A stretch of 64,000 bases of DNA. It comes from Desulfuromonadaceae bacterium. GTDB taxonomy: Bacteria > Desulfobacterota > Desulfuromonadia > Geobacterales > Pseudopelobacteraceae. This document shows, one piece after another, positions 1 through 64,000 of the stretch (position 1 is its first letter; every line of letters starts with the position of its first letter). The position numbers and the translations under genes are program-made. The notes under the pieces were generated by a model that was not told the DNA's origin, ran no database searches, and saw only the letters and a list, made by a program, of their open reading frames with translations. Location of the stretch: positions 1-64,000 of the forward strand of contig JAQUHA010000005.1 of NCBI GenBank assembly GCA_028683855.1, read 5' to 3'.

Positions 1-81
1 CTACTGGGCATCATCTACCTGACGTTGAAGAACAGATGGGTGTTTGAGGACTTCTCAAACTTCGTAATAAAAGATGCATAA
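1..81 (+). CDS. C-terminal fragment of an ORF truncated by the window edge (LLGIIYLTLKNRWVFEDFSNFVIKDA*); possibly a transposase tail
   Basis: Frame 1 open from base 1 to TAA at 79-81. The resemblance to transposase C-termini is only an impression. Confidence 0.3.
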   Translation, partial: LLGIIYLTLKNRWVFEDFSNFVIKDA

Positions 82-129
82 AAGTAACACCAAAATCAAG
101 AGGAGTAGAATTCTTTCATAGGAGCAACC

Positions 130-1314
130 ATGAAATTCACTATCTCCAAAGCACCGCTTGTCGCAGCCCTTGCACGCTGCGCCGCCATCGCCGGGTCAAA
201 ATCAATGGCGATACTCGACAACTGCCTGATCACCGTCATTCCCGCCGCAATCAAACTCTTTGCCACTGATCTGGAGGTTGGCTATGAAACCGCAATAGAG
301 ATCCGCGACCCCGACTTTGCCGACTGTGAATTCACCAGCTGCCTGCTGGCAAAAAAACTGCACGAAATTGCCAAAGCCATGCCGATCAGCGACGTCACAA
401 TCGACATCGATGCCGCTACGCATAAATTCACCATCAGCGGTGGTACCTTCTCCACAACTCTGGACGGGCATGATGCCACCGACTACCCGCAACCGCCGAT
501 CATCACCGGCGAACCGCTCGCCATTCCAGCCGCCCAGCTGCTAGAAGCAATCGCCCCCGTCGCCTACTGCCAGAGCAAAGACGGCTCAAAGCCAAACCTT
601 GAAGGGGTATGGCTGAAATTCGAAGAAAATCACGACGGAGACGTATTCATCACCACCGCCGCCACCGATGGCCACCGTCTCTGCCTTAACACCACCCCGA
701 TCACCGGCGACTATGATTCCGAACCGCTGGACTACATCCCGGCACTGGCAAAAGGGATCGTCATCCCCTCAAAAGCTATCGGCGAAATACTCCACCTGGA
801 CACAACACCGGACGATGAAACGCCATGCCCTTGTGTAATCACCATCGCAGAAAACAAACTCGTGCTCACCGTCCGCGAAGAACGCCTCACTATTACCCTC
901 TGCGGCCTCGAATTCCCCGACGTTAACCGCGTCATCCCGCAAGGCACAACCGGCAAAATCATCATCAAACGTCAAGCCCTCATAGACGCCATCACTCGCG
1001 TGAAAATTGCCACCGACAAAGAGAACATGCGCGGCATCAACCTCGACGCCTTGGAAGATCGCAGCGGCATAACCCTCTCAGCCACTATGCCGCAGCAGAA
1101 CATTGAAGCCACCGACCAGATCACCGCCGAACTGATTAACTATCCATGCGTGATACCGATTCGCTTCTGCTCCGACTACCTGCTGCAGGCCCTCGGCAAC
1201 ATGGCACAGACACAAATCGAGTTGAACTTTAAAGATCCGCTTTCACCCATGCTGATTACTCCGGCCGGCACTGATTTTCCGCAGGCCGTTGTCATGCCGA
1301 TGCGGGGTGCCTGA
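130..1314 (+). CDS. Phage-encoded DNA polymerase III beta subunit (DnaN-like sliding clamp)
   Basis: 394 aa with DnaN-like architecture: N-terminal MKFTISKAPLVAAL, central FPDVNRVIPQ, C-terminal VVMPMRGA matching the DnaN VxMPMR end. Shine-Dalgarno AGGAGC upstream. Followed by phage genes. Confidence 0.85.
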   Translation: MKFTISKAPLVAALARCAAIAGSKSMAILDNCLITVIPAAIKLFATDLEVGYETAIEIRDPDFADCEFTSCLLAKKLHEIAKAMPISDVTIDIDAATHKFTISGGTFSTTLDGHDATDYPQPPIITGEPLAIPAAQLLEAIAPVAYCQSKDGSKPNLEGVWLKFEENHDGDVFITTAATDGHRLCLNTTPITGDYDSEPLDYIPALAKGIVIPSKAIGEILHLDTTPDDETPCPCVITIAENKLVLTVREERLTITLCGLEFPDVNRVIPQGTTGKIIIKRQALIDAITRVKIATDKENMRGINLDALEDRSGITLSATMPQQNIEATDQITAELINYPCVIPIRFCSDYLLQALGNMAQTQIELNFKDPLSPMLITPAGTDFPQAVVMPMRGA

Positions 1315-1315
1315 G

Positions 1316-1396
1316 ATGGCTAAAGATTTTGTGCAGATGGATCTGCTGGTACGGAGCGAGCCGGAAGTGCAATCATGGCGGCTGATGCAAGAGTAA
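1316..1396 (+). CDS. Possible 26-aa small ORF (MAKDFVQMDLLVRSEPEVQSWRLMQE)
   Basis: ATG at 1316, 1 nt after the clamp gene TGA; ends TAA 1394-1396. Very short. Confidence 0.3.
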   Translation: MAKDFVQMDLLVRSEPEVQSWRLMQE

Positions 1397-1444
1397 TTTA
1401 ACGATCAGCTTTGAGCCGCTTGACGGCTCTAAAAAGCTGGTTAA

Positions 1445-1801
1445 ATGAGCGAGGGGGTGGTCATGGATGAGAAAATATTGCAATGGTTGGGCTGGGAAAA
1501 AGACAAAGATCCTGCGTTTTTCAAATTTCCGAAACAGGGCAGAACAGATGCAAAGTTTATGCTGGCTGTGGATGTTCCGAAATACTCCACTTCCGATGCT
1601 GTCGCTGTTACTTTGCTGCCGGTTCTGACTGAAAAGGGTTTTAAGTGCACCCTCGAAAGTTGCCCGTCGCACCACAATCTCGGCGGCGGTATCGGATATC
1701 TTTTCCAGATCAGCAAAGAGACGTGGAAATATTCCTGTTTGCAGCCAACTATCAGCGAAGCGATATGCCAAGCTACGGTTAAGTTGATCGAGTCCATTTA
1801 A
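1445..1801 (+). CDS. Hypothetical phage protein (perhaps related to the phage ABA-sandwich domain family)
   Basis: 118 aa (GWEKDKDPAFFKFPKQ...YSTSDAVAVTLLP...QATVKLIESI). The start could be 1445 or the ATG at 1463. Confidence 0.55.
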   Translation: MSEGVVMDEKILQWLGWEKDKDPAFFKFPKQGRTDAKFMLAVDVPKYSTSDAVAVTLLPVLTEKGFKCTLESCPSHHNLGGGIGYLFQISKETWKYSCLQPTISEAICQATVKLIESI

Positions 1802-1881
1802 CTTCGAAATCAACGGCCTGCCCGTTGAATTTTCGTGGTTAGACGGCGCGAAGCGTCCGCAGGTTTTAAAAGGAGAGCAGC

Positions 1882-2022
1882 ATGATCCACCCACGCGCAC
1901 TACCAATAATCATGATCATATGCAGCCTCTTCGCCTCGATTATTTACGCACTTTATGGCGACTATCGACGTTCTGTGTACTGGGCGGCCGCTGCTGTTCT
2001 TAACATCTCGGTGACCTTCTGA
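1882..2022 (+). CDS. Small (46 aa) predicted membrane protein
   Basis: Not in the ORF track. ATG at 1882 after AGGAGAGCAGC; translation MIHPRALPIIMIICSLFASIIYALYGDYRRSVYWAAAAVLNISVTF*; two hydrophobic stretches. Confidence 0.55.
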   Translation: MIHPRALPIIMIICSLFASIIYALYGDYRRSVYWAAAAVLNISVTF

Positions 2023-2023
2023 C

Positions 2024-2677
2024 ATGAGTGAACACGCTGCACATCTCCAGGCGATACTGGACTCCGCAATCGAAGCGGCCAAAGTACAGGCAACCTCCGC
2101 CACTATTTCCGCCGTGGAGAAAGCACGGAGAGCACTGGACGACTACAACGGAACAGCCAACTCCGGCGAAAAATTCACCACCCAGACCGCCGCCCTGGAA
2201 TACCTGCAGCGCACCTGGCAGATCGAAAAAAGCAAGCTCTCCAAAGACTGCAAAGACGGCAAAGTCCCGCGCAAAGAAGGTCTTTATCACGCCAAAGACC
2301 TCGACTTTTACGCCGAAGCAGTCCACCTGAAAGCAAAAACCAGCGCACCGGCAACCATATCAGACGGCAAAGACCGCCTCACCATGGCCATGGCCGAAGA
2401 GCGCGAGCTGAAACTCTCCCAGCTGCGCGGCCAACTGATCGACGCCGCCGAAGAAGAGGCGCGCGACGCAAAACTCTGGGCAGCGGTCAAGAGCGATATC
2501 GAAAACCACGCCCCGGCTATTGTCCGCGAACTCATCAACCGGGTTCTGCCGCTGACTGAAGACGATGATTTAAAACAGAGAATACTCGGCCTCTCCCACG
2601 AATTGCGGCTCACCTATGAAGACGCAGTTGCCGACATTTTCGACCGATACGCCACGGACGGAGGGATTGACGCATGA
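2024..2677 (+). CDS. Hypothetical phage protein, possible terminase small subunit / Nu1-like
   Basis: 217 aa; immediately upstream of and overlapping the large terminase; contains YLQRTWQIEKSKLSKDCKDGKVPRKEGLYHAKDLDFYAE. Confidence 0.5.
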   Translation: MSEHAAHLQAILDSAIEAAKVQATSATISAVEKARRALDDYNGTANSGEKFTTQTAALEYLQRTWQIEKSKLSKDCKDGKVPRKEGLYHAKDLDFYAEAVHLKAKTSAPATISDGKDRLTMAMAEERELKLSQLRGQLIDAAEEEARDAKLWAAVKSDIENHAPAIVRELINRVLPLTEDDDLKQRILGLSHELRLTYEDAVADIFDRYATDGGIDA

Positions 2678-4554
2678 TCCCCTTCCGCCCTGCAGAACGC
2701 AGAGTATTCCGTAAACGCACCCGGCTGGCTGGCCCCCAATGGATGGAGCGCAATATCCACGTTCCGATCGGTTCACGCCAGGGGTTGTACCGCAATAATA
2801 ACAATCCGGCAATGTATGGCATTCTTGACTGGTCGACTCGCCCCTTTGTCCGCGTCACAGTCCTGGGCAAAGGGATCCAGATCGGCGGCACCCTCGGCTT
2901 CTATGGCCTGCTGCTGCGGGAGGGTGAATATACCTCAGACAACGCCCTGATCGTCGTTGCCGACGAACGCACCCTGAAAAAACTGATCAAAAAACGTCTG
3001 CAAAAAATGATCGACCAGAGCCCCACACTGGCAACCATTAAAAGCACTAACCCCGATGACACCACCATGTACAGCATCACTCTGGGGCATGGCTTCACCA
3101 TTGACGGCGCATGGGCAAGCTCCGAAACATCCGTGTCGTCAGAATCATACCGCGTCGTCATTCTGGATGAGATCAGCAAATATAAAACCCGTGGCAACAT
3201 CGAAGATGCCAAAGCCCGTGCCACCGTATTCCCTGACACGCATAAAATATGGATACTATCATCACCCGGAATAGACACCGACGATCCGGACAACCGGGAT
3301 CCACTCACCAAAGAAGCAGAAGCGTGCGACGTCATGATGGAATTTCACGCCATCTGCCCGACCTGCGGAGTCGAACAGGTCATGACCTTTGACCGCTTTA
3401 AATGGCCGGGTCAGGCGACTCTCTCCGGTGACATCGAAGCAAATATCAAAGCCATCCGCCGCAACCGCTCGGCTTGGTACGAATGCGAGCATTGCAGTGC
3501 AAGGTGGAACGATTATCAGCGGGATAAAGCCGTCCTTGCCGCCATGCACACCGGCTGGAAGTCCACCGACGGCTGCGATATCGAACAGCCGCGCAGCCTC
3601 TATTTTCACTACCCGTCATGGCTCTCGCCCTATGTCTCCATCTCCGATGTCGTCGCCGACTGGTTTGAGGCGCAAGGGGATGAGGAAAAGCTGGGTAAAT
3701 GGCACAACCGCCACGGCGGAATAGCCCACAGAGTAAACGCCATCGCCGCCCCTGAGTTATCGTCGCTTGAAAGTCGCACCGAAGCATACAGCGCGGAAGT
3801 TCCGATGGATGCCGGTATCCTCACCGCCGGAGTCGACGTGCAGCTGGATCGTCTGGAAATTGAGGTTGTCGGCTGGGGTCTCGGCAACGAATCGTGGGGG
3901 ATTGAAAACGCTGTCCTGTATGGCGACCCTCGCCTGCCGGATGTCTGGAAACAGCTCGACGCATTCCTGCTCCGTCGCTGGCGGCATGAATCCGGCGAAA
4001 GCATCGGGCTCGGTCGTGTCTTTATCGATTCCGGCTACTGCACCAGCCACGTCTACAAGTTCACCGCCCCGCGCAAAGCGCGTGGTGTCTATGCCGTCAA
4101 GGGTGCTTCCGGACATGATGCCCCGGAAATACTCGGCCCCACCAAGCAGCGCATCGGTGCAATCAAAGCGGAGGTATTCATTCTGGGCGGCAATAAACTG
4201 AAGACCACCATGTTCAGCTATCTGGCTAGTGAACAGCCCGGCGCCGGTTACTGCCATTTCCCTGAAACTTATGATAAAGAATGGTTTGAGCAGATCCAGA
4301 CTGAGCATCAGGTTGCCAAGCGGATCGGCGGCAAACCTGCGCAGGTCTGGGAAAAAAAGAAAGGGAATCTGCGCAATGAAGCGGTTGACAAGCGGCAGTA
4401 TGCGCTGGCGGCGTTAATGAGCATGCGGATAAACATCAAGGGGCTGATAGAAAGCCTTAAAGCAGCAGCAGAAGCGCAAAAAGCACCACAGCAGACGGCA
4501 GGCAATCATAGATTTTCACCGCGTGGCGGGTTCGTCAAGGGGTGGAGGCGATAA
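2674..4554 (+). CDS. Phage terminase large subunit, GpA family
   Basis: 626 aa; GpA-like features: RPFVRVTVLGKGIQIGGT, VILDEISKY, zinc-binding-type CPTCGVEQVMTFDRFKWPG...WYECEHCSARW, TAGVDVQLDRLEIEVVGWG. Confidence 0.85.
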   Translation: MIPFRPAERRVFRKRTRLAGPQWMERNIHVPIGSRQGLYRNNNNPAMYGILDWSTRPFVRVTVLGKGIQIGGTLGFYGLLLREGEYTSDNALIVVADERTLKKLIKKRLQKMIDQSPTLATIKSTNPDDTTMYSITLGHGFTIDGAWASSETSVSSESYRVVILDEISKYKTRGNIEDAKARATVFPDTHKIWILSSPGIDTDDPDNRDPLTKEAEACDVMMEFHAICPTCGVEQVMTFDRFKWPGQATLSGDIEANIKAIRRNRSAWYECEHCSARWNDYQRDKAVLAAMHTGWKSTDGCDIEQPRSLYFHYPSWLSPYVSISDVVADWFEAQGDEEKLGKWHNRHGGIAHRVNAIAAPELSSLESRTEAYSAEVPMDAGILTAGVDVQLDRLEIEVVGWGLGNESWGIENAVLYGDPRLPDVWKQLDAFLLRRWRHESGESIGLGRVFIDSGYCTSHVYKFTAPRKARGVYAVKGASGHDAPEILGPTKQRIGAIKAEVFILGGNKLKTTMFSYLASEQPGAGYCHFPETYDKEWFEQIQTEHQVAKRIGGKPAQVWEKKKGNLRNEAVDKRQYALAALMSMRINIKGLIESLKAAAEAQKAPQQTAGNHRFSPRGGFVKGWRR

Positions 4555-4766
4555 TGGCAGGAAAATATATGACGATTGGCCAGCTTGCAAAACGATTTGA
4601 AGTTTCAGAGCGTACCATTAAAAACTGGTGGCTGTCCGGTAAAACCCCGCTGGAGCTGTTCTGTCCACGCCATCTGATCGGGAGCAGCGGCCTCCGATTC
4701 ACAAGGAAAAGTGTGGAAGTTTTTGAGGGTGAATGCCACGTGAAGCCGGAGGACTACACGGAATAG
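4554..4766 (+). CDS. Small helix-turn-helix (MerR/excisionase-like) protein
   Basis: MAGKYMTIGQLAKRFEVSERTIKNWWLSGKTP: HTH pattern. TAATG overlap with the terminase stop. Confidence 0.6.
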   Translation: MAGKYMTIGQLAKRFEVSERTIKNWWLSGKTPLELFCPRHLIGSSGLRFTRKSVEVFEGECHVKPEDYTE

Positions 4767-4797
4767 CCTCTGTACATCCTCGGAAAAGGATGGAAAA

Positions 4798-5445
4798 ATG
4801 TGGAAAAAGGCGAAATCTCTGGAAAAAGGTGGAAAAGGCTTACTGCCCTTTCCATTTTTTTTTATGCATTGTTGCCACATGAGCATAGAGCCACTAAAAA
4901 AAGAACCATCCATAATTTATGCAGGCGACACCATAAACTGGTTAATAACTCTGCCGGACTATCCCGCCTCTGCGGGATGGACTCTCAAATACAACGCTGT
5001 CGCTGCTGGCGGCAGGTTCGCGCTCTCATCCGCCCCCTCCTCGGATGATCACGCTGTAACCGCTGCCAGCGCTGCAACCAGCGCATACCCTGCCGGAACC
5101 TATAGCCTCACAAAATACGTTGAACACACCGACACCACCCGAGTCACTCTTGCTGAACTCTCCTTAATCGTTAAACCTGATCTGGCAGGAACCGTCAGCG
5201 CTACCGATACGAGGGGCCACGTTAAAAAAATGCTGGACGCTATCGAGGCGGTTCTGGAAGGAACGGCGACAACCGACCAGGCAGAGCTGACTATTGACGG
5301 CACCACCATCAAGAGACGATCCGTCACCGATCTGCTGGCGCTCCGTTCCAGATACCTGGAGTATTGGAAGCAGGAACAGCAGGCCGCAAATATGGCCGCA
5401 GGTATCGGTGGCAACGGAAATAAGATTCTGGTGAGGTTTAAGTAA
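4798..5445 (+). CDS. Phage head protein with a gpW-like C-terminal region; the start may instead be 4879
   Basis: C-terminus SVTDLLALRSRYLEYWKQEQQAANMAAG resembles gpW-like joining proteins. AAAGGATGGAAAA precedes ATG 4798, but the N-terminal 27 codons run through a terminator-like hairpin. Confidence 0.5.
   Translation: MWKKAKSLEKGGKGLLPFPFFFMHCCHMSIEPLKKEPSIIYAGDTINWLITLPDYPASAGWTLKYNAVAAGGRFALSSAPSSDDHAVTAASAATSAYPAGTYSLTKYVEHTDTTRVTLAELSLIVKPDLAGTVSATDTRGHVKKMLDAIEAVLEGTATTDQAELTIDGTTIKRRSVTDLLALRSRYLEYWKQEQQAANMAAGIGGNGNKILVRFK
4830..4863 (+). terminator. Intrinsic-terminator-like hairpin with T9 tract in the phage head operon
   Basis: TGGAAAAGGC (4830-4839), loop TTACT, GCCCTTTCCA (4845-4854): 9 of 10 positions paired, followed by TTTTTTTTT (4855-4863). 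Confidence 0.6.
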
Positions 5446-5873
5446 TGGGTGCTTATTTGACACCGCTCGGCGGAGTAGCCGTACAGCTTATCAATAAAAC
5501 CGGTGCGCCATCGGTCAAAGGTTCGCTTGTTTGTCCCAGTCCGTCCACTGATGCGGCTGTCAGATTAACCGAAACTGACGACATTGATCCCTGCGGTGTA
5601 ATCCTTAATTCCGGGGTATCTGATGGCAGTGATGTCTGGGTAGTTGTTTCCGGGGTTGCCGAAGTGCTGTTGGAAGATAGCACTGCAGCAACAAGAGGAT
5701 ACTGGGCGCGGACAAGCATCACGCAGGCTGGCCGAGCAAACATAACAGCAGCCGTACCGGCAGGCGGAACAATTACGGCAATTGAAGCACATATGAAAGA
5801 GGTCGGACACTCGCTTGAAAGTGTAACTGCTGGAACTAATAAACTCTGCAGAATCTTTTTTCACACTAATTGA
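5445..5873 (+). CDS. DUF2190-like capsid cement/decoration protein
   Basis: 142 aa small beta-rich protein between terminase and portal (MGAYLTPLGGVAVQLINKTGAPSVKGSLV...); position and pattern of capsid cement proteins. Confidence 0.5.
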   Translation: MGAYLTPLGGVAVQLINKTGAPSVKGSLVCPSPSTDAAVRLTETDDIDPCGVILNSGVSDGSDVWVVVSGVAEVLLEDSTAATRGYWARTSITQAGRANITAAVPAGGTITAIEAHMKEVGHSLESVTAGTNKLCRIFFHTN

Positions 5874-5881
5874 GGCGAACG

Positions 5882-7399
5882 ATGGGCGTAATCACCTGGC
5901 TTGCTCAAAAACTGAACCCGGCAACTCCAGCACCTCAACAGAGAGCGTATGCTGGCGCACGGCTAGACCGTCTCTCCACCGCTTTTGGTTTCGGCGGTAA
6001 TCAGTCCGTAGACGCCGGTTTGAGGTTTGCGCTGCCTACCCTGCGAAATCGTTCACGGGATCTTGCGGAAAATAACGACTACATCGCCGGGTATCTTGAA
6101 CTGCTTGGCAATAAGGTGATTGGTGCGACCGGTATCCGCTTACAGGTAAAAAGCCGGGGCGGTGACGGTAAGTTGGATCGTGAAGCTAACAATGCTATCG
6201 AGTCCGCGTGGAAAGCATGGGGCAAAAAAGGAATTTGCGATGTAACAGGCAAACTTTCATGGGTTGAGCTTCAACGGCTCTCCCTGATTAGTATGGCACG
6301 GGACGGTGAAGTTTTTATCCGTATTGTAAAACAGCTCCGAATCAATAAATTCAACTTTGCTCTGCAATTGATTGAAGCCGATCAGGTAGATATCAACAAA
6401 AACGACATACTGTCAAACGGCAACATCATCCGCATGGGTGTCGAGCTCAACCAGTGGGGCAAACCGGTTGCCTATCATGTTTTTGAAACTCACCCGGGAG
6501 ATATAAATCTTGGTGCTGGAACTCAGTTTAAAACCATCCGTATCTCTGCCGATGAAATGATCCACCTCTATCGCCAGCTCCGCCCTGGACAGACTCGCGG
6601 GGTACCATGGACAGCAGCAGTAATGACCAGGCTACATCATATGGGAGCATACGAAGAGGCGGCGATTATAAACGCCCGTTTCGGTGCCTCAAAAATGGGC
6701 TTTTATACGAAAAACGCGGGCGCTGGCGATTTGCCCTCAGACGGTAAAGACGAATCTGGAAACCTGATCAGCGAAGTTGAGCCGGGCCAACTGGAAGTAT
6801 TACCGGAAGGTTATGACATAAAGACGTTTGATCCGACTTATCCCTCCAATGAGTATGACCCATTTATCAAGCGTCAAGTCAAGGGTGCCAGCTGCGGCCT
6901 GCCTGGCGCGACTTATTCCGATCTTTCAAACGATCTGGAAAGTGTCAACTTTTCCAGTATCCGTCAAGGCACTCTAAACGCCCGTGATTCATACCGTGCT
7001 CTACAGCAGTTGATGATCGACATTCTCTGTATCCCTATTTATGAACTATGGCTCGGTCAGTCACTGGATTTCGGTCTGTTGGTAATTATCAGCAATAAAC
7101 GCGGCCCGAACGTCACACTGCCTGCTGGCAATTATGACAAATACAACACCCCGCTTTTTGTTGGTCGCGGTTGGGATTGGGTTGATCCACTGAAAGATCA
7201 AAAAGCCAACAGCGAAGCACTTTTGAACAACCTGACAACCCGCACCAGAATAGCCGCCGAATGTGGCGAAGATTTCGAGGAAATTCTAGCAGAACGCGCG
7301 CAAGAAAATGAACTTGCTGAATCTTTCGGAATCAGCCTTGACCCGCTGCCTACTACGCAGACAACAGGAGACACCAATAATGCAAACGCAAACCCTTAA
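5882..7399 (+). CDS. Phage portal protein, lambda family
   Basis: LPTLRNRSRDLAENNDYIAGYLELLGNKVIGATGIRL...RDGEVFIRI...DEMIHLYRQLRPGQTRGVPWTAAVMTRLHHMGAYEEAAI: lambda gpB-like. Confidence 0.9.
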   Translation: MGVITWLAQKLNPATPAPQQRAYAGARLDRLSTAFGFGGNQSVDAGLRFALPTLRNRSRDLAENNDYIAGYLELLGNKVIGATGIRLQVKSRGGDGKLDREANNAIESAWKAWGKKGICDVTGKLSWVELQRLSLISMARDGEVFIRIVKQLRINKFNFALQLIEADQVDINKNDILSNGNIIRMGVELNQWGKPVAYHVFETHPGDINLGAGTQFKTIRISADEMIHLYRQLRPGQTRGVPWTAAVMTRLHHMGAYEEAAIINARFGASKMGFYTKNAGAGDLPSDGKDESGNLISEVEPGQLEVLPEGYDIKTFDPTYPSNEYDPFIKRQVKGASCGLPGATYSDLSNDLESVNFSSIRQGTLNARDSYRALQQLMIDILCIPIYELWLGQSLDFGLLVIISNKRGPNVTLPAGNYDKYNTPLFVGRGWDWVDPLKDQKANSEALLNNLTTRTRIAAECGEDFEEILAERAQENELAESFGISLDPLPTTQTTGDTNNANANP

Positions 7400-9251
7400 A
7401 ACCGGCACCATGTTCCGTTCGTTCGGCATTAACCGTGCGGCGATAAATGTAGAGAGCCGTAGTATTGAAATCTCATTCTCAAGTGAAGCCCCGGTAGAGC
7501 GCTGGTTTGGCACCGAAATACTTGACCATGCTCCCGGCTCCGTCCGGCTTGATCGCATAAAAACAGGTGGCCCCCTGTTGATGGATCACTGCCGCGATGA
7601 TCAGGTCGGTGTTGTTGAGGATGTTGCCATCACAGCAGATAGAAAAGGTCGTGCAATCGTTCGCTTTGGCAAGAGCGTTGATGCAGAGGAAATCTATCAG
7701 GATGTGTTGGACGGTATCAGGCAGAACGTATCAGTAGGATATGTAATCCACAAAATGGAAGTTGAAGAACCTGAAGGAATGAACCCGGTCTACCGTGCTA
7801 CCGATTGGGAACCGCTGGAAATCAGCATCGTATCAGTCCCGGCAGATATCAGCGTCGGTGTCGGGCGCAGCGCAGACGAAACCGCCCACGAAACAGCAAT
7901 CATATGCAGAAACCTACCAAAAAAGGAGATTCAAAAAATGGAAACTCAAACCGTTGATTTACAGGCAGTAAGAACAGAAGAGCGCAACAAAGAACTGGCT
8001 AGAGTCCGTGACATTATCGCCATCGGTTCACGCCAGAAACTTGATGACCTGGCACGCCAGTTTGTTGAAAACGGAAAAGGTGTTGACGAATTCCGAAGTG
8101 CTGTAATTGAAGCCATGGAAGCTCGTGGCGAAATCAAGAAGGTAACGACAACTGCAGAGATCGGCATGGGTGAGCGCGATGTTAAAGAATACAGCCTGCT
8201 CCGCGCCATCAACGCCATGGCCAATCCTAATGACCGTAAAGCGCAGGAAGCAGCTGCTTTTGAATTTGAAACCAGCCGCGCAGTTGCTGATGGCCTCAAG
8301 CGTTCGCCACAGGGTTTCTTTATCCCTGCTGAAGTCCAGAAGCGTGATCTGGTTGTCGGTACTACAACCGCTGGCGGATTCACAAAGCAGACCACCGTAC
8401 TCGGCGGGTCATTTATTGATCTTCTCCGCAACCGTATGATGGTCAATAAAATGGGTGCAACTACTCTGACCGGTCTGGTTGGCGATATCGCCATCCCTTC
8501 TCTTTCCGGTGGAGCGACTGCCTACTGGGTAGCAGAAAACGGCGCACCGACAGAAAGCCAGCAGACATTTGGACAAGTTGCGCTTGCCCCCAAAACTGTC
8601 GGCGCATTTACAGACATCAGCCGCAAATTGCTTTTGCAGTCCAGCGTTGATGTAGAAAGCCTCGTCACAATGGACCTGGCCAATGTTGTCGCTCACGCTC
8701 TTGATCTCGCGGCGCTTCACGGTACTGGATCAGGCAACAATCAGCCAACAGGCATTGCAGGCACCTCCGGTATAGGTTCAGTTGCTGGCGGAACAGACGG
8801 CGCTGCTCCTACTTTTGCCAACATGATCAGCCTCTGGTCAGAAGTAGCAATTGACAATGCCGATTTCGGCAGTCTCGGTTTTCTCACAAACAGCAAAGTC
8901 ATCGGCAAACTTATGTCAACGCTGAAAGTACCGACCTATGGCAATGACTTCATCGTTAACGCCTTCCCTGATGCTGAAGGAATCACCAATATTCACGGTT
9001 CGCGCTGCGGTGTCTCCAATCAGGTATCCAGCGCACTGACAAAAGGTGGCTCCGGCGCGGTTGCTTCGGCAATCTTTTTTGGCAACTGGTCAGATCTCAT
9101 CATCGGTCAGTGGGGTGGTGTTGATGTTCTTGTTGATCCTTACACCGGCGGCGCGGCTGGCACAGTTCGCGTCCGTGTTCTTCAGGATGCCGATGTCGCA
9201 GTTCGTCACGCCTCCAGCTTCAGCGCAATGCTTGACGCACTGACCGCGTAA
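7380..9251 (+). CDS. HK97-type prohead protease fused to HK97-fold major capsid protein
   Basis: ATG 7380 after CAGGAG. N-terminal protease motifs LLMDHCRDDQVG, NVSVGYVIHKME, WEPLEISIVSVPAD. C-terminal MCP motifs GGFTKQTTVLGGSFIDLLRNRMMV, AYWVAENGAPTESQQTFGQVALAPKTVGAFTDISRKLLLQS. Confidence 0.9.
   Translation: MQTQTLKTGTMFRSFGINRAAINVESRSIEISFSSEAPVERWFGTEILDHAPGSVRLDRIKTGGPLLMDHCRDDQVGVVEDVAITADRKGRAIVRFGKSVDAEEIYQDVLDGIRQNVSVGYVIHKMEVEEPEGMNPVYRATDWEPLEISIVSVPADISVGVGRSADETAHETAIICRNLPKKEIQKMETQTVDLQAVRTEERNKELARVRDIIAIGSRQKLDDLARQFVENGKGVDEFRSAVIEAMEARGEIKKVTTTAEIGMGERDVKEYSLLRAINAMANPNDRKAQEAAAFEFETSRAVADGLKRSPQGFFIPAEVQKRDLVVGTTTAGGFTKQTTVLGGSFIDLLRNRMMVNKMGATTLTGLVGDIAIPSLSGGATAYWVAENGAPTESQQTFGQVALAPKTVGAFTDISRKLLLQSSVDVESLVTMDLANVVAHALDLAALHGTGSGNNQPTGIAGTSGIGSVAGGTDGAAPTFANMISLWSEVAIDNADFGSLGFLTNSKVIGKLMSTLKVPTYGNDFIVNAFPDAEGITNIHGSRCGVSNQVSSALTKGGSGAVASAIFFGNWSDLIIGQWGGVDVLVDPYTGGAAGTVRVRVLQDADVAVRHASSFSAMLDALTA
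7923..7940 (+). promoter_or_regulatory. Internal ribosome-binding site and in-frame ATG for free major capsid protein
   Basis: AAGGAGAT at 7923-7930, ATG at 7938-7940, in frame with the 7380 ORF, at the junction of protease and capsid domains. Confidence 0.65.
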
Positions 9252-9262
9252 CTTTTAATCAG

Positions 9263-9284
9263 CGGGGCGGGTAAAACCGCCCCG
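9263..9284 (+). other. Perfect 8-bp stem hairpin after the capsid gene
   Basis: CGGGGCGG-GTAAAA-CCGCCCCG; no T tract. Confidence 0.6.
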
Positions 9285-9301
9285 TATTAACGAGGTAATC
9301 A

Positions 9302-9469
9302 ATGCAACTTATTTCAAATAAAAACATGTTGGTTGACGGTATCCATGTTGCTATCGGTGAAAAGTTCGCCACCGATGATAAAACTGCCGTGAGATTGATA
9401 TCAACGGGTAAAGCAACGCTTGCCGACGATGAAGAAAAACACCAGGCAAAACCAAAGGGCAAAAAGTGA
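9302..9469 (+). CDS. Small phage protein (55 aa)
   Basis: Not in the ORF track; MQLISNKNMLVDGIHVAIGEKFATDDKTAVRLISTGKATLADDEEKHQAKPKGKK*; preceded by CGAGG; overlaps the next ORF by 4 nt. Confidence 0.6.
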   Translation: MQLISNKNMLVDGIHVAIGEKFATDDKTAVRLISTGKATLADDEEKHQAKPKGKK

Positions 9470-9756
9470 AATTTTCAGCAGCCGACATAGACGCGATGTT
9501 AGCCGTCACCGGAATATCAGCGATGCTCTCTCCTGCGCTGGAGTTGCCGAAAGCTATCACCGTAAAATTCCGGCGGAACGGTATTGATGCCATGGGGATG
9601 CTAACGGATAAACCGCAGGCAGTATGCAAAGAGAGTGACTTCGACGGTATCGACTACCGCAACTGCCAGATTGAAATAAACAGCACTACCTATCGGATAT
9701 CACGACCTCGTCCGGATGATGCCGGATTTGTATTTATCGACCTAACAAGGCTCTGA
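9466..9756 (+). CDS. Putative head-tail joining protein
   Basis: 96 aa with GTG start; position equals lambda FII. MKFSAADIDAMLAVTG...SDFDGIDYRNCQIEINSTTYRISRPRPDDAGFVFIDLTRL. Confidence 0.5.
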   Translation: MKFSAADIDAMLAVTGISAMLSPALELPKAITVKFRRNGIDAMGMLTDKPQAVCKESDFDGIDYRNCQIEINSTTYRISRPRPDDAGFVFIDLTRL

Positions 9757-9757
9757 C

Positions 9758-10180
9758 ATGGCACTAACCAAGCGCAAAGACATACTCGACGACATCGTCT
9801 ACCGCCTGGGGCAGATCTCTGCCATCACTACCGTGGCCAAGTGGCGCGACACCGATGCCGAACCGTTCGATTCGAGCGAATGCCCTGCGATCAACATCAA
9901 AAACCGTGATGCCGATATCACACACAATGTCAGCGACGATGAGCACGCTCTCCCTATCTCGCTGGAGATTCACACCACTTCACGCATCACCGCCGATGAT
10001 GCCGAAAGCCTCCTCGGAGACGTTGCCGGTCAGGTTGAATCAAATAGTACATGGGGCGGCCACGCCGACGGCACAACGGTAGAGAGTCACGGCATAGATA
10101 CCACTCAGACCGGAGACACAATCACAGCCGCCGCCCTGGAGATCATCGTTCACTACACCACCGACAAGGGGAAAATCTGA
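9758..10180 (+). CDS. Putative minor tail / tail completion protein
   Basis: 140 aa; KRKDILDDIVYRLGQI...EPFDSSECPAINIKNRDADI...LPISLEIHT; position equals the lambda Z/U region. Confidence 0.5.
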   Translation: MALTKRKDILDDIVYRLGQISAITTVAKWRDTDAEPFDSSECPAINIKNRDADITHNVSDDEHALPISLEIHTTSRITADDAESLLGDVAGQVESNSTWGGHADGTTVESHGIDTTQTGDTITAAALEIIVHYTTDKGKI

Positions 10181-10398
10181 TGCACGATCCAACATGGTTT
10201 GAACATGTCGATCTAATGCAGACAATGATGGGGAGTCTGTTCCTCATTTTAGGCTGGTTTATGATCCGCACTCTGCACAGCATTGAGAAATCAATCGGGA
10301 TTCTGTTTAAAAAATATGAAGAGATTGACAAAAATCATGACGCGCTGCGCGGTGAATTCAACCAGTTACGGGGCGAACATATAGCGAGGCACAGCTGA
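10180..10398 (+). CDS. Small membrane protein, candidate holin
   Basis: ATG at 10180 overlapping the previous TGA. MHDPTWFEHVDLMQTMMGSLFLILGWFMIRTLHSIEKSIGILFKKYEEIDKNH...: one TM helix then charged coil, directly upstream of the endolysin. Confidence 0.5.
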   Translation: MHDPTWFEHVDLMQTMMGSLFLILGWFMIRTLHSIEKSIGILFKKYEEIDKNHDALRGEFNQLRGEHIARHS

Positions 10399-11000
10399 TG
10401 AGCAACTTTGACAACGCATACAAGCGCACCATAAATACCGAGGGTGGCTACGCCAATGACCCGCGTGACCGTGGCGGCGAAACTTATAAAGGGGTCTCCC
10501 GCAACAACTGGCCCCGCTGGTCTGGTTGGCGGATCGTTGACGGAGTGAAGAACAACCTGGTCAAACAACCACCGCACGGCACTCCGGAATATAGAAACTG
10601 GGTGCGTGAACTGAACCGCCAGCTGGCTGGCAGTCCACTGCTGCAGAACGCTGTCATGGCGTTTTACAAGAATAACTTTTGGGGCAACCTGGGCGAAATA
10701 ACCGATCAACGCGTGGCGGAGGAGCTTTTCGACAAGCGCGTCAACTGCGGTGATGTCGCCTGCAGATGGATACAGCGTGCCGCTGCTGTTGTCGCTGATG
10801 GCACCATCGGCCCCAAAAGCCTTGCCGCGATTAACGCCGCCGATCCGGCTGCGCTGCTCAGCAAGTTTAACGATGCCGCCTTCCATTATTACGAAGGGCT
10901 GATCAGGGTGGATTCGTCACAGGCTGTCTTTCGTAACTCCTGGTATGGCCGCCTGAAAAATTATGACGGCAGTCAGTTTGATACGGAGGGGGTCGCCTGA
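10398..11000 (+). CDS. Endolysin, glycosyl hydrolase family 108 (N-acetylmuramidase-like)
   Basis: NTEGGYANDPRDRGGETYKGVSR: GH108 signature EGGY.NDP.D.GG.T..G; C-terminal domain with FRNSWYGR. Confidence 0.85.
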   Translation: MSNFDNAYKRTINTEGGYANDPRDRGGETYKGVSRNNWPRWSGWRIVDGVKNNLVKQPPHGTPEYRNWVRELNRQLAGSPLLQNAVMAFYKNNFWGNLGEITDQRVAEELFDKRVNCGDVACRWIQRAAAVVADGTIGPKSLAAINAADPAALLSKFNDAAFHYYEGLIRVDSSQAVFRNSWYGRLKNYDGSQFDTEGVA

Positions 11001-11410
11001 TGACGCCGCAGATCAAATATTACGAAGGGTACAAATATCAGCTGGCTGAACCGTACATCGTCCAGACCGCTCTCCGTCCGCTGGCCCATATCGGTCACGA
11101 CTTTATAGTTCTCTCCACTGATGGTCTGCTGATGATCAAAGCCGGTTATGCCTGGGACGGCCCCAGCGGCCCGACTATCGACACAAAGAACTTCATGCGC
11201 GGCTCTCTCGTCCATGATGCCCTGTATCAGTTAATGCGCCACAAACTGCTTGATTGCGGTTGGCGTGAAACTGCCGATTCAGAACTGCGCCGGATCTGCC
11301 GTGAAGATGGCATGAGCTGGCTTCGTGCCTGGTGGGTATATAAAGGTGTCCGTATCGGCGGTGAAGGTTCCGCCGTTTGGCAAGAGGAAGAAATAGCAAC
11401 AGCACCATGA
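11000..11410 (+). CDS. DUF1353 family phage protein
   Basis: AGYAWDGPSGPTIDTKNFMRGSLVHDALYQLMR matches the DUF1353 core. Confidence 0.8.
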   Translation: MTPQIKYYEGYKYQLAEPYIVQTALRPLAHIGHDFIVLSTDGLLMIKAGYAWDGPSGPTIDTKNFMRGSLVHDALYQLMRHKLLDCGWRETADSELRRICREDGMSWLRAWWVYKGVRIGGEGSAVWQEEEIATAP

Positions 11411-11429
11411 AAGTTAAAGGAGTCGCAAA

Positions 11430-11630
11430 ATGCAAATCCGGATCATAAAGCGTCGCTTTCTAAACTCGCTAAACCGCAACGTCAAAGTCGGTGAAGTTCT
11501 AGAATCACCAAAAGATGTAACGGAAGCGCTCCTTACAGCATACGTCAACAACGGCATCGCAGAAGAAATCAAAGCGGCGCCGGTCACATACAGCGAAACA
11601 GAACCAGAAATCATAGATGGAGGTGAATAA
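11430..11630 (+). CDS. Hypothetical phage protein (66 aa)
   Basis: ORF between lysis genes and tail tube; upstream AAAGGAG. Confidence 0.5.
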   Translation: MQIRIIKRRFLNSLNRNVKVGEVLESPKDVTEALLTAYVNNGIAEEIKAAPVTYSETEPEIIDGGE

Positions 11631-11632
11631 CC

Positions 11633-12718
11633 ATGTCAGTCAAACAGTATGTAGCACTCAGCGAACAGGCAGCACGGACAGCACTTGACGGCTCTCCGGC
11701 GTATCTGTTTTACCCGGTCAAGGGCAAGCTCGAACCGGAGCCGGATTTTAAGGAAGATGCCGTCAAAGAGTGGCGGGCGCAGGATACTGCCCAGGGCGAC
11801 ACCTCAGATGAGCGAACCTCAACCGCGTGGAAATACTCTCTGGAAGGGCGAATCTATCCGGGTGACGAACTTGCCCTGCTGATGCGGCATCTGCTCGGTT
11901 ATGCCGACACAGCGGTTGCACTCGATGCTCCAAACGCTGCCGCCTCACTCCAGATGTTCCGCACAGCAACAGAGATGTACGGCGATGACGCGCAGAATCT
12001 TGACAAAGCCCTTGCCATCATCCCCAACACCGCAAAAGGCACCAGCACCTACAGTCAGGCCTTTGTCGGTGGCCGTCCGAATAGCGCAGAGCTCAACTTC
12101 AAAGGTGGCGATGCCGCAGAGATAAAAATCAATCTCACCGGCGGCCCGTGGATCGGTGCTGTCGAACAGACAGCCATTGCCGGTGTTGCCTTTCCTGCCG
12201 CCAAAGCATTCCGCAGCGTGCCGAAAGTCTATCTCGGCTCTGGTGCAACTCTTACCGGCACCGCTCCGGATTACACCGATTTTACAGCCGGCACCATGGC
12301 GCTGGTCAAACCTGATGATCTGATGATCAAACTGGAGCCGGGCATTGAGGACGTCTACAAAATGAACGGCATCGAAGGGCCGTCCGTTACCGAACGCAAA
12401 AAGCAGTGGTCACTATCTATCGAGTACACCCACGACTTCTCTGATCCTGCCTCCGGCTGGTCTTCTTATGATGCCTGGGCGGCACGTTTTGCCGATATTC
12501 AGTATCTCCCCTGCATGATCATACTGGACAGCAGCGAAGTGATTCCTTCCTGCTCCACCCAGACGTACCAGCTGGCATTCTATCTGCCAAAAATGAAGCT
12601 TACCGTCGATATGCCAGACCGGAAAAACGACGGCAGCAAGAGCAAGACCAAAGTCAAGCTCGAAAGCCGCGTCGATGCCTCAGTCAACGTCGCCGCCTTC
12701 GCCAAGCTGATTTATTGA
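11633..12718 (+). CDS. Putative phage tail tube protein
   Basis: 361 aa; acidic beta-rich (RTSTAWKYSLEGRIYPGDELALLMRHLLG...); immediately upstream of tail chaperone and tape measure genes. Confidence 0.6.
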   Translation: MSVKQYVALSEQAARTALDGSPAYLFYPVKGKLEPEPDFKEDAVKEWRAQDTAQGDTSDERTSTAWKYSLEGRIYPGDELALLMRHLLGYADTAVALDAPNAAASLQMFRTATEMYGDDAQNLDKALAIIPNTAKGTSTYSQAFVGGRPNSAELNFKGGDAAEIKINLTGGPWIGAVEQTAIAGVAFPAAKAFRSVPKVYLGSGATLTGTAPDYTDFTAGTMALVKPDDLMIKLEPGIEDVYKMNGIEGPSVTERKKQWSLSIEYTHDFSDPASGWSSYDAWAARFADIQYLPCMIILDSSEVIPSCSTQTYQLAFYLPKMKLTVDMPDRKNDGSKSKTKVKLESRVDASVNVAAFAKLIY

Positions 12719-12797
12719 TAACCCCTCCCAGCCTCCCCTTAAATAAGGGGAGGAGCTTTTAACCCTCCCCTTTATTTAAGGGGGACTGAGGGGGTTA
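12719..12797. repeat. MITE/REP-like palindromic element in the tail operon
   Basis: Outer imperfect inverted repeat TAACCCCTCCCAGCCTCCCCTTAAATAAGG / CCTTTATTTAAGGGGGACTGAGGGGGTTA, with an inner perfect palindrome CCTCCCCTTA-AA-TAAGGGGAGG. Confidence 0.7.
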
Positions 12798-12823
12798 GCT
12801 TCTAAACCTCAAAAGGAACTGAT

Positions 12824-13225
12824 ATGAAAGTCAACAGCCGAAACCATGTATACCGTTACACCCCGAATTTCCTTGATAACCGCCAGCTCCCCGCTGATCA
12901 GCAGATCGTTATCAGTCTCCGTGCCGTGACTTCCCCGGATGAGGATGACTATCAGCGTGAAGCTCTGGCAAACCTCCGCACCTTTGCCCCTGATAAAGCC
13001 CAGGAGCTGAACGAAGCGCGTCACCGCAAGCTGATTACAGAGAAGTTTGTCTGCGTTGAAGGGTTGGAGATTGGCGGGCTGGAAGGTAAACCGCTTGACT
13101 ATGACACCTTCTATGCCGAAGCTCCGGCGGAGATCGTCAACGAAGTGCTCCGGGCGATCAGATCCGTGGAGATGCTGACCAACGGTGAACAAAAAAACTT
13201 CTTGCCGGTGCCAGATGGTCACTAA
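12824..13225 (+). CDS. Tail assembly chaperone, short (0-frame) product; lambda gpG analogue
   Basis: 133 aa ORF directly upstream of the tape measure gene, containing a slippery site near its 3' end. Confidence 0.7.
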   Translation: MKVNSRNHVYRYTPNFLDNRQLPADQQIVISLRAVTSPDEDDYQREALANLRTFAPDKAQELNEARHRKLITEKFVCVEGLEIGGLEGKPLDYDTFYAEAPAEIVNEVLRAIRSVEMLTNGEQKNFLPVPDGH

Positions 13226-13635
13226 TCTGCTCCGGCGCGAATGGCCCACCGTTTAACTGTAAAGAGTGTGACGAGGATCAGCGGGAGGAGCGCAACTGCG
13301 GCAACCGCAAAAAGCTCCTGCACGAAATCCTGACCAGTGATGAATGGGAGCAGGTGGATCTCAGCTACCACGATCACGAAGTCCGTAAAATTGAAGACCT
13401 GAAGTTTTTTGCCTGTCCGGTCAGCACCATAACCGGAAACACATGGGAGCTGATGCGACAGGTTAACCTCTGCTGCAACGCCGCTGGGGAAATCAAGCAC
13501 CTCCCCGAACCTGATCTTTCCATACTGGATCAGTCGCCCCGTTTCCTCCGGGCGGTCGAAATTATCAGAAGCGAGCGCAACAGTGAATGGTTTTACGAAC
13601 TGCAGCAGAAATGGGCAAAAGCAAAAGCGGGGTAA
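12824..13635 (+). CDS. Predicted -1 frameshift fusion tail chaperone; lambda gpG-T analogue (about 270 aa)
   Basis: 0-frame CAA AAA AAC (A-AAA-AAC at 13192-13198). The -1 frame is open from 13198 to TAA 13633-13635 (LLAGARWSLICSGANGPPFNCKECDEDQREERNCGNRKKLLHEIL...). Confidence 0.7.
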
Positions 13636-13638
13636 CCT

Positions 13639-15876
13639 ATGGCGGATAAAGAAGTAAAAACAAAACTGATTCTGCAGGGCGATGCCGGTGGCATGGTTGC
13701 CGCGATGGAGCGTGCCGATAAATCATTAAACGGCACTGTCAAACAGACTGATCTGCTGTCAGAGGCCGGAATGCGCTTAACCGGTGTGCTTGGTGGCATT
13801 GGTCTGGTTGCTTTGACCAAAGAGCTTTTAGACACTGGACTACAGCTTGAAAAGCTTACCCGGCTTTTTGTTGCAGCAACTGGATCAGCATCTCTTGCCG
13901 CACGTGAAATGGAGTATATCCGCCAACTGTCTGAGAAGATGGGTCTGTCGTTCCTCACTACAGCTGAATCATACGGCAAGTTTCTAGCCGCCACCCGCAA
14001 TACTTCGCTCGAAGGCGAAAAAGGGCGAAAAGTTTTTGAAGGTGTTACGACAGCGACAGTTGCCCTAGGTCTCTCAGCTGATGATACCAGCGGCATTTTC
14101 AACGCTCTCCAGCAGATGATCAGCAAAGGTAAAGTTCAGGCTGAAGAGTTGCGCGGTCAGCTGGGCGAACGTCTACCTGGTGCCTTCAAAATGGCTGCTG
14201 ATGCCATGGGTGTGACAACAGCTAAGCTCGACAAGATGCTGCAAAACGGTCAGGTTGTTGCTGGCGACCTCCTGCCGAAACTGGCTGCAGAGCTTGAAAG
14301 AACATTTAGCGGTGCCGCTGTAGATGGAGCAAAAAGTGCTCAGGCTGAGTTGAACAGATTCAATAATGCCATTTATGATTTAAAGTCCTCTACTGGCGCA
14401 GCGTTAATACCAGCATTAACGGAAATAACAAAAGGTTTAACCGGTCTCGTGCGGGATGGCATACAGCCTGTTGTCTCCGGTGCTATATCTGTTCAAGCGG
14501 AATTCATTCGTTTGGGAATGGTTGTTGATAAAGCGGGCGGCTCGCTTACTTCATTCAATTATGCGTTTTACAAAACCGCAGAGATTGCAACCCGGTTTGT
14601 CACGTTGGGGCAGTTTGGTGACTCACTAAAAAACGCCGCTGAGAATGCTGACAAATACAACAAAATGTATGAACAGCGTTACTCAGATAAAGATTCTCGC
14701 CTTCAGCAATTAGCGGAGACCGAGCAGCGGCTGTTGAACTCAATGAGTTTAAAAGGGAGCGATTATACGTCGGCTGAGTTGCTGGCACAGCAAGCAAATG
14801 CAAGAGCCGGTGGTAGCGCTTCCTCAAAAGTAGCTAAAGGTGCCAAGCCGGTTGATCTTCTCCTGGAACAGATCAAAACCTATCAACGCGACAGGGAGAA
14901 AATCAACACGATCCTGATTGCTGAATCCTCTGCCCTTGAGTCTGGCGGTGCGTTTTCAGCAGCGGCTTTTAATACTGAACTCTCCACCGGCTCCCGCTAC
15001 AAAAAAAGCGGCTCTTTAAGTCTGCTCGGCAGCGGCATTAATACCGTACGGCAAGACCCGATCTCAAATGATGACCTTATAACAATAAACGCATCTCAAT
15101 CGCAGTGGGTTGCCAAACAGACAGAGATGCAGCAACAGGCGTTGGAGTCAAAGCGTTCTTTTAATGTAGAGATGGCAGCAATGCGTGGAGATTATTTGCA
15201 GCAGGAACTTTTTGATCTGGACAATCAACAGGCAGATATGGAACGCAGATGGGCAATGAATACCGACAGTTTTGCGGAGTATGAATCGAGAAAAACGCAG
15301 ATACAGACAATGTTCGATCAGAAACGTGGGGCAGCATCAATTAATAATGAACAGAGACTTGCTCAGACAAAACTACAGACGAACCAGAACTATATGAATG
15401 CTTTCGGATCAGTTTTACAGGCAATAAATACGTTAGCAGGCGATAAATATAAAATATTATTCCTATTGACACAAGGAGCAGCTCTTGCAACAACTTTTTC
15501 AGCTACTCAGGCAGCCTCCGCTTCTGCGCTGGCTCCACCCCCACTCGGTTTAGGACCAGTTGCCGGAGCACCACTGGCTGCATCAATAGAAATCGCGGGT
15601 TATGCGGCAATGGGTGCAATAGCAGCCACCACGGTTGCCGGTATGGTTGGAGGTAGAGGTGGTAATGTTTCGGGCATCTCTGCAGGTTCATTCTCTTCCC
15701 CCGGCTCGGATTTTGTCACTCAGCCTCTGGCACCTACCCAGCAATCCCCCTCGATCAACGTCACGATGAACTTTGACGGAACCACCCTAGTTGACGAACA
15801 GAAGCTCACCCGCTGGAGCGAGGATGTCCTGATCCCGTCCCTGCGTGAACTTAAAACCAGAGGAGTAACAGCATGA
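13639..15876 (+). CDS. Phage tail tape measure protein
   Basis: 745 aa; N-terminal tape measure domain (LTKELLDTGLQLEKLTRLFVAATGS...MGLSFLTTAESYGKFLAATRNTSLEGEKGRKVFEGV...RGQLGERLPGAFKMAADAMGVTTAKLDKMLQNGQV). Confidence 0.9.
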   Translation: MADKEVKTKLILQGDAGGMVAAMERADKSLNGTVKQTDLLSEAGMRLTGVLGGIGLVALTKELLDTGLQLEKLTRLFVAATGSASLAAREMEYIRQLSEKMGLSFLTTAESYGKFLAATRNTSLEGEKGRKVFEGVTTATVALGLSADDTSGIFNALQQMISKGKVQAEELRGQLGERLPGAFKMAADAMGVTTAKLDKMLQNGQVVAGDLLPKLAAELERTFSGAAVDGAKSAQAELNRFNNAIYDLKSSTGAALIPALTEITKGLTGLVRDGIQPVVSGAISVQAEFIRLGMVVDKAGGSLTSFNYAFYKTAEIATRFVTLGQFGDSLKNAAENADKYNKMYEQRYSDKDSRLQQLAETEQRLLNSMSLKGSDYTSAELLAQQANARAGGSASSKVAKGAKPVDLLLEQIKTYQRDREKINTILIAESSALESGGAFSAAAFNTELSTGSRYKKSGSLSLLGSGINTVRQDPISNDDLITINASQSQWVAKQTEMQQQALESKRSFNVEMAAMRGDYLQQELFDLDNQQADMERRWAMNTDSFAEYESRKTQIQTMFDQKRGAASINNEQRLAQTKLQTNQNYMNAFGSVLQAINTLAGDKYKILFLLTQGAALATTFSATQAASASALAPPPLGLGPVAGAPLAASIEIAGYAAMGAIAATTVAGMVGGRGGNVSGISAGSFSSPGSDFVTQPLAPTQQSPSINVTMNFDGTTLVDEQKLTRWSEDVLIPSLRELKTRGVTA

Positions 15877-16631
15877 ACAAACCCTCCTTCATCTATGCCA
15901 CTCATCTGAACACCGCTACCGCCAGCGCAACGGACACTGCGACAAATTATGACATCGCAAATATTCTGGAAGGGTGTGAAGACACGGCATGGCGGCCAGC
16001 TGATACCAGCGGCGCAAAAACTATCACTATCGCTCTCGGTGGCATTCTGCCAATCGGGCAGGTGGCAGTGCTCGGGCAATATCTCAACGGTGTAACAATG
16101 GAAGTGCGCGGCTCTGATGATAACTTTATATCGTCAGATGTGCAGCTATCCGCTCCGACTGTCATCGGCACTTCGGAATTTATTACCGCTTACCGCCGCT
16201 TTACCGAGGGGCTGTATAGCCATATCCGCGTTATATTCTCCGGTTTTGCCGCCTCTTTTGAGATCCAGTTTATTGCCTGCTGCCGCGCGGTATCATTGCC
16301 CTATCTGGAAGACGGACACGATCCGGACGTGTTCCAGGCGGAAGGGAGTCATCTGGTCGGTGTTGCCGGGACATATCTCGGTGCAACTCAGCGCAACACC
16401 ATGCGCAGTCTGTCGCTATCATTTGGCCAGATCACCGCTGGTCAGTATCCTCCGTTCCAACTCTGGGCGGAATATTGCGTGATGACCATGCGCCCTTTCT
16501 TCTTTGTGCCGGATATCGACCAACCAGAGTGTTATTTCGTATGGGTCGATGCAAAATACAAGTTCAGCGCCCCGTATAGAAACGGAGTGCGCAAGCTGGC
16601 TGCGATCCCGCTGACCGGGAGGATGGCATAA
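15873..16631 (+). CDS. Putative distal/minor tail protein
   Basis: 252 aa beta-rich protein between tape measure and tail tip; overlaps the tape measure gene by 4 nt. Confidence 0.55.
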   Translation: MNKPSFIYATHLNTATASATDTATNYDIANILEGCEDTAWRPADTSGAKTITIALGGILPIGQVAVLGQYLNGVTMEVRGSDDNFISSDVQLSAPTVIGTSEFITAYRRFTEGLYSHIRVIFSGFAASFEIQFIACCRAVSLPYLEDGHDPDVFQAEGSHLVGVAGTYLGATQRNTMRSLSLSFGQITAGQYPPFQLWAEYCVMTMRPFFFVPDIDQPECYFVWVDAKYKFSAPYRNGVRKLAAIPLTGRMA

Positions 16632-19600
16632 ATGCCGAGTGATGCGTTTATAAAAGCCGCCTCTGCGGCAAACCGTCAACCGGTTGTACTATTGGCGATA
16701 GAATCGATTGATGCTATTAAAAAATATTACGGTATACAGTCCGAATGGCAGGCAGGCCAGTTGGATAATATCAATACCACCTATGAACCTGGTAATATCC
16801 GTCTTACAACTAATGATGTTGAACCAATTTCTGGCCCTGCACCATCCCCGACAGTATTGTCTGGGATCAGCTCTCCTACTGCTGAAGTTGTTGGGGATAA
16901 TCCGTTTGAGGTTGAAGCTATTACACCAGTGTTTTATACACACCCTTTAACTGCTTCAAAGGCGGTATCAATTCAGGTTTGGTGTACTGATACAACAATT
17001 AAAGATGAATCAAGACCTGACCTTTTCAGTAGAAAATGGATTTTATACGGTAAGTCAGATAATAAAGATTGGAGAATACTTACAAGTATAGATTTGTCGG
17101 TTGCAGATACTTCTAAAGAGCTACGATATGATAATTTATCATCAGATACCGGGTGGTCGTTCAAAGTAAAGATTATAGCGTCTCAGGCTTACACATCATT
17201 ATATCCGCTAATAACAGTTGGATATTATCAAATTACCCACGAAACCCACTATCTACCTGCTGGATCTGTTACTACTACCCCGATAGACCTTGGAGTCATC
17301 CCCTCGATTCCGAGTCAATTTGCCGTTACTGGCAGTGTAAATACTGGCTGTAGTATCATCTATAGTGCTTGGGGTAAAAATAGTGAAGAGTCTGTGTGGA
17401 CATCTCTCGGATCGGTTGTTGACGGCGGAGCTTTGGCACCATTCCGTTATTATCAGATTAGAGCAGATCTGACCAGTTCCAACGACGGCTTACATACACC
17501 AATTATATCTCAATTCACTATTATTGGTGGTGACTCTCAGTACACCAACCTTTCTACCCATAAAGATACTCCGATGCAGGGGGCACTCCCCTACATCGTC
17601 CCGGGCGGAATATCATCCATCAGCAGTAAGATCGACCTGACGCAGCAGGCAACCGTCGGCGAGCTGACTGCAAAGCTGTATTGGCGTAAAGAAATCGGTG
17701 GAATGCTTGTGGGAGACTGGATCAAGAACAAAACCATCATCTGCAAGCTTGGTTTTGTTGGACTTTCGGAAGCAGAGTATGAACCGTATTTCGTTGGCAC
17801 CTGGTACGACTACCAGAGTGATCAGGAAAAGGGGATCATCACCGTAAAAACCCGTAATATTCTGAAACGCTTTAACAAGAAAGTGCCTGAAGCTGAGCAG
17901 TTTTTGACGCTTGGGGGTGACGGTATATACACACCTAAAGCTGCTCCTTATAATATCTATACGCTCAGCGGTAATATAATGGATGTTATGAGGGGCATCT
18001 GCTCCGGCGAACTCGGCATACCTACTCGCCTGCTGAATCTTGACTCTTTCACCTCTATAGGTATGGGTGCGCGATCAGGTCCTGACTGGGATGTCCACCG
18101 TGATCTAACTGAGCCGGTTGATGCCATGGAGATGCTGAATGAATTATCGGTATCCTCCGGGGTCTTTTTGTTCGAGGGTGCTGACGGGCGATTGACTGCA
18201 AAACTATATGATGAGTTTGCCGCTGCTCCACCGGTAGCGACACTTGATGCTGTGCACTGTAAATTCCGGCCTGTTGATGGCGGTCAGAAGGATTTGTCTA
18301 CCCGGCAAGCGATCTATTATCAGTTACTGCCCGGTGCGACAGGCAGTAGCACTACGGATTACGCATTATGCCATTATCTGATAAATCAGACCGCTGAAAT
18401 AGCTTGGGACGAAACAAACACCCGTGAATGGCTGGACAAATGGGCGCTCCAGCCAGTACCAATACAACTGCTCGCACAGCGGTGGCAGTCATGGTTTTCT
18501 GTCCCGAGGGCAAAAGTCAGAGTCGATGGCGTGCCGCCTCGCTATCATGGCATCGAGCGCGGCGACATCGTAGCCGTTAACAATCTCCAGCTCCCTTGTG
18601 CAAAAGAGGATTGGCAGGGGTATACCGATGGCACCCGTTTTCTGGTTATGGGCAAAAGCATCAGTGATCCCAGTCGGGATGATCTAACGCTATCGTTTGA
18701 TCTAATGCAGCTTGAAGAGCCGGTCTTTGTTACAGATCCAGATTTCCCCGACTATTCCCGGCTTGATTACTGGCCAGCGGTTCGTGAATTAACTGCAACA
18801 GAGCGGTTTGACGACAGCAATGGGGTTGTAAACGGTTATCTGGATGTCAGTTTTAAAGATCCTGCGGAATACAATAAAGGTTACGCAGTCGTCTGGACAA
18901 GCACCAACGGTGGTGAATGGGTCTCGCATACCGTAATCCCGTTTGGACTTGTTGAAACAATAAAGAGGCTAAGCATTCCGGTTAATCCTGGTGATACTGT
19001 TGAAATAAAAGTCACCACAGTCCGCCCGGATGACAGACAGATGCCGATTGAGGATGCGCCCGCGATTGTCGTAGATGTCACCGTACCTGCAGCTGATCCC
19101 AGTAATCTCCTTAAAATCCTCAATTATGACATTACCGAGGATAAACTCGCCCAGTACCTCCTTAAAAAAATCAGCCTTGCCGAACTGACGGAAACTGTGA
19201 ACCACGCAGTTGAACCAGGAGCGTTTGAAGAGGGTGCGGCAGGTACACTACCGGAACTACTCTACGCCAACGCAAAACAGCTGGTCTTGATAGCAGGGGA
19301 AGTCGGCAAACAGTCTACACAGATTGAATTGCTCAATGACCGGATCAGTCTCAAGCTGAACAGTAATGGCCATGTCGCCGGTATGGCAATCGGCTGGAAC
19401 GAGTCCGGGGATGTATCGGAAACAGTATTTCTCAACGACATATTTAAAGTTGTACTACCTACCGGCGGTGATCCGATAACCGCCTTCACAACTCAGTTGG
19501 TAAACGAGGTTCCGACTCTGGGTCTGAACGGAGATTTAATTGTTGCTGGGTCCATTACAGCAGATAAATTATTTGTCGGTGAAATAGACGATCCTCAAGG

Positions 19601-20135
19601 TATCACTTCGATAATCGGCGGAGTTATAACAACTGATTATGTCAATGCTTTAAATATAACTGCAGCCTCTGTTGAGGTAGAAACACTATCAGGGATAAGT
19701 GCAATGTTGGGAGAAGTCACGGCTGGCTCAATAATACACTCTGATAATTATTCAAGTAACGACCGGATTGACTGGGGTTTTAACAGCGGAGAGTCAGGCG
19801 ATTCAAGTTCTCCGTTTTATGCGGTTGCTGCGGCGGTGGGTCATACGCTTGTGCATCGCACCGGTATTGTTGCCATGCCTCAAGATGGCGGAGCCCTGAC
19901 GAATGATAAGGCTGTTGTAAAGCCTACAATACTTGATGTTGATTATGGTTGGCGAACTGTTCTGACACCTGTCGGTCTGTGGTTTGCGGATTCATTGTTG
20001 AGTCTTGCTCAAATCAAATCAATAACGCCGCAGTACGGTGTGGCAGGGATGTTTATTCGACCTTCAGATACTGATGATCTTATTTATGCCGCACCATCCG
20101 GTGTCTGGAAAAAAATTACAATGACAAACGCATAA
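16632..20135 (+). CDS. Large tail tip / host-specificity protein
   Basis: 1167 aa; position equals lambda J; central hub-like region (MRGICSGELGIPTRLLNL...EPVDAMEMLNELSVSSGVFLFEGADGRLTAKLYDE...). Confidence 0.6.
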   Translation: MPSDAFIKAASAANRQPVVLLAIESIDAIKKYYGIQSEWQAGQLDNINTTYEPGNIRLTTNDVEPISGPAPSPTVLSGISSPTAEVVGDNPFEVEAITPVFYTHPLTASKAVSIQVWCTDTTIKDESRPDLFSRKWILYGKSDNKDWRILTSIDLSVADTSKELRYDNLSSDTGWSFKVKIIASQAYTSLYPLITVGYYQITHETHYLPAGSVTTTPIDLGVIPSIPSQFAVTGSVNTGCSIIYSAWGKNSEESVWTSLGSVVDGGALAPFRYYQIRADLTSSNDGLHTPIISQFTIIGGDSQYTNLSTHKDTPMQGALPYIVPGGISSISSKIDLTQQATVGELTAKLYWRKEIGGMLVGDWIKNKTIICKLGFVGLSEAEYEPYFVGTWYDYQSDQEKGIITVKTRNILKRFNKKVPEAEQFLTLGGDGIYTPKAAPYNIYTLSGNIMDVMRGICSGELGIPTRLLNLDSFTSIGMGARSGPDWDVHRDLTEPVDAMEMLNELSVSSGVFLFEGADGRLTAKLYDEFAAAPPVATLDAVHCKFRPVDGGQKDLSTRQAIYYQLLPGATGSSTTDYALCHYLINQTAEIAWDETNTREWLDKWALQPVPIQLLAQRWQSWFSVPRAKVRVDGVPPRYHGIERGDIVAVNNLQLPCAKEDWQGYTDGTRFLVMGKSISDPSRDDLTLSFDLMQLEEPVFVTDPDFPDYSRLDYWPAVRELTATERFDDSNGVVNGYLDVSFKDPAEYNKGYAVVWTSTNGGEWVSHTVIPFGLVETIKRLSIPVNPGDTVEIKVTTVRPDDRQMPIEDAPAIVVDVTVPAADPSNLLKILNYDITEDKLAQYLLKKISLAELTETVNHAVEPGAFEEGAAGTLPELLYANAKQLVLIAGEVGKQSTQIELLNDRISLKLNSNGHVAGMAIGWNESGDVSETVFLNDIFKVVLPTGGDPITAFTTQLVNEVPTLGLNGDLIVAGSITADKLFVGEIDDPQGITSIIGGVITTDYVNALNITAASVEVETLSGISAMLGEVTAGSIIHSDNYSSNDRIDWGFNSGESGDSSSPFYAVAAAVGHTLVHRTGIVAMPQDGGALTNDKAVVKPTILDVDYGWRTVLTPVGLWFADSLLSLAQIKSITPQYGVAGMFIRPSDTDDLIYAAPSGVWKKITMTNA

Positions 20136-20154
20136 TAGTCTGGAGCTATTAATA

Positions 20155-20292
20155 ATGGAATTAAAACAGATACAGCTTGAAATTCTCGAAGCCGAACGGC
20201 TGATCGAGCGCAACAGAATGATACTTCAGCTCCACATCAAGCTGGAAGAAATGACAGCACAGAAAGAAAAGGAGAAACCGGATGGCAACTAA
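20155..20292 (+). CDS. Small coiled-coil phage protein (45 aa)
   Basis: Not in the ORF track; MELKQIQLEILEAERLIERNRMILQLHIKLEEMTAQKEKEKPDGN*; overlaps the next ATG. Confidence 0.5.
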   Translation: MELKQIQLEILEAERLIERNRMILQLHIKLEEMTAQKEKEKPDGN

Positions 20293-20557
20293 ACTACACC
20301 TCATTGGCATAGCTGCACCATCCCCGACAACTGGAGCTGATGTACTAAAAGGTGCACCGCTCTCTCCAGCAGAGGTTGACCAGAACTTTGCCAATCTACG
20401 GGCTGCGGTTGATAAAATTATTGGTGAAGCAGCGAGTCAAGCAGAAGAAGATGCTTTATTTGCAGCGGGCTATCGCTTCGTTTTACGCACCGACATATTA
20501 AGCGCTTCGTTGAATCCCGCACCAACAGCAACCATTGTTTTCACCGACATTATATAG
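20282..20557 (+). CDS. Hypothetical phage tail-region protein
   Basis: 91 aa; GAPLSPAEVDQNFANLRAAVDKI resembles N-terminal segments of phage fibre/neck proteins. Confidence 0.5.
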   Translation: MATKLHLIGIAAPSPTTGADVLKGAPLSPAEVDQNFANLRAAVDKIIGEAASQAEEDALFAAGYRFVLRTDILSASLNPAPTATIVFTDII

Positions 20558-20567
20558 GGAGGATTAC

Positions 20568-21446
20568 ATGCAGGCAACATTAATGGGAGTTATCTCGGGC
20601 ATAGGTACTGGCGATACAGTCAATCAGATAGAAATAGTATGGAAAGAGGGTGGCGAAACTGAGACTGCAGCCATGTCTGCCGGTCGCGGTGTTGTACTGA
20701 CAGATGGCGCAGATATCAGTGCATTTACAAGCACAGGGTATTTATTAGACTCAGCAGCGCTTGTTGCGGATTCTACATATCTGTCAGCCATAAGAATAAC
20801 TGAGAATATGGCGGGGGGTGGAACTCAGTCTGGGGCATGGTCAAATGGTGTAGAGTTTACGACTACAATAGTAGGCCCACCCGCTTTTGACGGTACATTC
20901 ACTGCACCGGACGGGACTGTAGTTGGAGACCCTATAATCGTAGTATTTGACGGCGCATATGACCCAACATCATCAGTTACGGTATTAAATAATCAATGTA
21001 AACTTTATCTAAGATCAACAAATGGAACGTACGCAAGAATATATCTTAAACTGGCGGATGTTAATAAGGATGATGTTAAAAGGTTAAGCATCACACTAGG
21101 GAGTTATGCCTGGACAGACTATACCAATCCGAATGGGTTTGGATTTGTAAATCCGGATGGGACATCTTCTTATTGCTTTATCCAGATTAAATCAAATGGC
21201 TCTCTTGCCTTCATATCAGATCAATCAACAACGGCTATCAATGTCGGCACTTGGGTTGCCGGTGATGTACTCAGCGTCGCCATCAAGACTGATAATATTT
21301 TTTATGCTTACAAAAATGGGGTACAAATTGGAACTCGTACATCACCTGGAGCGGCAAGCACAACTAAATATACTCCGACAATTCAATTTATTACAGCTTC
21401 TACTACATTCCAAACTGCCTTGCTAGATGAGTATATTTATGAGTAA
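20568..21446 (+). CDS. Putative tail fibre / receptor-binding protein
   Basis: ATG 20568 after GGGAGGATTAC; beta-rich C-terminal region (WTDYTNPNGFGFVNPDGTSSYCFIQIKSNGSLAF...KNGVQIG) of lectin/laminin-G style. Confidence 0.5.
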   Translation: MQATLMGVISGIGTGDTVNQIEIVWKEGGETETAAMSAGRGVVLTDGADISAFTSTGYLLDSAALVADSTYLSAIRITENMAGGGTQSGAWSNGVEFTTTIVGPPAFDGTFTAPDGTVVGDPIIVVFDGAYDPTSSVTVLNNQCKLYLRSTNGTYARIYLKLADVNKDDVKRLSITLGSYAWTDYTNPNGFGFVNPDGTSSYCFIQIKSNGSLAFISDQSTTAINVGTWVAGDVLSVAIKTDNIFYAYKNGVQIGTRTSPGAASTTKYTPTIQFITASTTFQTALLDEYIYE

Positions 21447-22581
21447 TAATTATTTATACAATGACCTACAAATTACGAATGCCGGGCGGTGGTTTGATGA
21501 CGGCACGGGTATATTTACAGGGTTTCCCGGTGCTTCAGTTCGCTTTAAAATCAGTGGGGCTTCTTACCTAACCGTAAATACTGTATGTACCAATACAACT
21601 GCATACACTATTGATTTTTCATTGGAGCTGGATGACGATGAGTGTATTCAATATACAATAGTCCCAGATGGTGCAGGTAGTTCGTATAGTAATATGCCTG
21701 CATCCACTACGATGGAAATACCCACGACTGGTGAGCATCTCGTTGATTTGAAGTCAAGTGCGATGCCGCCGAATCAATATACAGGCGCCGCAAAGGTTAA
21801 AATCCTATCGTATGACACAGATGGCACTATCTCCGCTTTTGACGAGAGTGGGAAAATAAAAGTACTGGCTGTTGGTGATAGCTGGATGGGTAGCTGGAAC
21901 GACTGGCCCCGATTTATGGACGAGATGTATGTATACTCGGTTGGTGTAGGTGGATATACAGCTCTATCTATGTCGCAGAAGTTTCCCTATCAGTATTCTA
22001 GTGGATTACCTGAAGCAGACCCTGATTTAGATGTTGCGATAATATCGTTCGGGGTAAACGACTATAACGCCAACGTGCTAGTAGGCAGTTTTCAAACCTA
22101 CCTTGGCACGTTGGTGTCACAAGTGCTGCAATCACAACCTGATAAGCCTGTTTTGTTGATACAAACACCGAGGTTGCTATACGTTTATCCTTCTGGTGGT
22201 ATCAGATATTATGATAAGTACGGTACGGCAATGCAGGCAATAGCCGATTTATACTCAAATGTGTATTATCTATCAACCGAAAGTATTTGGGAGTCCTTAA
22301 CCTGGCTGACAGACAATGCGCATTTAGATCCTGCCAGTAAGAAAAACCTCGCTGCCTTTGTAGAATCCGAGCTCTTGGCTATATTCGGTTTAAATCAAGC
22401 GCCTACCGCCACAATTAATTTCCTAAATTTTGTGCAAATCGAGCCCCCGCATTTCGTTGTTAATATTACCGAAAACGGCCCATTAAGAATAAGGTCGGGA
22501 CGTAAATCTTATCATATCGGTTTCGGCGGTAATGGGCCTGTAAGGATGAAGACGAGTGCTGGTGTGCTGTCGCTGGTATAA
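21439..22581 (+). CDS. Phage tail-associated SGNH/GDSL hydrolase
   Basis: VLAVGDSW (block I), GVGGY (block II), SFGVND (block III), DNAHLD (block V DxxH). Start at 21439 (or 21427), overlapping the fibre gene stop. Confidence 0.85.
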   Translation: MSNNYLYNDLQITNAGRWFDDGTGIFTGFPGASVRFKISGASYLTVNTVCTNTTAYTIDFSLELDDDECIQYTIVPDGAGSSYSNMPASTTMEIPTTGEHLVDLKSSAMPPNQYTGAAKVKILSYDTDGTISAFDESGKIKVLAVGDSWMGSWNDWPRFMDEMYVYSVGVGGYTALSMSQKFPYQYSSGLPEADPDLDVAIISFGVNDYNANVLVGSFQTYLGTLVSQVLQSQPDKPVLLIQTPRLLYVYPSGGIRYYDKYGTAMQAIADLYSNVYYLSTESIWESLTWLTDNAHLDPASKKNLAAFVESELLAIFGLNQAPTATINFLNFVQIEPPHFVVNITENGPLRIRSGRKSYHIGFGGNGPVRMKTSAGVLSLV

Positions 22582-22585
22582 AAAA

Positions 22586-22605
22586 ATGTTGCTAAATGTT
22601 GCTAA
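22586..22605. repeat. Perfect tandem 10-bp repeat (ATGTTGCTAA x2) at the prophage-tRNA junction
   Basis: ATGTTGCTAA at 22586-22595 and 22596-22605. Confidence 0.8.
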
Positions 22606-22611
22606 AAACAA

Positions 22612-22648
22612 AAAGGGCTGAAAGGTTTAAAAAACCCTCCAGCCCTTT
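22612..22648 (-). terminator. Rho-independent terminator following tRNA-Pro
   Basis: AAAGGGCTG ... CAGCCCTTT stem; on the - strand followed by TTTTTGTTTTT. Probably bidirectional. Confidence 0.75.
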
Positions 22649-22653
22649 GTTTA

Positions 22654-22730
22654 TGGTCGGCGCGACTGGATTCGAACCAGCGACCACTAGACCCCCAGTC
22701 TAGTGCGCTACCAGGCTGCGCTACGCGCCG
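22654..22730 (-). tRNA. tRNA-Pro(GGG)
   Basis: Reverse complement CGGCGCG TAGCGCAGCCTGGTAGCGC A CTAGA CTGGGGG TCTAG ... GGTTCGAATCC ... CGCGCCG A CCA: 7-bp acceptor stem, anticodon GGG, encoded CCA. Confidence 0.95.
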
Positions 22731-22806
22731 ATAAGTTTTGCATTCTGTTCAAAAAAGCGGAAATTATATTGTTAAGAATTAATACAGTTACTGATAACTA
22801 CTACTG

Positions 22807-23163
22807 TCACAGCGACTCGCGTAATAGTATGAGTTCGCTTCTGACTGTTTTTAACAAGCTGGTCTTGTCATCATACGGTGAAGATGAGCAGTCAGTGCTG
22901 TCATTTCCAGCACGCCTGACTTTTGAAGAAAGCTTTTTTTTAACACCTTCAATCGTATACTTCTCATCATAAAGCAACTGCTTAACCTGCAATAGAAGGT
23001 CAATTTCATTTTTTGAATATAAACGCTGCCCCGAACCACTCTTAACAGGCTTAAGAAAAGAGAATTCGGTTTCCCAAAAGCGCAAGACTGATGTTCTAAC
23101 ACCAACTGCTTCAGCTACTTCGCCGATTTTAAAATATATTTTTTCGGCAGGTATCAAAACCAT
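22807..23163 (-). CDS. MerR family transcriptional regulator
   Basis: KIYFKIGEVAEAVGVRTSVLRFWETEFSFLKPVKSGSGQRLYSKNEIDLLLQVKQLL. Confidence 0.9.
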   Translation of the reverse strand: MVLIPAEKIYFKIGEVAEAVGVRTSVLRFWETEFSFLKPVKSGSGQRLYSKNEIDLLLQVKQLLYDEKYTIEGVKKKLSSKVRRAGNDSTDCSSSPYDDKTSLLKTVRSELILLRESL

Positions 23164-23190
23164 AAAGAAATCAGCCTGATGATGTGCAGA

Positions 23191-23475
23191 CTATTTTGCT
23201 TCAGCGTTTATTGCATTTTTTAGAACCTGACTTGGCTTGAAAGTAAGGATTCTACGGGCGTCAATTGTTATAGTTTCACCTGTCTGCGGATTTCGTCCAC
23301 GACGGTCAGCTTTCTGCTTTACGACAAAATTACCAAATCCGGCAATCTTGATCTTCTCTCCAGATTCCAATGTCGTTTTCAGAAGTCCAAAAACCGTCTC
23401 TACCATTTCTGCCGACTCTTTTTTTGAAAAGCCAATCCTCTGATGAATACGTTCCACAATGTCTGCTTTTGTCAT
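23191..23475 (-). CDS. ihfA: Integration host factor subunit alpha
   Basis: MTKADIVERIHQRIGFSKKESAEMVETVFGLLKTTLESGEKIKIAGFGNFVVKQKADRRGRNPQTGE; located after pheT. Confidence 0.92.
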   Translation of the reverse strand: MTKADIVERIHQRIGFSKKESAEMVETVFGLLKTTLESGEKIKIAGFGNFVVKQKADRRGRNPQTGETITIDARRILTFKPSQVLKNAINAEAK

Positions 23476-23557
23476 AATTACCTCAATCTTTTCCGGTTAA
23501 TACGCTGAATCAAAAGGAAAAATTTTATAGCACAGGGGTATTCATTACGCAATAGTT

Positions 23558-25966
23558 TTATCTAAGTGTTACCTTTAATTTATCTGTAAGGTTAGTAATA
23601 ATTTTTTTATGTAGTTCTGAAATTTCTTCTTCCGTCAGTGTTCGCTCAAAAGACCTGTATCTGATATGGACTGCTACACTTTTTTGCCCCTCCGGCACCC
23701 CTTTGCCGCGATAGACATCAAAGATCTGAATCTGCTCAATCTCCTTGGCTTTAACCGCTTTGATAGATTCAATAACTTTTGATACCTGAAGTTCTTCAGG
23801 TATCAGCATTGCTATGTCACGACTGCTATCAGGGAAACGTGACGGTGCTGTAATGGTCGTTTTTGATTTTGCCAGTTTAACAAGTTTTTCAAAATCAAGC
23901 TCGAAGCAGTAAACAGTTTTTTCGATTTCAAAGTTTTTCTGGACTATCGGATGTATCTCGCCTACTGAACCTATGCACTCCCTTCCTGCCATAATTCTAC
24001 AGGCTTTGCCTGGATGGTAGTAAGGTTCAAGAAGATCCGTGTCCCACGACACACCACCAATCTTGAAGGTGTCTAAAACTGTTTCAACTATCCCTTTTAC
24101 ATCAAAAAAATCAACCGCTTCATTTGGACGACTCCACCCCCCACCATCGCGGGATCCGGTTATTGCACCTGCTATCCAGAGAGGTTCGCGCGGCATATCC
24201 TCACCTTCAACAGGAAGGTAGATACGACGCATCTCAAAGAGTTTAAGGTCAAGAGAGCGAAAATTAAGATTACGAGCTACCGTTTCCAAAAGTCCGGGCA
24301 GAAGCGATGTTCGCATTACGGATTGCTCATCAATGAGTGGATTTGCAAGCTTTATTGTAGTACGTCGCTGATCATCTTCACTCAAAAGAAGCTTGCCAGC
24401 TGCTTCCGGTGCGGTAAAACTAAAATTTATTATTTCTGCCATACCGCTATTTACAAGGAGTTCACGCAGCTGTATTTCAATCTGCTGATGCTTTGTAGGT
24501 CTATCGGAAATAACCTTTGCAATCGGCATAGTAGCGGGAATTTTATCATATCCGTTCAAACGGGCTATCTCTTCAATAAGATCAATTTCTCGTTCAATAT
24601 CAATACGGTAGTGAGGCGGAGTTACCAGAAATGCACCATTAATGGATGGTAAAACCTTACATTCAAGGCGCGTAAGAATTTCAATGATATTGTCATTATC
24701 CAGTTCAATACCGATAAGTTCATTTGCTTTTTCCGGACGAAAACTTATTGCTACCCTGTCTGATTTACCGGGATATATATCAACACAACCTTTAGCTAAA
24801 ACACCACCCGCAAGTGCTACTATCAAAGATGCAGCCCTATCGATAGCTCTTATCACGCCATCAATATCCACCCCGCGTTCAAAGCGGTGGGACGATTCAG
24901 TATGCAAACCCAGGCGCTTCGCCGTTTTCCGAATGGCGGCAGGTTTAAAAAAGGCACTCTCAAGAAGTATAGATGTGGTTGTTTTCTCAATTTCAGAGTT
25001 TAATCCACCCATAATACCGGCAAGCGCGACTGGTCGTTCAGCGTCACAAATTACAAGATCTGTAGAAGTTAATGTACGTTGCTGATTATCCAGCGTGGTA
25101 AAGGATTCACCCTCTTTAGCGGTACGAACCAGAATCCGACTTCCCGAGAGATGCTCGCAGTCAAATGCATGAAGAGGCTGTCCCAACTCCATCATGACAA
25201 GATTTGTAATATCAACAACATTATTGATTGAGCGAATGCCGATGGCATTCAGCCTTTTAACCAACCACTCTGGTGATGGAGCTATCCTGCATCCGGAAAT
25301 ATAACGGGCTGCATAACGTGGACAGATGTCAGGACTCTCTATGGTTACACTTATAGAGGAGCTGACTTCATCTGCTCCCTCAATTATAGCTATATCGGGA
25401 GGGGTCAGTTTCAGGTTGAGTTTGGCTGCTATGTCCCTTGCAATTCCGATAGCACTCAGACAGTCGGAGCGATTAGGTGTGAGCCCGATTTCAAATATTG
25501 TGTCTTTAAGAGCTAACGCCTCAAATACAGGAGTACCAAGAGGCGCAATATCTTTTGCCAGCACAACTATTCCTGAGCTTTCATCAGCAAGACCCAGCTC
25601 TTTTTCAGAACAGAGCATTCCAGAGGACTCTTCACCACGGATCTTTGATTTTTTTATTTTAAAGTTACCCGGAAGCTCAGCCCCAACCTGAGCTAGAGCA
25701 ACTGTATCACCCTGCTTAAAGTTTTGTGCGCCGCAGACAACATTCAGTATTTCTTTTCCATTGTTCACTCTGCAGACAGATAATTTGTCTGCATTTGGAT
25801 GTTGCTGTTTCTCCTCAACTACTGCAACCACAACGTCATCCATATCTGCACCAAACTTTTCCATCCCTTCAACTTCAAGACCAAGCATAGTTAAAAGTTC
25901 GGCAAGCTCTTCCGGAGTTTCGCTGAAATTTACAAATTCTTTTAGCCAGTTATATGTAACTATCAT
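23558..25966 (-). CDS. pheT: Phenylalanine--tRNA ligase beta subunit
   Basis: 802 aa full-length PheT, including tRNA-binding and B3/B4/B5 domains and C-terminal FDX-ACB. Confidence 0.97.
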   Translation of the reverse strand: MIVTYNWLKEFVNFSETPEELAELLTMLGLEVEGMEKFGADMDDVVVAVVEEKQQHPNADKLSVCRVNNGKEILNVVCGAQNFKQGDTVALAQVGAELPGNFKIKKSKIRGEESSGMLCSEKELGLADESSGIVVLAKDIAPLGTPVFEALALKDTIFEIGLTPNRSDCLSAIGIARDIAAKLNLKLTPPDIAIIEGADEVSSSISVTIESPDICPRYAARYISGCRIAPSPEWLVKRLNAIGIRSINNVVDITNLVMMELGQPLHAFDCEHLSGSRILVRTAKEGESFTTLDNQQRTLTSTDLVICDAERPVALAGIMGGLNSEIEKTTTSILLESAFFKPAAIRKTAKRLGLHTESSHRFERGVDIDGVIRAIDRAASLIVALAGGVLAKGCVDIYPGKSDRVAISFRPEKANELIGIELDNDNIIEILTRLECKVLPSINGAFLVTPPHYRIDIEREIDLIEEIARLNGYDKIPATMPIAKVISDRPTKHQQIEIQLRELLVNSGMAEIINFSFTAPEAAGKLLLSEDDQRRTTIKLANPLIDEQSVMRTSLLPGLLETVARNLNFRSLDLKLFEMRRIYLPVEGEDMPREPLWIAGAITGSRDGGGWSRPNEAVDFFDVKGIVETVLDTFKIGGVSWDTDLLEPYYHPGKACRIMAGRECIGSVGEIHPIVQKNFEIEKTVYCFELDFEKLVKLAKSKTTITAPSRFPDSSRDIAMLIPEELQVSKVIESIKAVKAKEIEQIQIFDVYRGKGVPEGQKSVAVHIRYRSFERTLTEEEISELHKKIITNLTDKLKVTLR

Positions 25967-25990
25967 ATTATTTCACCGTATAGTGTGGAT

Positions 25991-27007
25991 TTAAAACTGT
26001 CGAAGAAAACGGATATCATTTTCAAAAAGAAGGCGCATATCCGAGATTCCGTACTTTAACATCGCTATGCGCTCTATTCCCATACCAAAAGCAAAACCTG
26101 AAATATTTTCAGCATCATACTGAACGTGCCGGTAAACTTCAGGGTCTACCATTCCCGCACCCAGTATTTCAAGCCATCCGCTGTTTTTGCAGACACGACA
26201 CCCTTTGCCTCCACAGATAACACAGGCAATGTCAACTTCTGCAGAGGGTTCTGTAAATGGAAAATAACTCGGGCGAAGCCGTACACCTGTTTTCTGCCCG
26301 AAAAGCTGGTTGGTGAATACTGTCAGAATTCCCTTTAGATCACCAAAAGTGACCTTTGTATCAACCATCAATCCTTCAATCTGATGAAACATCGGAGAGT
26401 GAGTGGCATCTGAATCGCATCGATATACAGTACCCGGCGCGATGATACGTATCGGAGGCTTCTGTTTGAGCATTGTGCGGATTTGAACAGGTGAAGTGTG
26501 AGTTCTCAGCAGAAGACTTTTTTCAACAAAAAATGTGTCCTGCATATCCCGTGCTGGATGTTCCGGTGGAAAATTTAAAGCTTCAAAGTTATACCAATCA
26601 TGCTCAATTTCCGGCCCCTCAGCAACGGCAAAACCGAGTCCGGCAAAAATGGAACAGATTTCTTCAATAACAAGAGAAACCGGGTGTTTTGTACCCTTCA
26701 ACGGATGACGACCTGGAAGTGATGTATCTATCTGTTCAGATTGAAGGCGGCGTGCAATAAGTTTCTGATTAGCGCTCTCTGTTGCAGCAGCAAGTGCCGT
26801 CTCTATCTCATCGCGTACGGAATTGACAAGCTGTCCTACTATGGGTCTTTCGGCAGGCTCCAGCAAACCGAGCCCTTTCATTAAAGCCGTCAATTCACCT
26901 TTTCGACCAAGTAGATTTATACGTATTTCCTGAAGCTCTTCGAGAGAAGAAGATTCTTTAATTGCCTGCAGAGTTATATTTTTTAATTTCTCTAGTTGTT
27001 CCCGCAT
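25991..27007 (-). CDS. pheS: Phenylalanine--tRNA ligase alpha subunit
   Basis: 338 aa; [26 protein letters not shown] motifs. Confidence 0.97.
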
Positions 27008-27058
27008 AGTTTATTACCTTCGAGAGAAAATTTGTAATATCGTACTGTAATCCCTACA

Positions 27059-27095
27059 AAAAAGGGAATGGAAGCTTCTTCCATTCCCTTTTTTG
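27059..27095 (-). terminator. Intrinsic terminator between rplT and pheS
   Basis: AAAAAAGGGAATGGAAGAAGCTTCCATTCCCTTTTTTG (reverse complement): long perfect stem with T tract. Confidence 0.75.
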
Positions 27096-27113
27096 TAGAT
27101 ATCCTGCCGAATA

Positions 27114-27467
27114 CTAAATGGCAGCCTTTGCAATAGTTGCAATCTGAGCAAAACCGTTCGGATCTGTAACTGCAATGTCAGCAAGAACTTTTCGGTCAAT
27201 TTGAACATCAGCTTTTTTAAGACCAAAGATGAACTTGCTGTAGGAAAGACCGTTAATGCGTGATGCTGCATTTATACGAACAATCCAAAGACTTCGAAAA
27301 TCACGCTTCTTGACGCGACGATCGCGGAAGGCATAATTCAAAGCACGGTCTACCGCCTCCGTGGCACTGCGAAAAAGCTTGCTACGTGCGCCACGATAAC
27401 CTTTAGCCAGTTTCAATACCTTGTTGCGTCTGCGTCTCGCTTTAAAACCTCTTTTTACTCTTGCCAT
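27114..27467 (-). CDS. rplT: 50S ribosomal protein L20
   Basis: [43 protein letters not shown]. Confidence 0.97.
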
Positions 27468-27571
27468 ACGTAACTACTCCTTTACTGCTGAATTAGCCAG
27501 ATCCATAAGGGGAGACAATTTCCTCATGGTTCTTGGCATTATGAGATCTCCGGTTGTTCAGGAGAATTTTC

Positions 27572-27769
27572 TTATTTGTATGGGATCAATCTTGCGATAT
27601 TTTTCTGATCTACCGCTGCTACTATGGAACCACCGCGCAGATTACGCTTACGCTTACGACTCATAGGGGTAAGAATATGGCTGGTAAAAGCAGACCCGCA
27701 CTTAATGCGACCTGAAGCGGTCTTTTTGAAGCGCTTTGCAGCACCACGATTTGTTTTAATTTTTGGCAT
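27572..27769 (-). CDS. rpmI: 50S ribosomal protein L35
   Basis: [45 protein letters not shown]. Confidence 0.96.
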
Positions 27770-27832
27770 GTTAGACTCCTTCTTTTAATATTTATATGAC
27801 TTTATAAAAACAATATAGAGTGCGGTCAGTAA

Positions 27833-28351
27833 CTATTTTTTAGGTTTTGGGGCAACAATCATGTACATATTACGCCCCTCAACACGAGGTTGATTTTCAA
27901 TTACACAGACATCCTGCAACTCTTTGGCAACTTTTTCAATAACAGCACGACCAACATCCATGTGAGTTATTTCTCTGCCACGGAACACAAGAGTAATTTT
28001 TGCTTTATTCCCCTCTTCAAGAAAACGTTTCACGTTGTTTATCTTGAATTCAAGGTCATGACTATCCGTTTTGGGGCGTAACTTAACTTCCTTCAGTAGA
28101 ACATGAACCTGCTTCTTTTTTGCTTCCTGCAGTTTTTTGCTCTGCTGATACTTAAATTTACCATAGTCCATTATCCTGCAGACAGGAGGTACTGCTGTGG
28201 GGGAAACCTCGACAAGATCCAACTGTTGCTGTTCCGCGAGCGTAAGAGCTTCGGAAAGCGAAAGCACACCAAGTGCCTCACCTGTTGCACCTATTACACG
28301 AACTTCAGAAACCCTTATTGCCTGATTGATATTAACTGTCGGTTTTGCTAT
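27833..28351 (-). CDS. infC: Translation initiation factor IF-3 (probable ATA start at 28351)
   Basis: AKPTVNINQAIRVSEVRVIGATGEALGVLSLSEAL...; ORF track start is TTG at 28372 without a Shine-Dalgarno; AGGGGGTG lies 5 nt upstream of in-frame ATA. Confidence 0.93.
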   Translation of the reverse strand: MAKPTVNINQAIRVSEVRVIGATGEALGVLSLSEALTLAEQQQLDLVEVSPTAVPPVCRIMDYGKFKYQQSKKLQEAKKKQVHVLLKEVKLRPKTDSHDLEFKINNVKRFLEEGNKAKITLVFRGREITHMDVGRAVIEKVAKELQDVCVIENQPRVEGRNMYMIVAPKPKK

Positions 28352-28401
28352 GGCGACACCCCCTGAGAGCAATCTAAAGCGACTGCTATCTGATTAAATA
28401 C

Positions 28402-30312
28402 TTAATTATATTTTTTACATTCCTGAGCAACAAAATCGATAAAATCATCCGGTCTCATTGGAGATAGGTTTTTACCATCACGATAACGAGGTGCAACAGT
28501 ACCCTGTTCAACCTCTTTATCACCAATTACAAGCATATAAGGAATCTTCTGCAGCTGTGCTTCACGTATTTTGAAACTCAATTTTTCATTACGAAGGTCG
28601 TGTTCAACACGCATACCTGCATTACGCAGCTGCCGGTAAACTTCCTTTGCGTACGGAATATGGCTGTCTGTAACAGTAACTACAACCGCCTGAACAGGTG
28701 ATATCCAGAGAGGGAAACTTCCGGCAAAATGTTCTATCAGTACGCCGATGAAACGCTCAATCGACCCCAGAATAACCCTGTGCACCATAACAGGACGTTT
28801 CCGTTCCCCGTCTGACGCAACATAAGTCAGATCAAAACGCTCAGGGAGGGTGAAATCGCACTGGATAGTAGCACACTGCCATCTCCTGTCAAGACAATCA
28901 CGAAGCTTAATATCTATTTTCGGACCGTAAAACGCTCCATCACCTTCGTTTATCTCAAATGGACGGCCTGAGTCTTTCAAAGCAGAAAGTAGAGCTCCTG
29001 TAGCTTGTTCCCAGTCAGAATCAGATCCGATTGATTTTTCAGGACGTGTTGACAATTCCATTTCATAATCGAAACCAAAAATGTTCATAACGTCACTTAC
29101 AAAAGATAAAACGCCTTTTATTTCAGCGTCCAACTGTTCTGGGGCGCAAAGAATGTGTGCGTCGTCCTGCGTAAAACAGCGCACCCTCATAAGACCGTGA
29201 AGCACTCCGGCTCTCTCATGACGATGTACTGTTCCAAGCTCAAAATAGCGAAGCGGAAGATCACGATAACTTCTAAGTTGAGATTTATATATCATCATGT
29301 GGGAGAGGCAGTTCATTGGTTTGATACCGAACCCCTGCTCATCAACCTCGGTGAAATACATATTCTCCCGGTAGTTTTCGTAATGGCCTGAACGCTGCCA
29401 CAATTCGCTTTTGAGAATCTGCGGACCAACAACTATGTCGTATTCACGCTTAAGATGTTCCCTGCGTTCAAAATCTTCCAAGACTGTTCGCAACATGGCT
29501 CCCTTCGGATGCCATATAGGAAAACCTGCTCCTACTTCGTCTGAAAACGAAAAAAGATCAAGCTCTTTACCGATTTTACGATGATCTCTGCGCTTAGCCT
29601 CTTCCAATCTATGCAGATACGCTTCCAGCTCTTTTTTATCAACGAATGCGGTGCCGTAAATACGTTGGAGCATACGATTTTTCTCATCTCCGCGCCAATA
29701 GGCACCGGCAATCGAGAGCAACTTGAAAGCTTTAATTCTTGCTGTGGAAGGGAGATGCGGCCCGCGACATAAATCGGCAAAATCACCTTGAGTGTAGACT
29801 GATACAGACTCAACCGCTAAATCGTTTATTAATTCTGTTTTATACGATTCGCCCATCGCTTCAAACATTTTAATCGCATCAGCGCTGGAATATTCATGTC
29901 GTTCAATCTTCTGGTCTGCAGAAGCCAACATAAGCATTCTGGCTTCGATGCGCTCAAGGTCTTCAGGAGTAAATGGTTTTTCTATGTCAAAATCGTAATA
30001 AAAACCGGTTTCTATAGCCGGACCAATTGTAACCTTTGCATCCGGAAAAAGCTCTTTAACAGCCTGTGCCATCAAATGTGATGTTGAATGACGAATAATT
30101 TCAAGAGCTTCAGGGCTTTTATCGGTAATAATCTCAACCCTGTCCCCATCTGCAAGAAGTGCAGAGGTATCAGACATCTCGCCGTTTATCCTGCCTGCTA
30201 TAGCTGCCTTAGCCAGACCTGCGCCTATTGAAGCTGCCAGGTCGAAGACTGAAGAGCCGGACGGCAACTCACGAATCGAATTATCAGGAAGTTTAATTGA
30301 AATTGTAGACAT
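28402..30312 (-). CDS. thrS: Threonine--tRNA ligase
   Basis: Full-length ThrS with TGS domain; [39 protein letters not shown] motifs. Confidence 0.97.
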
Positions 30313-30342
30313 AAGCTTTCCCTTTATGAAGTCAAACAGAAA

Positions 30343-30364
30343 AGGCATCGATACATCGATGCCT
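30343..30364 (-). terminator. Terminator between tRNA-Val and thrS
   Basis: AGGCATCGAT-GT-ATCGATGCCT then TTTTCTG on the - strand. Confidence 0.65.
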
Positions 30365-30396
30365 GCATCCTGCTCGCTTCCGCACTGCTTATTTAA

Positions 30397-30471
30397 TGGT
30401 AGGCGCGGGCGGTGTCGAACCGCCGACCTCTACCGTGTCAGGGTAGCGCTCTCCCGCTGAGCTACGCGCCT
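30397..30471 (-). tRNA. tRNA-Val(GAC)
   Basis: Reverse complement AGGCGCGTAGCTCAGCGGGAGAGCGCTACCCTGACACGGTAGAGGTCGGCGGTTCGACACCGCCCGCGCCTACCA; anticodon loop CTGACAC. Confidence 0.95.
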
Positions 30472-30559
30472 ATATCAAAAAGCTGGAGAGTAATAACAAG
30501 TTACGACAGTTATGTCAAGCTGATTTTCTCAGGCTATGACATAAGCTGCAACATAAAAA

Positions 30560-32023
30560 CTACTGCCTTAACAGCCTTGCAACATTTTCTACATGAACAG
30601 TTTGAGGAAACATATCCACAGGTTGAATCTCAGAACAGTTGTATCCAAGCTGCTTAAGAATGTCCAGATCCCGTGCAAGACTCTGCGGCGAGCACGACAC
30701 ATAAAGGATGGTTTTCGGTTCTAAAGCGGCAAGCCGCTCCAGAACGGTTTGATCACAACCTTTACGCGGCGGATTTAAGACTGCGACGTCAACCTGCAAC
30801 TTATCTCTGGTCATTACATCAAGCATATCAGCGACATCACCAGCTTCAAACTGACAATTTTTAATACCGTTTATACGGGCATTCATCGCTGCATCAGCCA
30901 CAGCCTCTTCAACCACTTCAACACCGAATACATCCCCGGCTAATCCGGCCAGAAACAGAGATATTCCGCCAATACCACAATAGAGATCAAGAACAGTTTC
31001 AACTCCTGTAAGCCCGGCCCATTCACGAACCTTACTATAAATCAGATTGGCTCCGCTGTTATTGATCTGAAAAAACGATCGAGGTGAAATTCTGAAAGAT
31101 ACGTCACCGATACGTTCTGTCAGGTAAAGTTTCTTTGTCAGAAAGAAATCTTTCTGCCCCATAATCACATTACCTTCGCTGGGGTTGACGTTCTGAACTA
31201 CTATTTCAACTTCAGGGACGAGATCCTGTACATAACGTCCAAGATGATGGATTTCATTGAAGGATCTTTTAGAGGTAACAAAAACAACCATAGCTTTTTT
31301 CTCATAGGTTGAAACTCGTACTACCAGATAACGGAGCAGCCCCATTCTGCTCTGCGGATTGTAGACCTGTACTTTCCCCTTTTTAATACCCTTCCTGACA
31401 GCATTCACAACCTTGTCAATAAGCGGATGATGGATCGGACACTGCTCGAGATCATATACGTCATGACTTGAACGACGATAAATACCTATAAACGGTTCAG
31501 AGAATTTACCGGCAACCACTAATTTTGCAGTGGTGCGGTAATGAATAAGGTTATCCGGAGAGAGCAACGGATTCACTGTAACTCCGGATAAAGCAGGATA
31601 CTTGGCAATTTCTGAAAGTATCATTCCACGCTTCCAGTTTTTCTGCTCCGAATATTTCATGGAGATTAACGGACACCCAAAACATTCGGCACTTTCACGA
31701 CAGGGTGAATTACTGCTGCGAAGCACTGATGACTTAAGTAGCTTTTTCAGATGACAATAAACCGTGCCTCCGGCAATATGATCTATTCCGGCTGTAATCA
31801 GATCGCCAGGGAGAGCACCACCCACTTTGAATGTCATCCCCTCTTCACTGCGTGATGTTCCGTAGCCATCCTCATCAAGAGATGTTATTCGCAGTTCAGG
31901 TGTATTTTTACGGGTTAAAGGAACAAACCCTTTATCAGCAACATGGACTTTTGAAACAGCACCCGGTTTTGTTTTCCGACTTTCATATTTACTTTTATTC
32001 TTCAAATTCTGATTTCCCCTCAA
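30560..32023 (-). CDS. rlmD: 23S rRNA (uracil-5-)-methyltransferase RlmD/RumA-like
   Basis: TRAM-like N-terminus, Fe-S cysteines CRESAECFGCPL, SAM motif VLDLYCGIGGISLFLA, catalytic VLNPPRKGCD and YVSCSPQSLARD. Confidence 0.88.
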   Translation of the reverse strand: MRGNQNLKNKSKYESRKTKPGAVSKVHVADKGFVPLTRKNTPELRITSLDEDGYGTSRSEEGMTFKVGGALPGDLITAGIDHIAGGTVYCHLKKLLKSSVLRSSNSPCRESAECFGCPLISMKYSEQKNWKRGMILSEIAKYPALSGVTVNPLLSPDNLIHYRTTAKLVVAGKFSEPFIGIYRRSSHDVYDLEQCPIHHPLIDKVVNAVRKGIKKGKVQVYNPQSRMGLLRYLVVRVSTYEKKAMVVFVTSKRSFNEIHHLGRYVQDLVPEVEIVVQNVNPSEGNVIMGQKDFFLTKKLYLTERIGDVSFRISPRSFFQINNSGANLIYSKVREWAGLTGVETVLDLYCGIGGISLFLAGLAGDVFGVEVVEEAVADAAMNARINGIKNCQFEAGDVADMLDVMTRDKLQVDVAVLNPPRKGCDQTVLERLAALEPKTILYVSCSPQSLARDLDILKQLGYNCSEIQPVDMFPQTVHVENVARLLRQ

Positions 32024-32600
32024 GATATTCCCGGAATTTTTTGAAAGCCATGGCTCTGTGACTTACAGTATTTTTTTCCGACAATGTCAATTCAGCCATA
32101 CTTCGTCCAAACTCTTCTACCAGAAAGAGCGGATCATATCCAAAACCACCCTCGCCTCTCGCTTCGAAAAGTATATTCCCTGACAATGTGCCTTTAAATA
32201 TCTTTTCAACACCATCAGGTGTCACAAAAGCAAGAACAGAGACAAAAGAAGCGGTACGTTTATCGGGAGAAACATTAAGCATCTCTTCTAGCAAAAGTGA
32301 ATTATTAGAAACATCATCTGCAAATTCCCCGGCGTATCGAGCTGAAAAAACGCCCGGTCGACCATTAAGCGCATCAACAACCAATCCTGAGTCATCAGCC
32401 AATGACGGAAAACCGGTAAACTTTAATGCAGTACGTGCTTTTTTAAGAGCATTCTCCTCAAATGTAAGCCCATCCTCAAGAGTTTCCGGAAAATCTTCAA
32501 AATCCACAGCACCGCTTACTTTATCCACTAATCCAGTTAATAATGCGTTTATTTCAATCACTTTTCCTTTATTGCGAGTCGCTACTACAAGCCGCTTCAT
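31995..32600 (-). CDS. rdgB: XTP/dITP diphosphatase (HAM1/RdgB)
   Basis: [57 protein letters not shown]. Confidence 0.93.
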
Positions 32601-33313
32601 CTTAAGAGAGCCTCCTGCTGACACTCAATAAGTTCCTTCACGCCGGCAAGTGCAAGATCACGCATTTTATCCATTTCCTCACCTGTAAACGGTTCCGCTT
32701 CGGCAGTACCCTGTACTTCAACAAAACGCCCGCTGGAAGTTATAACAAAATTCATATCAACTTCCGCGGCAGAGTCTTCCAGATAATTCAGATCAAGAAG
32801 TACATTGCCATCCAAAATGCCAACGCTTACTGCTGCAACTCCCTCTTTTATTATATTACAAGTTTCTATACCCTTTGACTCCAGTGTTTTCACAGCATCA
32901 ACCAAAGCAATATACGCTCCTGTTATAGATGCCGTGCGAGTTCCACCATCAGCCTGTATGACATCACAATCGATATATATCGAACGCTCACCAAGTTTTG
33001 TCATATCTGTCACTGCACGTAACGAACGTCCAATCAATCGCTGAATTTCAAGTGTACGCCCTGTCTGTTTTCCTTTTGCAGCTTCGCGTGATGAGCGTGT
33101 GTGTGTGGCTCGGGGCAACATTGCATATTCAGCCGTCACCCAACCTATACCTTTGCCACGTAGAAAAGGTGGCACTGACTCTTCCAACGATGCAGTACAC
33201 AGCACTTTAGTGTCACCAAATTCTATCAATACGGAGCCTTCGGCATATTTAGTGAAATTACGTGTGATTTTTATCGGGCGCAAAGCATCGGCATTTCGTG
33301 CGTCATTCCTCAT
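32597..33313 (-). CDS. rph: Ribonuclease PH
   Basis: [71 protein letters not shown]. Confidence 0.96.
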
Positions 33314-33389
33314 ACTCTTACAACTCCTGACTTTTATTTTATCAAAACATGGAGCTGTTAATTAACCCGTCAGCAGTGGAGAGTCAAAC

Positions 33390-33424
33390 AAAAAGGGAAC
33401 CTGAAAGCAGATTCCCTTTTTGTT
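33390..33424 (-). terminator. Intrinsic terminator hairpin
   Basis: AAAAAGGGAA ... TTCCCTTTTT stem with T tracts on both strands; follows the small ORF 33447..33602. Confidence 0.65.
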
Positions 33425-33446
33425 ATCAATAAAGCGGTAGAGTTAT

Positions 33447-33602
33447 CTAACCAAGATGAATTTTATTATTCCTCGCTCTATTAGCCAGTATCGTTGAGTC
33501 TAGTAACTCTCCGCAGCAGGTACATTTCCAAGCATCGAATGAGCGAACAAAATCATAGAATTTTTCAGCGAACATACGACCTTTACAACGCGGACAATGC
33601 AT
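33447..33602 (-). CDS. Small (51 aa) zinc-ribbon-like protein
   Basis: Not in the ORF track; MHCPRCKGRMFAEKFYDFVRSFDAWKCTCCGELLDSTILANRARNNKIHLG*; CPRC...CTCC pairs; upstream GGGAGGGG Shine-Dalgarno; terminator downstream. Confidence 0.75.
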   Translation of the reverse strand: MHCPRCKGRMFAEKFYDFVRSFDAWKCTCCGELLDSTILANRARNNKIHLG

Positions 33603-33726
33603 AATACCCCTCCCGACTACCAAAATAAATAGTAAACGGTCGGGTGATTACATCTAATGTGCCAACAGCTTGCATCAATCTGCACAGAAGGAGAGACAAC
33701 TTAAAAAAACAAGTGTATACAGCTAG

Positions 33727-34329
33727 TTAAAAGAAAACTTTAATTCCATTATACTTGTCATTTCCAATTCCATTTATCAAACTAAGATCTTCTACACGCA
33801 TAAAACCGCCATTATTTTGACGATATTCAACTATTCGCTTGGCTAGTGATGCTCCGATACCTGGTAACCTGTCAAAATCATCTTCTTTCATTCTTGTTAT
33901 ATCAAGGGGAATTCCCAAAAGCATCTGCTCATTTACTGTCATAAAATCTAATGACATTCTACAGTTCCCATCAGGCAGCAGTAACACTCTAATTGATGAA
34001 CCGTTTTGAACTTTTCTATTTGCAGTAATATTTAGAGGCTCTTCAAAGGAGTTGCACAAATCCGCCAACAAAGTGACGCTTTCCGCCAATAAATTGGCTG
34101 AGAAACGGTAAATCCCCGGATGCCTTAGATCACCACACATTTTAACCGTAACAAAATCGTCAGACAAAACATGAGAAGCCGTAGAAACAGGATAATCCTG
34201 ACTCATACGGCTTCTCACAACAAGAGTTACAAGCAGTAAAAGCGAACAGACGACAATAACGAGTCGCTTCACCAGGGCTTTGTTCAGCTTACTCCTCCAT
34301 CTTGTTAAGCTTGTAGTCAATACTATCAA
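33727..34329 (-). CDS. ComEA-like helix-hairpin-helix protein, membrane anchored
   Basis: N-terminal TM ([16 protein letters not shown]); C-terminal [46 protein letters not shown]. Confidence 0.8.
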
Positions 34330-35857
34330 TTAAAGCCTGATAAGAAGCATCAATAATATTATCAGAGACACCAACAGTTCCCCATCTGCTATGCTTATCT
34401 CCGGATTCAATAAGCACACGGGTCGAAGATGCAGTCCCCTGACCAGCCGGAAGCACTCTAACTTTGTAGTCAAGCAGCTTAACATCTTTCAATTTAGGGT
34501 AGAACTTTTCCAATGCCTTACGAATCGCGTTGTCAAGAGCATTAACCGGACCGTTACCTTCTGCAGCCGTATGTTCTACTTTACCGCCGACCTTTACCAT
34601 AATTGTTGCTTCTGCCATAGGTTTCTGATCTTCTCCACGTTTTTCGTCAATGACACGGAAACCAAGTACTGTGAAGAATTTTTTATGAGCTCCAAGCGCT
34701 TTTTTCATTAATAACTCAAATGAAGCTTCGGCACCCTCAAACTGATACCCACGGTTTTCCATATCTTTGATATTGTCGAGAATTTCGAGAGTAACAGGAT
34801 CTTTACTATCGAGATTGATATTAAACTCTTCTGCCTTGGCAAGAATATTAGAACGACCTGACAAGTCAGAAATAAGAACCCGTGTACAGTTGCCGACAAG
34901 CTCAGGGCGCATATGTTCATAAGTTTCGGGATGACGCTGAATTGCGCTTACATGCACACCCCCCTTATGGGCAAAGGCAGAGTTGCCGACGTAAGCCTGA
35001 TGCTTATTTGGAGCAACATTCGCGAGTTCATAAACGTAACGGGAAACATCGCGTAGATGCTTCATCTGATCATCAGTAATACACTCTTTTTTCATTTTTG
35101 CCTTTAGAGCCGGTATTATCGAACAAAGATTAGCATTTCCGCAACGCTCACCAAAACCGTTTATTGTACCCTGAACCTGTACAACTCCAAGATCTACGGC
35201 AACTAGCGAATTTGCTACAGCACATTCACCATCATTATGAGTATGAATTCCGAGCGGAGTCTCTATATGTTTCTTAACATCCTTAATTATTGATGCGATC
35301 TCAAAGGGGAGACGTCCACCGTTTGTTTCACAGAGGACTATGCAGTCCACCTTCGCTGCTTCGGCAGCTTTAAGAGTTTTTATGGCATATTCAGGATTAG
35401 CCATATAACCGTCAAAAAAGTGTTCCGCATCATAAAAAACTTCCGCAACGTGTTTCTTCAAATATTCGAGCGAATCAAAAATCAGCTCAAGATTTTCTTC
35501 CAGCGGGATTCTAAGTGCCTCGCTAACATGAAAATCCCAACTTTTACCAAAGATTGTAATTGCATCCGGCTCTGCCTTGATGAGCGTAATTATATTGCTG
35601 TCCTTATCCGGTGTTACTTTTGCGCGACGGGTAGAACCGAATGCAGCAATTTTTGCCTGAGTCAGCTTCTCTTTCTTTATATCCTTAAAGAAGGCGACAT
35701 CTTTAGGATTGCTCCCCGGCCACCCCCCCTCAATGTAGTTAATTCCAAGCTCATCAAGTTTATGGGCAATACGAATTTTGTCTTCCATCTGAAACGAGAT
35801 ATCCTCAGACTGGGTACCATCTCGCAATGTTGTATCGTACAACGTGATTAAGCTCAT
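34289..35857 (-). CDS. cimA: (R)-citramalate synthase
   Basis: [62 protein letters not shown]; CimA type within the IPMS/homocitrate synthase superfamily. Confidence 0.92.
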
Positions 35858-36053
35858 AACTTCCTCCGTATAAATAGTAAAAGTGCCTGTTTAAACTTAT
35901 GAATAACAACGTGCTCCGTTTTATCTGTTTTTTTCATAATTTTCAACTAAAACGCTGACTCTTTTTTCTTGACCCTCACTGAATGAGGACTTAACTTGTC
36001 GAATTGATCCATGTAACCAAATATAAACACCAACAGAAGGATTCAGCTTAAAT

Positions 36054-37346
36054 ATGAAAAGAGTAGCAGTCAGCACATTAGGTTGTAAAACCAACCAGTT
36101 CGAATCAGCCGCAATGATCGAACAGTTAAAAGCTGCGGGATATAGTGTTGTCCCGTTCGGCGAAGAGTCAGACTTTTACATTATAAACTCATGCACGGTT
36201 ACCGCCAGAACCGACTCTGAGACACGACGTCACATACGACGTGCACGACGCCTTAATCCTAAAGCACGTATTATCGCAACGGGATGCTACGCACAGGTCG
36301 CTCCCGGTGAGTTAGAAAAAATGCCGGAACTTGATTGTATACTTGGCAATATGGAAAAGCAGAATATTTCGGCACTTCTGGAGTCGAATACCAACTCAGT
36401 TTCTGATATATCGGATATCCACTCTGCGGCTCCGCTCAAACTGACCAGCTTTGCAGAACATACTCGAGCTTTTCTGCAGATCCAGAATGGTTGCAACTCA
36501 TTTTGCGCTTACTGCATAGTTCCATTTGCCCGTGGCAGCAGCCGAAGTGTTCAATTTAATGACGTAATTAAAGGGATCAGGGATCTTGTTGACAACAATT
36601 TTAAAGAGATTGTCCTGACAGGAATACATCTTGGCGCTTACGGTCTTGACCTGAAAAATCCGTTCTCACTTCAATCACTAATAAAAGAGATTGATAAAAC
36701 TGACATTGTTCAACGACTGCGTATTGGTTCAATCGAACCAAATGAAGTAACCGATGAATTGCTCCACTTAATGTCATCATCAAAAAATATTTGCCAGCAC
36801 CTGCATCTTCCTCTTCAGAGCGGGTCAGATACAGTTTTGCAACGTATGGGAAGATGCTATAACGCCGATTTTTTTCGGGAAAAGATAGAAAAGACAGCTG
36901 CAGCAATGCCTAATGCATTTATAGGCGCAGATGTGATTGCTGGATTTCCGGGAGAGACAGAATCTGAATTCAACGAAACTGTCACTCTACTTGAAGAATT
37001 GCCACTATCCGACCTGCACGTATTTCCATATTCAAGCCGCCCTGGGACCAGAGCTGCGGGTATGCCTGGACATCTGCCTGCTCATCTTATCAGTCATCGA
37101 GCTGCAAACCTAAGACAGATTGCCAAACGGAAAAAAGAGACATTTCTTGGTAAATTGGCTGGACAAACCCTTAATGTATTAGTTCAAAGTTATGATAGTA
37201 ACCACAAGATATCAAAGGGCTTATCACGAAACTATGTTTCAGTATCATTTCAATCTGACAATCCAATTATAAATACAGAAGTACCAATATTTATAACAGG
37301 TTCTAACGGAGATATCTGCGGAGGAAGTTACAAACCTACAATCTAA
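36054..37346 (+). CDS. mtaB: tRNA t6A37 methylthiotransferase MtaB (radical SAM)
   Basis: STLGCKTNQFESAAM, INSCTVTARTDSETRRHIRRA, QNGCNSFCAYCIVPFARG. Confidence 0.92.
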   Translation: MKRVAVSTLGCKTNQFESAAMIEQLKAAGYSVVPFGEESDFYIINSCTVTARTDSETRRHIRRARRLNPKARIIATGCYAQVAPGELEKMPELDCILGNMEKQNISALLESNTNSVSDISDIHSAAPLKLTSFAEHTRAFLQIQNGCNSFCAYCIVPFARGSSRSVQFNDVIKGIRDLVDNNFKEIVLTGIHLGAYGLDLKNPFSLQSLIKEIDKTDIVQRLRIGSIEPNEVTDELLHLMSSSKNICQHLHLPLQSGSDTVLQRMGRCYNADFFREKIEKTAAAMPNAFIGADVIAGFPGETESEFNETVTLLEELPLSDLHVFPYSSRPGTRAAGMPGHLPAHLISHRAANLRQIAKRKKETFLGKLAGQTLNVLVQSYDSNHKISKGLSRNYVSVSFQSDNPIINTEVPIFITGSNGDICGGSYKPTI

Positions 37347-38235
37347 TCAGATCCTCGTGCTCCTCTTCATGCGGATTTATATGAATCATAACATCGCCTA
37401 CACCTGAGTATCGTTCAAATATCAACTTTTTTACTGCAGTAGCTACATCATGAGACTGTTTAACTGTCATGTTTGGATCCATTTCAAGCTTTAGATCCAC
37501 AATCATAAACTGCCCTGATCGGCGGGCGCGTATTTCATGCACACTCTCAACGTGGCTTACACTCTCCGCAAGAGTTTGAAGTGCAACTATAAAATCCTCA
37601 GGAGCATTACCGTCCATCAGATCGTGTGCAGCCTCCATAAAGGCCTGATATCCTACATTAAGAATAAAAAATGACGTAAAACCGGCTGCTAAAGGATCAA
37701 GAACACCAAGACCGAAAAATGCTCCGATTACCCCCGCAAGAGTTGCAATAGAGGTAAGCGCGTCTTTCCGGTGGTCTTTGGCAATAGCGAGCAGGGAGGG
37801 GCTTTCCAGCCTTTTGCCTGTTCTTGTTGTAAATCGATAGAGCCACTCTTTTATTATGATCGTAAGGGCAGCCGCAAAAACTGCAATCCACTCCGGTGAT
37901 TTGAAATTCCCGACAATAATTGAAATAACCGACTCATATAGTATCCAGCCACCAGTCGCAACAATAACCAGTGACACAAGGAGCGCAGCTAAACTTTCAG
38001 CTCTTCCATGACCGTATGGATGGTTTTCATCAAATGGCTGACGACCCAACTTAAGAGCCATCATTGTCGCAAATATCGCTACAAAATCACAGGCACTTTC
38101 AATACCGTCGGCAAAAACGGCATCTGACCGTCCCCAGTAACCGGCTGAAAGCTTCATAACCATCAGCAAAGCATTTATCCAGAAGCCTATTTTTATGATT
38201 CGGTCGGCTCTGTCAAAACGTTCATTACGTTGCAT
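37336..38235 (-). CDS. Cation diffusion facilitator family transporter
   Basis: SDAVFADGIESACDFVAIF, DENHPYGHGRAESLAAL, KDHRKDALTS; C-terminal cytoplasmic domain. Confidence 0.92.
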   Translation of the reverse strand: MQRNERFDRADRIIKIGFWINALLMVMKLSAGYWGRSDAVFADGIESACDFVAIFATMMALKLGRQPFDENHPYGHGRAESLAALLVSLVIVATGGWILYESVISIIVGNFKSPEWIAVFAAALTIIIKEWLYRFTTRTGKRLESPSLLAIAKDHRKDALTSIATLAGVIGAFFGLGVLDPLAAGFTSFFILNVGYQAFMEAAHDLMDGNAPEDFIVALQTLAESVSHVESVHEIRARRSGQFMIVDLKLEMDPNMTVKQSHDVATAVKKLIFERYSGVGDVMIHINPHEEEHEDLIRL

Positions 38236-39944
38236 TACTCTACCGCCTTTCTAATAGCTTTAACTCTCAGTTGCAACGAAACAGTATTATTCCATACATT
38301 CAACTCCGGGAAAAAAGCAATATCAAGCAAACCATCCGTCGAAGAATCCGCCTGCCTGAATGCAATTGCATCAAAAACAGCCCCCCCGGCTGTTATCCGC
38401 AGTTTAAGATGCCCTTCACCGACTTTTCGACTTTCCAATACAGTAACAGCTCGCATAACAAGCGTCGGTTCAGGATTCATAGAGCCAAACGGTTCCAAAC
38501 GTCGCAGTTCGTTCACCAACTCTATATCAACTTCAACAGGAGAAATATCAGCATCTACATCTAAAGTCGGTGTAAGCTCGGAATCACCTAGCAAACCAGC
38601 GGCAACGGTTTCAAAAGTTTTGCTGAAACTTTCAATATTCCCGGCTTTCAATGCAACACCAGCGGCATATCGGTGTCCACCGAAACGTTCTAAAAGGTGT
38701 GAACATCCGGTTAATGCATCCAACAGATGAAACCCAGGGATACTACGACCGGAACCTTTAGCATTCCCCGCTTCATCAGTAGCTATAAGTATCGTCGGCC
38801 GATGATAAAGATCAACCAGACGTGATGCAACAATGCCTATAACTCCCTGATGCCAGTTTGAGGAAGAGAGAACAATGCTTCTACATTCCGGATAACTCCC
38901 TGACTGTTTAACCATTGATATAGCATCATCAAGAATTGAGCGCTCCGTTGCCTGGCGTTCCGCATTTGATGAGTCAAGCTCACCAGCCAGAATTGAACAC
39001 TCTTCAACATCGGCACTAAGAAGCAGTTCGACTCCAGGCACTGCGCTTTCCATTCGTCCTGCGGCATTTAACCTTGGTGCTATCCTGAAACCAACCTGTC
39101 CGCAGGAGAGCTGCCCCTTGATTCCTGCCACCTTTTTTAAGGCGGCAACTCCATGCCTTGAGTTACTTTCAAGCTTTTGCAGACCATAATGTACATAAAG
39201 GCGATTTTGCCCAATCAGCGGCACTACATCAGCTATGGTTCCCAGAGCAAGCAGATCAAAATACTCTCTAAGATCAGGTTCACTTTTGTTTTTAAAGAGC
39301 CCTTTCTCTCTCATTTCGCTACGTAAAGCAATCAGTAGATTGAAAGCTACGCCAACGCCGGCAAGCATCTTAAAAGGGTATGAGCAACCGTCTTGAAGAG
39401 GATTTATGACTACGGCTGCATCTGGTAGTTTTTCCCCCGGCGTATGGTGATCAACAATGATTAGATCGACACCTTTCTTCTTACAAAACTCAGCTTCCTG
39501 AATAGAAGTAGTACCGCAATCAACAGAAATTATCACCGTATTGCCGGAGTCAATGATCTTTTGTAGAGATTCCCTATTAAGTCCATAACCATCATTAAAA
39601 CGATTCGGTATGAAATATTTACAATCCAAACCACTCTTACGCAGATATGAGACAAGCAGCGCTGTTCCGGTAATTCCGTCAACGTCGTAGTCACCGTAAA
39701 TACAGACTGATTCTCCGCACTTTATGGCGGTAATAATCCTCTCTACGGCTGATTTGACACCTTTAAGGAGAAAAGGATCAAGCATTGCAGAGAGCGAAGG
39801 ATAAAAAAAATTATTTGCTGATTCTAACGAATCAATACCTCTGCCTACAAGAATCTTAGCCATTACCGGCGAGAGAGCGAGAGAAGATGCCAAAACTTCA
39901 GCTTTGTCAACATCAATACTTTTCATTACCCATTTTTTCAGCAT
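38235..39944 (-). CDS. recJ: Single-stranded-DNA-specific exonuclease RecJ
   Basis: IYGDYDVDGITGTALL, VDCGTTSIQEAEF, IIVDHHTPGEKLPDAAVVINP, RIAPRLNAAGRM, ERFGGHRYAAG. Confidence 0.95.
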   Translation of the reverse strand: MLKKWVMKSIDVDKAEVLASSLALSPVMAKILVGRGIDSLESANNFFYPSLSAMLDPFLLKGVKSAVERIITAIKCGESVCIYGDYDVDGITGTALLVSYLRKSGLDCKYFIPNRFNDGYGLNRESLQKIIDSGNTVIISVDCGTTSIQEAEFCKKKGVDLIIVDHHTPGEKLPDAAVVINPLQDGCSYPFKMLAGVGVAFNLLIALRSEMREKGLFKNKSEPDLREYFDLLALGTIADVVPLIGQNRLYVHYGLQKLESNSRHGVAALKKVAGIKGQLSCGQVGFRIAPRLNAAGRMESAVPGVELLLSADVEECSILAGELDSSNAERQATERSILDDAISMVKQSGSYPECRSIVLSSSNWHQGVIGIVASRLVDLYHRPTILIATDEAGNAKGSGRSIPGFHLLDALTGCSHLLERFGGHRYAAGVALKAGNIESFSKTFETVAAGLLGDSELTPTLDVDADISPVEVDIELVNELRRLEPFGSMNPEPTLVMRAVTVLESRKVGEGHLKLRITAGGAVFDAIAFRQADSSTDGLLDIAFFPELNVWNNTVSLQLRVKAIRKAVE

Positions 39945-39966
39945 CAGATCGTAATCCTTTGTAAAA

Positions 39967-39993
39967 AAAATCCCCCGTCAAGCGGGGGATTTT
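39967..39993 (-). terminator. Intrinsic terminator between the TPR gene and recJ
   Basis: AAAATCCCCCG-TCAAG-CGGGGGATTTT hairpin. Confidence 0.7.
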
Positions 39994-40021
39994 CAGTCAC
40001 TAAATATTGCCGGCAGCACTC

Positions 40022-40573
40022 TTATTGAGCGCCCTGCATCATACTTTTAATTTGATTTGCAGTTGCACCGTTCGGCTCAATTTCAATTACCTTTTTCCAG
40101 TAAGGTCTTGCTTTTACGTGGTCTTTTAAATCAACCGCATAAACAATTCCCGTATTAAAAAGACTCTGGATATGTTTGGGGTCAATTTTATTTGCTTTTT
40201 CAAAATTTTCCAACGCTTTGTCATACCAACCCATTTTTCTATACATTACCCCCTGGTCAGTTAAAACATTCGGGTTGTTAGGATCAATTTCAAGGGCTTT
40301 ACTATAAGCATTGATAGATTTCTGTGACTGTTCTGTATCAAAATAATCATTCCCCAAAGATATCCATGCATTAAGATTTTTAGGATCCTGGGCAACTATT
40401 TTCTCCGCCTGTGCAATTCGTTGAGTATAGTCAGTAGGAGAACCTGAACCTACCGGTATAGCAGCAGAGCCCTGCTGATTATTTCCAGCGTTACTGATAC
40501 TGAATATTAAGTAACCACCCAACAAACCGACAATCAGTGCAACAACAGCTAAAAGTATTGATTCTTTCTTCAT
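40022..40573 (-). CDS. Membrane-anchored TPR protein
   Basis: N-terminal TM; repeats AWISLGNDYFDTEQSQKSINAYSKALEIDPNNPN, VLTDQGVMYRKMGWYDKALENFEKANKIDPKH. Confidence 0.88.
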   Translation of the reverse strand: MKKESILLAVVALIVGLLGGYLIFSISNAGNNQQGSAAIPVGSGSPTDYTQRIAQAEKIVAQDPKNLNAWISLGNDYFDTEQSQKSINAYSKALEIDPNNPNVLTDQGVMYRKMGWYDKALENFEKANKIDPKHIQSLFNTGIVYAVDLKDHVKARPYWKKVIEIEPNGATANQIKSMMQGAQ

Positions 40574-40605
40574 TTATTCACCTCATTTCAATTTTGAAAA
40601 AGTAT

Positions 40606-41517
40606 CTAAGCAGTTTCACTCTTTTTAACCACCGCCCGCTGCTCAAGCAATAGAACTATCGGAGTGGCAAGAAAAATTGAAGAATAAGTACCTACAGCAA
40701 TACCAATCATTAATGCAAATGAGAAGTCATGTATAACCTCACCACCAAGAAAAAACAGCGCTCCTGCTGCCATAAATGTTGTGAGTGAGGTTACTATTGT
40801 TCTTGAAAGAACTTCGTTAATACTACCGTTAAAAACATTATGCAGAGCGCTCTTCATATTTTTGTGCAGGTTTTCACGTATACGGTCGAAAACAACAACC
40901 GTATCGGTCAGCGAGTATCCGGCTACTGTCAGCACCGCAGTAATAAAGAGCAGGTTGATTTCTTTATCCATGACATAAAATACGGCAATTATCGCCATAA
41001 CATCATGCATGGTTGCAGCTGTTGCACCAATACCAAACTTAAAATCGAAGCGCCAGGCAATGTAGATTATAATACATAGTAACGACAGAACCACAGCTAT
41101 AATGGTATCTTTTCTCAGTTTATCTCCAATTGAAGGACCGATTTCAGTTGTACTTTCAACTGTAAAAGGATTGTCCGTAAACTCTTTTTTGAAAGCTTCC
41201 TGAACTATTTCAGACTGTTTTCCAACAGCGGCGCCAGCCATCTTGACTAATAGTTTGTTACCATCCTTAATCTCCTGGAGATCAACTTTATCAATGCCGC
41301 TGTTGTGAAGCGCAGAGCGGGCTTTGGCTATTGCAAGCGGTTTCTCAAATTTAAGCTGCATAGAGGTACCGCCAGAGAAGTCAATGCCCATGTTGGCTGC
41401 ACCCCTCCCTATCTGAATGATTCCTATAATCCCGACAATAGTTATGATAGCGGAAATTATAAAAGATATATTTCGTTTTCCCATAAAATCGATATTTGTT
41501 TTACCGAGAAGTTCCAT
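40606..41517 (-). CDS. secF: Protein translocase subunit SecF
   Basis: GIDFSGGTSMQLKFEKPL; AGYSLTDTVVVFDRIRENL; located after secD. Confidence 0.95.
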   Translation of the reverse strand: MELLGKTNIDFMGKRNISFIISAIITIVGIIGIIQIGRGAANMGIDFSGGTSMQLKFEKPLAIAKARSALHNSGIDKVDLQEIKDGNKLLVKMAGAAVGKQSEIVQEAFKKEFTDNPFTVESTTEIGPSIGDKLRKDTIIAVVLSLLCIIIYIAWRFDFKFGIGATAATMHDVMAIIAVFYVMDKEINLLFITAVLTVAGYSLTDTVVVFDRIRENLHKNMKSALHNVFNGSINEVLSRTIVTSLTTFMAAGALFFLGGEVIHDFSFALMIGIAVGTYSSIFLATPIVLLLEQRAVVKKSETA

Positions 41518-41536
41518 GAAAGGTGCTACCCCCTTT

Positions 41537-43129
41537 TTATATGCTCATTTTTTTAACTGTACCTTTATGCAGGAACAGATCGAAGGTCACCTTGGTGCCA
41601 ATCAGCGAGGTGAAAAGATTTATGATAACACCAAGACTTAAGGAGACGGCAAACCCTTTGACCGGTCCTGTACCAAACTGAAACAGAACTGCGGCTGTTA
41701 TCAGAGTGGTTATATGCGAGTCCATGATAGTGAGAAATGCTTTGTCGTAACCGGCATCCAAAGCTGATTTTGGTGATTTACCAAGTTTAAGCTCTTCTCT
41801 TATGCGCTCGAAAATAATTACGTTAGAGTCCACCGACATCCCTATCAGAAGTACAATTGCAGCAATACCAGGCAGGGTAAGCGTAGCCCCAAGAGCGGCA
41901 AGCGCTCCCATCAGATAGATAATATTCAGTATCATTCCAAGGTTAGCAACCATACCGCAGAGTTTGTAGTAGACTGCCATAAATGCAACTACCAGCAGAA
42001 CACCAACAAGTCCTGCAAACAGACCTTTATTTATTGAGTCTTGTCCCAATGAAGGTCCTACCGTTACATTCTGAATAATATTAACAGGTGCGGGAAGAGC
42101 TCCTGCGCGCAGGACTATGGCAAGATCTGCTGCAGTTTTCTCAGTAAAGTTACCGGATATCTGGGCACTACCGCCAGAAATTCGCTCACGAATAACTGGT
42201 GCCGAATGAATATTGTTATCCAGAACGATGGCAAATCTTTTACCGACGTTTGCAGCTGTAACCTGATCAAAAAGCTTTGCACCAAGAGAATTGAAATCTA
42301 TTGCAACGTATGGCTGGTTAAACTGAGAATCTATCCTGACCTGGGCATCTGTCAGCAAATCGCCGGTTATCATAGATTTTTTCTGAACTACGATAGGTAT
42401 TTCAGTAACAGCACCGGTTGCAGGATCAACTGATTTTTCCTTCAATATCTCGGCATCATCGGGAATAACGCCTGATGTAGGTGACAGATCCTCCCGCACC
42501 ATTTTAAAATCAAGTCTTGCGGTTCGCCCGATAAGCTCAATAGCTCTTTGTGGATCCTTGATACCAGGCAACTGAACAACAATATTGCTGATCCCCTCGC
42601 GCTGAATAGTAGGCTCAGATACGCCAAATTGATCTATCCTGTTGCGAATTGTCTCAAGAGCCTGCTGAACTGCCTTGTCTTTACGATCCTGAATTTCCTT
42701 TTCATTTACACGAAGCGTTAACGCAACAAAACCGGCTTCATCAAAAGTAGGACTCTGCTCGTATGTAGGATATTTATCCTTAATCAGCTTTTGTACTGTA
42801 TCTGCCGTACCTTTTTCATACAGAACAATTGAGACCTTGTCTGCACCATCTCTGACTATACGTTTGTAATGCAGATTCTTACCTGTCAAAGTATCTTCAA
42901 GATCTGTAGCGACGAGATCGAGAATACCTTCAATTGCCTTATCTGTGTCAACCTGCATAACCAGATGCGTACCACCCTGAAGGTCAAGCCCAAGATGGAT
43001 CTTGTCCTTTGGCATCAGATTTCCCCACCAGGACGGCAAATTACCGACCAGAGTCGGAGTCAGATAGAGAAATGAAAGTGCAACAAAAACTGCAATGAGG
43101 CTGATCCGCCAGCCAGTTTCTTTTGGCAT
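41537..43129 (-). CDS. secD: Protein translocase subunit SecD
   Basis: LGLDLQGGTHLVMQV; IRNRIDQFGVSEPTIQREG; GMSVDSNVIIFERIREELK. Confidence 0.96.
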   Translation of the reverse strand: MPKETGWRISLIAVFVALSFLYLTPTLVGNLPSWWGNLMPKDKIHLGLDLQGGTHLVMQVDTDKAIEGILDLVATDLEDTLTGKNLHYKRIVRDGADKVSIVLYEKGTADTVQKLIKDKYPTYEQSPTFDEAGFVALTLRVNEKEIQDRKDKAVQQALETIRNRIDQFGVSEPTIQREGISNIVVQLPGIKDPQRAIELIGRTARLDFKMVREDLSPTSGVIPDDAEILKEKSVDPATGAVTEIPIVVQKKSMITGDLLTDAQVRIDSQFNQPYVAIDFNSLGAKLFDQVTAANVGKRFAIVLDNNIHSAPVIRERISGGSAQISGNFTEKTAADLAIVLRAGALPAPVNIIQNVTVGPSLGQDSINKGLFAGLVGVLLVVAFMAVYYKLCGMVANLGMILNIIYLMGALAALGATLTLPGIAAIVLLIGMSVDSNVIIFERIREELKLGKSPKSALDAGYDKAFLTIMDSHITTLITAAVLFQFGTGPVKGFAVSLSLGVIINLFTSLIGTKVTFDLFLHKGTVKKMSI

Positions 43130-43158
43130 AAGGCTTGTTCTCCTTTTAAGATTTTAAA

Positions 43159-43488
43159 CTAATCCTTCTTTATTGTTGCAATATAACTCTTTGTAATTTT
43201 GATATTTACATTGCTTGCAATCTCAAGCGTTACTATGTCGCTTTCTACCGCAGTCACCTTTCCATGCACACCACCGGCAGTAACCACATTATCCCCTTTC
43301 TTCATTGACTCAAGCAGCGCCTTATGTTCCTTAGCCTTTTTCTGCTGCGGACGAATAAGAAGAAAATAAAATATTGCAAACATGAAAATAAGTGGAATCA
43401 CCTGCTGAAAAGCCGCCATTCCACCCCCGGCTCCTCCTGCAGCAGCCCCTCCCGGTGCACTTCCCATCGCAAAAGCCAATCCAAACAT
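43159..43488 (-). CDS. yajC: Preprotein translocase subunit YajC
   Basis: IFYFLLIRPQQKKAKEHKALLESMKKGDNVVTAGGVHGKV. Confidence 0.95.
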   Translation of the reverse strand: MFGLAFAMGSAPGGAAAGGAGGGMAAFQQVIPLIFMFAIFYFLLIRPQQKKAKEHKALLESMKKGDNVVTAGGVHGKVTAVESDIVTLEIASNVNIKITKSYIATIKKD

Positions 43489-43505
43489 GTTGTTATCCTC
43501 CCTTT

Positions 43506-45667
<2,162 letters not shown>

Positions 45668-45693
45668 TACATCCCTGAACAAAATTGCCGAAT

Positions 45694-46827
45694 TTAACGA
45701 ATATCAGAGAGCTTTTTCAACTCAGTACCCGGATAGTAATAAGAGAGTATCTCCGCTGAAACAAAACCATCAAGCGCGCGCTGCTTGGCGCCCCACTGGC
45801 ACAATCCAACTCCATGCCCATTACCACTTCCGGTGAAGCTTATTTCATTTTTCATATTCTTAAGTGTAAATCTGGTACTTTTTATAAAGCCGTATCCGAT
45901 TGCCTTGCGAAACTGCTCACCGGTTATTGCCAGACTGCCTTTTGAGGCGAGGATGGAAACATCCTTCAATCGTCCCTCTGAATTCTGGCTTCCGGTCTTT
46001 ATATCATACAGACCGGATATTTTGTACCCTGCTGTCTTTAAGCGTTCTTCAAGCTCTTTCAGAGAGAGTTTGTATTCCCACACGGTTGCAGTAGGTGATG
46101 TCAAACAGTACTGACATGAAACACCCTTTAAATATGGAAACGACATCCCCCAGATATTTTCACAGGACTCAGTCCTGCCACCACAACTTGAGTGGTAAAA
46201 TGCCTGAATAATCTCATAATTATACGTTAATACTATCCCTGAAGTTTCAAAAACAGCACGCTGTGCACGGCTATCCTCGATAAGACTCCCTTCATAAACC
46301 TGATCGATAACCGAAGACTCCAGATGATAAGGGGAGGCAATGCGTGCCATTTTTCTGTTAAGCGCGTATGTTCTTGCGATAATCGCCTGAGCTTTTACAG
46401 CTTCTATTGGCCATGCTGAAGAGATTTCACAATTAATAAGACCAACCAGATACTCCTCAAGAGGCAACTGGTTTACGACCAGAATTCCTCCATCAGTTAC
46501 AGAAACCTCGGCAAGCCCACGATATGGCTTATTATTCACATAAACAGATTTGGATGCTGAGAAGTATAGTTTTTTAAACTGTTTCCCCTCAACCTGCAAA
46601 CTATCCTTGAAAGGCTTTATTGAGGCAGGCAGAGATATTACAACAGGAGTTCCTGTCTCATCGGTTACCAACAGACCTTCACCGGCAACGGTAATTTCAG
46701 AAGCCGACTTGGCAATTGCAACCCGAACAGTCTCATCCAGAACCGCCGCCAGCGACTCCGTATCAGCCGGCAACATTAATATAGATATAAGAGCAACTAA
46801 TATCGATAAGCGAATACTATTTATCAT
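45694..46827 (-). CDS. SpoIID/LytB domain protein
   Basis: GLAEVSVTDGGILVVNQLPLEEYLVGLINCEISSAWPIEAVKAQAIIARTYAL; GNGHGVGLCQWGAKQRA; signal peptide. Confidence 0.9.
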   Translation of the reverse strand: MINSIRLSILVALISILMLPADTESLAAVLDETVRVAIAKSASEITVAGEGLLVTDETGTPVVISLPASIKPFKDSLQVEGKQFKKLYFSASKSVYVNNKPYRGLAEVSVTDGGILVVNQLPLEEYLVGLINCEISSAWPIEAVKAQAIIARTYALNRKMARIASPYHLESSVIDQVYEGSLIEDSRAQRAVFETSGIVLTYNYEIIQAFYHSSCGGRTESCENIWGMSFPYLKGVSCQYCLTSPTATVWEYKLSLKELEERLKTAGYKISGLYDIKTGSQNSEGRLKDVSILASKGSLAITGEQFRKAIGYGFIKSTRFTLKNMKNEISFTGSGNGHGVGLCQWGAKQRALDGFVSAEILSYYYPGTELKKLSDIR

Positions 46828-47198
46828 CTGCAAAACCTGAGGATAAAACCATATATTACCTCGTTGTGTCAATTTTTTTGATTTTTTTGATTACTACAAT
46901 TTTTAACTGAGGGTATATCTCTAACGGCTAAATACAATTGGCATAAATACTGTATAAAGTCTAGCTCTTAAAGAGCTAACACATAAGAATTACTAATATA
47001 GTACGGTAATATTAATATTTTGCTCACAATATCAAACCATACAATTTGAATCAACTACCCGTACATACGTCAGTTTATGACAGTTGAGTATTCTTTATTA
47101 TAAAAAGCAGCTAAGTATACAGTAATCATTACTATTTTGGTCTTTTCACTTTACATCAATGGTAAAAGACTGATCTAAATTAAACAGAAAGATTCTCT

Positions 47199-49295
47199 GT
47201 GCTTCTAAATTCATTAAAAATAAAAATTATCGGTATGGTAGCACTAATTGTAATTGCTGTCATATCCTTCTCGTCATGGAACCACTACCGTGACCAGAAA
47301 GCGGTTATTGAGAAAATAATCGAAAACAGCTCTGTAATGCTTATTGAAAGCCTTACCATGAGCATCCAGAATGCCATGAAATCAGGTCATACAAACAGCC
47401 TGAATGCTATTCTGCAAGACGCAAAAGTCCATGAGCATATCAAAGAACTCAGAATTATTGATACTGAAGGGACAATAATTCATTCGGCTGACAAGCTTGA
47501 AATAGGGAGTCAACTTACCGCTGAAGAACTGGAAAAGATTTCAAACAACAGGGAAAATCATTTTTACTTTTCTAACAATAAAAACAATCTTGACTCTTAC
47601 ACACGCATCCTTAATACAAGGGAATGTCAGGGCTGCCATGATGCAAGTAAACCTGTTATAGCAATTATTGAAACAGAAATATCTCTTAACGAAATAACCA
47701 GTTACATTAAAACTGAACAGAGAAACGCAATTATTTCATCTACTCTTATGATTACACTGATAATCGGTGCTTGTTTTATATTTCTCTCGCTGTACGTCGA
47801 CAAGCCAATACGCTCTATGATTGCAGATATGCGAGAGGTTGAACTTGGCAATTTTGAGGTTAACAGCTCTATCAACAGCTCAAACGAGATGCAACTCCTC
47901 TCGTCCCACCTTAACTTAATGGCAATAAAACTTAAGGATCTGCTTCAAAGCACCGTTATTAATGAACGAGAGTTGGCAAGAGCCGAAGAAAAACTGGTTC
48001 ACCATCATAACACCCAGCTTATGAACGAAAAGTTGGAAGAACAGCTTCATGAAATTGAGAATCTGAATATATCCCTTGAAGAGAGAATAGAAGAAGTTGA
48101 GCAGGCCAGCTTTACCATCGCAGATCTCGCCGCTGAACTGGAGCAGAAAAATACAAATCTTGAACACGCATTCGATAGGCTTTCAACAATCTATAAAATA
48201 GGGCTGGCAATCAACTCAACGATAGACATTGACCGTCTCTTCAACCTCATAGTGAGAAGTACAACAAGTACACTTGATGCTCAAATAGGCTACATAATAC
48301 TTTACAACAAAGAGCAGCGGACTCTGAATGTGACTAATCTTATTGGTAACGGGAAACTGATCGCTCCACAAAAAGCTATAAAGATGAAGGATACGAGTGT
48401 CTCTACATGGGTTATAAATAACCGCCAACCACTTTTGATAACTGACATAAATCAGACACCGCAATTTGATCGTTTCAGTGAACTTGGATATGAGCGCAAA
48501 ACCCTTATATGTGCGCCACTTATGGTAATGGATGAAATAATCGGCACTATCAGCGTTGTTAATAAATCTGATAATTCACAATTTTATTCAAACGAGTTGG
48601 AAATGCTCACTACTATTGCAGCCCAGGCTGCAATAGCAATTAAAAACGCAACTCTTTACGACGAACAGCAGCAAACCTATCTGAATACAATTCAAGCCCT
48701 TGTAACTGCAATCGAAGCAAGCGACAGTTATACAAAAGGTCACTCGGAACGTGTTACACGCTACAGTATAGAAATTGGAAGACGTTGTCAGCTTTCACCA
48801 GACAGACTCAAAATCCTCGAAAGAGCAGCCATTTTACACGATATAGGTAAAATTGGCATAGATTTGAGTCTGCTGCACAAAGAGGGGAAACTGTCCGTTC
48901 ATGATATAAATGAGCTTCAAATGCACCCAATAATAGGTATGAAGATACTGGAACCGATCGAATTCCTTAAAGATGTGCGCACCTGCATAGGTCAACACCA
49001 TGAACGCTATGACGGCATGGGATACCCAAACCGTATAAAACATGAAGATCAGCTTCTGGAATCACGAATAATCAGTGTTGCTGACGCATTTGATGCCATG
49101 ACCTCCGATAGACCTTATAGAAAGGCGCTTCCATTAGATGCCGCCATTTCCGAACTCTGCGAAAACTCAGGCACACAGTTTGATCCTGTTATTGTAGAAG
49201 CTTTTACAGCCATTCTTGAAGAGGGTACTTTTTTCACATCAAGATTTGATCGATCACAAGAGATTACAATTGCAGTGTCAGCTTCAAATGCCTGA
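47199..49295 (+). CDS. HD-GYP domain protein with CxxCH-containing sensor domain, HAMP-like region and GAF domain
   Basis: Two TM segments flanking a region containing CQGCH; GAF region; LHDIGKIGI...HHERYDGMGYP HD-GYP core. Confidence 0.92.
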   Translation: MLLNSLKIKIIGMVALIVIAVISFSSWNHYRDQKAVIEKIIENSSVMLIESLTMSIQNAMKSGHTNSLNAILQDAKVHEHIKELRIIDTEGTIIHSADKLEIGSQLTAEELEKISNNRENHFYFSNNKNNLDSYTRILNTRECQGCHDASKPVIAIIETEISLNEITSYIKTEQRNAIISSTLMITLIIGACFIFLSLYVDKPIRSMIADMREVELGNFEVNSSINSSNEMQLLSSHLNLMAIKLKDLLQSTVINERELARAEEKLVHHHNTQLMNEKLEEQLHEIENLNISLEERIEEVEQASFTIADLAAELEQKNTNLEHAFDRLSTIYKIGLAINSTIDIDRLFNLIVRSTTSTLDAQIGYIILYNKEQRTLNVTNLIGNGKLIAPQKAIKMKDTSVSTWVINNRQPLLITDINQTPQFDRFSELGYERKTLICAPLMVMDEIIGTISVVNKSDNSQFYSNELEMLTTIAAQAAIAIKNATLYDEQQQTYLNTIQALVTAIEASDSYTKGHSERVTRYSIEIGRRCQLSPDRLKILERAAILHDIGKIGIDLSLLHKEGKLSVHDINELQMHPIIGMKILEPIEFLKDVRTCIGQHHERYDGMGYPNRIKHEDQLLESRIISVADAFDAMTSDRPYRKALPLDAAISELCENSGTQFDPVIVEAFTAILEEGTFFTSRFDRSQEITIAVSASNA

Positions 49296-49322
49296 TACAG
49301 ACCTCTACCCTTTGAGTTTACC

Positions 49323-50288
49323 GTGACAAATCTGCTTTCAATCAATAATCTTGATGTATCTTTTTCAATTGAAAATAATGTTGTTAAGCCGGTTCGCGGA
49401 ATATCACTTTCCTTAGATCATGGCAAGGTGTTAGCTTTAGTCGGCGAATCTGGTTCTGGCAAGAGCATGACAGCACTTTCGATTATGCGCCTTATCCCTC
49501 CACCGGGTCAGATAAGCTCAGGAGAAATTGTTTTTGAAGCGGAGAGTCTGCTCTCTCTGCCGGATGAAGAGATGCGGAGTATTCGCGGCAGAAGGATCTC
49601 AATGGTTTTTCAGGAACCGATGACATCTTTGAATCCGGTTTTATCAATAGCTGATCAACTCTGTGAACCTCTGATTCTGCATCAAAAAATTTCCAGACGT
49701 GACGCCCATGACATCGGCATAGAAATGTTAAGAGATGTTGGTATCTCATCAGCAGCAGAGCGGATCTCCAACTATCCGCATCAACTCAGCGGCGGTATGC
49801 GTCAAAGGGTTATGATTGCTATGGCTCTCGCGTGTAATCCGTCTTTACTGATTGCTGATGAACCTACAACAGCCCTTGACGTAACAATTCAGGCTCAAAT
49901 ACTGGAACTGCTGAACCGCCGGAAAGGTGTCAATGGGCTATCGATCCTTTTGATCACACATGATCTCGGAATAGTTGCCGAACGCTCCGACAATACTGCT
50001 GTGATGTATGCAGGCCAGATAGTCGAGTACGCCCCGACCCCTTCAATACTGTCCAGACCGACACACCCATACACAAAGTCATTATTGGATTCTCTCCCGC
50101 AAAACAGTAAACCAGGTATGCCGTTACCAGCCTTATCAGGTCAATTCAACCCGGACTCCGTATTGAAGAGTAATGGTTGCAGTTTTGCTGATCGTTGCCC
50201 ATTGACAGATCCAACTTGTTACTCGGAGGCTCAACAGCTAATTGAGAAATCACCATCTCATCTCGTCAGATGCTGGAAATGCTCATGA
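49323..50288 (+). CDS. Oligopeptide/dipeptide ABC transporter ATP-binding protein (DppD/OppD-like)
   Basis: VGESGSGKSMTALSIMRL, FQEPMTSLNPVLSI, LSGGMRQRVMIAMAL, LIADEPTTALDVT; C-terminal Cys motif. Confidence 0.93.
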   Translation: MTNLLSINNLDVSFSIENNVVKPVRGISLSLDHGKVLALVGESGSGKSMTALSIMRLIPPPGQISSGEIVFEAESLLSLPDEEMRSIRGRRISMVFQEPMTSLNPVLSIADQLCEPLILHQKISRRDAHDIGIEMLRDVGISSAAERISNYPHQLSGGMRQRVMIAMALACNPSLLIADEPTTALDVTIQAQILELLNRRKGVNGLSILLITHDLGIVAERSDNTAVMYAGQIVEYAPTPSILSRPTHPYTKSLLDSLPQNSKPGMPLPALSGQFNPDSVLKSNGCSFADRCPLTDPTCYSEAQQLIEKSPSHLVRCWKCS

Positions 50289-51253
50289 TAGAGTCAACTC
50301 CAATACTAATGGCAGTCGATCTGCAGAAATCTTTCAGAGTATCTTCAACTCTGCATTCAAACAGACTATTAAGAGCAGTTGATGGTGTATCTTTACAGCT
50401 AATGACAGGTGAAACTCTTGGTATTGCCGGAGAGTCCGGATGTGGAAAATCCACATTAGCAAAAATAGCTGCAGGAATTATGACGCCTGACTCAGGAGAG
50501 CTGTTTTATAAAGGAGAACTCCTCTCTAAACTGGGCAAAAGTGAATGGAAAAATTTTAGAGTTAATACGCAGATGATCTTTCAGGATCCATTTTCATCAC
50601 TTAATCCACGAATGAAAATCGGAGACAGTATTTCTGAACCACTCAAAATAGCCGGCGCTTCATTGACTCAGCAACAGATTGAACTCAGACGTATAATGGA
50701 TGCTGTAGGGTTATCTGCTAACACTGCAGACCGTTTTCCTGATGAATTCTCCGGTGGGCAGCGGCAACGGATTGTCATTGCTCGCGCTCTTATTGCTTCT
50801 CCGGAAATTGTAATCGCTGATGAACCGGTTTCGTCGCTGGATATTTCAATTCAGGCACAGATAATAAACCTGTTGATGCAGATGAAAAAAGATTTTGCAT
50901 TATCAATGATATTTATTTCACACAATCTTATGGTTCTTCGACATATCTGTGACAGAATAATTATAATGTACCTCGGAGCAATTGTAGAGGTTGGCAGAGC
51001 TGAGGACATTCTTAACAGCTGTAAGCACCCATATACTGAAGCGCTAATTGCTGCAATTCCCGGTTTGCAAACCAATAATTTAAACTCGAACAAACAGTTA
51101 AAAGGCGATCTTCCAACAACAAACTCAGTCACATCGGGGTGTCGTTTCCACCCCCGCTGTCCATATACTATGGATAAATGTCGCAACGAAATTCCACTTC
51201 TGACAGAGAGTAAAACAGGTCATGCCGTTGCCTGCCATCTAAGCTGCATATAA
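50270..51253 (+). CDS. Oligopeptide/dipeptide ABC transporter ATP-binding protein (DppF/OppF-like)
   Basis: AGESGCGKSTLAKIAAGI, FQDPFSSLNPRMKIGD, FSGGQRQRIVIARAL, IADEPVSSLDIS. Confidence 0.93.
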   Translation: MLEMLMIESTPILMAVDLQKSFRVSSTLHSNRLLRAVDGVSLQLMTGETLGIAGESGCGKSTLAKIAAGIMTPDSGELFYKGELLSKLGKSEWKNFRVNTQMIFQDPFSSLNPRMKIGDSISEPLKIAGASLTQQQIELRRIMDAVGLSANTADRFPDEFSGGQRQRIVIARALIASPEIVIADEPVSSLDISIQAQIINLLMQMKKDFALSMIFISHNLMVLRHICDRIIIMYLGAIVEVGRAEDILNSCKHPYTEALIAAIPGLQTNNLNSNKQLKGDLPTTNSVTSGCRFHPRCPYTMDKCRNEIPLLTESKTGHAVACHLSCI

Positions 51254-51326
51254 TAGCGTTTTAAATACAATTAGATTGACTACTGCAATTTCCATATATA
51301 TGATAATTCAAAATGGAGGAACTATC

Positions 51327-51599
51327 ATGGCATTTGATAAAGACAAGAAGTTTGTAGACGAAGCCGAAGTATTAAAGGTACTTGGACATCCGATACGCCT
51401 CAAAATTGTGGCGGGGCTCTGCACCAGAGAGTGTAATGTAAAACATATATGGGAGTGCCTCGGTTTACCGCAGGCAACCGTTTCTCAGCACCTTGCTCTT
51501 CTCAAAAACAAGGGAATAATAGAGGGAAAACGAGATGGGGTCGAAGTCCACTACAGCGTTGTGAATGATTTGGCAAAAAAAATAATAACTTCAATATAA
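51327..51599 (+). CDS. ArsR-family transcriptional regulator
   Basis: LKVLGHPIRLKIVAGLCTRECNVKHIWECLGLPQATVSQHLALLKNKGIIEGKRDGVEVHYSV. Confidence 0.88.
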   Translation: MAFDKDKKFVDEAEVLKVLGHPIRLKIVAGLCTRECNVKHIWECLGLPQATVSQHLALLKNKGIIEGKRDGVEVHYSVVNDLAKKIITSI

Positions 51600-51605
51600 A
51601 CTTTA

Positions 51606-51626
51606 GGGGCGAAGAACGTTCGCCCC
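51606..51626. terminator. Hairpin between convergent genes, probable bidirectional terminator
   Basis: GGGGCGAA-GAACG-TTCGCCCC. Confidence 0.5.
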
Positions 51627-51641
51627 GTTAAATCATATCTG

Positions 51642-52427
51642 TTATTTTGCTTCCAGCATTTTCTTCATACTCTCAGCATCCCGCATACCCACCTGTACTC
51701 TTCCATCAGGTAGAATCATCGTCGGAGTTCCCGAGATTCCATGCGAATTTCCGAAACTGACAATTTCATCAATAGCTTTAATACTTCTGTCAGATTTTGG
51801 TTTTGGAACTTCCTTCCCCTCAAACGCATCATCCAGAAGCCCAATGCTCTTTGTTTCAATAACGGTTCTGCATTTATCAAGCGCTGCCGGGTGCATAGGC
51901 AGTGGAAACAGCATTATATGAATTGCAAGATCAGGCATCAGATCGGCAAGCTTTTTCAATTGAGTGTGAGCTTTTCTGCAGTATGGGCAGTCCGGATCTG
52001 TAAAAACATACAGTTTTTTATCCCCCTTTGGATTTCCTATAACAATTGCATTTTCCACAGGTATTTTAGTTATATCAACTGGTGGTAATTCTTTAGGCTT
52101 TGGAATATTCTGTTCATGGGCAGAAACAGGTTCAAGTTTTTCAATATCAACCACCATCCCCTGAATCAGGTGCTTTTTGCCATAATCCATGAGGATTATC
52201 CCTTTTTTACCCTCCCTTTCTACAAGCAGTTCAAAAAGACCGAGAGCAGGCGACTGCTTAACAGATGTCACCGTGGTACCGGTTTTTTTTAGAAGTTCAG
52301 TAGCGTCCTTTTCAGTAAGAGAGTGACAGGTAATACACGACCCTCCGCACCCCTCTTTTGCCATTGCATAGGAAGAGGATACCAATGTGATTGTTATTGC
52401 CGCAGCAAAACAGATTTCTTTCAACAT
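51642..52427 (-). CDS. DsbC-like thiol:disulfide interchange protein with N-terminal CxxCH motif
   Basis: Signal peptide; GGSCITCHSLTEKDA; thioredoxin-fold VFTDPDCPYCRKAHTQL; GISGTPTMILPDGRVQVG. Confidence 0.88.
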   Translation of the reverse strand: MLKEICFAAAITITLVSSSYAMAKEGCGGSCITCHSLTEKDATELLKKTGTTVTSVKQSPALGLFELLVEREGKKGIILMDYGKKHLIQGMVVDIEKLEPVSAHEQNIPKPKELPPVDITKIPVENAIVIGNPKGDKKLYVFTDPDCPYCRKAHTQLKKLADLMPDLAIHIMLFPLPMHPAALDKCRTVIETKSIGLLDDAFEGKEVPKPKSDRSIKAIDEIVSFGNSHGISGTPTMILPDGRVQVGMRDAESMKKMLEAK

Positions 52428-52500
52428 TTAAACACTCCATTTCATATTTATTTGGACTCTGCAAGAAAATCAGAGCCTGAGCCTCAAAATAAGACCGGAG

Positions 52501-53865
52501 TCATTCTATGCCATATTCCTTTATTTTGTAAAGCAATGATCTATGGCTTATTTCAAGCATTTTAGCTGCCTTGGTTCTGTTCCCACCCGTCTTAAGCAGA
52601 GCTTTATGAATCAATTCCCGTTCAATGCTGTCTTCTGCCTTTTTTATAGACATATTATTGTCATCTGGCATTTCAGAACGGAAATCTTCATTTAGTGATT
52701 TAATAGATGTAGGCAGGCACGCGGTGGTTATAACTCCATTTTCGGAAACTATGCAGGCTCGCTCTATTGCATTTTCCAACTCACGTATATTGCCGGACCA
52801 ACCATGTGACATCAGCCTGCGCATGGCTTCTGGCTCAATTCGTATCCTGTTTTCAGCAGTTGAATGCCGCTGTATAAAGTACTCAGCAAGCAGTGGTATA
52901 TCTTCCACCCGTTCCCTGAGTGGTGGAAGTTGTATAGAAAAAACATTGAGCCTGAAATAAAGATCTTCTCTGAAACGACCTGACATAACATCAGATGGAA
53001 GATCACGGGATGTCGCTGAAACGACTCTTACATCAATTTTTTTTGTATGCGCCCCTCCTACCCTCCTGATTTCACCCTCTTGCAGAACACGCAGCAGTTT
53101 AACCTGAAGAGCCAACGGCAATTCACCAATCTCGTCAAGAAATAAGGTTCCATTATCTGCCTGTTCAAAGAGCCCTATTTTATCACTTGAAGCATCTGTA
53201 AAGGCACCCTTGACATGACCAAAAAGTTCGCTTTCAAGCAGATTTTCCGGAATAGCTCCGCAATTAACTGCAACAAACGCTTTTTTCGAGCGCTGCCCGC
53301 TTTGATGAATAGCCTGTGCAACCAGCTCTTTTCCGGTACCTGACTCTCCAAGGACAAGAATTGATGTTTTAAGATCAGTAACTTTTTTAATCTGTGAAAA
53401 AATTTCCTGCATTACAGGATTCCTGCTGATAATGCCGTTATAGGAAAGTTTTCCGCTAATGACCTCCCGCAGACGGCTGTTTTCTTCTTTAAGGCGCTCA
53501 CGCTCTTCAGCTTTTTTCAGAACAATTATGATTTCGTCTTTTTTAAAAGGCTTTGAAATAAAATCGTAACTTCCAAGCTTCATACACTCAACTGCAGTCT
53601 CAACACTACCATAAGCGGACATCATTATGATTGGAGCTGTAACATTTTCTTTAAGCGCCTGTATCAAAAAGCTCTTACCATCCATTTCCGGCATTCGTAT
53701 GTCGCAAAGAATGTAGTCATAAACATGACCTTTAAGAGCCATCAGTCCCTCAAAACCATCTGCTGCCTCATCAACGGAGTAGCCTTGACGACTCAACATA
53801 ATCGACAACATATTGCGCATATTTTTTTCATCATCTATAACAAGAATGTGCTGTTTATTATTCAT
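52501..53865 (-). CDS. Sigma-54-dependent response regulator, NtrC family
   Basis: Receiver (VIDDEKNMRNML...YILCDIRMPEMDG), AAA+ (LGESGTGKELVAQAIH, GAFTDA, LFLDEIGELPLALQVKLLRVLQ), C-terminal Fis-type HTH. Confidence 0.94.
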   Translation of the reverse strand: MNNKQHILVIDDEKNMRNMLSIMLSRQGYSVDEAADGFEGLMALKGHVYDYILCDIRMPEMDGKSFLIQALKENVTAPIIMMSAYGSVETAVECMKLGSYDFISKPFKKDEIIIVLKKAEERERLKEENSRLREVISGKLSYNGIISRNPVMQEIFSQIKKVTDLKTSILVLGESGTGKELVAQAIHQSGQRSKKAFVAVNCGAIPENLLESELFGHVKGAFTDASSDKIGLFEQADNGTLFLDEIGELPLALQVKLLRVLQEGEIRRVGGAHTKKIDVRVVSATSRDLPSDVMSGRFREDLYFRLNVFSIQLPPLRERVEDIPLLAEYFIQRHSTAENRIRIEPEAMRRLMSHGWSGNIRELENAIERACIVSENGVITTACLPTSIKSLNEDFRSEMPDDNNMSIKKAEDSIERELIHKALLKTGGNRTKAAKMLEISHRSLLYKIKEYGIE

Positions 53866-55352
53866 ACAACTCCCCCACCGGTAGCCAACGGGATACAGAC
53901 AGTAAAGCAACTCCCCTCACCCACTCTGCTTACAGCCTTAATACGCCCACCAAAACCTTCAATTATGCGGGCTGAAATAGCAAGCCCAAGCCCGGTTCCT
54001 TTACCAGGAGGTTTTGTAGTAAAAAAAGGGTCAAAGATTAGTTTCAGCGACTCCTCCGGAATACCGCTACCGGTATCCGAGACATCAATACAGATAAATT
54101 CATCCTCAAGTTTTGCAGATACTGAAATCCCCCCACCATCCGGAGTTGCATCACGACCGTTCAACAACAGGTTTATAATAACCTGTTGGAGCTGATACTG
54201 ATCACACTTTGCAGGCAAAAGCGGATCTTCAACTTCTAGTGAAACATTTATATTTTTGAAAATCCCCTGATGATTTAAAAGTTCAACTGTAGAAAGTATA
54301 ACTGATCTGACATCCGTACTCTCTGCGGAAACAGCCCTGGGGCGGGCAAAATCAAGCAATCCTCTGACAATTCTGTCTATTCGCAGACAATCTTCGCTTA
54401 TCCTGCCTGCATAATCCTGTAAATCCGCTTTTTCAGGGTACTCACCTGCCACAAGCTCGGCATATCCCATGATAGCCGCAAGAGGTGTACCGATTTCATG
54501 TGCCATTCCGGCTGCAAGCAGTCCAATCGAAGCCATTTTTTCGGTCCGCAGGGCTTCCTCTCTTGCCTGCTCTAACTCTCTGTTTGCACTGGTTAGCGCT
54601 GCCATCTGCTCCTCTGCCTGAATTTCTCTACTGTTCAAAGTCCCTGCCATTTCATTAAAAGCAACTGCAAGCCTGGCGAGTTCGGCACTGCCTGAAATAT
54701 TGAGCCGCTGGCTGTATTGCCCTCCGGTAATTTTCTCAGTTGCTGTTAGAAGTCTGTTAATCGGTTTAATCACAATCCTAGATAGAACAAAAGAGCCCAA
54801 ACCGAGCAGCAGTATAAAATCCAGGACAAAATATGCAATCAACATCTGTCTTGATCTGTTAAGACGAGCTTTCTCTGGAGCAAGCGAGAGAAGCAGACCA
54901 GCTTTACCAACTGCAGCACCGTCGCGGTTTACTGTAATAATATGTATGACACTGCTTCCATCAGGCTTTATGAAACTCCCCTCAGCAATCTGTGGAAGCC
55001 CGATAAAAGGAGAGTAAATATCACTTTCGTCTCGTCCTGCACTGAATATAGGTTTACCGTTCATATCCAGAAGTGTCATACGATTGAAAGCTGACTCTTC
55101 AGTCAGCTTTTGAGCATATCGTGCCACTTGAGAATCAGGTGTAATAAAACCTTCAGGATAAGTTGGAATTGAATCGGGAAGTAAACTGACGAAAGCTTTC
55201 AGAAGAGTGCGGGCATGCTCTGATTTTTGTGCGTAAAGATCGTTAGCTGCAGTTTTAAAAGCCAGTATGCTGAAAAGCAGCCAGGCAAGAAGTAGAAGTA
55301 AACTTAAAAATGCCAGAATTGTAAGGGTAAGACCGGGGCGGTAACGAGCCAT
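53862..55352 (-). CDS. Sensor histidine kinase (HAMP, HisKA, HATPase)
   Basis: GLLAAGMAHEIGTPLAAIMGYAEL H-box; NLLLNGRDATPDGG; VSDTGSGIPEE; GTGLGLAIS; ATGA overlap with the response regulator. Confidence 0.94.
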   Translation of the reverse strand: MARYRPGLTLTILAFLSLLLLLAWLLFSILAFKTAANDLYAQKSEHARTLLKAFVSLLPDSIPTYPEGFITPDSQVARYAQKLTEESAFNRMTLLDMNGKPIFSAGRDESDIYSPFIGLPQIAEGSFIKPDGSSVIHIITVNRDGAAVGKAGLLLSLAPEKARLNRSRQMLIAYFVLDFILLLGLGSFVLSRIVIKPINRLLTATEKITGGQYSQRLNISGSAELARLAVAFNEMAGTLNSREIQAEEQMAALTSANRELEQAREEALRTEKMASIGLLAAGMAHEIGTPLAAIMGYAELVAGEYPEKADLQDYAGRISEDCLRIDRIVRGLLDFARPRAVSAESTDVRSVILSTVELLNHQGIFKNINVSLEVEDPLLPAKCDQYQLQQVIINLLLNGRDATPDGGGISVSAKLEDEFICIDVSDTGSGIPEESLKLIFDPFFTTKPPGKGTGLGLAISARIIEGFGGRIKAVSRVGEGSCFTVCIPLATGGGVV

Positions 55353-55354
55353 AG

Positions 55355-56143
55355 TCACCCCTGAACAAAACCACTCAATCCCAAATACCACCGAATGAGC
55401 GGCCCACCGTAAAAAATGTATAGTATCGCTCCAAACGCCAGATAAGGTCCAAACGGTATTGCAAGCTTACCATCTTTTTTCTGTAGAAGCATTATGGAGA
55501 CACCGACTACAGAACCAAAGAGAGAGCTTGCAAAAATTATGAATATTACCGCTTTCCACCCCAAAAAAGCTCCCATCATAGCGAGAAGCTTTATATCTCC
55601 TCCACCCATACCATCTTTTCCGGTAAAGCGATAATAAGACCACGCTACCAGATAAAGAGTGCCGCCACCAAGCAGAATTCCGAGCAGCGAGTTCAACCAG
55701 TCATGCCCTGTCAAAAAGAACGACAAAACAAAACCTATCACAATACCTGGCAATGAAATTTCGTCAGGTATAATCTGATGTTCAATATCAATGAAAGTTA
55801 TAACCACCATAGAGGAGCAAAAAACAAAAAGTGCGGCAAATGCAAGTGTCGGCCCGAAGCGAAGATAAAGAAAAAGAGTAAGCAGACCGTTAGTTAACTC
55901 TACCAATGGATATTGCAAAGAAATATGAGTGCCACACCCCCGGCATTTACCACGCAGGAGAATATAGCTCAATAAAGGGATGTTGTCGAACCAGCAAATC
56001 TTATAAAAACAGACGGGGCAGTGTGATGGCGGCGATACAATAGATTCATTTTTAGGCATACGGCTAATACATACATTGAGGAAAGAGCCAATGACCATGC
56101 CAAAAAGAAGGGCAAAAAGTGGAAAGATTAAATATGGGGACAT
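55355..56143 (-). CDS. pilD: Prepilin peptidase / type IV leader peptidase
   Basis: GMVIGSFLNVCISRMP, CPVCFYKICWFDNIPLLSYILLRGKCRGCGTHISLQYPLVE (two CxxC pairs), FIDIEHQIIPDEI, GMGGGDIKLLAMMGAFLG. Confidence 0.95.
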   Translation of the reverse strand: MSPYLIFPLFALLFGMVIGSFLNVCISRMPKNESIVSPPSHCPVCFYKICWFDNIPLLSYILLRGKCRGCGTHISLQYPLVELTNGLLTLFLYLRFGPTLAFAALFVFCSSMVVITFIDIEHQIIPDEISLPGIVIGFVLSFFLTGHDWLNSLLGILLGGGTLYLVAWSYYRFTGKDGMGGGDIKLLAMMGAFLGWKAVIFIIFASSLFGSVVGVSIMLLQKKDGKLAIPFGPYLAFGAILYIFYGGPLIRWYLGLSGFVQG

Positions 56144-57885
56144 CAGTCAATACTTTCTGCAACGTCGAAAGTTATCTGAGATTGAAGATAAGATTTCACC
56201 TCTGCTGCGGTTGAGAAGACAAAGCACCCCTCGGCAATTCTAGTGGCACGTCCCAGAGTACATCGTCGGAGTATCTGTTTTACCCTCAGCAGTGAACCTG
56301 CCCCCATTGATAATTCATCAAATCCCAAACCGAGAAGGATTGGAAGATACAGAGGGTCACCAGCCATCTCGCCACAGAGACAAGCCTGAATTCCAGCACC
56401 ATGTGCTGCCTGAACAATACGCCGAAGCGCCCGCAATACTGCGGGGTGAAGCGGTTGATATAGATGTGACAGCTGTTCATTACTACGATCAATTGCTAAA
56501 GTATACTGAATCAGATCGTTTGTACCAACGCTGAAGAAATCAACCTCACGGGCAAGAAGGTCTGCGATGGTAACTGCAGCCGGTATTTCTATCATTATCC
56601 CGACCTTAATTTCGGTATCATAGGGGATCCGGACATAAGTGAGTTCCTGTTTTGCTTCATCCAACAGTTTTTTTGCCGCACGAACCTCTTCAATACCCGA
56701 AATCATCGGAAACATTACTCTTACAGGTCCATTAGCGCTTACGCGTAAAATTGCCCGCAACTGTTTTTTAAACTCTTCAGGCGTCCCAAGTGAGATGCGT
56801 ATCGCGCGTAATCCAAGCGCAGGATTAGCCTCAGCAATCAGGTCCATTCCATCCAACAGTTTGTCGCCACCTGCATCCATAGTGCGTATAGTCAATAAAT
56901 GCGGGGCAATCGCCTGCTGCATAGCCGTATAAAGTGAGAACTGCTCTTCTTCTTCCGGCATATAAGTACGATTCATAAAAATAATCTCAGTACGAAACAG
57001 TCCAACACCACTCCCGCCATGTGCCAGCACAGAGGCACCCTCTTCGGGAATTTCAACATTTCCACGGAGAAAAATTGAGTGCCCATCGGGCGTTACAGCA
57101 GGAAGGGGGGCAGTTTTAAGAAGCTCATATTCTACATACTCATAGTGCTGTTTGCGGCTGAGAAATGACTGGAATGTATCCTGGTCCGGATTAATAATTA
57201 CCGTGCCGGATAATCCGTCAACAACCACTGAGGCTGCATCAAACAACAGGTCGGTTATTCCTTCAACACCCATTACCGCAGGCAGTTCAAGAGCACGGGC
57301 AAGTATTGCAGTATGCGAAGTCCGCCCGCCAATTTCAGTTATAATGGCAAGAACATTACTCCGGTTTATCTGAAGCATATCTGCGGGAGATATGTCGTGA
57401 GCGGCGATAATTATCTGCCCCTCATGCTGTGGCATAGGCTCAACCGTTTCATTGTTCATGTTTCGGAGTATACGTTCAATAACTGTTTCAACATCGCTGA
57501 TACGTTCACGAAGGTAGGGGTCATCAATAGATTCAAAGGTTTCTCTGTATCTATGGAGCGTGCGACGCAGTGCACCTTCAGCATTTATGAGTCCGGTTCT
57601 TATTATTTCAGTTGTTTCGGTAGATAGACGTTCGTCAGAAAGAATCATAAGATGAGTTTCTATAAAAAAGAGGTTGTCCTCACCTGTTGTTTCAGCAAGA
57701 CGTATTCTAAGATTTTCAAGTTCCTGACGAGTATCTTCAATAGCCTGAACAAGGCGTCCAATTTCGTGCAGAATAGTTTCCGAGCTGATAGGATACTCGG
57801 AGACAACCGCACGACGCCTGTCAACTATACGCAGTCTTCCCATGGCAATCCCGGGCGAAGCCGCGATTCCAGAAAAAGATTTCAT
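56143..57885 (-). CDS. ptsI: Phosphoenolpyruvate-protein phosphotransferase, PTS enzyme I
   Basis: TEIGGRTSHTAILARALELPAVMG; GVGLFRTEIIFMNR; FFSVGTNDLIQYTLAIDR; LCGEMAGDP. Confidence 0.95.
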   Translation of the reverse strand: MKSFSGIAASPGIAMGRLRIVDRRRAVVSEYPISSETILHEIGRLVQAIEDTRQELENLRIRLAETTGEDNLFFIETHLMILSDERLSTETTEIIRTGLINAEGALRRTLHRYRETFESIDDPYLRERISDVETVIERILRNMNNETVEPMPQHEGQIIIAAHDISPADMLQINRSNVLAIITEIGGRTSHTAILARALELPAVMGVEGITDLLFDAASVVVDGLSGTVIINPDQDTFQSFLSRKQHYEYVEYELLKTAPLPAVTPDGHSIFLRGNVEIPEEGASVLAHGGSGVGLFRTEIIFMNRTYMPEEEEQFSLYTAMQQAIAPHLLTIRTMDAGGDKLLDGMDLIAEANPALGLRAIRISLGTPEEFKKQLRAILRVSANGPVRVMFPMISGIEEVRAAKKLLDEAKQELTYVRIPYDTEIKVGIMIEIPAAVTIADLLAREVDFFSVGTNDLIQYTLAIDRSNEQLSHLYQPLHPAVLRALRRIVQAAHGAGIQACLCGEMAGDPLYLPILLGLGFDELSMGAGSLLRVKQILRRCTLGRATRIAEGCFVFSTAAEVKSYLQSQITFDVAESID

Positions 57886-57886
57886 A

Positions 57887-58153
57887 TCACTCTTCACCGA
57901 AACCATTTTTGATAAGATCTCCAATGACCTGAAAAGCCTCCTCCTCGTCAACGCCATCAACTTTCAAACAGACAGAGGATCCTTTAGAGGCGGCAAGCAT
58001 CATTATTCCCATTATGCTTTTCCCGTTAACCTCAACACCATCACGAGAAAGTTTCACCTCTGAACCGAAGCGGCTTGAGGTTTTGACGAAAAGTGCGGAA
58101 GCACGGGCATGTAAGCCAAGTTTATTTACGATTAAAAAGTCATTCTGCAGCAT
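57887..58153 (-). CDS. ptsH: Phosphocarrier protein HPr
   Basis: KLGLHARASALFVKTSSRF (His site) and VNGKSIMGIMMLAASKGS (regulatory Ser site). Confidence 0.93.
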   Translation of the reverse strand: MLQNDFLIVNKLGLHARASALFVKTSSRFGSEVKLSRDGVEVNGKSIMGIMMLAASKGSSVCLKVDGVDEEEAFQVIGDLIKNGFGEE

Positions 58154-58173
58154 ATTCCGGTTATCCTTCTTGT

Positions 58174-58566
58174 TTATTTCAGTAGTTCACCTGCGACTAT
58201 AATACCTTCACGTCCAGTACGCTGCAAATCAGCTGCAAGATGGGTTAAAGGGACTCTTTCACGACGGGAGCAGAATTCAATCAGCATAGGCAGATTTACA
58301 CCGGTTATAACCTCTACAAGCCCCTCTTTTAGGAAAGACATGGACATATTTGAAGGTGTACCTCCAAAAAGATCCGTCATTATAATTGCACCATCGGCTT
58401 GTACTGATTCAACAGCCTCGATAACATGTGCCATAATATCGTCAGCACGTTCATCCGGGGCGACTTCAACTGTCCTGCAGGTTTCTATAGGTCCTACGAT
58501 CATTTCTGCTGAAGCAATAAGAGCTGTAGCAAGTCCGGCATGGGTAACAAGCACTAAACCAATCAT
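58174..58566 (-). CDS. PTS mannose-type EIIA domain protein
   Basis: MIGLVLVTHAGLATALIASAEMIVG; IIMTDLFGGTPSNMS. Confidence 0.92.
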   Translation of the reverse strand: MIGLVLVTHAGLATALIASAEMIVGPIETCRTVEVAPDERADDIMAHVIEAVESVQADGAIIMTDLFGGTPSNMSMSFLKEGLVEVITGVNLPMLIEFCSRRERVPLTHLAADLQRTGREGIIVAGELLK

Positions 58567-59426
58567 TTAATCCCCTTTTCAATATCTCTGTGAATAATTC
58601 TTACAGAAGGCCACATTTCCTGCAGATGCATCCCTGTAGCCTCTGCTATGGCAACAGAGCGATGACGACCACCTGTGCAACCTATTGATATAGTTAAATA
58701 TGCCTTACCTTCATCAAGATGTGCAGGGAGCAGCATATCAAGAAGAGGAAAAAAATAATCCATGAATTGAGCTGCAAGAACATTATCAAGAACATAATCA
58801 CGAACCTGATCATTAAGCCCGGAACTCATTTTAAGCTCCGGTAGAAAGAAGGGATTAGGAAGAAACCGCACATCCATTACAATACTTGACTCAAGAGGTA
58901 CTCCATATTTAAAACCAAACGACTGCACCTCAATGACCATCTGGTTCTCTTTTTCATCTCCTCTTACAATTTTAAGAATCAACTCTTTCAACTGGTGTAC
59001 TGAAAATTCAGAGGTGTCAATAACTCTTGTCGCCAGCTGCCTCAAAGCGTACAGCCGCTCACGCTCAATATGAATAGCATCGGGAATTGAACATCGCTCA
59101 TCTGCAGGATGCCGGCGGCGGGTTTCTGAAAAGCGGCGGATAAGTATCTCATCCAGTGCGTCAAAGAAGAATATTTCTATAGAATGCCCGGCATCTGTAA
59201 TTTTGTGAAAAGCGGCTTTATAACCTTTAAAAAACTCGCGCCCGCGAATATCTGCAACAAGAACAACACCTTTGAAATGTTCATCAGATTTACCAATTAA
59301 ATCAACAAAGCGCTTGAACAGACGCACCGGAAGGTTATCAATACAGTAATACCCCTCATCTTCCAACGCTCTGACAGCTGTCGATTTTCCTGAACCCGAC
59401 ATACCGGTGATTACAATAATTCTCAT
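58563..59426 (-). CDS. rapZ: RapZ-family nucleotide-binding protein
   Basis: ITGMSGSGKSTAVRALEDEGYYCIDNLPV; TISIGCTGGRHRSVAIAE. Confidence 0.94.
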   Translation of the reverse strand: MRIIVITGMSGSGKSTAVRALEDEGYYCIDNLPVRLFKRFVDLIGKSDEHFKGVVLVADIRGREFFKGYKAAFHKITDAGHSIEIFFFDALDEILIRRFSETRRRHPADERCSIPDAIHIERERLYALRQLATRVIDTSEFSVHQLKELILKIVRGDEKENQMVIEVQSFGFKYGVPLESSIVMDVRFLPNPFFLPELKMSSGLNDQVRDYVLDNVLAAQFMDYFFPLLDMLLPAHLDEGKAYLTISIGCTGGRHRSVAIAEATGMHLQEMWPSVRIIHRDIEKGIK

Positions 59427-59429
59427 TTC

Positions 59430-60389
59430 CTACTCGACCTCATCCCCAAGCGGTCTTGATTCAATACGAGCCAAAAGACGTTCCTGAAAATCACGTGCAG
59501 AGTGATACCCCATACCTTTAAGGAGATTGTTACGTGCAGCGACCTCAATTATTGAGCCGAGGTTTCTCCCTGGTCTGACTGGAATTACAATATGCGGGAT
59601 TTCAATACCCATAATTGTTACAGTACGATCATCCACACCAAGACGATCGTACTCATGGAGTTCATCCCACTCCATCAATTCCAGTTGAATATCAATAATT
59701 TTTTTATCCCGTATAGCAGAAACACCATAAAGATCTTTAATATTAATAATGCCAAGCCCTCTAATTTCCATCAAATACTGGAGAGATTCTTCTGCCTGAC
59801 CTATAAGAACAGCCGGCATCTTCTTTTTTATAAATACCACATCATCTGCAACTAATCGGTGTCCACGTATGACCAGATCAAGAGCACATTCACTTTTACC
59901 TATTCCGCTCTTACCGGTTATAAGCACACCGACGCCAAGTACATCCATCAGAACAGCGTGCATATTCACGGTAGGCAATAACTGCTCTTCAAGATATTTG
60001 GTTATAAGAGATATGAAGGTTGATGATTGATGTGAAGTTGCAAGAACCGGAATATGGCGGGCTTCTGCCAGATCAAGAAGAAGCTGTGGCGGACGCAGGC
60101 CCTTTGTAACAACAAAACTTGAAATTGGAAAATCGCATATTGCAGCAATATTCTCGGCAGCAATTCTGCTGTCAATGTGCTGAAGATAAGATATTTCTGT
60201 ATTTCCCAGCACCTGCAGCCGATCTGGATGCAGGTGCTGAGTATAACCAGCTAGAGCAAGTCCAGGTTTCTGAATACGGGAACTGGTGACCCTGTTCGAT
60301 AACCCTTCCCTGCCGGTTAGAAGTGTCAGGGAGAGACCATATTCATTATCTTTCAGCAGTTCCCGTATGGAAAGTGAAAAACCATCCAT
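59430..60389 (-). CDS. hprK: HPr kinase/phosphorylase
   Basis: LITGKSGIGKSECALDLVIRGHRLVADDVV; EIRGLGIINIKDLYG; IPVRPGRNLGSIIEVAARNN. Confidence 0.95.
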   Translation of the reverse strand: MDGFSLSIRELLKDNEYGLSLTLLTGREGLSNRVTSSRIQKPGLALAGYTQHLHPDRLQVLGNTEISYLQHIDSRIAAENIAAICDFPISSFVVTKGLRPPQLLLDLAEARHIPVLATSHQSSTFISLITKYLEEQLLPTVNMHAVLMDVLGVGVLITGKSGIGKSECALDLVIRGHRLVADDVVFIKKKMPAVLIGQAEESLQYLMEIRGLGIINIKDLYGVSAIRDKKIIDIQLELMEWDELHEYDRLGVDDRTVTIMGIEIPHIVIPVRPGRNLGSIIEVAARNNLLKGMGYHSARDFQERLLARIESRPLGDEVE

Positions 60390-60399
60390 ATTCTATTAA

Positions 60400-60948
60400 T
60401 TATGCCCGCTGCGGCTGAATCAGACCAAAATTACCATCTTTGCGACGATACAGGACGTTTATTTCACTGCTATCAGCGTCAGTAAAGATAATAAAATCTT
60501 TGTGAAGCAGATCCATCTGCATAACCGCCTCTTCTACAGACATCGGCTTTGCGGTCTCTGTGGATGTTTTTATGATAACTGAACCACTGCTTGCCTCAAT
60601 ACTGTCTGCTTCAAAAATCTTTTTAGACAGTTGACGACCATGCTCATCACCATTAGGTTTATGAGCCTTAAGCTTTTCTTTATAACGGGCAAGCTGACGT
60701 TCGATTTTATCGATAACGGCATCAACAGAAGCATACATATCGTGCGTGGCGTCAGATGCTTTGGTACTGATACCTTTGGAATTTATTACAATTTCGACAA
60801 TATGACGAATTTTCTTTTCTACAGAAAAGTAAACCTGAACATTAATAGGATCATCAATATATTTAGTTACCCTCTCCAGTTTTTCTTCAGCATATGCCTT
60901 AAGGGCATCGCTCTGCTCCATGTGCCTGAATGTCATTGCTACCTGCAT
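60400..60948 (-). CDS. hpf: Ribosome hibernation promoting factor, long form
   Basis: HMEQSDALKAYAEEKLERVTKYID...; C-terminal SVEEAVMQMDLLHKDFIIFTDADSSEINVLYRRKDGNFGLIQP. Confidence 0.94.
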   Translation of the reverse strand: MQVAMTFRHMEQSDALKAYAEEKLERVTKYIDDPINVQVYFSVEKKIRHIVEIVINSKGISTKASDATHDMYASVDAVIDKIERQLARYKEKLKAHKPNGDEHGRQLSKKIFEADSIEASSGSVIIKTSTETAKPMSVEEAVMQMDLLHKDFIIFTDADSSEINVLYRRKDGNFGLIQPQRA

Positions 60949-61005
60949 ACATACCTCCTGTGTAGTTTGTGCTGTGGAATGGACGACTGCCGGATAAGCA
61001 GTTCG

Positions 61006-62448
61006 TCAAAAATGTCTTTTTCGCTCAGACGACGATCCAATATTTAACATCTCACGATATTTGGTTACCGTACGTCTGGCAATATTTACTGTCTGAACCT
61101 CTAACAACTCTGCAATCTTCTGATCGGAAAGTGGTTTTTTTGGATTTTCCTTTTCAATGATTTCTTTAATTCTGTTTTTTACACTTTCAGAAGCAACAAA
61201 ATCACCATCACTTGTAGAAAGTCCGCTATTAAAAAAATATTTAAGCTCCAGCAAGCCCTGCGGTGTCTGCATATATTTATTAGTAGTAACCCTGCTTATT
61301 GTAGATTCGTGCATACCGATATCTTCAGCAATATCCCTCAGAACCAGCGGGCGTAGATACTCAATACCACGATCAAAGTACTCACGCTGAAAACGAATAA
61401 TACTCTTCGCAACCTTATAAATAGTTCTCTGTCTCTGCTGAATACTTTTTATTAACCAGAGAGCTGAACGCATCTTATCATTTATATAGTGTTCAGCGTT
61501 GGAATCTATTGCCCCATTTCCGCGAACATCCGCATACTGACTGCTTACCTTAAGACTTGGCAGACCCTCTTCATTAAGCATTACAACGTAATCGTCACCA
61601 ACCTTGTGTACAAAAATGTCAGGAGTGATGTAATGTACATCATCTGTGCTGAACGTTGAACCAGGTCGAGGATCGAATCCTGATATGATTTTTGAAGCCA
61701 TCAATACTTGATTGATGTCAATTTTCAGAATCTTTGCTATCTGCTTATAATTGCGCTTTTCGAGATCCCCAAGATGGTTTTGAAGGATACGTTCAACCAC
61801 GCTCCCCTTCATTCCCAGATTATGAGCCTGAATCAGCAGACACTCACGCAGATCACGAGCGGCAACTCCGGGTGGATCAAACTCCTGAATGCAATCGAGA
61901 ACATCTTCAACATCCTCTTCCGTTGCATTACTTGCCAAAGCTATTTCCGAAAGAGTAGCACGCAGATAACCATAATCATCAATATTACCAATTATTACTT
62001 CGCCAACCCTTACATCCATCTCCGAATACTGCCCCATATGCAGCTGCCAGAGAAGGTGATCAATCAATGTACCTTTCTTGGTCAGGAGGTTTTCAAAGGA
62101 TGGGCGTTCATCATCACCGCCATACTGTTGCTCACCCGAGCTATAATTGTATCCATCAAGATAACTGTCCCAATCGCGCAGGGTTTCTTCCCCGGTTTCA
62201 ACCTCATGAAAATCTACAGAATCTTTTGCCGGTTCTATCTCTTGCTCTGCAACCTCAAGTGTGTCTGGCTCATGTATCTCTTCCTGCTCCGTTGTCTCTT
62301 CCAGCAGTGGATTTTCCTCAAGTTCCTGAACAACAAGCTCCTGAAGCTCCATACGTGTCAACTGTAGCAGCTTTATAGCCTGCTGCAGCTGAGGAGTCAT
62401 TACCAGCTGCTGAGACATTTTAAGTTGTTGACGCATCTCCATTGCCAT
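61006..62448 (-). CDS. rpoN: RNA polymerase sigma-54 factor
   Basis: LKMSQQLVMTPQLQQAIKLLQLTRMEL...NPLLEE; RpoN box ARRTVTKYREMLNI. Confidence 0.97.
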   Translation of the reverse strand: MAMEMRQQLKMSQQLVMTPQLQQAIKLLQLTRMELQELVVQELEENPLLEETTEQEEIHEPDTLEVAEQEIEPAKDSVDFHEVETGEETLRDWDSYLDGYNYSSGEQQYGGDDERPSFENLLTKKGTLIDHLLWQLHMGQYSEMDVRVGEVIIGNIDDYGYLRATLSEIALASNATEEDVEDVLDCIQEFDPPGVAARDLRECLLIQAHNLGMKGSVVERILQNHLGDLEKRNYKQIAKILKIDINQVLMASKIISGFDPRPGSTFSTDDVHYITPDIFVHKVGDDYVVMLNEEGLPSLKVSSQYADVRGNGAIDSNAEHYINDKMRSALWLIKSIQQRQRTIYKVAKSIIRFQREYFDRGIEYLRPLVLRDIAEDIGMHESTISRVTTNKYMQTPQGLLELKYFFNSGLSTSDGDFVASESVKNRIKEIIEKENPKKPLSDQKIAELLEVQTVNIARRTVTKYREMLNIGSSSERKRHF

Positions 62449-62460
62449 TAGACGCTTACC

Positions 62461-63201
62461 TCAAAGCTTGAAATCTTTCCCGAGATAAATCTCCCGGGCC
62501 TTCTCACTTTCTGAAATTTCGTTCGGAGTTCCATGTTCAAGCACTACACCACCGTTCAGAATATAGGCTGAATCGCATACACCCAGAGTTTCCCTTACGT
62601 TATGATCAGAAATAAGCACGCCAATATTTTTATTCTTCAATGAAACGATCAATCCTTGAATATCTGCAACCGCAATTGGGTCAATACCTGCAAACGGCTC
62701 ATCAAGTAAAATAAAAGCAGGATTTGTAATGAGCGCACGAGCTATTTCAACTCGTCGTCGTTCGCCCCCTGAAAGTGCATACCCCCTGGATGAGGCTATA
62801 TGTGTAATTGAAAACTCCTCCAGTAACTGTTCCATTCTAAGTAATCTGCGTTTTTTATCACTCTCTACCGTTTGAATAATCGCCATAAGATTATCGGCAA
62901 CTGTAAGTTTCCTAAAAACCGACGCTTCCTGAGGAAGATAACTGATTCCACACCTGGCTCTTTGGTACATGGGTAATTCAGTAATTTCCTGCTCGCCTAA
63001 ATAAACATGACCGCTATCAGGCTGAGCCAACCCAACCACCATATAAAAAGTAGTTGTTTTTCCGGCACCGTTTGGCCCCAGAAGACCGACAACAGAGCCT
63101 GAAGTAATTGAAATGTTCACACCTGCAACAACCTGACGACTACCGTAGCTTTTCTTTAATGATTCTGTCCAGAGCCTTGATGTGTTAAGGATTTCCGACA
63201 T
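62461..63201 (-). CDS. lptB: LPS export ABC transporter ATP-binding protein
   Basis: LLGPNGAGKTTTFYMVVGL; ISYLPQEASVFRKLTV; LSGGERRRVEIARAL; LDEPFAGIDPIAV. Confidence 0.96.
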   Translation of the reverse strand: MSEILNTSRLWTESLKKSYGSRQVVAGVNISITSGSVVGLLGPNGAGKTTTFYMVVGLAQPDSGHVYLGEQEITELPMYQRARCGISYLPQEASVFRKLTVADNLMAIIQTVESDKKRRLLRMEQLLEEFSITHIASSRGYALSGGERRRVEIARALITNPAFILLDEPFAGIDPIAVADIQGLIVSLKNKNIGVLISDHNVRETLGVCDSAYILNGGVVLEHGTPNEISESEKAREIYLGKDFKL

Positions 63202-63709
63202 TTTTCTTCCTTGTCGGCTGATTAATTACAGCCTCTACTCGAGCTTTTGGGTCACCGCCACTAGACACTTCACTTTTTTCATCATCAACAAAATAAGTAA
63301 TTATCTTGCCGCTAATGCTGTCTCCACCGCTAACAACGCGTGGTGAACCTGTCAGAACAATGCGACCACTGCGACTTTCATAAACAGCCTGATCAGCAAA
63401 ACCGGTTCTGTTCAGCTGAATTATTCTTACATTTCCCTGTGCTTCAACCTTATCCACATCCCCTTTTTGATCAGAATAGTTGACTATAAGCTTATCAGAA
63501 AATATTGTGATATCAGCCTGTTTCGCAACCACCCTACCAACAAAAACGGCAGTTTTCCCTTTATTATCAGCGCTCATCTCATTTGATTTTACGGTAATTG
63601 GCAGGCTCGATCTATCAGTAGCGGCGTTAGATGCCGCCAAAGCAGGCGACACAAATGCCGAACAGAAAAAACCGGCTAAAATTAAACAGTTAAAATATAG
63701 TTTCATCAT
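63185..63709 (-). CDS. lptA: LPS transport periplasmic protein LptA (OstA-like)
   Basis: Signal peptide; PITVKSNEMSADNKGKTAVFVGRVVAKQADITIFSDKLIVNYSDQKGDVDKVEAQGNVRI. Confidence 0.9.
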   Translation of the reverse strand: MMKLYFNCLILAGFFCSAFVSPALAASNAATDRSSLPITVKSNEMSADNKGKTAVFVGRVVAKQADITIFSDKLIVNYSDQKGDVDKVEAQGNVRIIQLNRTGFADQAVYESRSGRIVLTGSPRVVSGGDSISGKIITYFVDDEKSEVSSGGDPKARVEAVINQPTRKKNVGNP

Positions 63710-63762
63710 TTATACCTGACAAAAGAGTAGATGGTAGCTGCAAGCAATAGAAATCCTTTTAT

Positions 63763-64000
63763 CTAATCCGGAACTATTGAAGCAACAATAGCTGAATGAA
63801 AATGCGCCAACTGTTTTTTTACCCCAAAATCCATACCTGTCGCAGTAAGCTTCATCCTCTGCTGCATGAATGTCACGCTATCCTCTGTACTTAACTGTCC
63901 GGATGCGCCGGTATAAATTATTGAAGCTGTCTCAAAACTTGCACCATCTTCTGATGCCACATGAACATTACCGTTAAGCAGAACATTTTTTAAGGTACTG
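63763..64000 (-). CDS. lptC: LptC-like LPS export protein, partial at window edge
   Basis: In-frame extension past the ORF track start: TLKNVLLNGNVHVASEDGASFETASIIYTGASGQLSTEDSVTF; located upstream of lptA. Confidence 0.75.
   Translation of the reverse strand, partial: STLKNVLLNGNVHVASEDGASFETASIIYTGASGQLSTEDSVTFMQQRMKLTATGMDFGVKKQLAHFHSAIVASIVPD

Follow-up and report, generated by a model that had tools for sequence, protein, structure and literature searches.

Two overlapping reading frames between a putative major tail protein gene and a tape measure gene are, taken as a whole, best explained (with a probability of about 0.95) by a programmed -1 ribosomal slip that yields lambda-type G and G-T tail chaperones. 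They lie in a stretch of 64,000 nt from a Desulfuromonadaceae bacterium (GCA_028683855.1, contig JAQUHA010000005.1, positions 1 to 64,000, forward strand), hereafter the window. The slip is supported, as far as sequence comparison can tell, by the conservation of the slip site, of a hairpin 3' of it and of gene order, and by selection that acts on the protein sequence of the -1 frame, beginning at the junction.

Slip site and downstream hairpin

The first frame (12824..13225, + strand) would encode a gpG-like tail assembly chaperone of 133 aa, a role suggested by its position. Within it, positions 13190-13201 read CAA AAA AAC TTC in frame and contain the -1 slippery heptamer A AAA AAC (13192..13198, + strand), as the earlier note had claimed. 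The TAA that ends the short product (13223..13225, + strand) lies 24 nt past the heptamer. In the -1 frame, 148 codons are open from 13189, just after TGA 13186-13188, up to TAA 13633-13635. The resulting G-T fusion would comprise 270 aa and stop 3 nt short of the tape measure ATG at 13639, in agreement with the uninterrupted frame and the fusion of about 270 aa proposed earlier. The first ATG, GTG or TTG of the window's -1 frame is GTG 13354, a codon that the earlier note had given as ATG, its sole factual slip. Against the background of the window, where 97 ORFs of at least 100 aa contain 98 in-frame X XXY YYZ heptamers, four of the 98 open into a -1 run of at least 60 codons, and that at 13192-13198 is the sole one at a tail-gene junction.

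Single-sequence queries (P0001 and P0002) retrieved no homologue from genome contigs, phage records or genomes of the same family and order, nor did a single-sequence query with P0001 only retrieve one from viral contigs. When the joined protein was used as query across the class, four more genomes yielded homologues; a profile built on the extension gave seven strong ones in the wider phylum (an eighth, weak match was left out), and scans of IMG/VR virus contigs added further ones. After removal of duplicates, the final set held 21 distinct loci, namely the window and 20 others from same-phylum genomes and IMG/VR contigs, including one Desulfobacteraceae MAG and one Desulfuromonadales MAG. 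Their aligned extensions are 29 to 71% identical to that of the window.

The heptamer AAAAAAC is found exactly at the junction and in the same register in 21/21 distinct loci, while the base preceding it varies (A, G or T). As expected of a programmed -1 site, it stands upstream of the 0-frame stop in every locus, at a distance of 0 to 24 nt; many relatives have the stop codon immediately after it (A AAA AAC TGA). Homologues lacking the heptamer, which the earlier note had named as evidence against a slip, were sought among the distinct loci with an extension, and none was found. A AAA AAC is invariant even though 14 of the 21 gene pairs use AAA as their less frequent Lys codon. The joint chance of finding AAA AAC in all loci is 10^-12.5 as a product of the Lys and Asn codon frequencies of each gene pair, a figure that ignores kinship and overstates the surprise because the relatedness of the loci is left in. 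A pattern search for tRNA-Lys genes, which may miss genes, recovered only tRNA-Lys(UUU) from the window's genome, whereas some distant hosts gave UUU as well as CUU. Because tRNA-Lys sets differ among hosts, the use of AAC is not a simple consequence of the tRNA set.

A natural control is offered by a second G homologue in genome G243 (L029, 4146-4589, - strand, E = 9e-30): it lacks a heptamer at the equivalent site, shows no detectable extension and is immediately followed by a tape-measure-like ORF. The phage in question seems to manage without a T domain.

In a more distant group of loci (L030-L036, L047 and L048), a GAGGG lies about 6 nt upstream of the heptamer and resembles the internal Shine-Dalgarno stimulator of dnaX. 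Such an upstream dnaX-like stimulator is absent from the window, GAGGG being mainly confined to this group.

On the 3' side, a candidate stimulatory stem-loop (13203..13237, + strand) starts 4-5 nt past the heptamer in the window, where GCCGG 13204-13208 pairs with CCGGC 13232-13236 and an inner stem is added. Its folding energy is -17.4 kcal/mol (z = -3.0 against dinucleotide shuffles). Taken alone, it is no better than synonymous-codon shuffles (z = -0.17), and the signal of selection for the hairpin therefore comes from the relatives. Over all loci, the mean MFE of the 53 nt past the heptamer is -24.1 kcal/mol, versus -10 to -16 at the other sampled offsets, and 20/21 loci fold better than synonymous-codon redraws (Stouffer z = -11.5, which is not a strict significance because the loci are related). 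The predicted strong hairpin begins at +5 to +8 from the heptamer in 20 of the 21 loci, a stimulatory structure being expected about 5-9 nt downstream; the exception, L046, has weak structure only. The stem proposed in the earlier note is real, with a counterpart at the same place in all loci but that one. Pair types vary at equivalent positions (C-G, G-C or A-U at +14; A-U or C-G at +15), in counts that lean towards pairing because they were taken from each sequence's own best fold. An alternative hairpin, GTGCC...GGTCAC, which had also been put forward, proved weak (-5.5, z = -0.7), and the conserved structure is the main hairpin.

Gene setting and comparison with known systems

Judged from the genes around the frameshift locus, the phage type is that of a lambda-like siphophage module, with a terminase of gpA type, a portal of the lambda family, a prohead protease with capsid and a head-tail attachment protein, after which come the putative tube protein, G, T and the tape measure. 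The putative major tail (tube) protein (11633..12718, + strand) lies directly 5' of the chaperone gene; it has no Pfam or PHROG match and owes this putative assignment to its position. Each of the 20 other loci has a homologue of it immediately upstream of G (E = 1e-193 to 1e-23). On the other side, the tape measure protein (745 aa, 13639..15876, + strand) matches Pfam PF20155 TMP_3 (E = 4.8e-26) and PHROG tape measure families. In every locus T is followed by an ORF that occupies the place of the tape measure, and in eight its similarity to the window's tape measure is detectable. The lambda-type order major tail protein - G - T - tape measure, with the tube identified by position, is conserved, and the earlier comparison with the genetic position of lambda G-GT holds.

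Several other features of the region were recorded. Two linked palindromes, CCTCCCCTTAAATAAGGGG and CCTCCCCTTTATTTAAGGGG, lie at 12723-12794, 3' of the putative major tail protein gene and 5' of G, and similar ones are present at a few other sites in the same genome (contigs C29 and C48); they may represent a repeat element or an intergenic transcription attenuator. Within the head-to-tail module lies a glycosyl hydrolase 108 endolysin gene (10398-11000), preceded by head-tail joining genes and followed by the putative major tail protein gene. Adjoining it, and upstream of the latter gene, the DUF1353-like ORF 11000-11410 matches PHROG 1158, 'tail assembly chaperone' (E = 6e-24), a label that is probably misleading for this ORF. 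A single ORF at 7308-9251 comprises prohead protease and major capsid protein and overlaps the end of the portal gene, and a gene for the DNA polymerase III beta subunit (130-1314) lies near the prophage structural module.

The AF2 model of G has a pLDDT of 84 and no fold match in the PDB; a hit to YqbN (3klu) at E = 6 was rejected as evidence. Neither G nor T matched Pfam or PHROGs in any scanned member of the family. Because neither half resembles lambda gpG/gpT or solved tail chaperones, by sequence or by fold, the chaperone role is argued from position and architecture; such resemblance is not strictly defining, as these proteins diverge widely.

The lambda slip site is G_GGA_AAG, whereas the heptamer here is A_AAA_AAC. 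The two systems differ further in that G and T have no detectable similarity to lambda gpG and gpT, in that the extension, roughly equal to G in length, carries four invariant Cys, and in the strong conserved hairpin that follows the site. They are alike in having two ORFs at the same position, the first with a -1 slip close to its end; in lambda, G and GT lie between the major tail protein and the tape measure, and the fusion is a minor product (PMC5009743). The heptamer AAAAAAC has been reported in the tail chaperone genes of phiCbK (PMC3556154), vB_AbaS_Loki, IME_AB3 and the haloarchaeal HCTV-2 (PMC3556154; PMC5313236; PMC5009743), so that heptamer and genetic position are both identical to ours. 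In Acinetobacter phage Loki the heptamer also abuts the stop codon, as it does in many relatives here (PMC5313236). These phages differ in their proteins, G and T having no match among 50,697 phage records. The TMP_3-type tape measures of Pseudomonas phage B3 and other phages are about 38% identical in the N-terminal part; in contrast to the present loci, other genes intervene between the B3 chaperone and tape measure. Distant homology of G or T to the chaperone regions of B3, Stenotrophomonas Bhz60 and Caudoviricetes ctUtU524 was considered, and none was found.

The -1 frame extension and alternative explanations

The T-like extension (13195..13635, + strand, -1 frame, stop TAA 13633-13635) carries a Cys motif, C-x2-C-x9-C...C. 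In an alignment of 14 sequences, C22, C25, C35 and C74 are invariant, and a Pro comes directly after the last. The codons of the first three lie at 13258..13299 (+ strand), all 5' of GTG 13354, and that of C74 at 13414..13416 (+ strand). The several Cys residues that the earlier note had picked out include C22, C25 and C35. Such invariant, spaced Cys residues are as expected of a metal site, such as that of a zinc-binding four-Cys domain, and the extension may bind metal. Its AF2 model has a pLDDT of 89, with no significant fold match in the PDB or BFVD and no match in NCBIfam.

The downstream ORF might instead be an independent gene, translated either from a start of its own, GTG 13354, or by ribosomes that re-initiate once past the 0-frame stop; the ORF tool does call it from this GTG, immediately 5' of which lies GGGAGCAG. 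However, the codons between the 0-frame stop and the GTG (13225-13353) have a dN of 0.14-0.29 and a dS of at least 0.88 against three close relatives, which indicates purifying selection in the -1 frame before any start codon. Since C22, C25 and C35 are encoded upstream of it, a product started at GTG 13354 would be without most of the conserved motif. Across loci, the first ATG, GTG or TTG ranges from +12 to +255 from the heptamer, with no common start site and none that explains the extension, and in all strong matches the homology sets in right at the heptamer. Initiation at a separate start cannot substitute for the fusion, because selection in the -1 frame and three of the four invariant Cys precede the GTG, and the second ORF appears reachable only via a frameshift. 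This alternative is very improbable. We attach as little credence to transcriptional slippage joining the frames on the A run in place of ribosomal slippage: the run has seven A in the window and three close relatives, but six only in all other loci, and what is conserved is an in-register A AAA AAC together with, in 20/21 loci, a hairpin at the spacing of ribosomal frameshifting. Both were rejected on the evidence of selection, Cys residues, heptamer and hairpin.

A homopolymer run is also a classic site of assembly error, and the frame break could in principle reflect such an error or a decayed gene; the same break in every distinct homologue from other assemblies, and selection on the -1 side, leave this reading a negligible probability, and the homologues refute it. 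A different kind of objection accepts the -1 frameshift as real and gives G and G-T another job, for example as a minor virion component, in keeping with their lack of homology or fold match to known tail chaperones. The fixed place between major tail protein and tape measure and the -1 site late in the first gene argue against it, this arrangement matching those of lambda, P2 and phiCbK, and we regard it as unlikely. The preferred reading remains a programmed -1 slip producing tail chaperones.

Proposed mechanism and significance

According to this preferred reading, most ribosomes starting at 12824 would terminate at 13223 and release the 133-aa gpG-like chaperone. A minority reaching CAA AAA AAC would pause at the hairpin about 5 nt downstream, where tRNA-Lys and tRNA-Asn would slip one base back on A AAA AAC; these ribosomes would then read CTT CTT GCC in the -1 frame and continue to 13633, giving the 270-aa G-T fusion. 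The efficiency of slippage is presumably low. By analogy with lambda, many copies of G and few of G-T would coat the tape measure protein, to which G may bind, and the T domain, by binding the tube protein, would recruit it for polymerisation to length; both G and G-T would depart after assembly of the tube.

A more specific and tentative proposal, to which we give slightly less than even odds, is that the extension represents a new tail-tube recruitment fold held by a four-Cys metal site. It would belong to a phage lineage found in deltaproteobacterial hosts and among uncultured viruses and missing from the cultured phage record, which keeps the fixed A_AAA_AAC and a strong hairpin across hosts with differing tRNA-Lys sets.

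The G/G-T family is new; its mechanism and position are those of lambda G/GT, and the use of A_AAA_AAC has precedents. As the earlier note had anticipated, ordinary annotation would miss the fusion: the ORF tool lists the second half only from 13354, and ordinary ORF calling thereby loses a portion of the product in which three of the four invariant Cys lie. In E. coli, A_AAA_AAC is reported to be less slippery than A_AAA_AAG (PMC5009743), which counts against the proposed slip. The family offers a natural set of 21 sites, identical in heptamer and diverse in hairpin, on which A_AAA_AAC frameshifting could be studied in bacteria. The loci add a well-supported and uncatalogued family to the frameshifted tail chaperones.
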